DNA of 64,000 bases, taken from assembly GCA_902531765.1 (NCBI GenBank), contig CACAFC010000005.1, positions 1-64,000 of the forward strand, given 5' to 3'. Source of the stretch: an uncultured Pelagibacteraceae bacterium (GTDB lineage: Bacteria > Pseudomonadota > Alphaproteobacteria > Pelagibacterales > Pelagibacteraceae). The translations under genes were made by a program, and so were the position numbers. How positions within the stretch are numbered: position 1 is the first letter of the stretch; every line of letters begins with the position of its first letter. This document shows positions 1-64,000 of the stretch, one piece after another. The notes beneath the pieces are model-generated. The model was not told the DNA's origin, ran no database searches, and worked only from the letters and a program-made list of their open reading frames with translations.

Positions 1-421
1 TTGGTAATAAAAAGAACGACTTTAAATATCTAGGTTTAATGTCTTGTGAAAAGTTCCAAGGATCTGGAAAATAAATATGATTATAAAGTTGATTATTATT
101 TTTTGAATTCATTGCCCCCCATATTCCACTTGAAATTTTTTTTTTGGATAAAGAGTCCCATATTTGTGAATATTTTAATTTCTGAGATTCTCCAATTTGA
201 AACAATTTATGATTTTTTGCGGTTTTTCCAGTATGAATATTCACCCACTGTGTCCAAGGATCTAGCCCCTGCATTTCTTTAACACTATCACATTTTAATT
301 TTTTGTACTCAAGTTTTAATAATTTTTTTAAAAATTTTAAGTTATATAATTTTGAGTATTTTTTTAAAAAGTCAAAATTAAATTCATTTAATTCAAAGAG
401 AAAAAGTTTTTTATTTTGCAT
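1..421 (-). CDS. AlkP/sulfatase-superfamily-like protein, partial (N-terminal 140 codons)
   Basis: An open minus-strand frame starts with ATG at 421 and runs off the left edge without a stop. The visible protein begins with FELNEFNFDFLKKY and later has WTQWVNIHTG and FPDPW. I associate this pattern with uncharacterised alkaline-phosphatase/sulfatase-fold proteins in polysaccharide clusters, where the opening FELNE stretch supplies a metal or substrate residue. It starts 22 bp after the membrane-protein gene upstream on the same strand, so it is probably the fourth gene of one operon (GNAT, FkbM, membrane protein, this gene). The catalytic core is outside the window, so function is inferred from a few motifs only. 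The plus-strand frame over it is a shadow. Confidence 0.6.
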   Translation of the reverse strand, partial: MQNKKLFLFELNEFNFDFLKKYSKLYNLKFLKKLLKLEYKKLKCDSVKEMQGLDPWTQWVNIHTGKTAKNHKLFQIGESQKLKYSQIWDSLSKKKISSGIWGAMNSKNNNQLYNHIYFPDPWNFSQDIKPRYLKSFFLLP

Positions 422-443
422 TAATTCAACAATTAATTAAAAA

Positions 444-1943
444 TTAACATTTAAGATATGATTGATCAATAATCAAATAATTTTCATTTTGAGAAAATAT
501 ATTTTTGATTCTTTTAATTTTTTCATCTTTTTTTATATTATTATTAAAAATATAGGTAGTTTCACATGTATCATTTACATCGGTTTGAATATAAAATTTT
601 TTCATATCAATATCTCTATTAAATAAATCTTCAGGATTTTTTACAAAATTTTTTGAGTCAGTTGATACTCCGCCTATCCAGGATGCTTCTCTATAAGCTT
701 TAAACAAAATATGTGATATTTCAGTTGTAGATATGTAATAATCGCTATTCCTAAAGTAAATTATACCACTTCTTGGTTTTTCTATACTTTTAAAAGTTTC
801 AACCAACTGTAACTTAATAATTGAACTTTCATATTTGTAAAAAAAACCCTTAATTGAAAAGAAAAGATTTGATGTAATTAAAAAGATTATTAAAGAAAAA
901 ATTATCTTTTTATTTGAAATAAAATCATTAAGAGTTTTTATGGTAAATATGAATATCAATGAAAGACTTAATATAGTTCCGAGAACGTGTCTTCCTGAAA
1001 AATTAATTACTGTTGAGTAAGAATTTGACTTACCAACTAAAATATAAGGAGTAATTGCAATTAAAAACAAAACTATACTTAAAATCAGATTTATAAAATT
1101 TTCATTTATGAGAAGATTTCTTATTTCATTTTTTCTAAAAATGAGAATGTAAATAAAAAATGAAATAAAGATATAAAAAAAATTCTTGATGTAAGAGAAA
1201 AAATTTTGAAAATTATAAATAAGTTTATCAAAACTTAAATTTTTGATGTTAACAGAATTATAGTTTTCAAAAATTCCATAAGGTTTAAAAAAATTTAAAT
1301 ATACAATAACAAACAGAATCGATGTAAGAAATATCAATAAAATATTATATATTTCAATTTTTTTTGTTTTTGTATATTGTTTGAAATAAAATATCGAAGT
1401 CAAACCACAAATAAGAAGAATATTTGACTTTATGCTAAAAGAGCCTAGTAATAAAATTATACCTAAAATTTTAATTGTATATTTAGTCTCTAAAATTAAT
1501 CTAAAACTTAATAAGACAAGATAAAAGCAAAATAGATATATTCCAATATTGATGGATGTTGCATTATGCCATAATGGAATAGAAGTTGTAAAAAGAATTA
1601 CTACTAGTCTCCATTCTTCCTCTAAATTAAATGTTTTTTTACAAAATATATTAATTTCATAAATGTAAAGAATAAAAGCAATTGTAGTAAAAACATCAAA
1701 TACTATGTCATACGATAAATTAAGATTATGATATAAAAAATAAAGTGCATTAGCCAAAAAAAGCTGAAAATTAATTCTTGAAATTTTGTACCAATATTCA
1801 ATGATTGAAAAATCGTTAATTGAAAATGCATAATCATAAATTACTCCATCCCAATTATTGTTGGGTATTAAAAAAAATGGTAAGCAACTCATTAAGATAA
1901 TTAGGTAAACAAAAATTTTTGATTTACTTAGACTAAAATTCAT
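444..1943 (-). CDS. polytopic membrane protein, GT-C glycosyltransferase-like
   Basis: A 499-residue protein with about ten hydrophobic segments across residues 10-400, followed by a soluble C-terminal part of about 110 residues. The first extracytoplasmic loop carries acidic residues (NNNWDGVIYDYAF). This layout (TM1, acidic loop, many TMs, soluble tail) is that of GT-C glycosyltransferases, which use polyprenyl-phosphate sugars, but no family signature is strong enough to name a substrate. Its start overlaps the stop of the upstream FkbM gene by 11 bp, indicating translational coupling. It could instead be an O-antigen or polysaccharide membrane protein of unknown role. Confidence 0.7.
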   Translation of the reverse strand: MNFSLSKSKIFVYLIILMSCLPFFLIPNNNWDGVIYDYAFSINDFSIIEYWYKISRINFQLFLANALYFLYHNLNLSYDIVFDVFTTIAFILYIYEINIFCKKTFNLEEEWRLVVILFTTSIPLWHNATSINIGIYLFCFYLVLLSFRLILETKYTIKILGIILLLGSFSIKSNILLICGLTSIFYFKQYTKTKKIEIYNILLIFLTSILFVIVYLNFFKPYGIFENYNSVNIKNLSFDKLIYNFQNFFSYIKNFFYIFISFFIYILIFRKNEIRNLLINENFINLILSIVLFLIAITPYILVGKSNSYSTVINFSGRHVLGTILSLSLIFIFTIKTLNDFISNKKIIFSLIIFLITSNLFFSIKGFFYKYESSIIKLQLVETFKSIEKPRSGIIYFRNSDYYISTTEISHILFKAYREASWIGGVSTDSKNFVKNPEDLFNRDIDMKKFYIQTDVNDTCETTYIFNNNIKKDEKIKRIKNIFSQNENYLIIDQSYLKC

Positions 1944-2643
1944 ATTTTTTGTAAAGTCTATCCTCCCATGGTCTCAAAGGAAATTTAAATGACTTAACTT
2001 TTTTAAAGTTATTTTTTTTTAAAAAATCATCTATCTTTTTTGGGTTATAAGAACTAAATATTTTATTTGATTGAAATTCTATTAGAACATAACTAACTTT
2101 ATTAATATTTTCTTTAAGTCCATCTAGAACTTCATATTCATGACCTTCTGTATCAATTTTAATTAAATCAATTTTTTTTATGTCTTTATCTTTGATAAAT
2201 TCGTCAAGTTTTATAGTTTCAATATTTTGAATTTCATCGATCATTTTAGAGGGCTCTTCGCCAAAAATGCTAGCTCTTTTCTTGAGAAGGTCATCTTGCA
2301 AATTTATCTTAGATAAGGTCGATGCAACATCAAATTTATTTATATAGAGATTTTGGAAACTTTTTTTATTAGACACTGCTAGATTAGAAACTTTTATATT
2401 TGGATTTTTCTCATATTTATATTTAATTTTGTCAAATATTTTTTTTTGTGGCTCAAACATAAAGATGCTTGCCTCGGGATAATTGTTAATTACCATATCA
2501 GAATAATTGCCAAGATGACACCCAACATCAAAAAATAGTTTAATTTCTAAATTTTTTTTCAGATAATTAGAAATTCTTTTCTGATGGAAAAATTTATCAA
2601 TTACATAATATAAAAAAATATAAGTTTGCCTGAATATAAACAT
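1933..2643 (-). CDS. FkbM-family SAM-dependent methyltransferase
   Basis: A 236-residue protein with the SAM-binding loop DVGCHLGNYSD at residues 39-49 and the FkbM-family signature IDLIKIDTEGHEYE near 158-171. FkbM methyltransferases typically O-methylate sugars or polyketides. In a block with glycosyltransferase-like genes, a sugar of a surface polysaccharide is the likely substrate, which is an inference. The N-terminal 25 residues are hydrophobic/basic and may be a membrane-associating helix. It lies 21 bp after the GNAT gene and overlaps the next gene by 11 bp, so all are probably one transcript. Confidence 0.85.
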   Translation of the reverse strand: MFIFRQTYIFLYYVIDKFFHQKRISNYLKKNLEIKLFFDVGCHLGNYSDMVINNYPEASIFMFEPQKKIFDKIKYKYEKNPNIKVSNLAVSNKKSFQNLYINKFDVASTLSKINLQDDLLKKRASIFGEEPSKMIDEIQNIETIKLDEFIKDKDIKKIDLIKIDTEGHEYEVLDGLKENINKVSYVLIEFQSNKIFSSYNPKKIDDFLKKNNFKKVKSFKFPLRPWEDRLYKKYEF

Positions 2644-2664
2644 TGCTTTCTTCTCTAATTAATT

Positions 2665-3291
2665 TCACTTTAAATCTTTTTTAAAGATTTTTAAATTTTT
2701 GAATAATCTTATCTTTTTTCCAACATAGTAAAAATCTAACTTTTTTTCGTAAAAATCAGCGGTTCTCTCATTATTTGTTTCAACTGTTATTAAATTAAAA
2801 TCATCTTTTTCTCTCAAATTTTCTATAACTTTATTTATAAATCTCTTACCAATTCCTTGTGACTGAAATTTTCTCTCGATTGCTAAGAGGTTGAGATTAA
2901 AGTTTGAGTCTATAAAATTCTTTTTTGTTTTTGATAAAAATATCAAATCTAACTTAAATAAAGACAACAAAATGTTTAATATTGCTTTTACTTTAAAATT
3001 TATTATCAAGTTCATTACGATTGAATATTTAAGCTGCTTGAATTCATCAATTAAAAATGATGGTTTCCTAGAAAAAATTACATACCCCACATCTTTATTA
3101 TCTTTTTTACAGATATATAAATATATATTTTTTGAATTAATCAATATTTGAAAATACTGTTTAATCAAACTTTCACTTAAACTAGCTAGAATTGAGTCAG
3201 TATTTTCTTTTTTTATAATTTGGCACAAAAAAACAAATTCATTAGAGTTTAAAGTAGTTGTGATCTCTTTTATTTTAATGTCATTAGACAT
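2665..3291 (-). CDS. GNAT-family N-acetyltransferase
   Basis: A 208-residue protein with a C-terminal acetyl-CoA binding motif QSQGIGKRF at residues 143-151, followed by VETNNERTADFYEKKLDF, the usual GNAT strand-helix with the conserved Asn and Tyr. The N-terminal half carries a hydrophobic insert around residues 88-122, longer than in a minimal GNAT. The substrate is unknown. Context suggests acetylation of an amino sugar or polysaccharide precursor. It is the first gene of the minus-strand operon reading toward the left edge and is divergent from the gene at 3392 across a 100-bp gap that must hold both promoters. Confidence 0.75.
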   Translation of the reverse strand: MSNDIKIKEITTTLNSNEFVFLCQIIKKENTDSILASLSESLIKQYFQILINSKNIYLYICKKDNKDVGYVIFSRKPSFLIDEFKQLKYSIVMNLIINFKVKAILNILLSLFKLDLIFLSKTKKNFIDSNFNLNLLAIERKFQSQGIGKRFINKVIENLREKDDFNLITVETNNERTADFYEKKLDFYYVGKKIRLFKNLKIFKKDLK

Positions 3292-3391
3292 TAACTTCTA
3301 ATATCATAAAAATAATTCTAAACAATATAAATTCAACTTTCCTAATTTCTTTAAAATATTTCAATTTAATATATAAAGATCAAAAAAAATT

Positions 3392-4840
3392 ATGTTTACA
3401 AATTTTCGTCTCATCAAAAATTATACAATTATAATAATTTTTTTTTCATTTTGTGTTTCTCTTCTAGTATCCAAATATAACCTATTTAATTATGATAAAT
3501 TTTTTTTAGATGCTTATGGAAAAGAACAAAATCATATTATGATAAAATATGATGCTCTTAGATACTTATCTCACGGCGCGGAAATTAAAAATGACCTGGA
3601 AATTGGAAAAAAATTTTTTGAGACAGGAAGGGAACATTTTACCAAATATCTTCCTCCAAGACTAGCAGCTGCATTTTATCATTTTTTTGACGTAAATTTA
3701 TTTAATAATTTTGAGGAAAAAAAAATTAATTTGGGTGTTCATTTTCCTTATTTATTAATTCAATGTTTAGTATATTATTTATCACTATTCTTTTTATATT
3801 CAGTAATTTCTAAAAAAATAGACCAAAAAATTTGTTTACCTATAATTTTATTTTTATCTTTAGAGCCTACAGTTTTTCAATATCATGGCACTTTTTGGTC
3901 AGAATCCGTATTTTTTTCATTACAAATAATTTTGCTAGCAATTATATTAAAAGATGATTTAAAATTTTACAATTTTTTATTAATTGGTATTTTTTTGTCT
4001 CTTTTGTCTCTACAAAGACAAACAGCATACTTTTTTATTATATTTATTCTTATTTATCATTTTATTTTCTTAGATAAAAAACAATATTACAAACTTGTCT
4101 ACGTAATTTTAGGTTTTTTTCTCATACAATCTTTTGTTGGATATAATAATTTTGTAAGAGATAAAAAGTTCTATTTTTTTACAAGTGATACTAAAACAGC
4201 AGTTTATTTTAACATAATAGACGAGATTATTATAAAAGGTGAAAATTTATCTCTTAATGATTTTAATAAAAAAGAAAGCAAGATTGCAATTAATTGGTTA
4301 AATGAAAATTCAATTGACTACGACAAAAATTATATTCTGGGAATTGAAAATACCCGATTTCCATTTAAGACTGCAAGATCATCTATAAAGCTTAATTCTG
4401 ATAAGGTTAAATTTGATAATTTTTATGCATCTAGAACAATAGAAATATTATTAAAATATCCTCTAACTTCTTTTGAAGTGATATCTAAAAGGTCTTTACA
4501 CTCATTATTATTAAATCCATTTCATATCTATTCGGACCACAACTTCATATCGGGAGAAAAGTATTATTTATCAAATCAACATCAAAAATTAATACCATTA
4601 AGAATAATTTATACACTTTTCATTTATCTAATCTCTCTTTTTGGTATTTATATTATTTTTAAAAAGAAAGATTATAAAATTTTAACCGTTTTGATTATTT
4701 CAATTTTATATCACTTTGGAATGATTTCTTGGCATGGTAATACAAGGTATTTTGTACCAGTTTTAATTTATGTATCCTTTTTATTTGGTTATGGAACTCA
4801 TGGATTGTTGAATATTAAAAAATACCTTAGAAAATCTTAG
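3392..4840 (+). CDS. polytopic membrane protein, GT-C-like (second copy type)
   Basis: A 482-residue protein with an N-terminal TM (residues 11-28), an acidic extracytoplasmic loop (FLDAYGKEQ near residue 37), a short conserved-looking PPRLAAAFYHFF stretch, about ten further TMs and a soluble loop at about 265-375. The topology resembles GT-C/PMT-type glycosyltransferases and also the membrane protein at 444-1943, though I see no strong residue identity between the two. It starts the plus-strand pair with the GT2 gene 36 bp downstream. The GT2 partner may make a polyprenyl-phosphate sugar that this protein would transfer, a plausible but unproven pairing. Confidence 0.65.
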   Translation: MFTNFRLIKNYTIIIIFFSFCVSLLVSKYNLFNYDKFFLDAYGKEQNHIMIKYDALRYLSHGAEIKNDLEIGKKFFETGREHFTKYLPPRLAAAFYHFFDVNLFNNFEEKKINLGVHFPYLLIQCLVYYLSLFFLYSVISKKIDQKICLPIILFLSLEPTVFQYHGTFWSESVFFSLQIILLAIILKDDLKFYNFLLIGIFLSLLSLQRQTAYFFIIFILIYHFIFLDKKQYYKLVYVILGFFLIQSFVGYNNFVRDKKFYFFTSDTKTAVYFNIIDEIIIKGENLSLNDFNKKESKIAINWLNENSIDYDKNYILGIENTRFPFKTARSSIKLNSDKVKFDNFYASRTIEILLKYPLTSFEVISKRSLHSLLLNPFHIYSDHNFISGEKYYLSNQHQKLIPLRIIYTLFIYLISLFGIYIIFKKKDYKILTVLIISILYHFGMISWHGNTRYFVPVLIYVSFLFGYGTHGLLNIKKYLRKS

Positions 4841-4876
4841 ATATCATTTTTTTTTAAGGTATATTAATTATCCTAG

Positions 4877-5617
4877 ATGAGTTATTCAGTTATATTACCC
4901 ACATTAAATGAAGCAGGTCATATCGTTCAATTGGTAAATCAAATATCTGAGGCTCTTTTAAAAACAAATGAAAAGTTTGAAATAATTATAGTTGATGACA
5001 GTTCTACAGATAAAACACCTGAATTATGTAGAGAACTGGAAAAAAAAAGAGAGAATACATATTTTTACTCTAGAACAGGCCAAAAAAAAAATCTGGCTAA
5101 GTCGATAAACCTTGGAATTGAAAAATCTAAATTTGAGAATATAATTTGGCTTGATGCTGACTTTCAACATCCTCCTGAATACATCTATTTATTTCACAAA
5201 TATGCAAGTAAATATGATTTGATAATATTTTCAAGGTTTCTAAATGAAAGTAAAAGATATTTTGAGGACGAGAGGTACAAGAAAGAAATTAATGAAAATC
5301 AAAGTGTATTATTTAACAAAATTTGTCGGCTATTTCTTTATAAAGATTTGTCAGATTACACTAGTGGATTTATTTGTATTAAAAAAAAAATATTTAATAA
5401 TTATAAGTTAAAAGGATATTATGGAGAGTATTTTGTGAATTTGATCAATCATTGTAAAATTCAAAAATTCTCAATTATAGAATTATCTTTTAATGAAAAA
5501 GCAAGATACTCTGGAATATCAAAAACTTATCCTGAATTTTCGCTAAAATATGTAATTCTTCTTTATAAATATATGGTTTGTTTGATTAAAAATGTATTAA
5601 TTAAATGGACTAAATAA
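4877..5617 (+). CDS. family 2 glycosyltransferase (DPM1/GtrB-like)
   Basis: A 246-residue GT-A fold protein. It begins SVILPTLNEAGHI, with the nucleotide-binding DD pair at residues 40-41 (VDDSSTDKT) and the metal-binding DAD at 93-95 (WLDADFQHPPE). This combination is typical of dolichyl/polyprenyl-phosphate sugar synthases, although the C-terminal TM segments of GtrB are absent; only one hydrophobic helix lies near the end (about residues 225-240). It follows the GT-C-like gene and may supply its lipid-linked donor. It converges on the DegT aminotransferase with only 3 bp between the stops. Confidence 0.85.
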   Translation: MSYSVILPTLNEAGHIVQLVNQISEALLKTNEKFEIIIVDDSSTDKTPELCRELEKKRENTYFYSRTGQKKNLAKSINLGIEKSKFENIIWLDADFQHPPEYIYLFHKYASKYDLIIFSRFLNESKRYFEDERYKKEINENQSVLFNKICRLFLYKDLSDYTSGFICIKKKIFNNYKLKGYYGEYFVNLINHCKIQKFSIIELSFNEKARYSGISKTYPEFSLKYVILLYKYMVCLIKNVLIKWTK

Positions 5618-5636
5618 TTGTTAGATTATTTTTTTT
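5613..5636 (+). terminator. possible weak AT-only terminator hairpin
   Basis: AATAAT and ATTATT form a 6-bp inverted repeat around a 6-nt loop, followed by a run of T, at the convergent ends of the GT2 and DegT genes. The stem has no GC pairs, so its strength is doubtful in this AT-rich sequence. Confidence 0.25.
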
Positions 5637-6727
5637 AATTCTTTAATTACATAATCAATTTGAGTATTTTTAAGTCCCAAACCTGATGGTAAATAAAAAC
5701 CATTTTTTGACAAGTTTTCAGCCACAGGATATTTTTCTCCCTTAAATAATCCCATCTTTTTAAAGATTTCTTGTTTATGCATAGGCCAAAAAAAAGGCCT
5801 TGTCTCAATCTTATTTTTAAAAAGTTTTTTTTGAATTAAATTTTTTTTTCCACTGAGTTTTCCTTTGAGCAAAACACCAAAAACCCAATAGATATTGTGA
5901 GCATATTTCTTTTTTTTAGGTTGAATAAAAATATTCTCAGAATCTTTTAGAGCCTCATAATAAATATTACCAATCTCTAATTTTCTTTTAATGATTTTTT
6001 TAATTCTTCTAATTTGACTCAATCCAAGTGCTGCTTGAATATTTGTAAATCTATAATTCCAACCTAAATCGGAATGATTAAATCTATCTTTTTTACCAAA
6101 ACTTAAGTTTCTTAATTCTATAATTTTTTGATAGATCTTTTTATTATTAGTAAGCAAAACTCCACCTTCACCTGTAGTTATATGTTTGTTGGCGTAAAAA
6201 CTGAAAGTGCTAATATCTCCAAAACTTCCGCATGGTCTGCCATAAAATTTCTGACCCATCATTTCAGCTGCATCTTCTATCAAATAAAGTTTGTGTTTTT
6301 TACAAATTTTTAAAATTAAATCCATTTGATTTGGAAAACCATAAATATGTGGAAGCATAATAGCTTTCGTGTTTTTTGTAATCTTTTTTTCAATCTTATT
6401 AATATCTATGTTCCAGGTAATTGGATCGGAGTCTATCAAAACTGGTTTAGCTAAATTTTTAACTATTGCACTAGCATTTGAAATAATTGTAAAAGCTGGC
6501 ATTATAACTTCATCACCTTTTCCTATACCAAGACCTTTAATTGCAATTTCTAAAGCTGCAGTGCCGCTTGAAACACAACAAGAAAACTTCCTTTTGGTTA
6601 ACTTTGCTAGCTCATTTTCAAATTTATTTATTTTAGAGCCGCTTGAAGAAACCCATCCAGTTTTCACTGTATTAAAAACCTCTTTTGCGTCTTTATATGT
6701 AATAATTGGGATGTTTACTGGTATCAA
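5621..6727 (-). CDS. DegT/DnrJ/EryC1-family PLP sugar aminotransferase
   Basis: A 368-residue fold-type I aminotransferase of the sugar 3- or 4-amination type. It shows the SSGTAALE motif (53-60), EDAAE (151-155), and the PLP-binding lysine at about 181 in FYANKHITTGEGG, all typical of the family. It would transaminate a nucleotide-linked keto sugar to an amino sugar for a surface glycan. It stands alone on the minus strand, convergent with the GT2 gene, with a 135-bp AT-rich upstream gap that probably contains its promoter. It marks the right edge of the polysaccharide-type block. The exact sugar cannot be told from sequence. Confidence 0.88.
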   Translation of the reverse strand: MIPVNIPIITYKDAKEVFNTVKTGWVSSSGSKINKFENELAKLTKRKFSCCVSSGTAALEIAIKGLGIGKGDEVIMPAFTIISNASAIVKNLAKPVLIDSDPITWNIDINKIEKKITKNTKAIMLPHIYGFPNQMDLILKICKKHKLYLIEDAAEMMGQKFYGRPCGSFGDISTFSFYANKHITTGEGGVLLTNNKKIYQKIIELRNLSFGKKDRFNHSDLGWNYRFTNIQAALGLSQIRRIKKIIKRKLEIGNIYYEALKDSENIFIQPKKKKYAHNIYWVFGVLLKGKLSGKKNLIQKKLFKNKIETRPFFWPMHKQEIFKKMGLFKGEKYPVAENLSKNGFYLPSGLGLKNTQIDYVIKELKKII

Positions 6728-6862
6728 AATTTACACCTCTTTTTTAAATTGATTACAATTTTTTCAAATCAAATCATATGCTACAATTTTTCTATATATC
6801 ACAAAATTTATCACAAATAACACTATAAAGTTTGAGTTACATTGCAATAGAACACCCTTAGA
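6728..6862. other. 135-bp AT-rich intergenic gap
   Basis: The gap lies between two minus-strand genes. It contains the near-direct repeat TTGTGATAAA / TTGTGATATA (minus strand), about 14 bp apart, upstream of the DegT gene. I see no confident promoter pair, RNA gene or hairpin. Confidence 0.4.
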
Positions 6863-7234
6863 CTATTTGATATATTTAATTAGATTTGGCTTAAAGTAAT
6901 TTGGACCCTTCATTACTTTACCGTTATCGTTATAAATAGGTTTGCCATTATAATCTAATTTACTCATATTTGAGTTTTGAACCTCCTCAAAACACTTATC
7001 AAGATTTATACCAAATGCATGTCCTGCACCATATGTTACATAAAGAATATCCGTTAATGCATCAGCTACCTCAACTAAATCTTTATTATTCATTGCTTCA
7101 ATTAATTCATTAAGTTCCTCTTTAATAAGATTTAGTCTTAATTCATTGATCTTGTCGCTACTAAATGAAGGACTCTGTTTAACTTCCTGACCAAAAGTTT
7201 TCATAAAAGTACCTACTTTTTCAAAATTTGTCAT
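6863..7234 (-). CDS. MazG/PRA-PH-like all-alpha NTP pyrophosphohydrolase
   Basis: A 123-residue protein with the all-alpha NTP pyrophosphatase metal motif: an EExxE-type helix (KEELNELIEAM, about residues 34-44) and a second helix with EVADALTDILYV (about 55-66). The tail CFEEVQNSNMSKLDYNGKPIY is typical of the phosphoribosyl-ATP-pyrophosphohydrolase-like group that is separate from HisE. It probably hydrolyses a non-canonical or damaged nucleotide triphosphate; the substrate is unknown. A strong Shine-Dalgarno (AGGAG) lies about 6 nt before the ATG at 7234. It is divergent from fumC with 53 bp between the starts. Confidence 0.78.
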   Translation of the reverse strand: MTNFEKVGTFMKTFGQEVKQSPSFSSDKINELRLNLIKEELNELIEAMNNKDLVEVADALTDILYVTYGAGHAFGINLDKCFEEVQNSNMSKLDYNGKPIYNDNGKVMKGPNYFKPNLIKYIK

Positions 7235-7287
7235 TTTGCTCCTGTTAGTTATCTAAATTTTATTATATAAATGTGAAATAATAATCA

Positions 7288-8676
7288 ATGAAATTTCGAA
7301 AAGAATTTGACAGTATCGGATCAATTAAAGTACCTAATGATAAATATTGGGGAGCCTCGACACAAAGATCAAAAAAATATTTTGATATTGGGGAATTTTT
7401 AGTAAGACCAATTCTAATTAAATCAATTGCAATAATAAAAAAGGCAGCTGCTAAAGTACATTTGAAAGAGAGGCAACTTTTACCAAAAATCTCAAAAGCG
7501 ATCATAGCAGCATCAAATGATGTTATTTCTGGAAAACTTAATGATCACTTTCCATTAAAAGTTTGGCAAACAGGTTCTGGTACACAGACTAACATGAATG
7601 TTAATGAAGTTATCGCTAATAGAGCAATTGAAAAACTAAGAGGTAAAAAAGGTTCAAAAAAACCTGTCCATCCAAACGATCATGTAAATAAATCTCAATC
7701 TACAAATGATGTATTTCCAACTGCAATGCATATTGCTATTGCAATTGAAACAAAAAATAAATTATTACCTTCTCTTAAGCTATTGGATAATGAATTAAAA
7801 AAAAAAATATTGAAATTTAAAAATATAATAAAAGTTGGCAGAACTCATTTACAAGATGCAACTCCACTTTCTCTTGGTCAAGAATTTTCAGGTTACCAAA
7901 CACAAATCAAAGACTGTATAAATAGAATTAGTTTAGCTTTAAATGAAATTTATTCACTGGCACAAGGTGGAACTGCTGTAGGAACTGGCATAAATACTAA
8001 AAAAAATTTTGATAAAAAGATAATTAATGAAATAAAAAAAATTACAAAACTACCCTTCAAGCCTACAAAAAATAAATTTGCAGCTCTAGCTGCACATGAT
8101 GAAATTGTAAATTTCTCAGGAACTTTAAACACTACTGCAGTTAGCCTAATGAAAATTGCAAATGATATTAGATTTCTAGGCTCTGGTCCAAGGGCAGGTT
8201 ATGGGGAATTGATATTACCAGCAAATGAACCAGGATCCTCTATTATGCCTGGGAAAATAAACCCTACCCAATCAGAGGCTGTTACCATGGTATGTGTAAA
8301 AGTTATAGGAAACCATAATGGAATAACAATGGCTGGATCGCATGGGCATTTTGAGTTAAATGTATTCAAACCACTGATCGCACATAATATTTTACAATCT
8401 ATTGATTTATTATCTGACAGTATAAAAAATTTCACTCTTTATTGCATAAAGGGGTTAAAAGCTGATAAAGTGAAAATTAAAGAATATCTAGATAACTCCT
8501 TGATGATGGTTACTGCACTAGCACCGCATATTGGTTACGATAACTCAGCTAAAATCGCAAAGCAGGCTCTAAAAAATAAAACAACTCTTAAACATGAAGC
8601 GTTAAGATCTAAATTAATAAGTGAAAAAGATTACAATAAAATTGTTGATCCTAAAAAAATGATTTATCCTGAGTAA
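7288..8676 (+). CDS. fumC: fumarate hydratase, class II
   Basis: A 462-residue class II fumarase, the normal length. It has KVWQTGSGTQTNMNVNEV near residue 93, GRTHLQDATP near 184, and the lyase signature GSSIMPGKINPTQ near 314-326, which contains the catalytic serine. It catalyses fumarate to malate in the citric acid cycle in the cytoplasm. Class II enzymes need no iron-sulfur cluster. It is a single-gene transcript by context, divergent from the MazG-like gene. Its 3' end overlaps the convergent AsmA-like gene by 13 bp. Confidence 0.96.
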   Translation: MKFRKEFDSIGSIKVPNDKYWGASTQRSKKYFDIGEFLVRPILIKSIAIIKKAAAKVHLKERQLLPKISKAIIAASNDVISGKLNDHFPLKVWQTGSGTQTNMNVNEVIANRAIEKLRGKKGSKKPVHPNDHVNKSQSTNDVFPTAMHIAIAIETKNKLLPSLKLLDNELKKKILKFKNIIKVGRTHLQDATPLSLGQEFSGYQTQIKDCINRISLALNEIYSLAQGGTAVGTGINTKKNFDKKIINEIKKITKLPFKPTKNKFAALAAHDEIVNFSGTLNTTAVSLMKIANDIRFLGSGPRAGYGELILPANEPGSSIMPGKINPTQSEAVTMVCVKVIGNHNGITMAGSHGHFELNVFKPLIAHNILQSIDLLSDSIKNFTLYCIKGLKADKVKIKEYLDNSLMMVTALAPHIGYDNSAKIAKQALKNKTTLKHEALRSKLISEKDYNKIVDPKKMIYPE

Positions 8677-10229
8677 ATCTGAAAAAATTCTTTGATAAAA
8701 TTTCTTATGGTAACTTTGTTAAATAAGTTTTTATCGCTTTTATTATATTGATTTATAAATTTATCTATTTTTTTTAGAGATTTATTATCTATTCTTAAAT
8801 TGTTGATATTTAATTTATTAAGTGAGAGATCATAAACGAAATCTAATCTAATTTTGTCAAAGACATCTCTATAATTTCTTTTTATTTGAAAGTATCTAAA
8901 AAATTTTTCTATATCTTCAAAATTGAAAATGATTTCACCAACTAATTTTTTACCATCAACATCATTTAAAAACTCAATTTCATTTGATTTAATTAATACG
9001 GATTCATTCCACAAAGTGTTAAAGTCTCTAATAAAAATTCTTCCATCGCCCAAATGTATTTTTGAAAGAAAATTTTTTAAATACTCAAATTTATCTATCT
9101 GATCAATATTAATATTTATAGATGCATTTAGATTAGGATTATTCAATAAGTCTGAATCTAAAAGGTCAATAAGTAAAGATTCACTTCGGAATATTTTTCT
9201 CTGACTTATATAATTAAAATTTAAATCTGTTGAAAAATAAAATGGTTTAAAATTCACATCACCCCTAAAGTTTTTATCGGACGATAAAAAACTTAAAGAA
9301 TTATCATCAATTACATATCTAAATATATTTTTATTATTAATTGTTTCTATATTAAAAAAACCTCTTATTTTGCCTCCATCTTGCTCTAAAGAAGTTTCAA
9401 TATCTAATCTGATTTTTTTTGAAGATAATTTGATATTCTTATTTTCATTATTAATATTTTTGGAGATATCTAATTTAAATGGAACATTAAATACTTTAAA
9501 ATTTGATTTAATTTTTTGATAATCATTTACATCGTCAAAGAAAAAACTTAAATTGGTAATCTTTGTTAAAAATAATAAATCATCATTTTGATCTTTATAA
9601 AATAATCTGGATTTTTTAAAGGTAAATTTATTTTCTTTATCAGAACTAGTTAAACCTTTAAGAAAAAAATTTATATTCTTTGAGTTAATATTGAACTCTG
9701 TGTTATTAAAGACTATATCTTTAGTGAAAATTTTCTCTGGTAAAAAAAAATTCTTAAATGAAATATAAAATTTCACATATTCAGAGTTTGCTAAAACCGA
9801 TTCATCATTAATAATATCTAAATTTTTAGTATAAAAAAATGGTTTGGGAAATAATCCATATTTAACTTTTTCATTAAATTTAATTTTTATGTCATATTTA
9901 TTTAAAGAGTGGTTTGTTAAAGAAGTTTTGATTAAGTCTTCTTTGTAAAATACTGGAATTAGAAAATAACTGAAAAAAAGTATTATTGCAGAAGCAATGG
10001 AAATAGCAATCTTGTTATCTAAATAATAAAATTTTTTCTTGCTCTGATTGAATTTCTTTAAATTTCGAATCTTATCAAAAAAACTTTCAATCTTGTTATC
10101 TAGATAGTCAAATTTTTTCTTTATAGGTGCGTGCTTATTGGAACTTTTAAAATTACCAAAAAAATTATCTAATAACTTGTTAATTGGTGATAATATTTTT
10201 CGAAAGTTTTTTTTATTAAAATTAAACAT
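8664..10229 (-). CDS. AsmA-like membrane-anchored protein
   Basis: A 521-residue protein with a basic cytoplasmic N-terminus of about 70 residues, one TM segment at about 74-92 (ISIASAIILFFSYFLIPVF) and a large periplasmic part rich in beta strands. The stretch after the TM (NKYDIKIKFNEKVKYGLFPKPFFYTKNLDI) resembles the N-terminal AsmA domain. AsmA-type proteins belong to the repeating-beta-groove group implicated in phospholipid transport to the outer membrane. This assignment rests on architecture and a short motif. Its ATG is 31 bp from the divergent uvrD start. The long basic N-terminus before the TM is unusual; a later internal start is possible. Confidence 0.6.
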   Translation of the reverse strand: MFNFNKKNFRKILSPINKLLDNFFGNFKSSNKHAPIKKKFDYLDNKIESFFDKIRNLKKFNQSKKKFYYLDNKIAISIASAIILFFSYFLIPVFYKEDLIKTSLTNHSLNKYDIKIKFNEKVKYGLFPKPFFYTKNLDIINDESVLANSEYVKFYISFKNFFLPEKIFTKDIVFNNTEFNINSKNINFFLKGLTSSDKENKFTFKKSRLFYKDQNDDLLFLTKITNLSFFFDDVNDYQKIKSNFKVFNVPFKLDISKNINNENKNIKLSSKKIRLDIETSLEQDGGKIRGFFNIETINNKNIFRYVIDDNSLSFLSSDKNFRGDVNFKPFYFSTDLNFNYISQRKIFRSESLLIDLLDSDLLNNPNLNASININIDQIDKFEYLKNFLSKIHLGDGRIFIRDFNTLWNESVLIKSNEIEFLNDVDGKKLVGEIIFNFEDIEKFFRYFQIKRNYRDVFDKIRLDFVYDLSLNKLNINNLRIDNKSLKKIDKFINQYNKSDKNLFNKVTIRNFIKEFFQIYSG

Positions 10230-10260
10230 AAATTTATTGACTTATAATTAAATTATTCAA

Positions 10261-12297
10261 ATGGTAAACTCTGATTATTTAAGAAATCTTAATGAGGCCC
10301 AAAAACAAGCTGTCTTAGCTTTAGATGGACCATTATTAATAGTTGCTGGAGCTGGGTCTGGGAAAACTAAGGTTTTAACAAGTAGAATTGCTCACATAAT
10401 AAAAAACAAAAATGCTTTCCCTAATCAAATTCTTGCTGTGACATTCACAAATAAAGCAGCGAAAGAAATGCAAAATAGAGTAAGTAAAATTTTAGGATCT
10501 TCTGCAGTTGGCTTATCTTGGCTAGGAACATTTCACTCAATATGTGCAAAATTACTTAGAAAACATGCTCCGGCAGTAAATCTAAATTCAAATTTTACAA
10601 TTATTGATAGTGATGATCAAATCAGATTGATCAAGAATATTTGTAAAGCAGAAAATATTGATGTCAAACAACTAGCCCCTAGATATGTCATTGCAATTAT
10701 TGATAAGTGGAAAAATAAAGGCTTATATCCAAGTGAAGTGAAAATTAATTCTAAAGATATTTATGAAAAAACAATCTTACCTGTTTATAAAATTTACCAA
10801 CAAAAATTGATTGAGTTAAATGCTTGTGATTTTGGAGATCTAATCCTGCATTCAGTAAAAATTTTAGAAAAAAGCAAAGATATTAGAGACATCTATTCTA
10901 AAAATTTTAAATACATTCTTGTCGATGAATATCAAGATACGAATTTTATACAAAGTCGATGGCTTAATTTATTAGCAGAAAAAAATAAGAATATTTGTTG
11001 TGTAGGAGATGATGATCAATCTATTTATAGTTGGAGAGGAGCAGAAATTAAGAATTTTCTAGATTTTGATAAGATTTATGAAAATACGAAGATAATAAGA
11101 CTTGAAGAAAATTATAGATCATCAAAAAATATTCTATCTGTAGCTTCATCATTAATTTCTAATAATCAGAACAGAGTTGGTAAAACTTTAAAATCTACAA
11201 TGGATGAAGGAGACTTAATAAAATTAAATTGTTTTAAAAATGGGAAAGATGAAGCGATAGGAATTTCAGATGAAGTAGAGCAAATTAAAAAGAAGTACTC
11301 ACTGAATAATGTTGCAATTTTAGTTAGAGCCATTTTTCAAACAAGAGAATTTGAAGAAAGATTTTTAAAGATTGGGATGCCTTATCGAATTTTAGGAGGA
11401 ATTAAATTTTACGAGAGAGCTGAAATAAAAGATTGTGTAGCTTATTTAAGGTTGATTAATCAAGAAAAAGATGATCTGGCTTTTGAAAGAATAGTAAATA
11501 ATCCCAAAAGGTCTGTCGGTGAAAGCACAATTAAAACAATACACGAATACTCAAAAAAAAATAGAATTAGTTTAGAGGGTTCATCAAGAAAAATGATAGA
11601 GCAAAATTTAATAAAACCAAAGGCAAAAATAGGTTTAAATTTATTTTTAGATTTAATTTCTAAATGGAGGAATGATTTAAAAATAAAAAACTTTAATCAT
11701 GTAAAATTATTACAAGTTCTTTTGGATGAGTCTGGATACTCAGCAATGTTAAAAAATAAAAAAGATCTTGAGAACGAGAATCGTTTAGAAAACATTAAAG
11801 AATTATTGAGTGCCATGAAAGAGTTTGATAACTTAGAAAGTTTTTTAGATCATGTATCTCTTGCAACGTCTATTGATCAAGATTGGGAAGGTGAAAAAAT
11901 TAATATGATGACAATGCATGCTGCTAAAGGATTAGAGTTTGATGTGGTATTTTTACCTGGATGGGAAGAAGGACTATTTCCTCACCAAAAATCCATAGAA
12001 GAAAAAGGGCATAATGGTTTGGAAGAGGAGAGAAGATTAGCGTATGTAGGAATCACAAGAGCTAAAAGAAATGCAATTATTTCATTTTCAATGAATAGAT
12101 TTTATCAAGGTGACTGGGTAGACAGTATGGCATCAAGATTTATTGATGAGCTTCCAGAGAAAAATTTAGAAAAAAATTCATATTTCGATGAAAATAAAGA
12201 TGCATTTGAGGAATTTGAATTTAATCAAGATTTTGAATTAGAAGATGATTCTAAAAGAAGCCCTGGTTGGATCCGATATCAAAAAAGAATTAAATGA
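10261..12297 (+). CDS. uvrD: ATP-dependent DNA helicase UvrD/PcrA
   Basis: A 678-residue superfamily 1A 3'-5' helicase. Motif I AGAGSGKT lies at about 29-36, motif II VDEYQDTN near 221, motif III DDQSIYSWRGA near 249, motif V TMHAAKGLEFDVVFLPGWE near 555 and motif VI RRLAYVGITRAK near 595. It unwinds DNA in nucleotide excision and mismatch repair, releasing the UvrC-incised oligonucleotide. uvrB and uvrC lie 40 kb away in this window. The C-terminal tail is shorter than in E. coli UvrD but ends in an SPGWIRYQKR motif. Its stop overlaps the pepP start (ATGA), so the two are coupled. Confidence 0.95.
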   Translation: MVNSDYLRNLNEAQKQAVLALDGPLLIVAGAGSGKTKVLTSRIAHIIKNKNAFPNQILAVTFTNKAAKEMQNRVSKILGSSAVGLSWLGTFHSICAKLLRKHAPAVNLNSNFTIIDSDDQIRLIKNICKAENIDVKQLAPRYVIAIIDKWKNKGLYPSEVKINSKDIYEKTILPVYKIYQQKLIELNACDFGDLILHSVKILEKSKDIRDIYSKNFKYILVDEYQDTNFIQSRWLNLLAEKNKNICCVGDDDQSIYSWRGAEIKNFLDFDKIYENTKIIRLEENYRSSKNILSVASSLISNNQNRVGKTLKSTMDEGDLIKLNCFKNGKDEAIGISDEVEQIKKKYSLNNVAILVRAIFQTREFEERFLKIGMPYRILGGIKFYERAEIKDCVAYLRLINQEKDDLAFERIVNNPKRSVGESTIKTIHEYSKKNRISLEGSSRKMIEQNLIKPKAKIGLNLFLDLISKWRNDLKIKNFNHVKLLQVLLDESGYSAMLKNKKDLENENRLENIKELLSAMKEFDNLESFLDHVSLATSIDQDWEGEKINMMTMHAAKGLEFDVVFLPGWEEGLFPHQKSIEEKGHNGLEEERRLAYVGITRAKRNAIISFSMNRFYQGDWVDSMASRFIDELPEKNLEKNSYFDENKDAFEEFEFNQDFELEDDSKRSPGWIRYQKRIK

Positions 12298-13991
12298 TAA
12301 AAAAAAGAATAAATAAACTTCGAAGTCAATTTTCAGGATATGGAATCGATGGATATGTAGTACCAAAAAATGACGAATTTTTTTCTGAATACTCTAATAA
12401 AGATAGGCTTAAGTTTATTTCAAATTTCACAGGTTCCGCAGGTTATGCAATAATTTTAAAGGATAGAAACTATCTTTTTGTTGATGGAAGATATACGATC
12501 CAAAGTAAAATCGAAAGTAGTAAGCATTTTAAAATTTTAGATTATTTTAAAATTATTAATACAAGTGTTTTTAAAGATTTGAATTTAGGAATTGATCCCA
12601 CATTATTTACCTCAAAACAAATTAAGAATTTTTTTTTAAAAAATAATAAAATTACCATCATAAAAGAAAATCTTGTTGATAAAATTTCCAAAATACAAAA
12701 TATAAAAGAATCTTCTTTTTATTCTATTGATAAAACTATTGCTGGTGAAAGCCATCACAGAAAAATCTCTAGAGTTTCTTCTTTTTTAAAAAGAAATAAA
12801 TACGATTATTTATTTGTTACAGCACCAGAGAATATTGCGTGGTTGTTGAATATTAGGGGATACGACAGTCCAACAAGCCCAATACCAAATAGTAATCTTT
12901 TACTAACAAAAGAAAAACATGTTTTCTTGATTGTTAAGAAAAATAAGACAAGAAAGCTTTTGAATGAAAAAAAACTTGAACAAAACCAGATAGTTGATCC
13001 AAAGTATATCTTAGATTTTTTTGTTAAATTAAAAAAAGGAAGTATTTTATTAGATGAGAAAACATGTTCTGTATATTTAGAACAATTAATAGAAAAAAAA
13101 TTTAAAGTAATTAAGAAAGAAGACCCAATTTATATTCTTAAGTCTATAAAAAATAATATTGAAATCAAAAATATGATTAATGCTCATATAATAGATGGAG
13201 TAGCATTAACAAAATTTATCTACTGGATAAAAAATTTAAAAAAATTGAGTATTACTGAGGTTGATGCTCAAAATAAATTAGAAAAAATTAGAAGAAGGAG
13301 TCCAAAATATTTATTTCCGAGTTTTAATACTATAGCTGGTAGTGGAAAAAATGGAGCAATAGTTCATTATAGAGCTACAAAAAATAATACAAAACTCTTA
13401 AGAAGAAATGAAATATTCCTATGTGACTCTGGGGGTCAATATAAATTTGGTACAACAGATGTAACAAGAACTATCTGCTTTGGAAATCAAAATAAAAATA
13501 TAAAAAATATTTTTACAAATGTTTTAAAAGGACATATTGCTGTTGCTCAAACTGATCTTAATAAAAAAAAAACTGGGAAACTCATTGACAAAGATGCGAG
13601 AAAATTTCTTAAAAAAGACCACCTAGATTATAGTCACGGCACAGGACATGGAGTTGGTTTTTTTCTTAATGTTCATGAGGGACCTCAAGCTATCTCAAAA
13701 TCTAATTCAGTAAAAATTCAAAAAGGAATGATACTTAGTAATGAACCAGGTTATTATAAAAAAGATAAATTTGGAATTCGTATTGAAAACCTGGTTTATG
13801 TAAAAAAAATTGGAAGAAAATTAGGTTTTGAAAATTTAACTTTAGCCCCAATAGAAAAAGAATTAATCAATTTTAATCTCCTAACCAAGCAAGAAAAAAA
13901 CTATCTTTTTAATTATCATTTAAAAGTTTACTCAAAAATATCTCCATTTTTAAATAGAAATGAAAAAAAATGGTTAGCAAGTTTTATTTAA
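12294..13991 (+). CDS. pepP: Xaa-Pro aminopeptidase (M24B, aminopeptidase P)
   Basis: A 565-residue creatinase/prolidase-fold peptidase with two N-terminal creatinase-like domains (residues 1-290) and a C-terminal M24B catalytic domain. The metal ligands are visible: Asp in CDSGGQYKFGTTDVTRT (about 375-391), His in SHGTGHGVGFF (about 447), Glu in NEPGYY (about 482) and Glu in IRIENL (about 497). It removes N-terminal residues preceding proline. The three-domain length matches the cytosolic APP1-type enzyme rather than the shorter E. coli PepP. It is coupled to uvrD by a 4-bp overlap and overlaps the convergent ligA end by 8 bp. Confidence 0.92.
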   Translation: MIKKRINKLRSQFSGYGIDGYVVPKNDEFFSEYSNKDRLKFISNFTGSAGYAIILKDRNYLFVDGRYTIQSKIESSKHFKILDYFKIINTSVFKDLNLGIDPTLFTSKQIKNFFLKNNKITIIKENLVDKISKIQNIKESSFYSIDKTIAGESHHRKISRVSSFLKRNKYDYLFVTAPENIAWLLNIRGYDSPTSPIPNSNLLLTKEKHVFLIVKKNKTRKLLNEKKLEQNQIVDPKYILDFFVKLKKGSILLDEKTCSVYLEQLIEKKFKVIKKEDPIYILKSIKNNIEIKNMINAHIIDGVALTKFIYWIKNLKKLSITEVDAQNKLEKIRRRSPKYLFPSFNTIAGSGKNGAIVHYRATKNNTKLLRRNEIFLCDSGGQYKFGTTDVTRTICFGNQNKNIKNIFTNVLKGHIAVAQTDLNKKKTGKLIDKDARKFLKKDHLDYSHGTGHGVGFFLNVHEGPQAISKSNSVKIQKGMILSNEPGYYKKDKFGIRIENLVYVKKIGRKLGFENLTLAPIEKELINFNLLTKQEKNYLFNYHLKVYSKISPFLNRNEKKWLASFI

Positions 13992-16005
13992 GCATCTTTA
14001 GCCAAGAAGACTGGTCTAAGATTTTTATACCCAAATTTTTTGCTGCTTCGACTTTCCTATTAGTTGGTTTTTCACCAATGATTAGATAATCAAGTTTTTT
14101 TGTAACATTGCTAACTATTGATCCTGAATTTTGTTCTATTAAAGATTTTGCCTCAGAACGGCTCATGTTTGATAGTTTGCCTGTAAACATAAATGTTTTA
14201 TTGTTTAATGGACCACCAACTTTGATTGTTTCTACGTCTTTTACTTCAAGTAGTTCATCTAAATTTTTCAATACCTTTAAGTTTGTATCGTTGTTAAAAA
14301 AATTTTTAATTGAATTTATCTGAGTTTCCCCTATTCCATCAATATTCATTAGATCATCAAAATTACTTTTTTTTGAGAGTGCTAAAAAATTTTTAAGTGA
14401 TTTTAAGTTCTTAGATATGATTTTAGCATTTTCTAAACCAATGTGTCTTATGCCCAAGGAATAGACAAATTTTTCAAAAGAAATTTTTTTTCTTAAATTT
14501 ATCGAATATTTTAAATTAGCAACTGATTGTTTACCCCACCCATCCAAACTTTCAATTTTCTTATAATCAAGTTTGAATATATCTGGTGGGAGTTTGATTA
14601 AATTCAAATTCCAAAAGTTTTCAACTATCTTTTTACCAAACCCCTCGATATTAAAAGCTTCTTTTGAAACAAAATGTTTGATTTTCTCTATAGACATTTT
14701 TTTACACTCATATCCCTCACTAGAGCATCTTCTTACTGCATCTTCTTTTTTAGTCGTAAAGTTAAAATCTTTAATAGTTCTTGATCCGCAAGACGGACAT
14801 TTAAGAGGAAAATTAAATTTTTTTGAATCCTTATTCCTCATTTTAAGATCTACAGAAATTACATGCGGTATTACATCGCCAGCTCTCTCAATTAAAACTG
14901 TATCATTCACCCTTATGTCTTTTCTATTTATTTCTTCTTCATTATGTAAAGTTGCATTAGAAACAACTACTCCTCCAATATTTACAGGATTGATTTTTGC
15001 CACAGGTGTTAATGCACCAGTTCTGCCAATTTGAATCTCTATATCTTTTATTTTTGAAATTCCGCTATTGGCTGAAAATTTGTGAGCGATAGCCCATCTA
15101 GGAGCATTAGCAACATTCCCTAATCTTTTTTGTAATTGAAAATTGTTAACTTTATAAACAATCCCATCAATATCAAAATCAATATCACCTCTTTTTTTTT
15201 CGATTTCGTGATAATTGGTCATTAGTTTCTTTATTTTTTCAAGAGTTTTATTTAAAGGATTAGTTTTGAAACCCCATTCTTTTAAATTTTTTAAATATTC
15301 ATCTTGTGATGTAGCTTTCAAACCTTTTTCATAACCAAACGTATAAGCAATAAATTTTAAAGGAATTTTTTTTGTTTCTTTTGGATCTTTTTGTCTTAAA
15401 GATCCAGAGGCTGCATTTCTTGGATTTGCAAACTTATTTTTTAATTTTTCAAAATCACTATTTTGAATAAATACCTCGCCTCTTATATCGATTTCTTTTG
15501 GAAAATTTTTTGACTTTATAAGATATGGAATGTCTTTAATTGTTTTCAAATTTTCCGTAATATCTTCTCCCTCTTTTCCATCCCCTCTAGACAAACCAGT
15601 AATAAATTTCCCATTTTTGTATATTAAGGATGCTGATATACCGTCAATTTTAGGTTCGGCGCTGTATATTATGCTGAAATTTTTATCCTCATTTAAAAAA
15701 TTTAAAATTTTTTTTTCAAAATTCATTAGGTCATTTTCATCAAAAGCATTACCTAAGGAAAGCATGGGAACTGAATGTTTTATTTTTTTAAAAACTTTAG
15801 ATGGTTTAAAACCCACTGAAATAGATGGTGAATTAATGTCATTTAAATATTCATGTTTTCTCTCTAAATCAATTATTTCTAATTTTAATTTATCGAATTC
15901 TTGATCACTTACTAAAGGAGCATTTAAATCATAATAATGCTTATTATATTTTTGAAATAATTTTATCTTCTTTAAGTATTTTTGATTGATTTTTTCATCC
16001 AACAT
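13984..16005 (-). CDS. ligA: NAD+-dependent DNA ligase
   Basis: A 673-residue LigA, full length. The adenylated lysine is in EPKIDGIS at about 119. It has the OB-fold region, a Cys4 zinc finger (CPSCGSRTIK with later CSSEGYEC), helix-hairpin-helix repeats (about residues 480-590) and a C-terminal BRCT domain (about 597-673, TFMFTGKLSNMSRSEAKSLI). It seals nicks in replication and excision repair. It is the last gene of the long minus-strand division/wall cluster, 4 bp after bamD. Several plus-strand frames over it are shadows. Confidence 0.96.
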   Translation of the reverse strand: MLDEKINQKYLKKIKLFQKYNKHYYDLNAPLVSDQEFDKLKLEIIDLERKHEYLNDINSPSISVGFKPSKVFKKIKHSVPMLSLGNAFDENDLMNFEKKILNFLNEDKNFSIIYSAEPKIDGISASLIYKNGKFITGLSRGDGKEGEDITENLKTIKDIPYLIKSKNFPKEIDIRGEVFIQNSDFEKLKNKFANPRNAASGSLRQKDPKETKKIPLKFIAYTFGYEKGLKATSQDEYLKNLKEWGFKTNPLNKTLEKIKKLMTNYHEIEKKRGDIDFDIDGIVYKVNNFQLQKRLGNVANAPRWAIAHKFSANSGISKIKDIEIQIGRTGALTPVAKINPVNIGGVVVSNATLHNEEEINRKDIRVNDTVLIERAGDVIPHVISVDLKMRNKDSKKFNFPLKCPSCGSRTIKDFNFTTKKEDAVRRCSSEGYECKKMSIEKIKHFVSKEAFNIEGFGKKIVENFWNLNLIKLPPDIFKLDYKKIESLDGWGKQSVANLKYSINLRKKISFEKFVYSLGIRHIGLENAKIISKNLKSLKNFLALSKKSNFDDLMNIDGIGETQINSIKNFFNNDTNLKVLKNLDELLEVKDVETIKVGGPLNNKTFMFTGKLSNMSRSEAKSLIEQNSGSIVSNVTKKLDYLIIGEKPTNRKVEAAKNLGIKILDQSSWLKMLK

Positions 16006-16009
16006 TTTT

Positions 16010-16843
16010 TTAAAAAAGGCTCTTAATTCTACTTAAAATTTTACTTTTTTCTTTTTTTCTCTCAGGAATAGAAGTTTTATACTTTCTATTAAAAATTTTG
16101 TAAGTTTCTTTATACCATTCTCCTGAATTATAATTATAACCTAATAATGAAGCATATTTTAGCGACTCGTCTTCCATGCCTAATTTATAGTAAATTTCTA
16201 CTAATCTATGTATTGCCTCTTCTACGTGGATTGTTGTCTCATACTCTTTTAAAACATTCTTAAATCTATTAATAGCTGGAATCCATTTTTTTTTCTTAAT
16301 ATAATGTCTGCCTATATAGACTTCTTTTGCAGCTAATATATCATTAATTAAATCGATTTTAAATTTTGCATCATAAGCATAATCACTATTTGGAAAATTT
16401 TTAATTATAAAATCAAATTCTTTTTTCGATAAAATTAAAGGTGCTAAATCTTTTTTTTCACCCTCAATAGTTTCATAGTAACAAATTGCTAAAAGATAAT
16501 GTGCATAAGCTTTATTTTTGTCGTTAGGGTAAGTTTTAAAATATCTTTTAATATTTTCGATAGCAAGACTGTAATAACTTTGCATATAATATGAATAGGA
16601 AGCCATCAGAACTGATTTAGGCGCCCATTGTGATTGTGGAAATAAAATTTCAGCCTCTAAAAACTTTTTACTTGCAGCAAAGTAGTCACCAATTTCAAGT
16701 AGATCCATGCCATTCTCATAGGCTGAGATCATCTCTATTTTTTGATCAGTTTCTTTTATTAGTTTTATATTTTCAGTTTCTTTACTGCATGAATAAAAAA
16801 ATATTAGAGAAAAAATGATTAAAACTAATTTAAATTTGTACAT
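16010..16843 (-). CDS. bamD: outer membrane assembly lipoprotein BamD
   Basis: A 277-residue protein with a lipoprotein signal peptide ending in IFFYSC, giving a lipidated Cys19, followed by TPR-type helices (EIGDYFAASKKFLEAEILFPQSQWAPKSV and KRYFKTYPNDKNKAYAHYLLAICYYE regions). BamD is the essential lipoprotein partner of BamA in outer-membrane beta-barrel insertion. The lpxC-bamD-ligA order is common in alphaproteobacteria. It is 48 bp downstream of lpxC. Confidence 0.92.
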   Translation of the reverse strand: MYKFKLVLIIFSLIFFYSCSKETENIKLIKETDQKIEMISAYENGMDLLEIGDYFAASKKFLEAEILFPQSQWAPKSVLMASYSYYMQSYYSLAIENIKRYFKTYPNDKNKAYAHYLLAICYYETIEGEKKDLAPLILSKKEFDFIIKNFPNSDYAYDAKFKIDLINDILAAKEVYIGRHYIKKKKWIPAINRFKNVLKEYETTIHVEEAIHRLVEIYYKLGMEDESLKYASLLGYNYNSGEWYKETYKIFNRKYKTSIPERKKEKSKILSRIKSLF

Positions 16844-16891
16844 CCCTTAAACTATATAGATTTTAGATAAAATTATAAGGATGAATTTTAT

Positions 16892-17812
16892 TTATGCTAT
16901 TGATCTTAGCAAACTTCTATTAATTAATGTATGAGGTAGTGTTCTTTCTTGAATTTCAATGATTGAAAAATTATCCTTATTGCTAAAGACTTCTCTTAAT
17001 AGACTATTTGTTAAATAGTGTCCACCTTGAGAACAGTTTATACTAGCTATCATTCTGTATCCAGATGTATAAAGATCTCCAATACAATCTAGTATTTTAT
17101 GATTAACAAATTCTTTTGAATTTCTTAAACCTTCAGAATTTAATACTTCCTCAGCTTTAACAACAACAGCGTTTTCTAGACTTCCACCTTTGGCTAGACC
17201 ATTTTTTTTAATTTTCTCTATGTCTTCATACAGACAGAAAGTTCTCGATTCAAAAATTTCAGTTAGATCATCATCATAAACATTTTTTTTATTTCTTTGA
17301 TTTCCTATAATTTGATTTTTATATTTTAATTCAAAATCGATATCCAAACTTAATTTTGAAGGCTCAATTGAAATAAATTTATCGCCATTTCTAAATTCAA
17401 TTTTTTTGTTAATCTTAATTATTTTAATAGGTTTGTTACTTAGTTCTAAACCTGCTGTTAATATTTTTTCAATAAAAACTTTCGCTGACCCGTCTAAAAT
17501 TGGTACTTCCTCATTATCAATTTCAATCAATGCATTATCGATTCCAATTCCAAATAAAGCACCCATTAAATGCTCAATAGTAGAAACTTTCACTCCATCA
17601 CTATTACTAATAGTAGTATTCAAAGCTGTATTACTCACATTCATAAAATTTGGGTAAATTAGATTATTGTCTTTTAAATCTATTCTTTTGAATACAATGC
17701 CAGTGTCTGGACTGGAAGGTTTGACACAAATCTTAACCGGTTTTCCTGAGTGAAGACCTATTCCACTGAAGGATACAGGATTTTTAATAGTTTTTTGGTT
17801 TAATAAAGACAC
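16892..17812 (-). CDS. lpxC: UDP-3-O-acyl-N-acetylglucosamine deacetylase
   Basis: A 306-residue LpxC of normal length. It has SFSGIGLHSGKPV (15-27), the zinc-ligand His81 in EHLMGALFGIG, His238 and Asp242 in NHKILDCIGDLY, and the general acid/base His265 in GGHYL. It catalyses the committed step of lipid A synthesis, so the organism makes lipopolysaccharide. It is the first lipid-A gene after the division cluster, 63 bp downstream of the FtsA-like gene, the widest gap in the run; this gap could hold an extra promoter. Confidence 0.95.
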   Translation of the reverse strand: MSLLNQKTIKNPVSFSGIGLHSGKPVKICVKPSSPDTGIVFKRIDLKDNNLIYPNFMNVSNTALNTTISNSDGVKVSTIEHLMGALFGIGIDNALIEIDNEEVPILDGSAKVFIEKILTAGLELSNKPIKIIKINKKIEFRNGDKFISIEPSKLSLDIDFELKYKNQIIGNQRNKKNVYDDDLTEIFESRTFCLYEDIEKIKKNGLAKGGSLENAVVVKAEEVLNSEGLRNSKEFVNHKILDCIGDLYTSGYRMIASINCSQGGHYLTNSLLREVFSNKDNFSIIEIQERTLPHTLINRSLLRSIA

Positions 17813-17875
17813 TCCGAACTTTTAGTCTGGTAATCTTTAAATTTAAAAACAACAAATATTACAAGAAAATACAAG

Positions 17876-18577
17876 CTAGTTAAAAAAATTAAAGAATCTC
17901 TCAAAAAATCCTAATTTTTTTGAGTATTTATTTGTGATATACACTTCATTTTGATTAAAACCTTCTAAGATTTTTTGCGCCATTAAATACAAATTATCAT
18001 TTTTATCATCTAAAAAACTATTTAAGTAATCTAGGCTCAATATTTTATCCAAAGATATTTGGTATTTTCTAAGAACATCTTCAATAGTTTTTGAGACCCT
18101 TTTAGGTATACATATATAACTAAATTCAATAGAAAGATTATTACAATTTTTTTTTTCTGGTAAAGTTTCAAAATAAGTTCCATCAATATAAAACTTATCA
18201 ATCTTCATATGAAGAATATCAAGATCTTCTAAGGTTTTGTTACAGCAACTTTTTGCTTCTAATATTAATTTTTCTATGGAATTAGAATTAATAATAATAT
18301 TATTAAATTTATTTTTGATAGATAATCGAATTGGAAAAATATTCTGATGATCAATAATCAAAAAAATATTTTTGACAAATTCTTTAAGTTTTTTTTCTAT
18401 CTTAAAAATATTTTCATTAAGGAAATTATCTAAAAGAGCTAACTCAATTTGATTGTTTTGATTATTTGTTAATGTTTCCTCTTTATAAACAAACTCATTA
18501 GCAGAATTTATTGCAACAATTGTAAATTTATTAACCCCTAAAAAAAGAAAAATCTTATTTTCTAAATTATTTACCAT
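17876..18577 (-). CDS. FtsA-like protein lacking subdomains 2A/2B
   Basis: A 233-residue protein in the usual ftsA slot, after ftsQ and before lpxC. By eye, residues 1-35 follow the first beta hairpin of FtsA subdomain 1A. Residues 100-188 follow the 1C-to-1A region: LSIEFSYICIPKRVSKTIEDVLRKY... and SLDKILSLDYLNSFL correspond to the family's [40 protein letters not shown]-type segment. The family's next part (phosphate-2 loop VVDIGGGTT, subdomains 2A and 2B) is missing. The text resumes at NLYLMAQKILEGF, like the last 1A helix, and ends in the amphipathic KKLGFFERFFNFFN, like FtsA's membrane-targeting helix. The phosphate-1 motif DxGT is also absent. FtsA, normally about 410 residues, tethers FtsZ to the membrane and recruits later division proteins. 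The function of this reduced form is unknown. Confidence 0.65.
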   Translation of the reverse strand: MVNNLENKIFLFLGVNKFTIVAINSANEFVYKEETLTNNQNNQIELALLDNFLNENIFKIEKKLKEFVKNIFLIIDHQNIFPIRLSIKNKFNNIIINSNSIEKLILEAKSCCNKTLEDLDILHMKIDKFYIDGTYFETLPEKKNCNNLSIEFSYICIPKRVSKTIEDVLRKYQISLDKILSLDYLNSFLDDKNDNLYLMAQKILEGFNQNEVYITNKYSKKLGFFERFFNFFN

Positions 18578-19241
18578 CTAATATTATTTGATCTTTTTGA
18601 CGGAAATCAATTACTATTTCGTTCTTGAATTTATCTTCATTAGATAAACGAACAAACAAGTTTAGATCTTTTTTTACATCATTTCTCGATAATTTTATCA
18701 AATATCCCTCTGATGTTTCAATATCCCATCTTTTTGATTTAAAATAATAAAGTTTTATTATTTTTTTAAAATCAAAATTTGATTTATCAACTTCATTCTT
18801 AAAATTTAGAAATTCTTCAACATTTAGATCACCAAACACAAATGGCAGACTAGAACTTGAAAAATCATTCAGAATTAATTTTCCATTTGATCCAATAAAA
18901 TAATTGGAACCATTTTTTTTTGTTTGTGCAAGTATTTTTGTTTCCTTTATAAATATTCTTAAAGTTGAAGGATAATTTTTAAAAATTTCAAAATGCTCAA
19001 TAATATTAATTGAATCAATTTTTTTTTTTAAATATTGTTTATCTATATGAAAAATATTTTTAAAATTTGCATCATTAATAATACTTTCAATTTTTTTTCT
19101 TTCATCTAGATTGAGACCAATAATCTCTATTTTATTAATTTTTGGAAAATTAAAATTCATCAATGAAATATTGTTTATTGATACAAGGAAACAAAATAGT
19201 AATAAGTAAATTGCAATTTTTTTACTTATTAATAGATGCAT
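18567..19241 (-). CDS. ftsQ: cell division protein FtsQ
   Basis: A 224-residue bitopic protein with one TM at about 9-28, then a POTRA domain (INKIEIIGLNLDERKKIESIIND, with FEIFKNYPSTLRIFIKETK at its end) and the FtsQ/DivIB beta domain. FtsQ links the early and late divisome by binding FtsB/FtsL. Its start overlaps the ddl 3' end by 20 bp and its end overlaps the FtsA-like gene by 11 bp. The ddl-ftsQ-ftsA order supports the identity of both neighbours. It is shorter than E. coli FtsQ (276 residues), chiefly at the N-terminus. Confidence 0.88.
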   Translation of the reverse strand: MHLLISKKIAIYLLLFCFLVSINNISLMNFNFPKINKIEIIGLNLDERKKIESIINDANFKNIFHIDKQYLKKKIDSINIIEHFEIFKNYPSTLRIFIKETKILAQTKKNGSNYFIGSNGKLILNDFSSSSLPFVFGDLNVEEFLNFKNEVDKSNFDFKKIIKLYYFKSKRWDIETSEGYLIKLSRNDVKKDLNLFVRLSNEDKFKNEIVIDFRQKDQIILDGK

Positions 19242-20136
19242 CTTTTAAAATTAACTTAATTAGATTTATGAAATTAATTCCAATATACGCTGATATCTCT
19301 GGAACTAAAGATAGTTTTGTCATACCAGGTTGTGTATTAATTTCTAAAAGATAAAATTTACCCTTAAAATATTTAAAATCTGATCTTGTAACTCCTCTAC
19401 ATCCCATCAAATTATGTGCTTTTAAAGTTATGTTCATAAGAGCTTTGTATTTTTTTTTTGGTAAATCTACTGGAATAATATGTTCTGTCTTAGCATTAGA
19501 ATTATACTTTGCTTGATAATCATAAAATTTTCTCTTAGGTTTTAGCTCGATCGCTCCAAGTTTCTTCTTACCAATTATGGCTGATTGAATTTCTCGTCCT
19601 GGAATAAATTGTTCAATCATTACTTTTTTGTAATCTTTTAAGAATTTTAAGTTTTTTAACAAATTATTTTTAGTGCAGATGTACACATTCACACTAGAGC
19701 CTTCATTAATTGGTTTAATTACAACTGGAAAATTGAATTTTTTTTTTACAAAACTTATGAGTTCCTTATTCGTTTTATTAAAATTATAAATAAAATATTT
19801 AGGTGTCAAAATTTTATTTTTTAAAAATATTTTTTTCGAAATTTCTTTATCCATTGCCTTGGCAGAGGCAATAACACCTGAATGAGTATAAGGTATTCCT
19901 ATTGTTTCTAAGATTGTTTGTATGTATCCATCTTCACCAAACTGACCATGTAGAGCATTAAAGATACAATTAGGTTTAAAGTCTTTTATTTCAGATAGTA
20001 AATCTTTATCTGGTTCACATGATCTTACCAGATAATTATTTTTTTTTAGTTCTTTAGCAACCTGTTTTCCAGTCTCTAAGCTAATAATTCTTTCCTTAGA
20101 AATACCACCAGAAATTATCAAAATTCTTTTTTTCAA
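19222..20136 (-). CDS. ddl: D-alanine--D-alanine ligase
   Basis: A 304-residue ATP-grasp enzyme of normal DdlB length. It starts with the glycine loop SGGISKERIISLETGK and has LHGQFGEDGYIQ near 63-74, VVIKPINEGSSVNVY near 140 and the metal-binding LEINTQPGMTKLSLVP near 268. It joins two D-alanines for the peptidoglycan stem. It is 1 bp downstream of murB and overlaps ftsQ. Confidence 0.95.
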   Translation of the reverse strand: MKKRILIISGGISKERIISLETGKQVAKELKKNNYLVRSCEPDKDLLSEIKDFKPNCIFNALHGQFGEDGYIQTILETIGIPYTHSGVIASAKAMDKEISKKIFLKNKILTPKYFIYNFNKTNKELISFVKKKFNFPVVIKPINEGSSVNVYICTKNNLLKNLKFLKDYKKVMIEQFIPGREIQSAIIGKKKLGAIELKPKRKFYDYQAKYNSNAKTEHIIPVDLPKKKYKALMNITLKAHNLMGCRGVTRSDFKYFKGKFYLLEINTQPGMTKLSLVPEISAYIGINFINLIKLILKDASINK

Positions 20137-20137
20137 A

Positions 20138-21046
20138 TTATTCCAATATCTTAATTTCTTTATCTAATTTTATACCAGTTTTTTCTAAAACTTTTTTGGA
20201 AACAAAATCAATTAGATTTTTCATATCATTAAATGTTGCATTGCCTTTATTTACAAAAAAATTTGAGTGTTTTTCTGATATATGTGCATCACCAAATTTA
20301 GTATCAATAGAAACTGACTCTCTTATCAACTCCCAAACTTTTTTATTCGTTTGATTTATCGGGTTTTTAAAAGTACTTCCACCAGTTTTAATTTTCATTG
20401 GCTGATTTTTCTCTTTCAAAGATTTCATTTTTTTAACTTCACTATTTACTTTGCTATAATCACTTTTTACCCCCTTAAAAGAAGCACTTAAAAAAATTAG
20501 GTCCTCAGGCAAATCGTTGTTTCTATAATCAAAATTAATTTCATTTGACGGAATAGTTAATAAATTCCCTTTTTTATTAATTGCTTGAATTGAGAGGAGA
20601 ATATCTTTGAATTCTTTACCAAAACATCCAGCATTCATCTTAATTCCTCCTCCAATTGACCCGGGAATACAGGATAAAAATTCAAACCCACTCAAATGAT
20701 TCTCAGTGGCAAACTCAGATAAACTTTTATCTAAAACGGCACTACCAGAAATGATTACATCTTCCTTCAATAAAGATATTCGATTAAAATTTTTACTGAG
20801 CTTTATTACAACTCCATCAAAAATATCATCAGAAATTAAAGTGTTAGATCCTGCACCGATAACAAAGATTTTTTCCTTATTATCGAGTAATTTTAAAAAT
20901 TTGATTAAATCCTTTAAGTTTTCAGCCTTATAAAAAACTTTTGACTTTCCTCCAATGTTAAACCAATTTTTTTTCTTTAAATCTTGATCATAAATTATAT
21001 TTTTATCAAAATCTTTTAGTAAAATCTTAAGCTGTGGTATTTGCAT
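20138..21046 (-). CDS. murB: UDP-N-acetylenolpyruvoylglucosamine reductase
   Basis: A 302-residue FAD-dependent MurB. It shows WFNIGGKSKVFYKAEN, GAGSNTLISD (FAD loop), PGSIGGGIKMNAGC near 128-141 and GGSTFKNP near 222 with the catalytic serine. It reduces the enolpyruvyl group to give UDP-MurNAc. It abuts murC (shared base at 21046). Confidence 0.95.
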   Translation of the reverse strand: MQIPQLKILLKDFDKNIIYDQDLKKKNWFNIGGKSKVFYKAENLKDLIKFLKLLDNKEKIFVIGAGSNTLISDDIFDGVVIKLSKNFNRISLLKEDVIISGSAVLDKSLSEFATENHLSGFEFLSCIPGSIGGGIKMNAGCFGKEFKDILLSIQAINKKGNLLTIPSNEINFDYRNNDLPEDLIFLSASFKGVKSDYSKVNSEVKKMKSLKEKNQPMKIKTGGSTFKNPINQTNKKVWELIRESVSIDTKFGDAHISEKHSNFFVNKGNATFNDMKNLIDFVSKKVLEKTGIKLDKEIKILE

Positions 21047-22440
21047 TACATTAATTCAGGTAATTTTTTCATCCAATTTGAGATTGAGCCGGCACCCATT
21101 CCTATGACAATCTTATTTCCATAAATATTTTGCTTAAGAAATTTAGCTAAATCAATATTATTTTTAATCATAAACAGTTTTACTTTAGAATTTTTTATTA
21201 TTTCTTTTGCAAAATCACTATAATTAAAACCCAATTTTATTTTTTCCCCAGCTGTAAAAATGGGACATAATATAATTGTGTCTGCATCTCTGAAACAATG
21301 AGCAAATTCATTTCTTAAATCTTTTAATCTTGAGATTCTATGGGGTTGAAAAATACACACTCTTTCAAACTTATCAAAAACTTTTTTTACTCCCTCTAAC
21401 ACAGATTTTATTTCTGTTGGATGATGGGCATAATCATCATAAAAATCAACACCATTAAATGTAAATATCTTATTAAATCTTCGCTGGACACCTTTGAAGT
21501 TCTTCAGACCTTTTTTAATGTTAGATACGGGAATTCCTACAGTAAGAGCAACTGCAATTGCAGCTGTGGAGTTTCTTATATTATGAATACCTAATAATGG
21601 GATCTGAAAGTTTTTAAAGATAGTTTTTTTTTTATTTGGTAAATTTATAGATAAATCAAATTTTGAGAAAAGTTTATCTTGAATGATATTTTTAATAAGA
21701 AAATTAGCGTTAGACTTGACTCCATAAGTAAAAAAATTTTTATTTTTTATATCTTTTATTAATTCATTGTTAATTTTATCATCAATACAAATAAAAGATT
21801 TTCCAAATGACGGAACTTTTTTTACAAAGTGTAGAAAATGATTTTTTAAATCCTTCATAGATTTATAAAAATCCATGTGTTCTCTATCTATGTTAGTTAT
21901 AATTGAATATGTAGGAGAAATATGAGTAAAGCTTCCATCTGACTCATCTGCCTCTAATATAGACCAGTCACTCTTGCCTAATTTTGCAGTACTCTTTATT
22001 GAATTTATTATGCCTCCATTGATTATTGTAGGATCTAATTTTGTTTTTTCAAAGATAGAACTTACTAAAGATGTCGTTGTTGTTTTGCCATGGGAGCCAA
22101 CTACAACAATATTTTTCATTAAAGAAACAAGATTTGCTAACATCTTCCCTCTTTTTATTGCTGGTAAATTTTTTCTTTTAGCCTCTATTAATTCTGGATT
22201 ACTTTTTTTAATTGCAGAGGAGATCACTACAATTGTTACATCTTTTATATTTTGTTTTTTGTGACCAATAAAAATTCTGACACCCTGTTTTTTTAATTTT
22301 TCAATATTTTTATTCTTATTAATATCGCTTCCTTGAATTTGAAAACCTTTTGCTTTCATAATCAATGCGAGACCACTCATACCTATTCCACCAATACCTA
22401 TAAAATGGATAATCTCTTTTTTAGCTAATTCAATTTTCAT
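21046..22440 (-). CDS. murC: UDP-N-acetylmuramate--L-alanine ligase
   Basis: A 464-residue Mur ligase. It has IHFIGIGGIGMSGLA at the N-terminus, the P-loop GSHGKTTTTSLV near 116, EADESDGSF near 163 and DYAHHPTEI near 337, all MurC signatures. It adds L-alanine to UDP-MurNAc. It overlaps murG by 11 bp. Confidence 0.96.
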   Translation of the reverse strand: MKIELAKKEIIHFIGIGGIGMSGLALIMKAKGFQIQGSDINKNKNIEKLKKQGVRIFIGHKKQNIKDVTIVVISSAIKKSNPELIEAKRKNLPAIKRGKMLANLVSLMKNIVVVGSHGKTTTTSLVSSIFEKTKLDPTIINGGIINSIKSTAKLGKSDWSILEADESDGSFTHISPTYSIITNIDREHMDFYKSMKDLKNHFLHFVKKVPSFGKSFICIDDKINNELIKDIKNKNFFTYGVKSNANFLIKNIIQDKLFSKFDLSINLPNKKKTIFKNFQIPLLGIHNIRNSTAAIAVALTVGIPVSNIKKGLKNFKGVQRRFNKIFTFNGVDFYDDYAHHPTEIKSVLEGVKKVFDKFERVCIFQPHRISRLKDLRNEFAHCFRDADTIILCPIFTAGEKIKLGFNYSDFAKEIIKNSKVKLFMIKNNIDLAKFLKQNIYGNKIVIGMGAGSISNWMKKLPELM

Positions 22441-23494
22441 TAATAGTTTCCAATATTTTTTGGTTTATATCATTCCATGAGTTTTGGAAATTATGTTTTT
22501 CTAAATTATTTTTTTTTTCATCGTACTCAGACTTATTCGTAATTATATTATCTAGAAATTTTTCTAAATTAACGTCATTAAAGTCTTTTTGACTCATAAT
22601 CCAGCAGCAACCTAAATTTTGATAAAAATTTGCATTTTCAAATTGATGATTGTCTTTTGCTGAAACTAGAGGGATTGTTAGGAATGGTTTATTCATGATT
22701 GATAATTCTGCTAAGGTAGATGCACCAGCACGCGTAATACATAGGTCTGATTGATTTATCAAATCTGCCAAATTTTCCTCAAAATCAAAAATGGTATTTT
22801 CAATTTTAGCCTCATCATAAATACTTCTTAATTGATCAGTATTACTTTTATGAGTTTGTTGAATGATTTTGATTTTATTTTTTTTCGACAAATTAACGAT
22901 TACATTTTTTACCACATTGTCAAAAATCTTTGCTCCTTGACTGCCACCAACAACCAAAAGACAGAATGCTTTATTTTCTGTTTTAATTTCTCTTTTCTCA
23001 TAAAAATTTTTTTTAACTAGTGGAGTTATTATTTGAATTTTATGTTTAAGTTTTTCGGGAAAGTTTTTTAAGCTTTCTGTATAAGTAAAAATTTTTTTAC
23101 AAAAACCTAAAAAGAGTCTGTTTGCTCTACCTAAAACAATATTGGGTTCAAGTAGGTATATCTTTATTCCTAATAATTTTGCACCAAGACAAACAGGTAA
23201 TGACATATATCCTCCTGTTGAAAAAACGACATTAATCTTATTTTTTTTTAATAATAAAACTGTTTTAATCACCAAATAAATTACTTGGAATATTTTAAAT
23301 ATAAAAAATATATTAAGATTTAATTTAGGAGTATTTATCAAAATAATATCATTTTTTTCACCATCTAGATATTTCAGCCCTCTTGAGTCAGTAGAAATAA
23401 AAACATTAAAATTTGAATGCAAATGTTCACTTAGAATTTTTGCTGGCACTACATGTCCCCCTGATCCTCCTGTTGAAATTAATATATTTTTCAT
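22430..23494 (-). CDS. murG: UDP-GlcNAc:undecaprenyl-PP-MurNAc-pentapeptide GlcNAc transferase
   Basis: A 354-residue GT28 enzyme. It has the N-terminal glycine loop STGGSGGHVVPA (7-18), a second G loop VVGGSQGAKIFD near 185 and the donor-binding RAGASTLAELSIMNKPFLTIPL region near 258. It makes lipid II at the inner face of the membrane. Its start overlaps the ftsW stop (ATGA). Confidence 0.95.
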   Translation of the reverse strand: MKNILISTGGSGGHVVPAKILSEHLHSNFNVFISTDSRGLKYLDGEKNDIILINTPKLNLNIFFIFKIFQVIYLVIKTVLLLKKNKINVVFSTGGYMSLPVCLGAKLLGIKIYLLEPNIVLGRANRLFLGFCKKIFTYTESLKNFPEKLKHKIQIITPLVKKNFYEKREIKTENKAFCLLVVGGSQGAKIFDNVVKNVIVNLSKKNKIKIIQQTHKSNTDQLRSIYDEAKIENTIFDFEENLADLINQSDLCITRAGASTLAELSIMNKPFLTIPLVSAKDNHQFENANFYQNLGCCWIMSQKDFNDVNLEKFLDNIITNKSEYDEKKNNLEKHNFQNSWNDINQKILETINEN

Positions 23495-24618
23495 TCAGTT
23501 ATTTTTCTTTTTGTTAAATTCAAAATTATACCAGACATTATAGAAATACTTATAATCGATGAACCCCCATAACTTAAAAATGGTAAAGTCATTCCTGTAG
23601 TTGGGAATAATCTAATATTTACTCCTATATGAATCATTGCTTGCATGAGTATTAAGCTAATAGATCCGGTTAGGATTAGTTTGATCTTTTTGTCATTTTC
23701 TTTGTAAACTTTTTTCAGAACTGAAAATATTAATACTAGATAGGTTAATAAAATTAACATTATGAAGATTACTCCAAACTCTTCCGAAATTACTGAAATA
23801 ATGTAATCTGTATGAGCTTCAGGGACTCTGTTTTTTAATGTTCCCTCTCCAATGCCTTTTCCAAAAAAACCTCCACTTATTATAGCTTCTAATGCTTTAT
23901 CTGATTGAAAGTTATGAGTACCCATTTCAGGATTAAAAAAAGAAAATAATCTATCTTTTATGTATTTAAATTGTGGAAGGTAACTAATGATAGATGCTAT
24001 CGTGGCTAGAGAGATAAAAAAAACTAAGCTCAAAAAAAATATACTAATACCAGAAATAAAAATCAAAACTAACCAACTAAAACCAATTAAAAGAGTTTGA
24101 CCAATATCTGGTTGAAGTATCAAAAGACTCGATATCAATATAGTTAACAAAAAAGATAAGAAGTATTTCAAATTAAAATTAGTATATTTTTGAGAGCAAA
24201 TTATCATACTCATTATCACTATTAAAAAAGGCTTTACAAACTCAATAGGTTGTATTCTTGGCAAGACCAACAAATCAATCCATCTCTTGGAACCCTTAAT
24301 CTCTACTCCAATTATAGGAACCAGGAATAACAAAACTAATGATAAACAGAAAAATATTAGTGAAATTCTATAAATTTCTTTTTCAGGTATAAAAGATAAA
24401 ATAAAAATTAAAAAAAAGCCAAAAAAAACAAAAACTGTATGTTTAAAAAAAAAGAAATAAGTATTCGTATCTAATTTATCAGATGCAATTAGGGAAGTTG
24501 ATACTAATGAGAAGAATAAACCAGCCAAAAATAAAATTAAGATCAATGATAGAATAGGTTTATCAATACTTTTCCACCATTGATAAAAAGAAATATAACT
24601 AAATAATTTTTCTTTCAT
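23491..24618 (-). CDS. ftsW: lipid II polymerase/division protein FtsW
   Basis: A 375-residue SEDS-family protein with about ten TM segments. It contains KGSKRWIDLLVLPRIQPIEFVKP near 108-130, ISEEFGVIFIM near 276 and FPTTGMTLPFLSYGGSS near 338, the SEDS signatures. It polymerises septal glycan with FtsI. Position between murD and murG identifies it as FtsW rather than RodA. It overlaps the murD end by 20 bp. Confidence 0.94.
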   Translation of the reverse strand: MKEKLFSYISFYQWWKSIDKPILSLILILFLAGLFFSLVSTSLIASDKLDTNTYFFFFKHTVFVFFGFFLIFILSFIPEKEIYRISLIFFCLSLVLLFLVPIIGVEIKGSKRWIDLLVLPRIQPIEFVKPFLIVIMSMIICSQKYTNFNLKYFLSFLLTILISSLLILQPDIGQTLLIGFSWLVLIFISGISIFFLSLVFFISLATIASIISYLPQFKYIKDRLFSFFNPEMGTHNFQSDKALEAIISGGFFGKGIGEGTLKNRVPEAHTDYIISVISEEFGVIFIMLILLTYLVLIFSVLKKVYKENDKKIKLILTGSISLILMQAMIHIGVNIRLFPTTGMTLPFLSYGGSSIISISIMSGIILNLTKRKITE

Positions 24619-25909
24619 TAATATATCTTTTTATCAACTTATTAAAATATGAACCTCTTTCCTCAAAATTTTTAAAACTATCAAATGATGCAGAGGCTGG
24701 ACTAAATAAGATTGTATTATTTGAGTTTTTCTTTTTATGAATATTCTTAAAAATTGCTGATACCGCAAGATTTAAATTTTTAAAACTTTTAAGTTCTGCA
24801 TTTTTCTTTAAATCTTTTGAAAATTTTTTAAAATTTTTACCAAAGACATAAATCTTAATATTTCTAAAATATTTTTTTGATAACGATATTTTGTCATCTT
24901 TTTTTGGAATACCACCAATTAACCAATGAATATTCTTGTACATTTCTAATAATTCTTTTGAAGAAGAATAACTTGTTGATTTAGAATCATTAATGATGAT
25001 TAATTTATTTTTGTTATAAATAATTTTCTGCCTATAATTCAATCCTTTGAATTTATTTACGCTTTCTAATAATTTATTTGATTTTACATTAAATTTTTTT
25101 ATCATTTCTAAAACAAATGAGAGATTTGCTTGATTTGATCTTGATAGAAAATATTTATTTCTAATTTTTTTCAAAATTAGATTGTTCAATTTTGTATCTA
25201 CATTTACCAGTTTTAATTTAGGCTTTATTGTTTTAATTCTTTTTTGAATTAAATGATCATTTTTATTTACAAATCCAATTGCTCCTCTTTTTCGATTATT
25301 AAAAATTTTAAATTTTGCCTCTATATATTTTTTTAAATTACCATGTCTCTCCAAATGATCTGGCGCAATATTAAGGATAGCGGCAAATTTTGATGAAAAA
25401 ATTTTACTATATTCTAATTGGTAGGATGAAGCCTCAATAACGAAAATTGTTTTTTTTGAGATCTTATTTATAGATAGTATTGGTGTACCAATATTTCCTG
25501 CTAATCTTACGTCTTTTTTTTGATCTTTTAAGATATCATATAGAAGTTTGCATGTGGTGGACTTTCCGTTTGTGCCAGTTATTGTTAATGAGACATTTTT
25601 ATAAAATGAGTAAAAAACATCTAGATCTGTATAGATATTCTTATTTTTTTTTCTAAGTAAATTTTTTAACTTACATTTTTTTATATCAATTCCTGGGCTT
25701 AATATAATTATATCAAATTTGGTTTTTAATAATTTTTTAAAATTGAGAGTTTTTTTCTTAATCGACTTATTTATTTTAAGATTTGGGTTATCATCAAATA
25801 GATAAACATCATTTTTATTTCTTAAAAAATTGAATGACGAAAGTCCACTTTTTCCTAATCCATAAATTAAAATTTTTTTATTAAAGAAAATTTGTGAATT
25901 ATCACTCAT
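24599..25909 (-). CDS. murD: UDP-N-acetylmuramoyl-L-alanine--D-glutamate ligase
   Basis: A Mur ligase of 437 residues from the ATG at 25909. This start is chosen because it overlaps the mraY stop as TAATG, while a longer open frame to 25966 only adds mraY-overlapping residues. It shows ILIYGLGKSGLSS at the N-terminus, SPGIDIK, the P-loop TGTNGKSTTCKLL, and LNIAPDHLERHG. It adds D-glutamate. Several key positions are conserved, but the protein is notably lysine-rich. Confidence 0.93.
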   Translation of the reverse strand: MSDNSQIFFNKKILIYGLGKSGLSSFNFLRNKNDVYLFDDNPNLKINKSIKKKTLNFKKLLKTKFDIIILSPGIDIKKCKLKNLLRKKNKNIYTDLDVFYSFYKNVSLTITGTNGKSTTCKLLYDILKDQKKDVRLAGNIGTPILSINKISKKTIFVIEASSYQLEYSKIFSSKFAAILNIAPDHLERHGNLKKYIEAKFKIFNNRKRGAIGFVNKNDHLIQKRIKTIKPKLKLVNVDTKLNNLILKKIRNKYFLSRSNQANLSFVLEMIKKFNVKSNKLLESVNKFKGLNYRQKIIYNKNKLIIINDSKSTSYSSSKELLEMYKNIHWLIGGIPKKDDKISLSKKYFRNIKIYVFGKNFKKFSKDLKKNAELKSFKNLNLAVSAIFKNIHKKKNSNNTILFSPASASFDSFKNFEERGSYFNKLIKRYINERKII

Positions 25910-26994
25910 TATCTTAATTTTAATGTAGCAAGTCCTATCATTGCTAAAATAATAGAAATTATCCAAAATCTAATTACAACTGTTGATTCAGGCCAACCTT
26001 TCTTCTCAAAATGATGATGGATTGGTGCCATTTTAAAAACTCTTTTACCAGTAAGTTTAAATGATATTACTTGCACAATCACTGAAACTGCTTCAAGAAC
26101 AAATAAACCTCCAGTAATTGCTAAAACTATTTCATGTTTTGTTATTATACCAACTGCTCCTAAAGAGCCACCCAAAGACAAAGATCCAGTGTCTCCCATA
26201 AAAATTTTTGCTGGAGGTGCGTTGAACCATAAAAAGCCTAAGCAAGAGCCAATGATTGCTCCACAAAAAATTGAAACTTCCCCAGTTCCCTCTATGTAAG
26301 GAATTTGTAAATAATTTGAGAATACAATGTTTCCTGTAACATAACTTATAAATGCAAAACAAGCTGCAACAAGTATAACAGGCACTGTTGCTAACCCATC
26401 TAATCCATCAGTGAGATTTACAGCATTCGATGAACCAATAATTACAAATATTGAAAAAGGTATAAAAAACCATCCAAGATTAATGATTAGGTTTTTAAAA
26501 AAAGGAAAGTATAGATTTGTTAAATCTTGATAGTCATTAAAGTAAACATAAAAACTAACACCAATTATTGCTAGTATTATTTGAAAGGTTAATTTTAACT
26601 TTAATGAGATACCTGAAGAGTTATTATACTTTATCTTTTTATAATCATCAAATGCCCCAAGCAAACCAAAAGAAATTGCGATATATAAACAAAATAAAAC
26701 ATTTAAATTCGATAAATCAGCCCAGAATAGTACTGATATTAACAAACCAATCAAAATAATTACTCCACCCATAGTCGGAGTTCCTATTTTCTTAACTATA
26801 TGATCTTCTGGACCATCATTACGGATAGGATTTAAAATTTTTTGTTTTGAAAAAAGTTTTATAAAAGTTCCTCCAATAATCAAAACAATAATTAATGAAG
26901 TAAAAAAAGATAAACCAGTCCTAAATGTTAGATATTTAAATACATTTAAAAAACTAAAACTATCAACAAAATTTAGTAAAAATTGATAAAGCAT
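25909..26994 (-). CDS. mraY: phospho-N-acetylmuramoyl-pentapeptide transferase
   Basis: A 361-residue polytopic enzyme with about ten TMs. It has GTPTMGG near 71, DDYKKIKY near 116, NLTDGLDGLA near 192, FMGDTGSLSLGG near 264 and MAPIHHHFEKKGW near 320, the full MraY motif set including catalytic aspartates. It makes lipid I. It starts directly at the murE-murF stop (26994/26995) and overlaps the murD start. Confidence 0.96.
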   Translation of the reverse strand: MLYQFLLNFVDSFSFLNVFKYLTFRTGLSFFTSLIIVLIIGGTFIKLFSKQKILNPIRNDGPEDHIVKKIGTPTMGGVIILIGLLISVLFWADLSNLNVLFCLYIAISFGLLGAFDDYKKIKYNNSSGISLKLKLTFQIILAIIGVSFYVYFNDYQDLTNLYFPFFKNLIINLGWFFIPFSIFVIIGSSNAVNLTDGLDGLATVPVILVAACFAFISYVTGNIVFSNYLQIPYIEGTGEVSIFCGAIIGSCLGFLWFNAPPAKIFMGDTGSLSLGGSLGAVGIITKHEIVLAITGGLFVLEAVSVIVQVISFKLTGKRVFKMAPIHHHFEKKGWPESTVVIRFWIISIILAMIGLATLKLR

Positions 26995-29838
26995 TTAATT
27001 TAAACCCTTCAAATTATTTACTATACTGTTGAGACCTGTCGCATTTGAGGCTTTAATCATTAAATAATCATTATTATTGAAATCTTTCTTAATTAATTCA
27101 AAAATTCCTGATTTATTTTCTAAAATTCTTCCTCTTTTTACTTTCACAATATTATCGAATATTTCTCTTACCATTTTTCCCATAACAAATACTTTATCAA
27201 TATTTGTCTCGTTTATTATAGGAACTATTGATTGGTGAAGTTTTTTTGAATGTGAACCAAGTTCCATCATATCTCCAAGCAAAAGATATTTACGATATTT
27301 TTTTGTATCTATATTGTCATAATTTTTTAAGGCTGATTTTAAAGATAGAGGATTAGAATTATAACTTTCATCAATTAAGTTTATTTTTTTGTTACCTATC
27401 TTTATTGTAGAATGATCTCCTCTTCCTGCTGGACTTCTAAAATCTAAGAAAATTTTTTCATTAAGTTTAAGCACATCTTTGTAAATACTTATTACACTTA
27501 AAGCGCTTAAAATATTATAAATATTACTTTGAAAATTATTAGAAATTATAAAATATTTAAACTTATCATTAAGCTTAACTTTAATTTTAAATGCCTTTTT
27601 ATCTTTTTTAATATTAAACAACTTAACATTTGCTTTTTTAGTTTTAATCCCAAAAGAAATCACATTAATATTATTATTTTCAGCAATTTTTTTATGTAAT
27701 TTGAAAAAACTATCATCAGCATTCAAGACAACAAAACCATTGGGTAATATATTTTTAATTATCTCTGCTTTAGCTAAAGCAATTTGTTTGATATTTTTGA
27801 AATTTTTTGCATGTGCATAATTTATGTTAGTTATCAAACCAACATTCGGTTTTATAATATTTGTTAAATTATCTATTTCCCCTTTTTTATCCATACCAAC
27901 CTCTAAAACTCCAAATTCATCACTATGTTTTAAATTAAGTAAACTTAATGGAACTCCAAATTTATTGTTATATGATTTTGGAGAAATACTAACACTAGAA
28001 ATCTTTCCTAACACATTGCCCAATAATTCTTTGAGAGTAGTTTTTCCACAACTTCCTGTAATAGCTATAATATTTGTATCGATATTTTGTCTAAATATTT
28101 TTGAAATTTCAGTCATAAATTTTAATGTATTTCTTACTTTTATCTGACGTTTGCTATTAAATTTATTTTGAACTTTATTTACTACAACTAATGATGCTTT
28201 ATTTTTAAATGCCTCTCCAATATATTTATTTCCATCATTTTTTTTTCCTTTAATAGCAAAAAAGATATCATTCTTATTTACCTCTTTGGAGTTAATTCTT
28301 ACTTTATCTGCTTTTACTAAAGGAATTTTATTTTTGGTTTTTGATAATTCTTTAATAATATTTATCTTAAAGGTTTTTGATAAGCTTGTATTCTTAAGTT
28401 TAATACAATCTAAAATAATTTTTTTGTCTGAAAAATAAATTTTCTTTTTACCAAAATCTTGAGTTTTCTCATGACCTTTTCCAGCAACCAACAAAATATC
28501 ACCTGTATTTAAATTTTTGATGGCTTCAGAAATAGCTTTTTTTCTATCAGGAATTTCTTTTATCGAAGTGTCTTGAATACCCTTTTTAATATCATCTCTT
28601 ATTTTTCTTGGATCTTCAAATCTAGGATTGTCATCTGTCAAATAAATTTCGTTAGAATAATCACATGCAATCTTTCCCATTTTAAATCTTTTATTTTGAT
28701 CTCTATTTCCGCCACAACCAAAGAGTAAAATTATTTTTTTATTTGGAAATTGCTCTTTAAGGTTTGAAAGACATATTCTAAGTGCATCTGGTGTATGTGC
28801 ATAATCAAGTATTACTTTAGAACTATTTTTGATTTTACCTATTTTTTCAAGTCTTCCATCTATTGGCTTAAGTTGTGATAAAACATTCAGAATCTTGATT
28901 AAACTTATATTGCTATTTTTTGCTGCAATAATCGCCATTAAAATATTTTTTAATTGTATTTTTCCAATAAGATTTAAATTTATTTCTCTTGTTAGATTAT
29001 AGTATCTAATTTTTAATATTTGTTTCTCGCCTCTATAACTATGAGATAAAATTTGAAATTGATTTTTGCTATTATTTAAAACCTGCAATTTCAATTTTCT
29101 AGAAATTGCGATTTTTTTTATTCTTTTAAATTCTGGTAATGTTTCATCTGTTATTACATTTCCTTTTTTTCTTATCAAATTTTCAAATAAGTACTGTTTT
29201 GCTTTAAAGTAATCTTTAAAATTTTTATGATAATCTAGGTGATCTTGAGATAAATTTGTGAAAATACCAGATGAAAACTTTAGACCATCCAGCCTATGTT
29301 GAGTTAGACCATGGCTGGATGCTTCCATAATTACATTATTAATTTTTTGAGATTTTAATTTAGATAATATTTGTCCCATTCGAATTGGGTCTATCGTAGT
29401 ATTTTGTAAATTTCGTCTTATATTTTTCGATTTTACACCTAATGTTCCGATTGAGGCGACTTTTATTTTATTAAGTTTTAACAATTGAAAATAAAAATCT
29501 GAAACAGATGATTTTCCATTAGTTCCAGTTACAGCAATTAAATTATTTGGTTTATTCTTATAAATTTTAAAAGCGATTTCTGCTAAAAGTTTTCTTATAT
29601 TTTTAGTATGAATGAATAAAATATCCTTTTGAGGATTTGTAATTCTTTTCTCGCTTATAATAATTTTAGAGCCTTTTTTTATTGCAATAGAAATGAATTT
29701 ATTTCCATCGAAATGGTTACCTTTTATGGCAAAAAAAATATTATCTTTTTTAATATCTTTTGAATTGAATGAAATCCCTGAGAAAAAAATTTTTTTTTTA
29801 CTATTATCTATATTTGTAAAATAATTACCTAATAACAT
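26995..29838 (-). CDS. murEF: MurE-MurF fusion: meso-DAP-adding and D-Ala-D-Ala-adding enzymes in one chain
   Basis: A single 947-residue frame with two complete Mur ligases. Residues 1 to about 475 are MurE: P-loop TGTNGKSS near 104, EASSHGLTQHRLDG near 172, a carbamylated-Lys region (YFKAKQYLF) near 212, and DDNPR near 401, the motif that selects meso-diaminopimelate. From about 490 it is MurF: P-loop TGSCGKTTL near 592, then LEVGMDKKGEID and DESYNSNP. Both halves open with a similar substrate domain: SKDIKKDNIFFAIKGNHFDGN near 26 and SKEVNKNDIFFAIKGKKNDGN near 505. No stop or frameshift lies between. The neighbours murE and murF are separate genes in most bacteria. Confidence 0.95.
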   Translation of the reverse strand: MLLGNYFTNIDNSKKKIFFSGISFNSKDIKKDNIFFAIKGNHFDGNKFISIAIKKGSKIIISEKRITNPQKDILFIHTKNIRKLLAEIAFKIYKNKPNNLIAVTGTNGKSSVSDFYFQLLKLNKIKVASIGTLGVKSKNIRRNLQNTTIDPIRMGQILSKLKSQKINNVIMEASSHGLTQHRLDGLKFSSGIFTNLSQDHLDYHKNFKDYFKAKQYLFENLIRKKGNVITDETLPEFKRIKKIAISRKLKLQVLNNSKNQFQILSHSYRGEKQILKIRYYNLTREINLNLIGKIQLKNILMAIIAAKNSNISLIKILNVLSQLKPIDGRLEKIGKIKNSSKVILDYAHTPDALRICLSNLKEQFPNKKIILLFGCGGNRDQNKRFKMGKIACDYSNEIYLTDDNPRFEDPRKIRDDIKKGIQDTSIKEIPDRKKAISEAIKNLNTGDILLVAGKGHEKTQDFGKKKIYFSDKKIILDCIKLKNTSLSKTFKINIIKELSKTKNKIPLVKADKVRINSKEVNKNDIFFAIKGKKNDGNKYIGEAFKNKASLVVVNKVQNKFNSKRQIKVRNTLKFMTEISKIFRQNIDTNIIAITGSCGKTTLKELLGNVLGKISSVSISPKSYNNKFGVPLSLLNLKHSDEFGVLEVGMDKKGEIDNLTNIIKPNVGLITNINYAHAKNFKNIKQIALAKAEIIKNILPNGFVVLNADDSFFKLHKKIAENNNINVISFGIKTKKANVKLFNIKKDKKAFKIKVKLNDKFKYFIISNNFQSNIYNILSALSVISIYKDVLKLNEKIFLDFRSPAGRGDHSTIKIGNKKINLIDESYNSNPLSLKSALKNYDNIDTKKYRKYLLLGDMMELGSHSKKLHQSIVPIINETNIDKVFVMGKMVREIFDNIVKVKRGRILENKSGIFELIKKDFNNNDYLMIKASNATGLNSIVNNLKGLN

Positions 29839-29840
29839 TG

Positions 29841-31526
29841 TTAATTAACTTCCGTGTACTTTGTGGCTAAAATAGGCCCAATTTTTTCTATAATTTGACC
29901 AACAACTTCAACTGAAGTCCAACCTGCAGTATTAAAAGGAGTTCCTTTGTATTTTATTCCTGATCCATCTCTATAATTATAAACATATTCACTATTTGTT
30001 TTAGGCTCATCCAACATCACAACTAGGCTATACTTAGGATTTGAGGCAGGAAATATGGATGCAAAGGTATTAATTTTTTTTCGTGAGTATTCACCCTCTA
30101 AAATTTTTTCAGCAGTGCCTGTTTTTCCTGCAACTTCATAACCCTCTACATTAGCTAATGTTGCGGTTCCTTCCTTTGTGGTTACAATTTTTCTCAATAT
30201 TGTGACTAGATTTTTTGAAACATTTTCATCTAAAATTCTTTCCCCTTTAGCATATTTTTCTTTTTTAATAAGAGTAGGGTTAATCTTATAACCACCATTA
30301 GCAATGGTGGAGTAAGCACTAGTTAATTGTAAAATTGTAGTAGTAATCCCATGTCCGTATGAGGAAGTTGCAAGCTTACATTTTCCCCAATTAAAGGATA
30401 TTGGTTCACCCATTTCCTCTATATCAAATTTTATTGAGTTAATTAGGTCAAGATCATTTAAAAATTTTTTATATTTTTCAATCCCAATTGCTTGACCAAT
30501 TCTCACCGAACCTATGTTACCTGATCGGATTAGTATTTCTTGAGCAGTTAAATTGGAGGGAATTTTTTTATCGTATTCACTTATTTTATTTTTTCCACAA
30601 ATAATACTTTTTTCTAAATTTTTAAATTCAGTATTAGGCTCTATTATCTTTTCATTTAAGGCTGCTGCCAAAGTAAAAGTTTTAAAAACAGAGCCCAATT
30701 CATAAACACCTTTAGTTGCTCTATTAATATAATTCACATCTGTAATATTTTGTCTTTGGTTTGGGTCAAAATCAGGAAGGGAAATAATTGATAGTACCTC
30801 GCCGTTATTTATATCCATTAAAATCGAGGTACTTCCTTTGGTTTTAAATATTTTATTAAACTTTATTAGCTCCTCTCTTATTAAAAACTGAATATCTTTA
30901 TCGACAGTAAGTTTAATAGATTTATCGTTTTTTTTTAAATTTAAATCTAATGATTTCTCTAACCCAGAAATCCCTAGGTTATCATCATCAATTTGTCCAA
31001 TTATATGACTAAATAAATTTTTTTGAGGGTAAACTCTTGTAAGATTTTCATGAGGTTTTATTGATTTATCACCTAACATCATAATTTTCTCGTAATTCTC
31101 CTCTGAAATTTTTTTTTCAAACCAAAAAAATTTATTTTTTGAAATTTTAGAATTAATTAATTCAAAATCTTTATCAGGAAAAATATATCTTAAATTAAGT
31201 AACAATTTTTTTTTATCTATCGCTTCAGTTGGATTAATTCCAATATCAATAGAATTAACAGTTTTTGCCAAAAAATGATTGTTTCGGTCTAAAATATTTG
31301 CTCTCTGAATTTTATTAAAAGAGCCATAATTCTTTGAAATATTAGAATTCAAATCCCTAGATCCAAGATGAGTAAGATGAATACAATAAATTATAGTAAT
31401 AAGGAAAAAAACAAAAAAAATAAATGCAATTCTATTAAATCTAATATCAAAATTTTTTTTGTCACTTTTAAATTCAAATTCCTCTTTGTTTTCTCGGAGA
31501 ATAAACTTCATATCATTATTTTTCAC
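29841..31526 (-). CDS. ftsI: septal transpeptidase PBP3 / FtsI
   Basis: A 561-residue class B penicillin-binding protein. It has a cytoplasmic N-tail, a TM at about 28-50, a pedestal domain and a C-terminal transpeptidase with SxxK (ELGSVFKTF) near 279, SxN (RSGNIGSVRIG) near 335 and KTGT (VAGKTGTAEK) near 466. It crosslinks septal peptidoglycan with FtsW. It overlaps ftsL by 11 bp and is followed by murEF after 2 bp. Confidence 0.94.
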   Translation of the reverse strand: MKNNDMKFILRENKEEFEFKSDKKNFDIRFNRIAFIFFVFFLITIIYCIHLTHLGSRDLNSNISKNYGSFNKIQRANILDRNNHFLAKTVNSIDIGINPTEAIDKKKLLLNLRYIFPDKDFELINSKISKNKFFWFEKKISEENYEKIMMLGDKSIKPHENLTRVYPQKNLFSHIIGQIDDDNLGISGLEKSLDLNLKKNDKSIKLTVDKDIQFLIREELIKFNKIFKTKGSTSILMDINNGEVLSIISLPDFDPNQRQNITDVNYINRATKGVYELGSVFKTFTLAAALNEKIIEPNTEFKNLEKSIICGKNKISEYDKKIPSNLTAQEILIRSGNIGSVRIGQAIGIEKYKKFLNDLDLINSIKFDIEEMGEPISFNWGKCKLATSSYGHGITTTILQLTSAYSTIANGGYKINPTLIKKEKYAKGERILDENVSKNLVTILRKIVTTKEGTATLANVEGYEVAGKTGTAEKILEGEYSRKKINTFASIFPASNPKYSLVVMLDEPKTNSEYVYNYRDGSGIKYKGTPFNTAGWTSVEVVGQIIEKIGPILATKYTEVN

Positions 31527-31827
31527 TATCTATAATTTTGACATCGTTTGTAAGAATTTTTTCTTTTGTGAAGTCAATAATTTCAATTTCATTAATATTC
31601 TTTAGGGTCAACTTATTTTCAAAATAAAGATTTTGATAATTAAGTAGTTTTTCTGAGGAGCTTAAATAATCAAATTCAAGTTTCACATTATCTAATTCTA
31701 AATTTAAATTTAGTATATCCTCTTTTAAACTAAACAATTCTTCATCAATTTTCTTCGTGGAATTTTTTATAAAAGAGGTAATTACAATAAGCGAAAAAAT
31801 TAAACTAATAGTTAAAATTTTTTTCAT
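31516..31827 (-). CDS. ftsL: FtsL-like division protein
   Basis: A 103-residue bitopic protein with a TM at about 3-21 ([17 protein letters not shown]) followed by a coiled-coil-like stretch, residues 26-62, with leucine heptads ([23 protein letters not shown]). Sequence alone would not name it, but size, topology and the rsmH-ftsL-ftsI position match FtsL, which forms the FtsQLB complex. It overlaps rsmH by 4 bp and ftsI by 11 bp. Confidence 0.78.
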
Positions 31828-32834
31828 AAGTTTAGTCCAAGATTTTCAATTTCTATTAAATCTTTAAATTTATCTAAGATATCAGTTTTAAAATCATAAA
31901 AATTTTCCTTTTTTATTAAGCACCTTAATTTTGCAGATCTAGAAGGAGGGTTTTCTTTTAGTTCTTGACTTGATGGCACTATTGGCTTTTTTTGATGTAA
32001 GTTAAATAAGATTTCCTCGTGTATTTCATCAGGTTGGTATCTAGATACACTTTTATGTTCTGAGAGACTTCTAAAGAAATATTTTACAATTTTATCCTCT
32101 AAAGAGTGAAAAGTTACAATAACCAAAATACCATCTTTTTTTAAAACTTTAGCTGCATGGATCATTCCATAAATTAATTCACTTATTTCTTTGTTAACAA
32201 AAATTCTTAATGCCTGAAAAACTTTTGTTGCAGAATGAATTTTTTTATTATTTTTTTTTTTTGATTTTTCAATGATTTTTACTAAATGAGGGGTATCTAT
32301 TTCTTTTAACAATCTGTCTTTAAGAATATTTTTAACGATTAATTTTGCATCTCTTTCATCGCCGAAAAATTTGAAAATTTTAACAAGGCTATTTCCATCT
32401 AATTTATTTATTGCTTCTTTAGCTGAAAATTCATTTAAACCCATCCTCATATCTAATGATCCACTAGAATTAAAAGATAATCCTTTTTTTGAGTCTTTAA
32501 TTTGTGTAAATGAATAACCTAAATCGAATAATACACCTCTGATATTTTCATTTTTGAGTTTTAAATTTCCTAATTTACTAAAATTTAAATTCTTAAAGAT
32601 AAATCGGTCTGGAAATTCTTTTTTAATTTCTTTTGCAACTTTTAAACTTTCAGAATCTCTATCAAAACTAATTACTTTGTTGTCTTTATTCTTAAGAATT
32701 TCTCGTGTGTAGCCGCCTTGACCAAAAGTACAGTCAATAAATGTGCCACCATATTGAGGGGAAATAATGCTAATAATTTCTTTTAGCAGTACTGGATAAT
32801 GTTTTGTTTTATCCTGTACTATGGTGGCTTCCAT
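31824..32834 (-). CDS. rsmH: 16S rRNA (cytosine-1402-N4)-methyltransferase
   Basis: A 336-residue MraW/RsmH. It begins [13 protein letters not shown], with the SAM loop [16 protein letters not shown] near 32-47, [11 protein letters not shown] near 101, [12 protein letters not shown] near 206 and [15 protein letters not shown] near 240, and ends with [11 protein letters not shown] near 295. It methylates C1402 in the ribosomal decoding centre. It normally follows mraZ directly, but here ftsZ is inserted between them. Confidence 0.96.
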
Positions 32835-32852
32835 TTATTTTTACGAAGACCA

Positions 32853-34319
32853 TTAATTTTTTTGTCTTCTTAAAAATGCTGGTATCTCTAAATCATCCTC
32901 CTGATCATCATTATCCTGAGATAACAAATTTTCTTGGGAAGATGTTTCGTTTTGAGAACTAAATAAGTCTGGTGCATCCCTATCTACTCCAAACTCTTTT
33001 AAATCATCTTTTATCTCATCTTCTTGAGTTGATTCTCCAACAGCTTCTTTTGTGAAAGAACTTTCCTCATCCTCTTTAGTGTTTTCAACTAAGCTTTCAA
33101 CTTGTTGGTTCTTTAATAGTTCCTCATGATATTGATCATTGATTTGATTAATATTTTGATTTGCAACAGTTTCACCCAGATTTTCAGTAGTAATTTCATT
33201 CTCCAATTTTAGAGCATTAGCTCCACTTAAAATAGGAGCGCTAGCTGAAAAATTAAAAGAAGTATTAGATCCTAAATTGGAAAAATCAGAATATCCAGGA
33301 TTTCTATTTTGTATCCTGTGTACCATATTGATAACTGATTTTGTTTCAGGTTGTTGTCCATCTAAAGCAGTTGCAACAATTGATACTCTTATTTTACCTT
33401 CAAGAGATGGGTCTGTTATTGCGCCAATAATAACTTCAGCATCAGCCTCTACTTCAGATCTTATTTTGTTAACTACTTCGTCAACTTCAAATAATTTGAG
33501 ATCTTTACCACCTGTGATATTGACAAGTAATCCCTTTGCACCTTTAAGAGTATAGTCATCAATTAAAGGATTGCTAATTGCCATCTCTGTAGCTTTCATT
33601 GATCTACCTTCACCTTCGGCTTCTCCTGTACCCATCATGGCTTTACCCATAGATGCCATAACTGTTTCGACATCTGCAAAATCTAAATTGATTATTCCAG
33701 GTCTTACCATCAGATCTGTAACGCTTTGAACACCGTGCATTAAAACATTATTTGATAAATTGAATGACTCCTCAAATGTAGTTTGTTCATTTGCTATCTT
33801 AAATAAATTTTGATTGGGAATTACTATTATAGTATCTACATGCTTTCTTAATTCCTCAAGACCAATTTGAGCTCTTCTCATTCTTGAGGGACCCTCGTAC
33901 AAAAATGGTAGTGTAACTACTCCTACAGTTAAAATATTTAATTCTTTTGCAGCTCTTGCAATTACATGTGCAGCACCAGTTCCTGTTCCACCGCCCATTC
34001 CAGCGGCTATAAAAACCATATTTGCACCTTGTAAAACATTAACGATATCATTTAAAGATTCATCAGCTGCAGCTTGTCCTATGTCAATTTTCGCACCTGC
34101 TCCTAAACCTTTAGTTAAATTTAAACCAATTTGTATTTTTGATTTTGCTTTACTATGTTTTAGATCTTGTGCATCAGTATTAACAGCAATGAATTCAACT
34201 CCTTGCATTCCATTTTCAATCATCTCATTAATAGCATTTCCGCCTGCACCACCAACTCCCATTACTAAAAGTCTAGGTTGTAATTCTTTTATCTCTGGCG
34301 TTTTAAAGTTAATTGTCAT
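32853..34319 (-). CDS. ftsZ: tubulin-like cell division GTPase FtsZ
   Basis: 488 residues from the ATG at 34319. This start is chosen because GGGGG lies 8 nt upstream and the protein then begins [25 protein letters not shown] longer frame from 34370 would overlap mraZ and adds no conserved residues. The GTP-binding GGGTGTG motif is near 110, with NPLIDD and the T7-loop region downstream. After about residue 320 comes an acidic, Gln/Glu/Asn-rich linker, then the C-terminal peptide [12 protein letters not shown], which binds FtsA, ZipA and MinC in other bacteria. It forms the division ring. Its location right after mraZ is unusual. Confidence 0.96.
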
Positions 34320-34344
34320 TTTGTTATCCCCCGTTATTTTTAAG

Positions 34345-34788
34345 TTAATGCTCCCATTTAAGACCGGCACGATTTAAATTTGCTTTTTTTCTTGCAATGA
34401 CCTTAAATTTTTCAAAAATTGTTGGTTCCCATATCTGAAAAGTTTTGCCCTGACCAACAAACACCATGCTATTTTTAATTTTTGCATGTTTTAGTAATTT
34501 TGACGTAAGTGAAATTCTTCCTTCACTGTCAAATTGTAAATTTATGCTTTCTGATAATATTGATGTTGCAAAAAAATCTCTTTTTTCTTCAAATGGATTT
34601 AAAGTGTCTATTGAATTTGAAATTTTCTCAATTCTATCTTGGGGCCATGCTTCTATTGATTGATTGTTAAATGATGGATAACAAATAACTCCATTGTATC
34701 CTAAATTAGATAAGTAAGATCTAAAGCTCGCCGGCACTGACACCCTTCCTTTTTTGTCTAATTTGTTTTCGTAGGTTGATAAAAACAT
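34345..34788 (-). CDS. mraZ: transcriptional regulator MraZ
   Basis: A 147-residue protein with two AbrB-like SpoVT halves: [23 protein letters not shown] at the start and [23 protein letters not shown] near 78-100, each with the conserved D-x-x-GR turn. MraZ is a DNA-binding repressor of its own cluster. The first gene of the division/wall run, it begins 30-54 bp downstream of a promoter overlapped by TGGG repeats. Confidence 0.95.
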
Positions 34789-34817
34789 AAACCATATAAT
34801 CCTTTATCCCTCTTTTA

Positions 34818-34842
34818 TGGGAATATTTGGGATAATATGGGT
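34818..34842 (+). promoter_or_regulatory. candidate MraZ operator: three TGGG(A/T) repeats, 10-bp period
   Basis: TGGGA at 34818, TGGGA at 34828 and TGGGT at 34838 are spaced exactly 10 bp, one helical turn, on the strand opposite to mraZ. They cover the -10 box and the predicted transcription start. MraZ in E. coli binds TGGGN repeats with 5-bp spacers near its promoter, so autorepression is inferred. The orientation relative to known operators should be compared. Confidence 0.6.
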
Positions 34843-34860
34843 TTTTAGGCTAGGTGTCAA
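34832..34860 (-). promoter_or_regulatory. sigma-70 promoter of the mraZ-ligA cluster
   Basis: On the minus strand, TTGACA (34860-34855) is separated by 17 bp from TATTAT (34837-34832). This gives a consensus -35, optimal spacing and a 5/6 -10 box, 44 bp before the mraZ start codon. It is the best promoter I found in the window and could drive the whole 20.8-kb run. Confidence 0.75.
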
Positions 34861-34941
34861 TACATACAATTTAGGGTTTAAATAAGCAATTTCAGTTAAC
34901 TTATTTTATAAATTGTCAGTGGTTTTAATTAAGAAAAATTT

Positions 34942-35295
34942 GCCAGATAAACTATAAGCCGGGTTCTGTCATTTAAACCTATCATTTCTCTAGGTTTGAA
35001 ATCACTTTCAAACTCAAGCGACTAACCCAGGTGACTAGCCAAGAATTGCTTTTAGTTTTTCAACAGTGTCACCTCTACTTAGTCTTGCTCCCAGTGGGGT
35101 TTTCCAGCGTTCATTGTTACCAATTGAACCGGTGTGCTCTTACCACACCTTTTCACCCTTGCCATGTTATGGCGGTTTATTTTCTGTGGCACTATCCCTA
35201 GGGTTGCCCCCGCCAGGTATTACCTGGCACTGTATCCTTGCGGAGCCCGGACTTTCCTCTTTAATTAATTAAAGCGATAAGTCATTTATCTGGCC
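34942..35295 (-). ncRNA. rnpB: RNase P RNA (bacterial type A)
   Basis: About 354 nt on the minus strand. The 5' end has GAGGAAAGTCCGGGCTCC (P4/CR-I region) and the 3' end ACAGAACCCGGCTTATAG, both universal in bacterial RNase P RNA. GCCAGATAAA near the 5' end pairs perfectly with TTTATCTGGC at the 3' end to form P1, which fixes the boundaries. It is the catalytic subunit that trims tRNA 5' ends, including the two tRNAs 2.5 kb away. It lies in the 550-bp gap between mraZ and the amidase. The plus-strand frame inside it is not a gene. From 34861 to 34941 I see nothing else. Confidence 0.96.
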
Positions 35296-35300
35296 AATTC

Positions 35301-35328
35301 AATTTATTACTAAATCAAATTTTTTCAA
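35301..35328 (-). promoter_or_regulatory. candidate rnpB promoter
   Basis: Minus strand: TTGAAA (35328-35323), a 16-bp spacer, TAAATT (35306-35301), then 5 nt to the first G of RNase P RNA. The -10 matches 4/6, but the distance to the expected 5' end is right. Confidence 0.45.
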
Positions 35329-35338
35329 GATTAATAAT

Positions 35339-36070
35339 TTAGGATTTAAGTAAATTTTTACTTAAAATTAGACATTCCTTATCACAAATTCCATTTACTA
35401 GACTTTGTCGAAATCTTCGCTGAAAAGCTTTAACTATAAGTCTTTTTTTGATAGCAGAGCTTTTTGATAAAAATCTTGTGTATCCAATTTTGTGAAGATT
35501 GATAAAGAATTTATTTTCATCCGATGAGTCTATTTTTTTAAGCCTGTATTGTTTTAGTTTTTTTTCATCTAGTTTATGCCAGTGTGCAAGTTTAAGTTTT
35601 GCTAGTTCTTTCCATGGAAATTTTTCTCCTGGGTCTTTTTTGCGATTTGGAGCAATATCTGAATGACCTAATATATTCTTACGATTTACAGTGTATCTCG
35701 CTATCAAAAATCTTAAGAGTTTTTTAACTGAATTTATTTGCTTACCTGAGAATTTTTCATAAAAATTTGCATGACCAGAATTTTGTATTTCAACACCAAT
35801 TGAATAACGATTTAAAGATTGAATATTTTTCCAATTAGATATTCCTGCGTGCCAAGCTTCGTAAAGATCTGGAACTAGGTTTAGTATTTTTCCATTTTTT
35901 TTTATAAAGTAATGGGCACTCACTTTTGACTTATAATTAGTAAGTCTATTTAAAGCCGACAGCTCATTTTTCATTCCTGTGTAATGAATGATTATATATT
36001 TTATGTTTTTTTTTAATCTTTTAGGTGTATTAAAATTAGGAGAATAATTTTGTATCATTTTAAGCCACAT
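35339..36070 (-). CDS. N-acetylmuramoyl-L-alanine amidase (AmiD/AmpD family)
   Basis: A 243-residue amidase_2-domain protein. A zinc-ligand His lies in YIIIHYTGM near 31 and another, with the catalytic Lys/Asp, in GHSDIAPNRKKDPGEKFPW near 140-158. The C-terminal 70 residues (LHKIGYTRF...VKAFQRRFRQSLVNGICD) look like the small peptidoglycan-binding helix domain found in AmiD. No signal peptide is visible, so it may act on imported anhydro-muropeptides as AmpD does. ATG at 36070 or at codon 5 (36058) could be the start. It follows in the minus direction by rnpB, which has its own promoter. Confidence 0.88.
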   Translation of the reverse strand: MWLKMIQNYSPNFNTPKRLKKNIKYIIIHYTGMKNELSALNRLTNYKSKVSAHYFIKKNGKILNLVPDLYEAWHAGISNWKNIQSLNRYSIGVEIQNSGHANFYEKFSGKQINSVKKLLRFLIARYTVNRKNILGHSDIAPNRKKDPGEKFPWKELAKLKLAHWHKLDEKKLKQYRLKKIDSSDENKFFINLHKIGYTRFLSKSSAIKKRLIVKAFQRRFRQSLVNGICDKECLILSKNLLKS

Positions 36071-36135
36071 TTGTGCTCTATTTTTGATTGATTCTTATTT
36101 TATTTTGTTTCTCATTGTAATATACAGGATCAATA

Positions 36136-36924
36136 ATGATTAAGAAAATTTTAGTTATAATAATTACAACTTTTACGTTAGTTTCAAATTTGCATGCTGG
36201 TTCTGATGGTGAACTACTTTTAAAAAAAAATGAACCATCTGAAATAAAAGATTGTTCAGAAACTTTTAACAAAGCTTCATTCGCGCTCAATCAAGGCTTG
36301 GATAAAGTTATTTTTAAACCAGTTGCAAGCGTTTACAGATTAATGCCCTCTCCCGTTAAGACTGGTGTTAGCAATTCATTAAACAATTTATCAAATTTAG
36401 TGACTGTTCCAAATAATCTTCTTCAGGGTGAGTTTGCTTTAGCGGGAATAAACACGGGAAGGTTTGTAATAAATACAACAGTTGGAATTTTGGGTTTGTT
36501 AGATGTTGCATCATATTTAGGATTTGAAGAGTACACAAAAGAGGATTATGGACAAAGCCTTGCAGTGCACGGTGTAGGGCCAGGATGCTATTTGGTACTG
36601 CCAGTATTAGGACCTAGTACTTCTAGAGATACTATTGCTTCACTAGCTAATTTTTTTGGTGGTGATGCCTGGTATAATGTAACTGTAAAAAATGACACTC
36701 ACTACTTTAGAGATGTGGATTATTATTCATCCAAGGTTACAAGTGGGGTTGATTTTAGGGCTAAAAACTTTGACTCTCTTGAAAATCTAGAAAAAAACTC
36801 ACTTGATTTTTATGCATCTGTAAAAAGTCTTTATTTACAAGATAGGCAGCAAAAAATCTTGAATAGTCAAAAAATTATTGAGACTCAAGATGATAGTGAT
36901 TGGGAAGAAATAGAAACACAATAA
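36136..36924 (+). CDS. mlaA: MlaA/VacJ-family phospholipid transport protein, apparently not lipidated
   Basis: A 262-residue protein. It has a Sec signal peptide (residues 1 to about 21, ending SNLHA) and the MlaA core: NKASFALNQGLDKVIFKPVASVYR near 45, NNLLQGEFALAGINTGRFVINTTVG near 95, and GVGPGCYLVLPVLGPSTSRD near 147-166. MlaA removes misplaced phospholipids from the outer leaflet of the outer membrane and passes them to MlaC. Unlike E. coli MlaA, there is no lipobox cysteine at the signal peptidase site; the first cysteine of the mature part is about residue 40. An AGGA Shine-Dalgarno precedes the ATG. It is followed by mlaC after 12 bp. Confidence 0.9.
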   Translation: MIKKILVIIITTFTLVSNLHAGSDGELLLKKNEPSEIKDCSETFNKASFALNQGLDKVIFKPVASVYRLMPSPVKTGVSNSLNNLSNLVTVPNNLLQGEFALAGINTGRFVINTTVGILGLLDVASYLGFEEYTKEDYGQSLAVHGVGPGCYLVLPVLGPSTSRDTIASLANFFGGDAWYNVTVKNDTHYFRDVDYYSSKVTSGVDFRAKNFDSLENLEKNSLDFYASVKSLYLQDRQQKILNSQKIIETQDDSDWEEIETQ

Positions 36925-36936
36925 TTTCATTACTAA

Positions 36937-37527
36937 ATGATGAAAAAAAAATTGTTAGTATTTTTAGTGGTTTTTTTTTCAACAACATTCAACTCATTTT
37001 CTATAGAGCCTGACATTTTTGTACAATCTACTGTCAATAGAGCATCTAAATTACTTGGAGAAGACATCACAAAAGAAGAAAAGATTGAGAAATTAAAAGT
37101 AATCGCAAAAGAGACTGTGGATATTAAAGGTATTGGATTTTATACACTTGGAAAGAAAAGAAAATCGTTAAACGAAAAAGAAAAAAAAAGGTATGCTGAA
37201 TTATTTGAGGAATATTTTTTAAAAAGTTTTTCAAGCAGATTAGCAGAATATACTAATCCAGAAATTGATGTCCAAAGTAAAGAAAAGCTTAACGAAAATT
37301 ACACTATCGTAAATAGTATTTTAAAAGCTACTAATGAAAGACCAGAGATAAAAATTGATTGGAGAATCTACACTAAAAAACCAGAAAATCCGTTAATCAG
37401 AGATTTAATAATAGAAGGCCTAAGTTTAGCAAGAACTCAAAAAGAGGAGTTTGCCTCCGTTTTAAATTCAAATGATGATGACATTGGAGCTTTATTTAAA
37501 GTCTTAGAAGAATTTTCACAGAATTAG
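36937..37527 (+). CDS. mlaC: MlaC-family periplasmic phospholipid-binding protein
   Basis: A 196-residue protein with a signal peptide (residues 1 to about 20) and the Ttg2/MlaC domain, including VDIKGIGFYTLGKKRKSLNEKEKKRYAELFEEYFLKSF-type residues near 59-96 and IDWRIYTKKPENPLIRDLIIEGLSLARTQKEEF near 145-177. MlaC shuttles phospholipid between MlaA and the inner-membrane MlaFEDB complex, whose genes are not in this window. ATG at 36937 is preceded by another possible ATG-like triplet; the second codon is also Met. It converges on the tRNA genes. Confidence 0.9.
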   Translation: MMKKKLLVFLVVFFSTTFNSFSIEPDIFVQSTVNRASKLLGEDITKEEKIEKLKVIAKETVDIKGIGFYTLGKKRKSLNEKEKKRYAELFEEYFLKSFSSRLAEYTNPEIDVQSKEKLNENYTIVNSILKATNERPEIKIDWRIYTKKPENPLIRDLIIEGLSLARTQKEEFASVLNSNDDDIGALFKVLEEFSQN

Positions 37528-37538
37528 TAATAATTGAA

Positions 37539-37615
37539 TGGTGGGCCCGCCAGGACTCGAACCTGGGACCAATACATTATGAGTGTACTGCTCTAACCAA
37601 CTGAGCTACAGGCCC
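37539..37615 (-). tRNA. tRNA with CAT anticodon (tRNA-Ile2 more likely than elongator Met)
   Basis: A 77-nt cloverleaf with encoded CCA. The acceptor stem GGGCCTG pairs with CGGGCCC, the D-loop AGTTGGTTA has GG, the anticodon loop is CTCATAA and the T-loop TTCGAGT is canonical. It is not the initiator, since the first base pair G-C is intact and the GGG/CCC anticodon-stem pairs are absent. The variable segment TTGGTC matches bacterial tRNA-Ile2, read as AUA after lysidine modification by TilS; elongator Met remains possible. Confidence 0.9.
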
Positions 37616-37669
37616 TGAATTAAAATTAACTTATATCAATTTGAAAAATTTATTAAACAAAGAATTTTA

Positions 37670-37744
37670 TGGTGGGCCGTGTTGGTTACGCTCCAACTAC
37701 CCCTGCAATGTCAATGCAGTACTCTACTATTGAGCTAACGGCCC
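37670..37744 (-). tRNA. tRNA-Val(GAC)-like gene with aberrant D- and T-loops
   Basis: A 75-nt cloverleaf with encoded CCA. The acceptor stem GGGCCGT/ACGGCCC is 7/7 paired, the anticodon stem CTGCA/TGCAG 5/5 with loop TTGACAT (anticodon GAC, valine), and the T-stem GTTGG/CCAAC 5/5. The D-loop is AATAGTA, 7 nt with no GG. The T-loop is AGCGTAA, without the TTC-purine-A motif. The D-loop to T-loop contacts that make the L-shape elbow therefore cannot form in the normal way. It starts 3 nt after the rpoD stop codon and is probably cut out of the rpoD transcript. It is 54 nt upstream of the CAT tRNA, which is normal. Confidence 0.75.
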
Positions 37745-37747
37745 AAG

Positions 37748-39574
37748 TTAACTCTCTAAGAAACTTTTGAGTTGTTTAGATCTACTAGGATGCTTTAGTT
37801 TCCTTAAAGCTTTTGCTTCAATTTGACGAATTCTTTCTCTAGTTACTGAGAATTGTAATCCAACCTCTTCTAAAGTATGGTCGGTATTCATTCCAACTCC
37901 AAATCTCATTCTTAAAACTCTTTCTTCTCTTGGAGTTAGAGTTGATAATATTTTTGTTGTCGCTTCACCTAAATTTGATTTAATTGCCTGTTCTAATGGA
38001 GCTAATGCTTTTGTATCTTCTATAAAATCGCCCAGACTACTATCCTCCTCATCGCCCACTGGTTTTTCTAGTGAGACTGGCTCTTTTGAAATTTTTAGAA
38101 CTTTTCTAACCTTGTCTAGAGGCATACGAAGTTTTTTTGCTAATTCTTCAGGGGTAGCTTCTCGGCCAAATTCACTTAAAATTAGTCTCTGTGTTCTTAC
38201 AATTTTATTGATTGTTTCAATCATATGTACTGGAATTCTTATTGTCCTTGCTTGATCGGCAATCGATCTGGTGATTGCTTGTCTAATCCACCATGTTGCA
38301 TAAGTTGAAAATTTATAACCTCTTCGATATTCAAACTTATCTACTGCTTTCATCAATCCAATATTTCCCTCTTGAATTAAATCTAAAAATTGAAGACCTC
38401 TATTAGTATATTTTTTTGCAATTGAAATAACTAATCTTAAATTTGCCTCTACCATTTCCTTTTTAGCAATTCTTGATTCTTTCTCCCCTTTTTGAACTCT
38501 GCTGACTAGCTTTTTAAAGTCAGTTACCGACATTCCAAGTTTGTGACTTATTTCAATTAATCTTTCCCTAATATTTTTAAATTCTTCTTTATTTTTCGTA
38601 AAAAATTGTTTCCATAAAGTGTTAGTATCTAAAAACTTTTTTAAATTGGGGTTTATTTCATTACCTATATAAAACTTAATAAACTCATTTCGCGGTATTT
38701 TTTGATCCATTGCAAGTCTTAAAAGATTTCCCTCTAATGAAATAATTTTTTTGTTTTCAACATAATGTTTTTGTACAAGTTCCTCCAGTACAGATGGGGA
38801 TAATTGCAAAGATTTTATATTTTCTAAAATATCATTGACAATTTTTGTATATCCTTTTTCTTTTGACTGAGAAAAGGTCTGTGAATTAAGAACACAATCT
38901 AATTTCTCTTTTTGATATTTTATCAGCTTACGGTACTCTTTTGTAAGTATATGAACTGTTTGTAAAACTTTTGGTTTAATTTCAGTCTCCATTGCAGCAA
39001 GTGTTGGGTTAAAATCATCATCACCCTCATCATTAGAATTTTCTTCTTTTTCATCTTCTCCAGCATTCTTCTGTTTAGCACTTGGACCAGTGTTCTCATC
39101 TTCCATGTAGTTAGTATCAATATCAATTATTTCTCTAACTAATATTTCATCTTTTTGTAATTTTTCATCCCATTCAAATAATTGTTGTGCAGTAATGGGG
39201 CTTTGGGATAATGCAATTAACATCACATCTTTTCCTGCCTCAATTCTTTTTGCTATTGCGATCTCACCCTCTCTAGAGAGTAATTCAACACCTCCCATCT
39301 CTCTTAAATACATTCTAATTGGATCATCGCTTTTTTCGATTGTTTTACCCTCTTCTTTAGAAGAATTTTCTTTTTTTCTAAGTACCCTAAAGTCAGATTT
39401 CTTTTCAACTAATACTATTTTCTTATCTAAGATATGAATAAAAGCTTGTGATAAATTTTCGTCGGAAAGATTCCTTTTTCCAAGAGATTTGCTTAATTCC
39501 TCATGAGTAATAAAACCCCTGTGGGTCCCCCGACCCATTAATCTAGCAAATGATTTAGTAATAATTCTTTCCAC
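37748..39574 (-). CDS. rpoD: primary sigma factor RpoD (sigma-70)
   Basis: A 608-residue group 1 sigma factor. It has a region 1.1-like N-terminus (1-65), region 1.2 ([22 protein letters not shown] near 83), an acidic non-conserved insert (about 165-190), region 2 ([27 protein letters not shown] and [17 protein letters not shown] near 375-430), region 3 and region 4.2 ([27 protein letters not shown] near 570). It directs transcription of housekeeping genes. The start is GTG at 39574; an ATG at codon 13 is an alternative. Two tRNA genes follow, the first after only 3 nt. dnaG lies 67 bp upstream. Confidence 0.97.
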
Positions 39575-39641
39575 AACAATTTAAGTTAGAGAGACTTATA
39601 TAATATCAAATTCGTAAAAATCCATTGCTAATTTATTCAGA

Positions 39642-41417
39642 TTAGTTGATTTTTCTCTCGTTTTTAAGCTCTTTTAGCTGATTAAAAGTTGTTTCACTTA
39701 AATCTTCTGAAAACTTCGATTCTAATTCTTGGATTCTTAATTCTAAATCATGATTAAATAAATCTTTCGAAATATCATCCAATAACTCTATCACTTGATT
39801 ATCATTTTTAGGTTTATTTTTTAGAATATGTTTAATTGGCGCAAACTTATTTATCTTATCTAACAATTGTTTATCAATATTAAGTTTTTCAATATCAATA
39901 TTTTTATTTGATTTTAATTTATTAATTGCCGAACTGAATATTTGCTTATTAATTTCTGAGAATAATTTGATATTTTCTACTAAATGAATATTAGACTGAA
40001 AAAGAGATAAGTTATTTAAGAGCAAATATAATAAAGAAAACTCTTTTAACTCAACAGCAGTAATTCCCTTACTTTCATTATAAAATTTTTTTGTTGATTC
40101 AAGTGATCTTGTTTTCTTAACAGAAAACTTATTCTTATTTTGATTGGAATGAGGTGTTAATTCTGCAATTTTCTCTAAAAAAAATTCAAGAACATATTTT
40201 TTAATAAAATTATCTTTAATTGTATTTGCTATGGATCTAAGTTTTTTTTCAAATATTGCCATAGAAGAGGGATTATTTTTAGTTTGTTTTTTATAATGGC
40301 TGAAAATAAATTGGTGAATTGGTAATTTATTCTGTTTCGTAAAATCTAAAAAATAGTTTTTACCATTTTTATTTACAAAACTATCAGGGTCCTCTTTATC
40401 TGGTAAAAATAAAAAAGATATTTGTTTTTCAGGTTTCAAGTCTTTAACAGAATTTTCTGCTGCTCTTAAAGCAGCTTTATAGCCACTTTCATCTCCATCG
40501 AAACAGATTATAATGTCATCAAAGAACTGATTTAATGTTAAAATTTGTTTATCAGTTAAAGAAGTACCAAGATTTGCAACAACATTTTCAACTCCATTTT
40601 TACTTAAACCAATTACATCCATATAACCTTCAACTAAAAAAATATGATCTAACTTATTAGATAATTTTCTTGCTAGATCTAGATTATAAAGATTTGAACC
40701 CTTTTTAAAAAAGTTAGTCTCTGGTGAATTAATATATTTTGCTAAATAATCTAAATTTTCAATTATTCTACCACCCAAAGCGATTGGCTGTCCTGAAATA
40801 TTGTTTATCGGAAATATCAATCTTCCTTTGAATCTCTCTATACATTTTTTTTTCTTTTCATCAAAATAAAATAAACCACTTTCTAATAAAGTTTTTTCAC
40901 TAAATTCTTTTTTAAGTTCATCAAAAAAAATTGGATTCTTTTCAACAAAACCAATTTTAAATTTTTTAACTTCGTCTTTGCCTAATGATCTATTCTTTAA
41001 ATAATCTCTAGCGTTTGAGAGTTTTTCGTTTTTTAATAGCTGATCATGATAATAATCAACATACTTGCTGTAAATTGATAAATACTCTTTCCATTTTTTT
41101 TCTCTCTCCTCATCTTGTTTTGTAAATAGATATGGTTGCATTCCTGCAATATTAGCAAGATATTTTACTGCTTCTCCAAACCTTAAGTTTTGAGTTTTCA
41201 TAACAAAATCAAAAATGTTTCCGTGCTCTGAAGTTGCAAAACAATGGTAAAATTCTTTTTCATCATTAACTGTAAAGGATGGTGTTTTCTCATTTTTAAA
41301 CGGTGATAGCCCAACAAACTCTTTTCCTCTTTTTTTTAAAGTTACAACTTTTGAAACAACGCTAGAAACTTTAAGACGAGTTTTAATTTCATCTAAATAT
41401 TCTTTTGGATATTTCAT
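39642..41417 (-). CDS. dnaG: DNA primase DnaG with degenerate zinc finger
   Basis: A 591-residue primase. It has the N-terminal zinc-binding-domain fold (VVTLKKRGKEFVGLSPFKNEKTPSFTV), a TOPRIM domain (FLVEGYMDVIGLSKNGVENVVANLGTSLT near 257, IICFDGDESGYKAA near 305) and a C-terminal DnaB-interaction region. The CxxH and CxxC ligands are mostly replaced: SPFK in place of CPFH and HCFAT in place of HCFGC, leaving one of four. It primes replication forks. Its start is contiguous with the YqeY gene stop (shared base 41417). The C-terminal part, about residues 400-591, is poorly conserved. Confidence 0.94.
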   Translation of the reverse strand: MKYPKEYLDEIKTRLKVSSVVSKVVTLKKRGKEFVGLSPFKNEKTPSFTVNDEKEFYHCFATSEHGNIFDFVMKTQNLRFGEAVKYLANIAGMQPYLFTKQDEEREKKWKEYLSIYSKYVDYYHDQLLKNEKLSNARDYLKNRSLGKDEVKKFKIGFVEKNPIFFDELKKEFSEKTLLESGLFYFDEKKKKCIERFKGRLIFPINNISGQPIALGGRIIENLDYLAKYINSPETNFFKKGSNLYNLDLARKLSNKLDHIFLVEGYMDVIGLSKNGVENVVANLGTSLTDKQILTLNQFFDDIIICFDGDESGYKAALRAAENSVKDLKPEKQISFLFLPDKEDPDSFVNKNGKNYFLDFTKQNKLPIHQFIFSHYKKQTKNNPSSMAIFEKKLRSIANTIKDNFIKKYVLEFFLEKIAELTPHSNQNKNKFSVKKTRSLESTKKFYNESKGITAVELKEFSLLYLLLNNLSLFQSNIHLVENIKLFSEINKQIFSSAINKLKSNKNIDIEKLNIDKQLLDKINKFAPIKHILKNKPKNDNQVIELLDDISKDLFNHDLELRIQELESKFSEDLSETTFNQLKELKNERKIN

Positions 41418-41878
41418 TATTTATTTAATAATTGTTTTAACAAGGCGCCAGCTTTTGAAAAGTCAATTTCATCAGCATGCTTTTTTTTTAATTCACCCAT
41501 TACTTTTCCCATGTCTTTAATAGTGTTGGCACCTAATTTAGAAATAATTTCTTTACATATTTTTTCAGTATCTTCATCATTCAGCTGCTTAGGTAGAAAG
41601 CTTGATAGAATATTAAATTCGTTTTGCTCAATTTCTAGAAGATCTGAGCGATTATTTTTTTTATAAATATCGATTGATTCGGTTCTTTGCTTCATCATCT
41701 TTTTTAGTAATTTTTTTATATCTTCATCATCTGTTTCTTTTTTATTAGGGCCAGACCTGTTTAAGATATCTAAATCCTTGATTGATGATAAAATTAACCT
41801 GTAAGTTGAGATTTTAATTTTATCTTTAGATTTTAAAGCATTTTTATATTCTGTTTCAATTGTTTCTTTTAACGACAT
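41417..41878 (-). CDS. GatB/YqeY-domain protein
   Basis: A 153-residue YqeY-family protein. It begins SLKETIETEYKNALKSKDKIKISTYRLILSSIKD and ends with IKDMGKVMGELKKKHADEIDFSKAGALLKQLL, both typical of this two-subdomain all-helical family, which is related to the tRNA-binding tail of GatB. Its cellular role is unsettled, though tRNA-linked amidotransferase or translation functions are suggested for relatives. It is first in the yqeY-dnaG-rpoD run, divergent from carA across a 126-bp gap. Confidence 0.9.
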   Translation of the reverse strand: MSLKETIETEYKNALKSKDKIKISTYRLILSSIKDLDILNRSGPNKKETDDEDIKKLLKKMMKQRTESIDIYKKNNRSDLLEIEQNEFNILSSFLPKQLNDEDTEKICKEIISKLGANTIKDMGKVMGELKKKHADEIDFSKAGALLKQLLNK

Positions 41879-42004
41879 AATTTTTTAATCTACTTTAAAG
41901 AAAAAATTCTTCAAAAGAAAAATTGTTTTTTTACAATTTTATAATACATCTCTGTTGCGATAATAAATCAATTATTGTATTAACCTTTAACTTATGAGTT
42001 GTAA
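41879..42004. promoter_or_regulatory. 126-bp divergent control region, yqeY/carA
   Basis: The region between the yqeY and carA starts. A TATAAT hexamer at 41940-41945 points toward carA but has no good -35 at 16-18 bp. No riboswitch-like hairpin or leader peptide was seen. Confidence 0.35.
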
Positions 42005-43198
42005 TTGATCAAAAAAGTAAAAAAAGCTCACTTAAAAAATTCTCAAAAAAATACAGGTATTTTAGTTTTAGAAAACAAAAAGATTTTTAAAGGAATTGGG
42101 ATTGGATACCAGGGAGAAGCAACTGGTGAAGTTTGCTTTAATACCTCATTAACGGGATACCAAGAAATAATATCAGATCCATCTTATGCTGGACAAATAA
42201 TAAACTTTACCTTTCCTCACATTGGAAATGTAGGGACAAATAAAGAAGACTTCGAATCTGATAGAATTTGGACTAAAGGAGTTATTTTTAATTCTGAGAT
42301 AACATCGCCATCAAATTATAGATCTTTTCAACATTTAGATGCTTGGTTAAAAAAAAATAAGATAGTTGGAATTACTGGACTTGATACAAGAAGTTTAACG
42401 AATTTTATAAGAGATAAAGGTGCTCCAAAAGGAACTATTGCTTACTCAAATAAAAGTAAATTTCATATTAACAAACTTATTAATTCTACCATTAAATGGA
42501 GTGGGCTTAAAAATTTAGATCTTGCAGAAAAAGTTACCACACAAAAAAATTATATTTGGAAAGGACTTAAAACTTGGAGAAAAGAACATGGCTATAGAAA
42601 AAATAATCAAAATTCATTTCATGTAGTGGCCATAGATTATGGAATAAAAAAAAATATTTTAAGATATTTTTCTGATTTTAAATGTAAAGTTACTGTAGTT
42701 TCCTGTAAAACATCTGCAGAAAAAATTTTATCTCTTAAACCTGATGGAGTCTTTTTGTCTAATGGACCTGGAGATCCAGCTGCAACAGGAAAATACGCAA
42801 TTCAAATAATTCAAAATCTTATTAAAAAGAAAATACCATTATTTGGTATCTGCCTTGGTCATCAGATACTTGCACTTGCATTGGGTTGTAAAACAAAAAA
42901 AATGAAATTGGGTCACAGAGGAGCAAATCATCCTGTTAAAAATTTAATTAGTGAAAATGTCGAAATCACTAGCCAAAATCATGGCTTTGAAGTTGTAAGA
43001 GAAAATTTACCAAAAAATATTCAGATTACTCATAAATCATTGTTCGATAATAGTATCGAGGGAATAAGATTAAAGAATAATCCTGTATTCTCAGTTCAAT
43101 ATCACCCAGAGTCAAACCCCGGACCACAAGATAGTGTCTATTTATTCCAGGAATTTATTAACAACATGAAAAAAAATGCCAAAAAGAAAAGATCTTAA
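42005..43198 (+). CDS. carA: carbamoyl-phosphate synthase small (glutaminase) subunit
   Basis: 397 residues from a TTG start at 42005; the ATG at 41994 is out of frame and soon stops. It has the small-subunit N-domain ([24 protein letters not shown] near 32) and a class I glutaminase with the catalytic Cys in [15 protein letters not shown] near 282-296 and His/Glu in [10 protein letters not shown] near 363. It supplies ammonia from glutamine to CarB for arginine and pyrimidine synthesis. Its end overlaps carB by 23 bp. Confidence 0.95.
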
Positions 43199-46100
43199 AA
43201 AAATTTTAGTTGTGGGTGCTGGACCAATTATTATCGGTCAAGCTTGTGAATTTGATTATTCAGGAACCCAAGCTTGTAAGGCATTAAAAAATGAAGGTTA
43301 TAAAGTTGTATTAATTAATTCAAATCCAGCAACAATTATGACAGATCCAGATGTTGCTGATAAAACTTACATTGAGCCTATTACTTTAGATGTTTTAGAA
43401 AAGATTCTCAAAAAAGAAAAACCAAATGCAATTCTTCCGACCATGGGTGGCCAGACTGCTCTTAACCTTGCAATGGAAGCGGAAAAAAAAGGAATTTTAA
43501 AGAAATACAAAATTGAATTAATTGGCGCTAATTCAAAAGCTATTTCCAATGCAGAAGATAGAAAAAAATTTAGAAAAAATATGATTGATATTGGTTTAGA
43601 TCTTCCAAAATCTGAGATCGTACGCAATATTAATCAAGCATCAAAAGTTTTGAATAAAATTGGTTTGCCAGCAATAATTAGACCAGCTTTTACGCTTGGA
43701 GGTTTAGGAGGGGGAATAGCAAAAAATAAAAAGGATTACCTAAAAATTATCAAAAATGGTTTGCACGAGTCTCCAGTGAGCCAAGTACTTGTGGAAGAGT
43801 GTTTAGAAGGTTGGAAAGAATTTGAAATGGAGGTTGTAAGGGATAAAAAAGATAATTGTATAATTATTTGTTCAATAGAGAATGTAGATCCAATGGGAAT
43901 ACATACTGGGGACTCAGTTACTGTTGCTCCTGCATTGACATTGACTGATAAGGAATATCAAGTAATGCGAAATGCTTCTATTGCGTGTTTGAGAAAAATT
44001 GGAGTTGAGACAGGTGGTTCAAATGTTCAGTTTGCAATAAATCCTAAAAATGGGCGAATGGTAATAATCGAGATGAACCCTAGAGTATCAAGGTCATCAG
44101 CCCTTGCATCAAAAGCAACTGGATTTCCCATTGCCAAAGTTGCTGCAAAACTTGCGGTTGGATACACATTGGATGAATTAAAAAATGAAATTACCAAAGT
44201 TACTCCAGCATCATTTGAACCAAGTATAGATTATGTTGTAACCAAAATTCCAAGATTTACTTTTGAAAAATTTTCAACTTCTCCTGCAATTCTAGGAACA
44301 TCAATGAAATCAGTAGGAGAAGCAATGGCAATTGGAAGAAACTTTAAAGAGTCTCTTCAAAAAGCATTGGTTTCTCTTGAGACTGGTTTCTCAGGATTAG
44401 ACAGAATATTTAATCTAAATAAAAAACAAATTGAAAAAAAACTGAAAGAAAATATTCCAAATAAAATTTTACTTGTTGCCGAAGCAATGAGAAAAAAAAT
44501 CAAGCTTAAAAGAATTTATAATTTATCAAAAATTGATCCTTGGTTCTTAAACCAAATTAAAGAAATAATAGAAAATGAAATTAAGATCAAAAATAATGGA
44601 TTACCTAAAAATTTTGATGATTTTAATCAAATTAAATCAATAGGTTTTTCAGATAAAAAGCTTTCTGAGTTGTCAAATTTATCTGAGGATATTGTGAGAA
44701 AAAAAAGAACTGCACTTAAAATTTTGCCAGTGTTTAAAAAAGTTGATACTTGTGCTGCAGAATTCAAATCCTTTACACCCTACATGTACTCAACATATCA
44801 AAGAAATTTCTCAATAAATTCAGAGTGTGAAGCTGACCCATCTGTTGGGAAAAAAATTATAATATTAGGTGGAGGGCCCAATAGAATAGGACAAGGAATA
44901 GAATTTGATTATTGCTGTTGTCAAGCAAGTTTTGCCTTAAAAGCTGCTGGTTTTGAGACTGTAATGGTTAATTGTAATCCTGAGACTGTTTCAACAGATT
45001 ATGACACTAGCGATAGATTATATTTTGAGCCTTTAAAAGAAGAATATGTTTTTAATATTATTAAGAGAGAGAAAGATAAAGGGAATTTAGTCGGTATCAT
45101 TACGCAATTTGGTGGTCAAACTCCAATTAAATTAGCCAAATTTTTACATGATAATAATCTTCCAATTTTAGGAACTCAATACTCATCTATAGATCTAGCA
45201 GAAGATAGAGATAGATTTAGAAAACTTTTAGAAAAATTAAATTTAAATCAAGCTGAAAGTGGAATTGCAAAAAATTTTAAACAAGCAATAAAAATATCTG
45301 AAAAAATAGGTTTACCCTTAATGGTAAGACCCTCTTATGTTCTTGGGGGGAGAGCGATGGAAATTGTTTATGAAAAAAGTCAACTCAAAAATTTTGTGGA
45401 AGAAGCTTTTAAAGCTGCGGAAAAAAATCCAATTCTTATAGATAAATTTATTGATCATGCGATGGAGGTTGATGTTGATGCTATATCTGATGGTAAAGAA
45501 GTGCATGTGGCTGGAATAATGCAACATATTGAGGAAGCAGGAATTCATTCTGGCGACTCTGCTTGCAGCTTACCACCTGTTTCCATAAAACCTTTTTTAA
45601 TAAAAGAAATTGAAAAGCAAACAAAAAATTTAGCTATAGCCCTAAAAGTAAAAGGTTTCATGAATGTTCAATATGCAATAAAGAAAGATGAAATTTTTGT
45701 TATAGAAGTAAACCCAAGAGCTAGTCGGACTGTTCCTTTTGTCTCAAAAGCTAAAGGAATACCATTGGCAAAGATAGCTTCGAGAGTTATGGCCGGTGAG
45801 AAACTTTCAAAATTTAATTTAAAAGATAAATCTAAAGGAATGTTTGCTGTAAAAGAGGCTGTTTTTCCTTTTAATAAATTTCCTAATAGTGATTTATTGT
45901 TAGGTCCAGAAATGAAATCAACTGGAGAAGTGATGGGATTTGACAAAAATTTTGGAATGGCCTACGCAAAAAGCCAGATAGCATCGTCTAATTCGTTACC
46001 TACAAGAGGACTAGCTTTTTTATCATTAAAAGACTCTCATAAAGATGAAGGAATAGGACTTGCAAAAGAACTTTTAAAACTGAAGTTCCGTTTGTGTGCC

Positions 46101-46400
46101 ACAAAAGGAACTGCTGAATATATTCAAAAACATGGTATGAGTTGTAAAATTATTAATAAAGTAAGTAGTGGATCACCTCATATCGTTGATGTGCTTGACT
46201 CCAAAAAAATAGCTTTAGTAATTAATACTGGTGGTGGCAACACAGAACACAGATTAAACGATGCTATTGCTTTAAGAAGAGCAACACTTAAAAATAAAGT
46301 GCCCTACTGCACAAATATGTCAACAGCGCTTGCATGTATTGAGGGTATTAAATCACTTAAAACGAAAAAATTAGAGGTCACGTCTCTTCAGAATATTTAA
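43176..46400 (+). CDS. carB: carbamoyl-phosphate synthase large subunit
   Basis: A 1074-residue enzyme with two homologous ATP-grasp halves. The first starts [23 protein letters not shown] (9-31) and the second [23 protein letters not shown] near 563. Each has an ATP-grasp core ([13 protein letters not shown] near 167, [14 protein letters not shown] near 719), and the C-terminus is an MGS-like allosteric domain (about 945-1070). It makes carbamoyl phosphate. The ATG lies inside the carA 3' end, so translation is probably coupled. Its end overlaps the convergent oxygenase-like gene by 4 bp. Confidence 0.97.
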
Positions 46401-47059
46401 TCAACTTTCCAATCAGTTTCAAATGTAACATAGTTGACTTGAATGCATCTTCTTTCTTTAACAATTTTTTTCTTTTCCATACCGTGCCATGTATTTGGAC
46501 CACTTGTAAATAAATAACCATAATTATGCTTGTAGGGAACTGTTTTAACTTTTTCTAATTTTTCATTATAAAAATCAGTACCTAATTCCTCTGATTCATT
46601 TGCATTATTTACAAAAATAAGTCCTGACATTAATTTTTCTTTAATGTCACAATGTGGCTTTAGCCAAAAACCTTCACGATCACATATAACCTCAAGTCTG
46701 ACATAAGAACCGGATAAATCTTTATTAATCATTTTGGAGATCGTTTGGCATGTCTCTTTAGATTGAAGTTCATTGATAAATTTTACTAAGTTTGGAAATT
46801 GGGAAGCATTTTCTTTTGTAACGAAACATCTAAATTTTATTGCCTTACCACCTGAAGCTATGCCTTCTCTAAATTCAGCGGCACCGCCATCAATTGCTCT
46901 TGTACCATCGTAATTGAGATTATGTTTACTTACATCAGGAATATCCGTACCTTCTATTTCTTTAATAGCGTCTTCACTTAAAGCATTATTATATTCCCAG
47001 TGATTAAATGGGAATTCATACTTTTTTGAGTTTTTTAATAGGGAATTAAGAAAAGTCAT
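46397..47059 (-). CDS. 2OG-Fe(II) oxygenase-like protein
   Basis: A 220-residue protein whose C-terminal half shows a plausible non-haem iron triad on a cupin-like fold: His136 and Asp138 in [10 protein letters not shown], and His192 in NTWHGME, followed by an Arg pair near 203-204 that could hold 2-oxoglutarate. The spacing fits the prolyl-4-hydroxylase/PhyH-like classes. The substrate is unknown. Its start overlaps the ELM1-family gene by 14 bp, so the two are coupled and may modify or build the same glycan; this is an inference from position. Confidence 0.7.
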
Positions 47060-47996
47060 AATCTTTAAATTGTTTCTCTATATATCCCGATATTCTATGA
47101 GTTTCATTAAGTTTTTTATAATTCCATTCTTCCACTCTGTCCTCTAAGTTTTTAATTATATCTAGGGATTTAAAAAGCTCAAAAAATTTTTTGAAGCGAA
47201 TATTTTTTTTAATAGCAGGCATTTGAGCCACATATATTGGTCTTCCTGACATGGCTGCTTCAGATATCATAGATGTAGAGTCACAAGTTACAATGATATG
47301 ATTTGCTAGTTTAAGTGATGACAAATAAGCTTTTTTATCAATATCTTGAATTATAATCTGGTTATCATCAAAAAAATTTTGGGCTTTATCAATAATTCTT
47401 TGTGGTGTTCTCATTGAGGGTATAAAAATTAGCTGATAACCTTGATTGATAAAATTTTTTTTAGTTTTAACAAAAATTTTATCAATTATTTCATCATTAA
47501 AATCATAATACTTATTTGGACCACCAGCAATAAACGTTATTACTTTTTCTTTTTTAATTCGAGGCTTTAGATAATCAATATTTTCCTCTAACTCTTTTTC
47601 GGTAAGATAATGAATTGCTCCTTTAGTTTTTAAAACATTTATACCCTCAAGACCATCATGCTCTGGCGCTATAACAAAATCAAAATTATTTAATGATACT
47701 TTTGGATCCTGAATATGAATGTTCATTATTTTGCCTCCAAATTTTTTTTTTAAAAAGATGGATGGAACTACACTTTTTCTTCCACATGAAATTACTACAT
47801 TAAATTTTTCTAATATATCATTTTTGAAAACAAAATCTTTTACTGGTGTCAATTTTGGAGGAATCATTTTCCAAAAATTATTTAGTTCAATTTTTTCGTG
47901 TATAAATTCAAGATTGAGAGCTTTAGCAAGCCCTTCAACTTGGCTAATCATGCCATGCATCCCCTCGGTCAATAATAAACCTTTTAATTTAGTCAT
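47046..47996 (-). CDS. ELM1/GtrOC1-family protein (putative glycosyltransferase)
   Basis: A 316-residue protein with LLTEGMHGMISQVEGLAKAL at the N-terminus, MNIHIQDPKVSLNNFDFVIAPEHDG near 94-118, ITFIAGGPNKYYDF near 154 and HIIVTCDSTSMISEAAMSGRPIYVA near 233-257. These are features of the mitochondrial-fission ELM1 family widespread in alphaproteobacteria, which has a GT-B-like fold. It may transfer a sugar to a lipid or LPS; no activity can be assigned here. It is divergent from trxB across 21 bp. Confidence 0.82.
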   Translation of the reverse strand: MTKLKGLLLTEGMHGMISQVEGLAKALNLEFIHEKIELNNFWKMIPPKLTPVKDFVFKNDILEKFNVVISCGRKSVVPSIFLKKKFGGKIMNIHIQDPKVSLNNFDFVIAPEHDGLEGINVLKTKGAIHYLTEKELEENIDYLKPRIKKEKVITFIAGGPNKYYDFNDEIIDKIFVKTKKNFINQGYQLIFIPSMRTPQRIIDKAQNFFDDNQIIIQDIDKKAYLSSLKLANHIIVTCDSTSMISEAAMSGRPIYVAQMPAIKKNIRFKKFFELFKSLDIIKNLEDRVEEWNYKKLNETHRISGYIEKQFKDYDFS

Positions 47997-48017
47997 TTAT
48001 CACTATATAGCTTTCAT

Positions 48018-48962
48018 ATGAATCAAAATCCAACTAAACACACAAAAGTGTTAATAATTGGGTCTGGTCCTGCTGGATATACTGCTGCAGTTTATGCGGC
48101 AAGAGCAATGTTAAATCCAATTTTAGTTTATGGGTCAGAGCCTGGAGGCCAACTAACTACAACAACAGATGTTGAAAACTTTCCTGGATTTGCTGATGTA
48201 ATCCAAGGTCCATGGCTTATGGATCAAATGAAAGAGCAAGCAAAAACAGTTGGAACAGAGATGATTGAAGATCATATTAGTTCAGTAAATTTAAAAACAA
48301 CACCTTTTGAGGCTGTGGGTGACACTGGTCAAAAATATACTGCTGATAGCATAATAATTTCCACAGGTGCCCAAGCTAGATGGTTAAATATTAAATCTGA
48401 ACAAGAGTTTAGGGGATTTGGTGTATCAGCTTGTGCAACATGTGATGGTTTTTTCTTTAAAGATAAAGAAGTTGCTGTTGTGGGTGGAGGTAATGCAGCT
48501 GTTGAAGAGGCAATGTTTCTTACAAAATTTGCTTCAAAAGTAAAATTAATTCACAGAAGAGATAGTTTGAGAGCTGAAAAAATGCTTCAAAAAAAACTCA
48601 TGGAAAATAAAAAAATTGAAATCATTTGGGATACAGTTGTTGAGGATGTAATTGGAGATAAAGATCCAAAGAATGTAAAAGGAATAAAGGTCAAAAATGT
48701 AAAAACAAATAAGATTAATGAAATTAAGTTAGATGGCGTCTTCATTGCTATTGGTCATGACCCTGCAACTAAATTATTTAAAGATCAACTTAGCATGGAT
48801 AATGAGGGTTATTTAATTACAAAACCAGATTCAACAGAAACTAATGTACCAGGTGTTTATGCAGCCGGAGATGTTAAGGATAAAACATTTAGGCAAGCAG
48901 TAACTGCTGCTGGTATGGGATGTATGGCAGCACTAGAAGCTGAAAAGTTTTTATCTCATTGA
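48018..48962 (+). CDS. trxB: thioredoxin reductase
   Basis: A 314-residue flavoprotein. It has FAD-binding GSGPAGYTAAVYAARA near 16-31, redox-active CATC at 139-142 (SACATCDGFFF), NADPH-binding GGGNAAVEEA near 157 and the C-terminal GVYAAGDVKDKTFRQAVTAAGMGC. It reduces thioredoxin with NADPH. The following gene starts 1 bp after its stop. Confidence 0.96.
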   Translation: MNQNPTKHTKVLIIGSGPAGYTAAVYAARAMLNPILVYGSEPGGQLTTTTDVENFPGFADVIQGPWLMDQMKEQAKTVGTEMIEDHISSVNLKTTPFEAVGDTGQKYTADSIIISTGAQARWLNIKSEQEFRGFGVSACATCDGFFFKDKEVAVVGGGNAAVEEAMFLTKFASKVKLIHRRDSLRAEKMLQKKLMENKKIEIIWDTVVEDVIGDKDPKNVKGIKVKNVKTNKINEIKLDGVFIAIGHDPATKLFKDQLSMDNEGYLITKPDSTETNVPGVYAAGDVKDKTFRQAVTAAGMGCMAALEAEKFLSH

Positions 48963-48963
48963 A

Positions 48964-49911
48964 GTGAAAAATAATCTCCATGTTTTCTTGGGTGCCACAG
49001 TTGCAGATGCAGCAGCCAGGCCATTACATTGGGTATATGATCAAAAAAAATTAAGTATTTATATTAAAGGAAAAAAGGATTTTTCTTTCTTAAAAAAAAA
49101 TAGAAGTCCTTTCTATGATATAAAAACTGGAAAAGTCTCTGGTTACAATGAAATTGGCCAAGTTATGTTTAATACACTGCTGGAAGGAAACGAAAATATA
49201 GAGAAACGTTTCAAAAAAAATATTCTTAAAGACTTTGGCCCTGGGAGTAAATATTGGAAAAATTTAAAACTTAGATCTAAATATAAAAAAGTCAAAGACT
49301 GGCGTGGAATGATTAAAGGACCATGGATACATCAAAATATTATTGAGACGGTAAAAAACATTAAATTAAAAAAAAAGATTTCTGGTGGTATAAAAGTAAA
49401 TGAGTCAGATGGTTTTTGCGCTACTCTTCCATATTTTCTCTATGGCTTTGATTTAAAAAGTTTAGAAAAAATTTTCAAAATTATAACAGTTTCAAAAATA
49501 AGTTTTAAATATGCTCTGGCAAAATTTTATTTAATAGATTTTGCATTAAAGGGAGCTAAAGACCCAATCAAAGAATTCATTAAAAGATTCAAAAGAAATT
49601 CTTTTTTTAAGGTTATTGTTAACGATATTAAAAAAATAAGAAAATTTAAATCAAAGTTTGATCCAAATATCATAAAGAAATTGGGTATGGCTTGTAGCTA
49701 TCCAGGAACTTTTAATAGCTCAATATATACAATCATTAATTCAAAAAATTATAAAGATGCTATTTTAAAAACGATAAAAGCTGGTGGATGCAATTGTTCT
49801 AGAGCAAATTTTACTGGAGCATACTTTGCAGCTTTAAAAGGTTCAAATTCTATTCCAAATGATTGGATTAAAAAAACAATTCCAGCAAAAAAGGTTTTAA
49901 ATCAAAAATAA
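48964..49911 (+). CDS. ADP-ribosylglycohydrolase-fold protein with altered metal site
   Basis: 315 residues from a GTG start at 48964, 1 bp after the trxB stop. The fold is suggested by the opening HVFLGATVADAAARPLHWVYD, and by the C-terminal GGCNCSRANFTGAYFAALKG near 274-293 with IPNDWI. In canonical ADP-ribosylglycohydrolases the first site is TDDT and the last GGDTDT; here they read SGYNEIGQ and GGCNCS, so the magnesium-binding aspartates are absent. It may bind rather than hydrolyse ADP-ribosylated ligands, or use another chemistry. Coupling to trxB is suggested by spacing only. Lineages with GGDN/CS variants exist, but I cannot assign a function. Confidence 0.72.
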   Translation: MKNNLHVFLGATVADAAARPLHWVYDQKKLSIYIKGKKDFSFLKKNRSPFYDIKTGKVSGYNEIGQVMFNTLLEGNENIEKRFKKNILKDFGPGSKYWKNLKLRSKYKKVKDWRGMIKGPWIHQNIIETVKNIKLKKKISGGIKVNESDGFCATLPYFLYGFDLKSLEKIFKIITVSKISFKYALAKFYLIDFALKGAKDPIKEFIKRFKRNSFFKVIVNDIKKIRKFKSKFDPNIIKKLGMACSYPGTFNSSIYTIINSKNYKDAILKTIKAGGCNCSRANFTGAYFAALKGSNSIPNDWIKKTIPAKKVLNQK

Positions 49912-53294
<3,383 letters not shown>

Positions 53295-53313
<19 letters not shown>

Positions 53314-54050
53314 TCATTACTGGTGGTGCTACTAGAGTTGGTGCTGCAATAGCTGAGAAATTATCTGGTCCTAACGTAGAAATTACTATTCATTACAATA
53401 AATCAAAGTCAAAGGCTGAAAACTTAAAAAATAAATTAGAAAGATTTGGAACAAAAATTTATTTAGTAAGTGGTGATTTAAGTAAAGAGAAAGACATTTA
53501 TAAAATAATAAAATTCTCAAAATCAAAAATGAAATTTTTTGACTGTTTAGTAAATAATGCTTCATTGTTTGAAAATGATAAATTAGACAATTTTACCTCA
53601 AAAAGCTGGGAAAAACATATTTCAACAAATTTAAAAGCCCCTGCTCTTTTATCAAAAGAATTTTCAAAAAATATTCGAGGGAAAAATAACAATATAATAA
53701 ATATCGTTGACCAAAGAGTATTTAAACTAACCCCATATTTTTTTTCATACACCTTAAGTAAAACTGGTTTATATACTTTAACCAAAACTAGTGCGATGAG
53801 CTTATCACCAAACATAAGAGTTAATGGTATAGCCCCTGGGCCAACAATTAAAAATAAAAGACAATCAGAAAAACACTTTAAAAGTCAGTATTTAGCAACT
53901 CCTCTTAAAAAACAAGTTGATGTAATTGAGATTTGTAATGCAGTTGACTTTTTTTTAAAAAACAGCTCTATTACGGGTCAGGTTTTATCCATAGATAGTG
54001 GTCAAAGTTTAAACTGGCAAACACCAGACATAATAAAAGGGAAAGAATGA
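53295..54050 (+). CDS. pteridine-reductase-like short-chain dehydrogenase (FolM-like)
   Basis: A 251-residue SDR. The coenzyme loop is [10 protein letters not shown] (9-18), the TGxxxRxG form typical of pteridine reductases and FolM rather than the common TGxxxGxG. The catalytic motif is YTLSK near 152-156, and [10 protein letters not shown] lies near 176. It probably reduces dihydropteridines with NADPH. The next gene is dihydroneopterin-aldolase-like, supporting a folate/monapterin role. It overlaps uvrB by 19 bp and the next gene by 4 bp. Confidence 0.82.
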
Positions 54051-54472
54051 AAAAAAATAATCTTAAAATTGTAAAGATTGATAAGTCTAAAAACCTATTT
54101 AATTACGAAAAAAAAATACTTATTAATGAACTTATTTTAGATTTAAAACTTGGTTATTATGATTTTGAAAAAGAAAAACCTCAAAAAGTAAAATTTAGTC
54201 TTGAAATTGGTTATCAAGATAAAAAGCCTTCAAATGATAAGGACATTAAATCTATTGTAAATTATAGTACAATCGTAAAGCTTATTACAAAACTGGTTAA
54301 GAAAAAGCACTACAATTTCTTAGAAACTTTAGCAGAATCTGTTTTTGATGAATTATTCAAAGATAAAAGAATTGCAAAAATAATGCTTAAAATTGAGAAA
54401 ATGGAAATTTTAAAAGAATGTTCATCAGTTGGTATTCAAATTACCAAAAAAAGAAGTCATGATAAGTTCTGA
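54047..54472 (+). CDS. dihydroneopterin aldolase/epimerase-like protein (FolB/FolX family)
   Basis: A 141-residue protein with the tunnelling-fold pattern [31 protein letters not shown] near 26-56, [34 protein letters not shown] near 72-106 (with a candidate active-site Glu in FLETLAE), and [18 protein letters not shown] at the end. FolB cleaves dihydroneopterin; FolX epimerises dihydroneopterin triphosphate. Which applies cannot be told by eye. It has an N-terminal extension of about 25 residues. It overlaps the SDR gene by 4 bp and lies under the start of uvrC. Confidence 0.8.
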
Positions 54473-56294
54473 AACTGGAAAAGAAGTAATAAAAAAAGAA
54501 CTACCTTTAATTCCTAAACTGCCAGGTGTTTACAGAATGCTTAATGAAAAAGGTGATATCCTTTATGTTGGAAAAGCAAAAAATTTACCTAACAGACTTA
54601 AAAGCTATGTTGCGGAAAAAAATCATATTATAAGGACTGAAAGAATGTTGTCTCAAACAAGAAAACTTGAGATAACAACTACTTCAAATGAGAGCGAAGC
54701 ATTATTACTTGAAGCTAATTTAATTAAAAAATATAAACCAAAATTTAATATCCTTTTAAGAGACGATAAATCTTTTCCATTCATTTTTATTGGAAATAAA
54801 GATCAATGGGCACAAATTAAAAGACACAGAGGGAAGAAAACAAAAGAAGGATTTTATTTTGGACCATTTGCATCAGCTGGTTCAGCTAATTGGACTATAA
54901 AGATGATACAAAAAATTTTTCACTTAAGAGTTTGTGATGATACTGTTTTTAAAAATAGACAACGTCCATGTATTTTATATCAAATTAAAAGATGCTCAGG
55001 TCCATGTGTGGGTTACATAGAAAAAGATGAGTATAAAAAAACTGTTGATGACGCAATCGAATTTGTTTCTGGAAAATCAAGAAAGATACAAAAAAATCTT
55101 TCAGAACTAATGGAAAAAGCAAGTGAAAATTTAGAATTTGAAAAAGCAGTAATCTTAAGAGATCGAATTAAATCTTTAAATATTATTCAATCATCTCAAA
55201 GAATTAATGAGGCAAATTTAATTGAGGCAGACGTAATTGCTGGGTATAAGGAGTCTGGAAAAACATGTATCCAAGTTTTTTTTTATCGATCAAAGCAAAA
55301 TTGGGGAAATCAAGCTTTCTTTCCACAACACGATCCTGAAGAAAAACTTAGTGATATATTAAACTCATTTGTTTCTCAATTTTATGAAAATAAAAGTGTA
55401 CCCTCATCAATAATACTATCAGAAGAAATAAAGGAAAAAATTTTAATTGAGAAAACTCTTTCTCAAAAAGAGGAAAAACAAATTAACATTTCAGTTGCCA
55501 AAAAAGGCTCAAAGTTAAAAGTTATTCACCAAGCAATCAAAAACGCGAAGGATAGTTTAAATAGAAAGCTCTATGAGAGTCAAAATAATAAAGAGTTATT
55601 TGATTCAGTGGCAAGCAAGTTTAATCTAGAAACAAGTATTAATCTTATAGAGGTTTATGACAACAGTCATATTCAGGGAACAAATAGCGTCGGAGCTTTA
55701 ATTGCTTATGGCGATGAAGGATTTATTAAAAAGAGATACAGAAAATTTAATATCAAACTTGAACAAAATGAACAGGACGACTATGGGATGATGCGAGAAG
55801 TGTTAAATAGAAGATTCAAGAGAGCTATACAAGAAAAAGATAATTACCTCGCTTTTCCTGACTTGGTGGTTGTTGATGGCGGAAAAGGCCAGTACTCAGT
55901 CGCTAGAGAAACTTTAAACGAGCTAGGACTTCATGATTTGCCAATTGTTGCAATAGCTAAAGGAAAGTTGAGAAATAGTGGAAATGAAACTTTTTTTCAT
56001 AATGGTAAAGAGTTTAAATTCGAAAAAAATAACTCCACTCTTTTCTTTCTACAAAGAATTAGAGATGAGTCTCATAGATTTGCTATTAGTGCTCATAGAG
56101 CTAAAAGAAAAAAAGGGATAAGCAAATCATTATTAGATCAGATTGAAGGTATTGGCTCTATTAGAAAAAGAGCTTTATTAAATCATTTTGGCTCAGCAAG
56201 GGCTGTTGAATCTGCTAGCCTTGATGAGATAAAATCAGTTGAGGGTGTTGAGGCAAAAGTCGCAAAAAAGATATATAACTTTTTCCATGAATAA
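54429..56294 (+). CDS. uvrC: excinuclease ABC subunit C
   Basis: A 621-residue UvrC. It has the GIY-YIG nuclease ([30 protein letters not shown] near 31-60), an UVR motif ([17 protein letters not shown] near 235), an RNase H-like nuclease ([20 protein letters not shown] near 408, [14 protein letters not shown] near 480) and a C-terminal helix-hairpin-helix. It makes both incisions around damage. ATG at 54429 overlaps the upstream gene by 44 bp; the ATG at 54459 (codon 11) is an equally good start. pgsA follows after 8 bp. Confidence 0.96.
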
Positions 56295-56302
56295 AAAAAA
56301 AT

Positions 56303-56887
56303 ATGCTTAAAAAAATACCAAATATTTTGACTGTTGGAAGGATATTAATTGTTCCTTTTTTTGTATTGGCTTTTTACTTGCCTGGATTTTATGGGGATTT
56401 AACGGCTTTAATTTTATTTATAGTTGCATCTTTCACAGATTTTTTAGATGGAATGTTAGCCAGATTTCTTGGGGAAGAGTCAAAACTTGGCGAATTACTA
56501 GATCCAATAGCTGATAAGATTATTGTTGCAACTGCTCTTATACTTTTGGTAATGGATGGAACAATTAGAAACTATGAAGTAATAGCTGCAATCATAATCC
56601 TAACTCGAGAGATATTGATATCAGGATTAAGAGAATTTTTAGCTAAAGGAAAAATTAAATTACCAGTTTCAAATCTAGCAAAATTGAAAACTGTATTACA
56701 AATGGTTTCTATAGGTCTTTTGTTGTCGGGTGAAACTGGAAATAAAATTATCAATTTCCAAGACTATAATGCCCAAACTATTGGCATAATTCTCTTATGG
56801 CTTTCGGCTGCTTTAACTCTTTTCACTGGATATGAATATATGCGAAAGGGGATTGATCATGCAATTTCAGAGGACAGCAAAGATTAG
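56303..56887 (+). CDS. pgsA: CDP-diacylglycerol--glycerol-3-phosphate 3-phosphatidyltransferase
   Basis: A 194-residue membrane enzyme with about six TMs and the CDP-alcohol phosphotransferase signature DFLDGMLARFLGEESKLGELLDPIADK near 48-74 (D-G-x2-A-R-x8-G-x3-D-x3-D). It makes phosphatidylglycerol phosphate. The uvrC-pgsA order is common in proteobacteria. It overlaps the convergent ilvE by 4 bp. Confidence 0.94.
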   Translation: MLKKIPNILTVGRILIVPFFVLAFYLPGFYGDLTALILFIVASFTDFLDGMLARFLGEESKLGELLDPIADKIIVATALILLVMDGTIRNYEVIAAIIILTREILISGLREFLAKGKIKLPVSNLAKLKTVLQMVSIGLLLSGETGNKIINFQDYNAQTIGIILLWLSAALTLFTGYEYMRKGIDHAISEDSKD

Positions 56888-57765
56888 GCTGCTTTTTTTT
56901 TTCTAACTAGTTGCTGATAACTTTCGTTTAAACCAATTATTAAATCACAAACTTTAAATTCATTTTCAGCAATACACGATACTGGAGTCACTTCTGCTGC
57001 AGTCCCTGTTAAAAAACATCCAACAAAATCCTTTAATTCTTTAGGATTAATTTTTCTTTCATGAACTTTAATATTTTTTGATTTTGCAATTTCAATTACA
57101 GTCCTTCTTGTAATCCCATCCAGAAAAGAATCTGGAACAGGTGTATGAAGCTCACCGTTCTTATCTTTGAAAAAAATATTTGCACCAGTTGCTTCAGCAA
57201 TATTATCCTCATGATCTAACATTAAAGAATCTGTATAACCATTTTTTTCCGCTTCATGTTTCGAAAGTGTACATATCATATATAGACCTGAAGCTTTTGT
57301 ATCCCATGGAATTGTATTGGGAGCTGGCCTCCTCCAATTTGAAATATTCAATTTAATTCCCTCAACTTTTAATTTTGGGTCAAAATACGAACCCCATTCC
57401 CAAGTTGCAATTGCAACATGAATTTTTGTTTGTTGAGCAGAGATTGCCATCATTTCACTTCCTCTCCAGGCCACTGGTCTCACGTACCCATTTTCAACTT
57501 TTTGATTTTTTATTATAGAATTTGAAGCAGCATTAATTTCTGCCTCAGAGTAAGGTATTTCAAATCCCATCCTTCTTGCTGAATGAAAAAATCTTGAAGT
57601 ATGCTCCTCTAGTTTAAAGATTGAACCATCATAAACTCTTTCTCCCTCAAAAACACAGCTAGCGTAGTGTAATCCATGACTTAAGACATGTACTTTAACA
57701 TCTGACCAATCTACTAATTCGCCATTGTACCATATTTTACCAGATCTTTTATCGTAAGGTATCAT
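56884..57765 (-). CDS. ilvE: branched-chain amino acid aminotransferase
   Basis: A 293-residue fold-type IV PLP enzyme. It begins KIWYNGELVDWSDVKVHVLSHGLHYASCVFEGERVY, with DTKASGLYM near 157 (catalytic Lys), DHEDNIAEATGANIFF near 183 and DGITRRTVIEIAK near 225. It interconverts Leu/Ile/Val with their keto acids. Its promoter must share the 66-bp gap with the MarR-family gene. Confidence 0.93.
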   Translation of the reverse strand: MIPYDKRSGKIWYNGELVDWSDVKVHVLSHGLHYASCVFEGERVYDGSIFKLEEHTSRFFHSARRMGFEIPYSEAEINAASNSIIKNQKVENGYVRPVAWRGSEMMAISAQQTKIHVAIATWEWGSYFDPKLKVEGIKLNISNWRRPAPNTIPWDTKASGLYMICTLSKHEAEKNGYTDSLMLDHEDNIAEATGANIFFKDKNGELHTPVPDSFLDGITRRTVIEIAKSKNIKVHERKINPKELKDFVGCFLTGTAAEVTPVSCIAENEFKVCDLIIGLNESYQQLVRKKKAA

Positions 57766-57791
57766 GTATGAAATATAAAATTATTACTGAA

Positions 57792-57817
57792 AAATATATA
57801 TGTATATATAATATGTC
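57792..57817. promoter_or_regulatory. alternating AT near-palindrome between ilvE and marR; possible promoter/operator
   Basis: The run ATATATATGTATATATAATAT is a near-perfect inverted repeat with a TATAAT hexamer at 57807-57812 facing the MarR gene. Self-binding by the MarR regulator is plausible, but alternating AT sequence is palindromic by nature, so the evidence is weak. Confidence 0.35.
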
Positions 57818-57831
57818 AATATAACTTACCT

Positions 57832-58272
57832 GTGATGAAAGAGCTTTTATATTTAAAAGATGAACAATTAAAACATTTAATTGAAAAATTATTTATAAGT
57901 TATAGGGAAACTTTTTCAGACTCAAAAAAAATTCTCAATAAATACCATATTGGTTTAGCCCATCAAAAAACTATTCATTTAATATCTATGTATGAAGGAA
58001 TATCAATTTCAGAACTTATGAAAAAACTTAAAGTATCCAAGCAAAGTTTAAATAGAGTTTTAAAAGACTTAATAAAACTTGAGATAGTTTTTTTTAATAA
58101 AGATGAAAATGATACAAGAATTAAACATATTTTTCTTAATGAAAAAGGAAAAAAAATTTTTAAAGAGATTTTTGAAATACAAAAAAAAAGGATTTATAAC
58201 GCATTACTAAATTCAAGCTCTCAAGAAGTTCTTAATTTTGATGAAGTTTTAAATAGAATAATAAATGGATAA
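57832..58272 (+). CDS. MarR-family transcriptional regulator (PetP-like)
   Basis: A 146-residue winged-helix protein. The recognition region is ISISELMKKLKVSKQSLNRVLKDLIKLEIVF near 63-93, followed by a wing (NDTRIKHIFLNEKGKKIFKEI). The start is GTG at 57832 or ATG at 57835. It overlaps an OmpR-type response regulator gene by 8 bp. The MarR plus OmpR pairing resembles petP-petR of Rhodobacter capsulatus, where the pair was linked to cytochrome bc1 expression; the link here is inference from order. Confidence 0.82.
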   Translation: MMKELLYLKDEQLKHLIEKLFISYRETFSDSKKILNKYHIGLAHQKTIHLISMYEGISISELMKKLKVSKQSLNRVLKDLIKLEIVFFNKDENDTRIKHIFLNEKGKKIFKEIFEIQKKRIYNALLNSSSQEVLNFDEVLNRIING

Positions 58273-58942
58273 TTTTCAAGCTCATATTTTAGTAGTTGAT
58301 GATGATGAGGGTATAAGATCATTAGTTAAAAAATATTTAAATGAGAAAAAATATTTAGTCACCACAGCTGATAACGCAGAAAATGCATCTGAAAAAATAA
58401 GCATCATTAAATTTGATTTAATAATCCTAGACATAATGATGCCGGGAAAAAGTGGATTAGATTTTTTAAAAGAACATAAAAAACATATTAATACCCCAAT
58501 AATATTATTGACAGCAAAAGGTGAACCAAATGAAAGAATAGAGGGGCTTGAGATGGGAGCCGATGATTATTTGCCGAAACCATTTGAACCAAAAGAACTG
58601 GACCTTAGAATTAAAAATATAATTAATAAAACAAAAAAAAATAATTTAAAAAAAATTATAAAATTTGAAAATATTAAAATTGATTTGAACAAACAAATAA
58701 TTTTTCATGAAAATTTAGAATTTAAAATAAATAATACTGAAAAAACAATATTAGAAAAAATGATTAACAACCCAGGAAAAGTATTTGGGAGAGAAGAAAT
58801 TGGTAAATTAATTGACTTAGATAAAGAAAGATCAATTGATGTTATTATAACAAGATTGAGAAAAAAAATTGAAATAGATCCAAAAAATCCTAAATTTCTT
58901 CAAACTATAAGGGGAGCTGGCTATGTTTTATGGATTGAATAA
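58265..58942 (+). CDS. OmpR-family response regulator (PetR/OmpR-like)
   Basis: A 225-residue regulator with an acidic pocket (VDDDEGIRS near 11), phospho-acceptor Asp near 56 in LIILDIMMPGKSG, LLTAKGEPNERIEGLEMGADDYLPKPF near 82-108, and a C-terminal winged helix (NPGKVFGREEIGKLI, RSIDVIITRLRKKIE). Its end overlaps the histidine kinase by 20 bp, so the kinase is its likely partner. Confidence 0.93.
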   Translation: MDNFQAHILVVDDDEGIRSLVKKYLNEKKYLVTTADNAENASEKISIIKFDLIILDIMMPGKSGLDFLKEHKKHINTPIILLTAKGEPNERIEGLEMGADDYLPKPFEPKELDLRIKNIINKTKKNNLKKIIKFENIKIDLNKQIIFHENLEFKINNTEKTILEKMINNPGKVFGREEIGKLIDLDKERSIDVIITRLRKKIEIDPKNPKFLQTIRGAGYVLWIE

Positions 58943-60242
58943 ATTGGTAAAAAATTTATTGCCAAAAAGATTATTCTACAGAGCTTTATTAATAGTTGCT
59001 ATTCCAGTGATTTTAATTCAATTAATAATTACAATAGTTTTTTTTGATAGTCTTTGGATAAAAACCAATAAAGGAATGACACGAGCATTAGTTAGTGAAA
59101 TTCAAACTTTTATTGAAGTTTATAGTAATGACAATTACGAAAAAGATGACATTAAAAATATTTTTTCATTATATCAAGATTTGAATATTGAATTTATTGA
59201 AAATGATGATTTTAATTTTTCTTACAATGAAAGATGGTTTAGTCCAATTGATAGAACACTGAGGAGAGAATTAAAATCTAGGTTTGCATTAGAAATATTT
59301 TGGTTTGATACAACAAGCTATAAAGAGCTGGTTGATATAAGAATAAAATATCAAAATGGATATTTCAAATTCATTGTTCCTAAAGATAGACTAACAAGTA
59401 CATCTGCAAGATTGTTTGGATTATGGATAACTGTTCCAGCATTTATTGTTGTCATTATTTCACTAATATTTTTAAAAAATCAAACAAGACCAATAACAGC
59501 TTTAGCTAAAGCTGCTGAAAAATTTGGAAGAGGGGAAAATGTTGATGAATTTAAGCCTTCAGGTGCAGCTGAAATACGTCAAGCAGGCTATGAATTTGAT
59601 AGAATGAGAAAAAGAATAATGAGACATTTAAATCAAAGATCTGAGATGCTATCTGGGATTAGTCATGATTTAAGAACACCTTTAACAAGAATGAAATTAC
59701 AAACTGAGTTTATAAAAGATAAATCCTTAGCTGGTAAATTAACTGAGGACATAAATGAAATGGAAAAAATGCTTAATGAGTATTTACAGTTTACAAGCTC
59801 TTCATTCATTGAAAAAGATGAACTTTTTAACCTTAGTGATTTAATAGATAAAATTATAATCAAATATAATAACGAAAATATAACGAAAGAAATACCACCA
59901 AGAGTTTACTTAAATGGGCGAAAAAATTTAATTAAAAGATGTCTGAATAATCTTATAGAAAATTCTATTAAATACGGAAACAAAATAAATATTGAACTTA
60001 TTAAAAATAAAACAAACTTAGTAATAAAAGTTGAGGATGACGGTCCAGGAATACCAGATAGTGAATACGATAATGTATTTAAACCTTTCTATAAAATAGA
60101 TAAAGGAAGGGCGGACTCAAAATCTAGTGTAGGTCTTGGTCTATCAATAGCATCTGATATTGTCCGTTCTCATGGTGGTAGTATAAAATTAAATAAATCT
60201 AATTTAAACGGACTTGAAGTTAAGATTTTTTTACCCGTTTAA
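58923..60242 (+). CDS. EnvZ-like sensor histidine kinase
   Basis: A 439-residue membrane kinase. TM1 lies at about 21-43, a periplasmic sensor region of about 120 residues follows, TM2 is near 162-184 and then a HAMP domain (NQTRPITALAKAAEKFGRGE). The H-box SGISHDLRTPLTR has the phospho-His near 248, and the ATPase has N-box (NNLIENSIKYG), VEDDGPGIPD and GLGLSIASDI. The phosphorylation motif and HAMP are EnvZ-like. The signal is unknown. Its 3' end overlaps the convergent ubiK-like gene by 23 bp. Confidence 0.92.
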   Translation: MFYGLNKLVKNLLPKRLFYRALLIVAIPVILIQLIITIVFFDSLWIKTNKGMTRALVSEIQTFIEVYSNDNYEKDDIKNIFSLYQDLNIEFIENDDFNFSYNERWFSPIDRTLRRELKSRFALEIFWFDTTSYKELVDIRIKYQNGYFKFIVPKDRLTSTSARLFGLWITVPAFIVVIISLIFLKNQTRPITALAKAAEKFGRGENVDEFKPSGAAEIRQAGYEFDRMRKRIMRHLNQRSEMLSGISHDLRTPLTRMKLQTEFIKDKSLAGKLTEDINEMEKMLNEYLQFTSSSFIEKDELFNLSDLIDKIIIKYNNENITKEIPPRVYLNGRKNLIKRCLNNLIENSIKYGNKINIELIKNKTNLVIKVEDDGPGIPDSEYDNVFKPFYKIDKGRADSKSSVGLGLSIASDIVRSHGGSIKLNKSNLNGLEVKIFLPV

Positions 60243-60468
60243 TTTTTTTTTTTAAAACCTGTTTTTTTTCAAGTTTTTTTTCTAAATTTTCGACTCTTTT
60301 GGACAGAATATCAAATTCATCTTTACTCGTTAATTTCATTTTAAATACAATTTCATCTCTTTTTGATTTTAAAATGTTTACTATCTCATTTTTTAAGTCT
60401 CTGGATGAGACTAATCCTTGTTCTAAAAGTTTAGTAAATTTATCAAATACAAATTTTGAATTTTTCAT
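60220..60468 (-). CDS. ubiK: UbiK-like (BMFP domain) accessory factor
   Basis: An 82-residue, highly charged helical protein with LTSKDEFDILSKRVENLEKKLEK near 46-68, matching the C-terminal coiled-coil of UbiK/YqiC (LVSREEFDVQ... pattern in E. coli), and a basic lysine-rich tail. UbiK assists ubiquinone biosynthesis complexes and binds lipid. The short length and coiled-coil make the call moderately sure. It overlaps the kinase 3' end and is divergent from lgt across 50 bp. Confidence 0.78.
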   Translation of the reverse strand: MKNSKFVFDKFTKLLEQGLVSSRDLKNEIVNILKSKRDEIVFKMKLTSKDEFDILSKRVENLEKKLEKKQVLKKKIKRVKKS

Positions 60469-60518
60469 ATATTTATTTAATAAGTTATTATATCTTAACT
60501 CTATTATTATAATTAAAA

Positions 60519-61295
60519 ATGTTCATTAATAATTTTGACCCAGTTGCATTTAGTTTATTTTCTCTAGATTTTAGGTGGTATTCTTTATCTTATATATTTG
60601 GAATTCTTGCTGGATGGGTTTTGGCAAAAAGAATTTTTATAAAAGACGATAGTTTAAAAGAAAAATTCGATGATTACATTACTTTTATAATCTTGGGTAT
60701 TATAATTGGTGGTAGATTAGGTTACGTAATTTTTTATAATTTAGATTACTATTTAGTAAACCCTGTTGAAATTTTTAAAATTTGGAATGGAGGTATGTCA
60801 TTCCATGGAGGACTATTAGGTGTAATTATAATGAGTATGTGGTTTGCAAAAAAGCATAGTTATAATTCATACATTTATCTTGATGTTGTCTCTTTAGTTG
60901 CTCCTGTAGGAATCTTTTTTGGGCGTATTGCAAATTTTATTAATTCGGAGCTTTATGGGAAAGAAACTGCCTTACCATGGGGAGTTAAATTTGAAAAAAT
61001 TGATGAAATATATCGTCATCCATCTCAACTTTATGAAGCTTTTTTTGAGGGACTGTTATTGTTTTTTATATTGATATATTTTAGTAAAAGTTCATCAGCT
61101 AAAAATCCTGGTTTCATATCTGGAATATTTTTAATATTTTACTCTACATTCAGATTTCTAATAGAATTTTTAAGAATTCCAGATGAACAATTGGGTTATG
61201 TCTTGTTTAACTTTAGTATGGGACAAATTTTATGTTTAGTATTTTTTATATTTGGTTCTTATTTGACTTTAAAAAAATATGATCATCAAAAATAA
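60519..61295 (+). CDS. lgt: prolipoprotein diacylglyceryl transferase
   Basis: A 258-residue polytopic enzyme with about seven TMs. It has FRWYSLSYIFGIL near 20, GGRLGYVIFYN near 62, WNGGMSFHGGLLGVI near 89-103 and the Lgt signature GRIANFINSELYGKET near 135-150. It attaches diacylglycerol to lipobox cysteines, such as that of BamD here. Its 3' end overlaps the MidA-like gene by 17 bp. Confidence 0.95.
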   Translation: MFINNFDPVAFSLFSLDFRWYSLSYIFGILAGWVLAKRIFIKDDSLKEKFDDYITFIILGIIIGGRLGYVIFYNLDYYLVNPVEIFKIWNGGMSFHGGLLGVIIMSMWFAKKHSYNSYIYLDVVSLVAPVGIFFGRIANFINSELYGKETALPWGVKFEKIDEIYRHPSQLYEAFFEGLLLFFILIYFSKSSSAKNPGFISGIFLIFYSTFRFLIEFLRIPDEQLGYVLFNFSMGQILCLVFFIFGSYLTLKKYDHQK

Positions 61296-62328
61296 TTTTG
61301 AAATCTCTTTGGATAAATTTATCAATTTTGCTCTGTATGATAAAAAAAAGGGATACTATATGCAAAAAAGTCCTTTCGGACAAAAGGGTGATTTTATAAC
61401 TGCACCAAATATTTCCAGAATGTTTTCTGAGATGATAGCTATTTGGATTTTAGGGTTTTGGGAAAATTTAGGAAATCCAAAAAAAATTAATTTGGTAGAA
61501 CTTGGTGCGGGAAATGGTGAAATGATGAAAATTTTACTGGAAACTTTTAAAAAGTTTCCAGCATTTTTTAACTCATGTAATATTTTAATTCATGAAAAAA
61601 GTCTTAAATTAAAAAAAATTCAAAAAGATAAATTAGATAAAGATAAAATAATTTGGATTACCGATCTGAAAGAAATAAAAAAATTTCCAACTATCTTTAT
61701 TGCCAATGAATTTTTTGACGCAATGGCAATAAAACAATTTATTAAAAAAAAAGATATATGGTTTGAAAGATACGTAATTTTTAAAAATAAAAAAAAAGCC
61801 TTTTTTAATGAAAAAAGTTTTAATATGAGAAAATTTGAGAAAGAAATTGGTTATAATATTTCAAAAAATCAAAAATTTATTGAATACTCATTAGTTGGAG
61901 TAAGTTATTTAAAAAAAATCTCTGATATAATTAAAAAAAATAGCGGTGGTCTTCTAATAATAGATTACGGGTATATGGAAAAAAAAATGAAAAATACTCT
62001 CAAATCAATTTCAAATCACGAGCGCAGCAATGTTTTAGAAAATATTGGGAAATCAGATATTACCCATAATATTAATTTTTTTCTATTTAAGAAAATAATT
62101 AATCAATTGGGTGGTTTAAAAGATTTAATAACAACTCAAGGAAGCTTTTTAGTAAAATTAGGAATAAAAAATAGAGCTGAAATAATTTCACAAAATCAAA
62201 GCTTTTCAAAAAAAGCAGATATTTATTATAGATTAAAAAGACTAATAGATGAGAAAGAAATGGGAAATTTATTTAAGGTAATGTTTATTAAAAAGAAAAA
62301 TAATAAATATAAATTGGGGTTTAATTGA
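61279..62328 (+). CDS. MidA/NDUFAF7-family SAM-dependent methyltransferase
   Basis: A 349-residue protein. It opens ISLDKFINFALYDKKKGYYMQ and FGQKGDFITAPNISRMFSEMIA, with the SAM loop LVELGAGNGEMMKIL near 73-87, and later IANEFFDAMAIKQF near 141 and LLIIDYGYMEKKM near 229. The mitochondrial homologue NDUFAF7 methylates an arginine of complex I. A similar role in this bacterium is inferred. It overlaps lgt by 17 bp and pgeF by 4 bp. Confidence 0.88.
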   Translation: MIIKNNFEISLDKFINFALYDKKKGYYMQKSPFGQKGDFITAPNISRMFSEMIAIWILGFWENLGNPKKINLVELGAGNGEMMKILLETFKKFPAFFNSCNILIHEKSLKLKKIQKDKLDKDKIIWITDLKEIKKFPTIFIANEFFDAMAIKQFIKKKDIWFERYVIFKNKKKAFFNEKSFNMRKFEKEIGYNISKNQKFIEYSLVGVSYLKKISDIIKKNSGGLLIIDYGYMEKKMKNTLKSISNHERSNVLENIGKSDITHNINFFLFKKIINQLGGLKDLITTQGSFLVKLGIKNRAEIISQNQSFSKKADIYYRLKRLIDEKEMGNLFKVMFIKKKNNKYKLGFN

Positions 62329-63083
62329 TAGTTTCAAAAAAATTATCTAAACTAAAAGAAATTAAACATGGGTTTTTCAATAATAAAGGCGGGCGCTCGA
62401 CAGGTATTTATAAAAGCTTAAATTGTGGTCCAGGCTCTAATGACTACAAAACAAAAGTTTTTAAAAATTTAAGAATTGTAAAAAAAAAAATCGGTAAAAA
62501 TTTAAAAAATATTTTTTTACTCCATCAAATACATAGTAATAAATTTGTTTTCATCAATAAATATTCTAAGAACATAAAAAAAAAGAGTGCAGATGCAGTA
62601 ATTACTGACATTCCAAAATTGCCAATTGGAATTCTTACAGCTGATTGTGCACCAATATTAATTTATGATAAACAAAAAAAGATGGTAGCTGCTGTTCATG
62701 CTGGATGGAAAGGTGCATATAAAGGAATTATTTCAAAAGTAATAAATTTCATGATTAAAAAGGGCTGTGAAAAAAAGAATATAATTGCTGTTATAGGTCC
62801 TTGTATTTCCCAAAAAAGCTATAATGTAAAAGAAGATTTTAAAAGAAAATTCTTAAAAAAAGATAAAAGAAATAAAGTTTTTTTTAAAAAAAGAAAAAAC
62901 TTAATTTATTTTGATTTATCAAAATATGTTAAATTCCAACTCAAATTAATGAAAATCACAAATTTAGATACAATAAATATTGATACTTTTCCCAAAAAAA
63001 ATAATTTTTTTAGTGCAAGAAGGTCTTTGCATTTAAATCATGATGATTATGGTAGAAATATTTCACTAATTATGATTAATTAG
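62325..63083 (+). CDS. pgeF: PgeF/YfiH (laccase-domain) purine nucleoside phosphorylase-like enzyme
   Basis: 252 residues from a TTG start at 62325, overlapping the upstream stop (TTGATAG). It has HGFFNNKGGRSTGIY near 13, LTADCAPILIYD near 104, AAVHAGWKGAYKGI near 124 with the metal-binding His, and IGPCISQKSYNV near 158. Bacterial members edit misincorporated L-serine in muropeptide precursors or act as purine nucleoside phosphorylases, depending on the study. Next to lgt and MidA-like genes it lies in a common alphaproteobacterial order. Confidence 0.88.
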   Translation: MIVSKKLSKLKEIKHGFFNNKGGRSTGIYKSLNCGPGSNDYKTKVFKNLRIVKKKIGKNLKNIFLLHQIHSNKFVFINKYSKNIKKKSADAVITDIPKLPIGILTADCAPILIYDKQKKMVAAVHAGWKGAYKGIISKVINFMIKKGCEKKNIIAVIGPCISQKSYNVKEDFKRKFLKKDKRNKVFFKKRKNLIYFDLSKYVKFQLKLMKITNLDTINIDTFPKKNNFFSARRSLHLNHDDYGRNISLIMIN

Positions 63084-63092
63084 AGTTTCTCA

Positions 63093-64000
63093 ATGAAATT
63101 ATTAACTGGAAACAGCAATAAAGTTTTAAGTAAAAACATTGCTAAATATTTAAAAACAAAACTTGTAAATTCAAGTATTAGAAAATTTGCTGATGGTGAA
63201 ATTTATATTGAAATAAATGAAAATATAAGAGGAAATAGTATTTTTATTGTTCAATCTATCTCTTCTCCAGCAAATGATAATTTAATGGAATTATTGTTAT
63301 GCATTGATGCTCTTAAGAGGTCGTCTGCAAAAAATATAACAGCGGTAATACCGTATTTTGGATATGCAAGACAAGATAGAAAGGTTGTTCCAAGAACATC
63401 CATATCTGCAAAACTTGTTTCAAATTTAATAACTCAAGCTGGTGCTGATAGAGTGGTAACTGTAGATTTGCACGCAGGTCAAATTCAAGGTTTCTTTGAT
63501 ATTCCTGTTGATAACTTATTTTCTACTCCAATATTTGCAAGACACGCTAGAAAGAAAATTAAAAGTAAAAAAGTTATTTGTGTTGCACCTGATGTGGGAG
63601 GAACAGAAAGAGCTAGAGCACTTGGAAAACTTCTAAATGTAGGACTAGCTATTGTTGATAAAAGAAGACCAAAACCTGGGCAATCAGAAGTTATGAATAT
63701 TATTGGTGATGTAAAAGGACAAACTTGTATTTTAGTTGATGATATCATCGATTCAGGTGGCACAATTGTTAATGCGGCGAAAGCTTTGAAATCTCGAGGA
63801 GCAAAAGATGTTTATGTTTACATTACTCATGGGGTTTTAAGTGGAGATGCAATCAAAAAAATTAAAAGTTCAGTAATTAAAAATTTAGTTATAACCGATA
63901 CAATAGACAATGTTCATAAAACTAAAAATGTTAAAAATATTGAGGTTTTACCTATATCAGGTCTTATGGGTGAAGCAATAAAGAGAATTTCAAATTCAAC
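63093..64000 (+). CDS. prs: ribose-phosphate pyrophosphokinase, partial (C-terminus beyond window)
   Basis: The open frame from ATG at 63093 continues past the right edge; about 302 codons are visible of a usual 310-315. It opens [17 protein letters not shown] and has [10 protein letters not shown] near 32, [20 protein letters not shown] near 88, [11 protein letters not shown] near 124, [12 protein letters not shown] near 160 and the PRPP loop [16 protein letters not shown] near 212. It makes PRPP from ribose 5-phosphate and ATP. It lies 9 bp after pgeF. Confidence 0.96.

Follow-up and report, generated by a model that had tools for sequence, protein, structure and literature searches.

A tRNA-Val(GAC) gene of Pelagibacteraceae with two matched swaps in its predicted elbow

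The tRNA-Val(GAC) gene in a window of 64,000 nt (the whole stretch of DNA analysed) from an uncultured Pelagibacteraceae bacterium revealed a predicted elbow that departs from the usual one at two of its three near-universal contacts. Each is swapped on both sides, with A18:G55 in place of G18:U55 and A54:U58 in place of U54:A58. Within the genus, 21 genomes (its own and 20 others), each a different species-level genome, carry the gene without a single letter changed. On the sequence evidence it very probably encodes an elongator tRNA that functions with a compensated elbow, rather than a decaying gene or a regulator.

The full sequence, 75 nt with CCA, is GGGCCGTTAGCTCAATAGTAGAGTACTGCATTGACATTGCAGGGGTAGTTGGAGCGTAACCAACACGGCCCACCA (window 37744-37670, minus strand). 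ARAGORN reads it as tRNA-Val(gac) at 37670-37744 on the minus strand, the Rfam RF00005 covariance model gives it 53.6 bits, where the curated cut-off is 29, and its predicted MFE fold is an exact cloverleaf (-28.6 kcal/mol, z = -3.3 against shuffles). The stems are fully paired, and U8, U33, the 7-nt anticodon and T loops and the CCA are all present. An earlier note on this DNA had given these coordinates, perfect stems, encoded CCA and loop sequences, all of which sequence, ARAGORN and Rfam bear out, together with its description of the neighbouring CAT tRNA as canonical.

Features of the window around the tRNA-Val(GAC) gene
Feature	Position	Strand	Basis or remark
tRNA-Val(GAC), alternative elbow, CCA encoded	37670..37744	-	75 nt; ARAGORN, Rfam RF00005, cloverleaf MFE, identity in 21 genomes
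D-loop AATAGTA	37725..37731	-	sequence; alignment with canonical orthologues
A18 (usually G)	37728	-	sequence and alignment with canonical orthologues
G19 (normal)	37727	-	sequence and alignment with canonical orthologues
Anticodon GAC, reads GUU/GUC	37710..37712	-	sequence, ARAGORN
T-loop AGCGTAA	37686..37692	-	sequence; covariation
3' CCA, encoded	37670..37672	-	sequence
CAT tRNA with canonical elbow, adjoins tRNA-Val(GAC)	37539..37615	-	sequence, ARAGORN, Rfam
rpoD (sigma-70) ORF	37748..39574	-	stop 3 nt before the 5' end of tRNA-Val(GAC)

Standard numbering assigns to the D-loop the residues A14 A15 U16 A18 G19 U20 A21 and to the T-loop A54 G55 C56 G57 U58 A59 A60. The canonical bacterial elbow is built from G18-Psi55, G19-C56 and T54-A58 (PMC4810234, PMC7912444). 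Alignment with canonical orthologues places U8, A14, G19, A21 and C56 among the retained residues, and with both G19 and C56 (37690) kept the outer elbow pair is intact. Only positions 18, 54, 55 and 58 are altered, plus 60, which is usually a pyrimidine and here is A. Thus, where the earlier note had called all three elbow contacts impossible, G18-Psi55 and T54-A58 are indeed changed and G19-C56 is not. The bases that would bear T54, Psi55, Gm18 and m1A58 are absent, so the tRNA cannot carry those modifications. The cloverleaf, U33, purine 57, G53-C61 and CCA are likewise shared with canonical elbow tRNAs, and the overall topology is presumably the same.

This anatomy suggests a way in which the elbow could hold. 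Residue A18 would slot between residues 57 and 58 and pair with G55, and the 54/58 pair, now A54:U58, would still close the turn of the T-loop. The L shape would be preserved, as would the flat face of G19-C56, the surface at which RNase P, the ribosome and further RNAs read a tRNA (PMC4810234). The tRNA would consequently be processed, charged and used normally without T54, Psi55, Gm18 or m1A58.

Elsewhere in the window, a class A RNase P RNA was found at 34939-35293 (minus strand, 295.7 bits). The CAT tRNA is probably a precursor of tRNA-Ile(CAU), with a modified C34, and not an elongator tRNA-Met, as its acceptor stem is like that of tRNA-Ile(GAU) and the genome has three CAT tRNAs. The stop codon of rpoD is so close to tRNA-Val(GAC) that the tRNA is probably cut from the rpoD transcript, presumably by RNase P; the rpoD C terminus lies 1-21 nt upstream of the Val tRNA in 22 of 45 Val loci.

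Conservation was surveyed in 92 genomes of the SAR11 order that are at least 93% complete, with the genome of the window, at 91.6%, counted within; Val(GAC) was read in 70. The alternative loops are found in 59 of the 61 Pelagibacter genes, and named Pelagibacteraceae records carry the same pattern. The remaining two (G223 and G264) are canonical on both sides. One lies directly behind rpoD (G223) and the other adjoins the CAT tRNA as in the window (G264), and both have the acceptor stem of the window gene; shared neighbours and stem make these loci orthologous to that of the window. Homologues with ordinary loops, taken by the earlier note as a pointer to sequencing error or local decay, therefore do exist, but since both loops are ordinary there they argue for coordinated switching and not decay. 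On that switch and the identity in 21 genomes, sequencing error and local decay were rejected. In g11 (G080) and g12 (G325) the loops are AAAAGTA/AGCGTTA, still with A18, A54, G55 and U58, and in a SAR11 sister family, f2, Val(GAC) is canonical.

Several irregular tRNA-like stretches were seen in passing. One low-completeness genome (L059 1450-1545; G028:C48) has a CCA-bearing T-arm with the loop AGCGTAA that lacks a recognisable D- or anticodon arm, and this may be a tRNA-Val remnant or an unusual RNA. Truncated 3' parts of tRNAs, two of them Thr(UGU)-like, lie at G000:C1:261685-261742, L056 1635-1692 and G089:C1:838387-838444, and may be remains of integration at tRNA genes.

The elbow is shared by tRNAs that the cell must use. 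The sole tRNA-His(GUG) of the same genome (G000:C2:74797-74867), which ARAGORN missed, has loops identical to those of Val(GAC), and the sole tRNA-Phe(GAA) has AGGAGTA/TGCGAAT, that is, A18:G55 with a normal U54:A58. In a closed relative in a single contig (G089), 33 tRNA matches include a single gene each for His and Phe, and these two show the respective elbows as well. As the only decoder of CAU and CAC, tRNA-His must function in translation. Within the genus tRNA-His varies, with GGCAGAA (G54:G58) and A18 in two genomes; the T-arms of Val and His are identical in some genomes, and gene conversion between them may have occurred. The loops AATAGTA/AGCGTAA are also found on tRNA-Thr(GGU) in f2 and in another alphaproteobacterial family, f9. 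Among 387 genomes sampled across the class, only SAR11 and f9 were found to have the complete pattern.

The same loops are common in phages. Stretches of the form AATAGTA..GGAGCGTAACC number at least 120, and in fact more, in IMG/VR; among the matches listed they bear more than 20 anticodons, their stems are good in nearly every case, and a 3' CCA is present in most. A cultured example is the annotated tRNA-Met of Acinetobacter phage Ac42 (Ac42t06; NC_014660, Straboviridae, 80657-80731), with AATAGTA/AGCGTAA. The phage records bear no resemblance to the window gene, leaving a phage-donated origin unsupported. A finder that recognises tRNAs by stems only, blind to loop sequence, recovered 979 tRNAs in 1.11 Mb of the viral loci fetched by this loop pattern, compared with 6 in shuffled sequence. 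In those with 7-nt D-loops, residues 18-19 are GG with a TTC.A T-loop in 138 of 139 and with ATC.T or ATC.A in 16 of 16; they are AG with TGC.A in 30 of 38, with GGC.G in 17 of 18, and with AGC.T in 120 of 120, the last mostly selected by the search itself; TTT.A goes with GA (8 of 8). Unique tRNAs with 7-nt D-loops and without the selected pattern comprise 75 with A18:G55, 152 with G18:U55 and 12 others, a Fisher p of about 4e-52 that is only indicative, as tRNAs of related phages are not independent samples.

A designed contrast set the D-loops AATAGTA and AATGGTA against four T-loops. IMG/VR was scanned for seven of the resulting eight combinations, whereas counts for the remaining one, G18 with TTCGA, come from the fetched loci only; all were filtered to genuine, unique tRNAs. 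The ratio of A18 to G18 was 80/0 with AGCGTAA, 0/60 with ATCGTNA, 30/1 with TGCGANT and 2/82 with TTCGANN. Most of the 119 raw matches of A18 with TTCGA were chance or attachment-site matches, two being left after the stem filter, and the 27 raw matches of G18 with TGCGA were mostly like tmRNA 3' ends, with one real tRNA. In viral loci L591-L615, matches to AATGGTA..GGTGCGATTCC look like 3' ends of phage tmRNA with G55 in the T-loop.

In these sequences residue 18 tracks 55 and not 54/58: residues 18 and 55 change together, as G:U or A:G, and 54:58 varies on its own as U:A, A:U or G:G. In a total of 1,918 unique phage tRNAs, positions 54:58 hold U:A in 1485, A:U in 279, G:G in 68, A:A in 47 and C:A in 21, and residue 60 follows it, being a pyrimidine with U:A (1454/1485) and A with A:U (252/279) or G:G (64/68). 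The pair 19:56 is G:C in 729 phage tRNAs with 7-nt D-loops and A:U in 29. Because the loci were fetched by pattern, the class frequencies are biased and it is the conditional pairings that constitute the evidence. Further elbows were seen in viral loci L220-L738, namely G54:G58 with A18:G55 (GGCRGNA), A54:U58 with G18:U55 (ATCGTNA) and A19:U56 (a TTT T-loop with GA). Unselected G55 tRNAs match canonical ones, with 20.43 of 21 stem positions paired against 20.42 and a CCA in 75% against 71%, and thus are not decaying. The matched swaps, their conservation and the phage covariation together lend strong support to the alternative elbow that the earlier note had listed among its readings.

The elbow-modifying enzymes were considered next to this pattern. 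TruB, the near-universal pseudouridine synthase for U55, appears to be missing from the genome of the window (G000), where no match to TruB_N (PF01509) was found, the domain being detected in 14 of 14 controls. It is absent from 16 of 16 Pelagibacter genomes tested, closed ones included (see also loci L503, L499 and L504), and from those members of g5, g6, g9 and g12 that were tested; it is present in g7, g8, g10, g11, f2 and f9. The gene order in g7 is infB-rbfA-truB-rpsO and in the closed Pelagibacter genome G012 infB-rbfA-rpsO, where only 7 nt separate rbfA from rpsO, so by gene order truB is cleanly lost in Pelagibacter from between these two genes. Its loss may relax the demand for U55. 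As a necessary cause of the swap it was rejected, alternative elbows being found in TruB-positive g11 (Val) and in f2 and f9 (Thr), and presumably also in phages of TruB-positive hosts.

The swap could have been selected, in phages and hosts alike, for hiding a tRNA that still translates from enzymes that read the elbow, such as TruB, TrmA/TrmFO, TrmH or a defence nuclease. This would add a reason to the compensated elbow without contradicting its anatomy, and it fits the frequency of the swap in phage tRNA arrays, the alteration of all the substrate bases (54, 55, 58 and 18) and the loss of truB. Against this, the canonical elbow is retained by the majority of tRNAs in phages and in SAR11 alike, the alternative also occurs in TruB-positive SAR11 and f9, and we know of no elbow-specific nuclease; we consider such selection quite unlikely. 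A bolder form would see a second, orthogonal elbow dialect of bacteria and phages (A18:G55 combined with either A54:U58 or G54:G58) that preserves the L shape, could be neither read nor modified by TruB, TrmA/TrmFO, TrmH, TrmI or elbow-targeting nucleases, and was selected for that, with the loss of truB in Pelagibacter as part of the same shift. This too is unlikely.

Early decay would have the loops drift because tRNA-Val(UAC), present in canonical form in this genome, reads all GUN codons and makes Val(GAC) dispensable. The letter identity across species, the perfect stems, the joint change of both loop sides and the share of GTT and GTC, the codons of Val(GAC), in the window ORFs (520 of 910 Val codons) all speak against it, and on the tRNA-His case free drift under such cover was rejected; decay is thus highly improbable. 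Known non-translational tRNAs can have changed elbows, which favours a regulator or a donor for peptidoglycan or other aminoacyl transfer that avoids EF-Tu or the ribosome, but the same elbow is borne by many phage specificities and by the single-copy tRNA-His, and a peptidoglycan-type tRNA would be expected as an additional gene, next to another with its anticodon that serves translation, whereas only one Val(GAC) gene was found among 31 tRNA matches in this genome and the 33 of G089, so that this role has hardly any likelihood. The earlier note's suggestions of escape from EF-Tu or ribosome use, of a tRNA-like regulator and of freedom to change under Val(UAC) find no support, given the full elbow on tRNA-His and half of it on tRNA-Phe, both indispensable.

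The compensated elbow has partial counterparts. Zagryadskaya, Doyon, Kotlova and Steinberg reportedly selected suppressor tRNAs with randomised elbows in 2003-2004 and obtained substitutes for 54-58 and 18-55, possibly including A18-G55, so the A18-G55 geometry may be known from the laboratory; those were laboratory selections, whereas the Val(GAC) and His elbows belong to natural, essential tRNAs. The study PMC7566577 describes A54/A58 T-loops in eukaryotic initiator tRNA and tRNA-Ala(AGC) and reports such pairs as absent from bacteria. Like Val(GAC), these are natural functional tRNAs with the 54/58 pair replaced and a purine at 60, but they keep A58, with no 18/55 change described there (G18:U55 is kept), and Val(GAC), with U58, A18 and G55, falls outside that class. 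The tRNA-Pyl and type II mitochondrial tRNAs (PMC7609411) are natural tRNAs without the G18 G19 or T-Psi-C motifs; in these the D/T contact is lost or replaced and loop sizes are often altered, whereas Val(GAC) has normal loop sizes and pairs swapped one for one. The passages searched in these reviews and in the A54/A58 study (PMC4810234, PMC7912444, PMC7609411, PMC7566577) do not mention A18:G55 or A54:U58, and no description of these pairs or their phage equivalents was found in the literature searched, which covered few subscription journals. Their natural, systematic use thus appears undescribed so far.

Common teaching holds the G18-Psi55 and T54-A58 contacts to be near-universal. In the tRNAs described here matched pairs take their place, both in single-copy tRNAs of a bacterial group that ranks among the most abundant in the sea and in a great many tRNAs of phages. 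The alternative elbow explains why a tRNA finder can miss genes, as with tRNA-His, and its study brought to light a genus-wide loss of truB. Collectively, these tRNAs form a mutational series provided by nature, and its code can be read; through it, the rules that govern the elbow and the requirement for T54 and Psi55 become directly testable.
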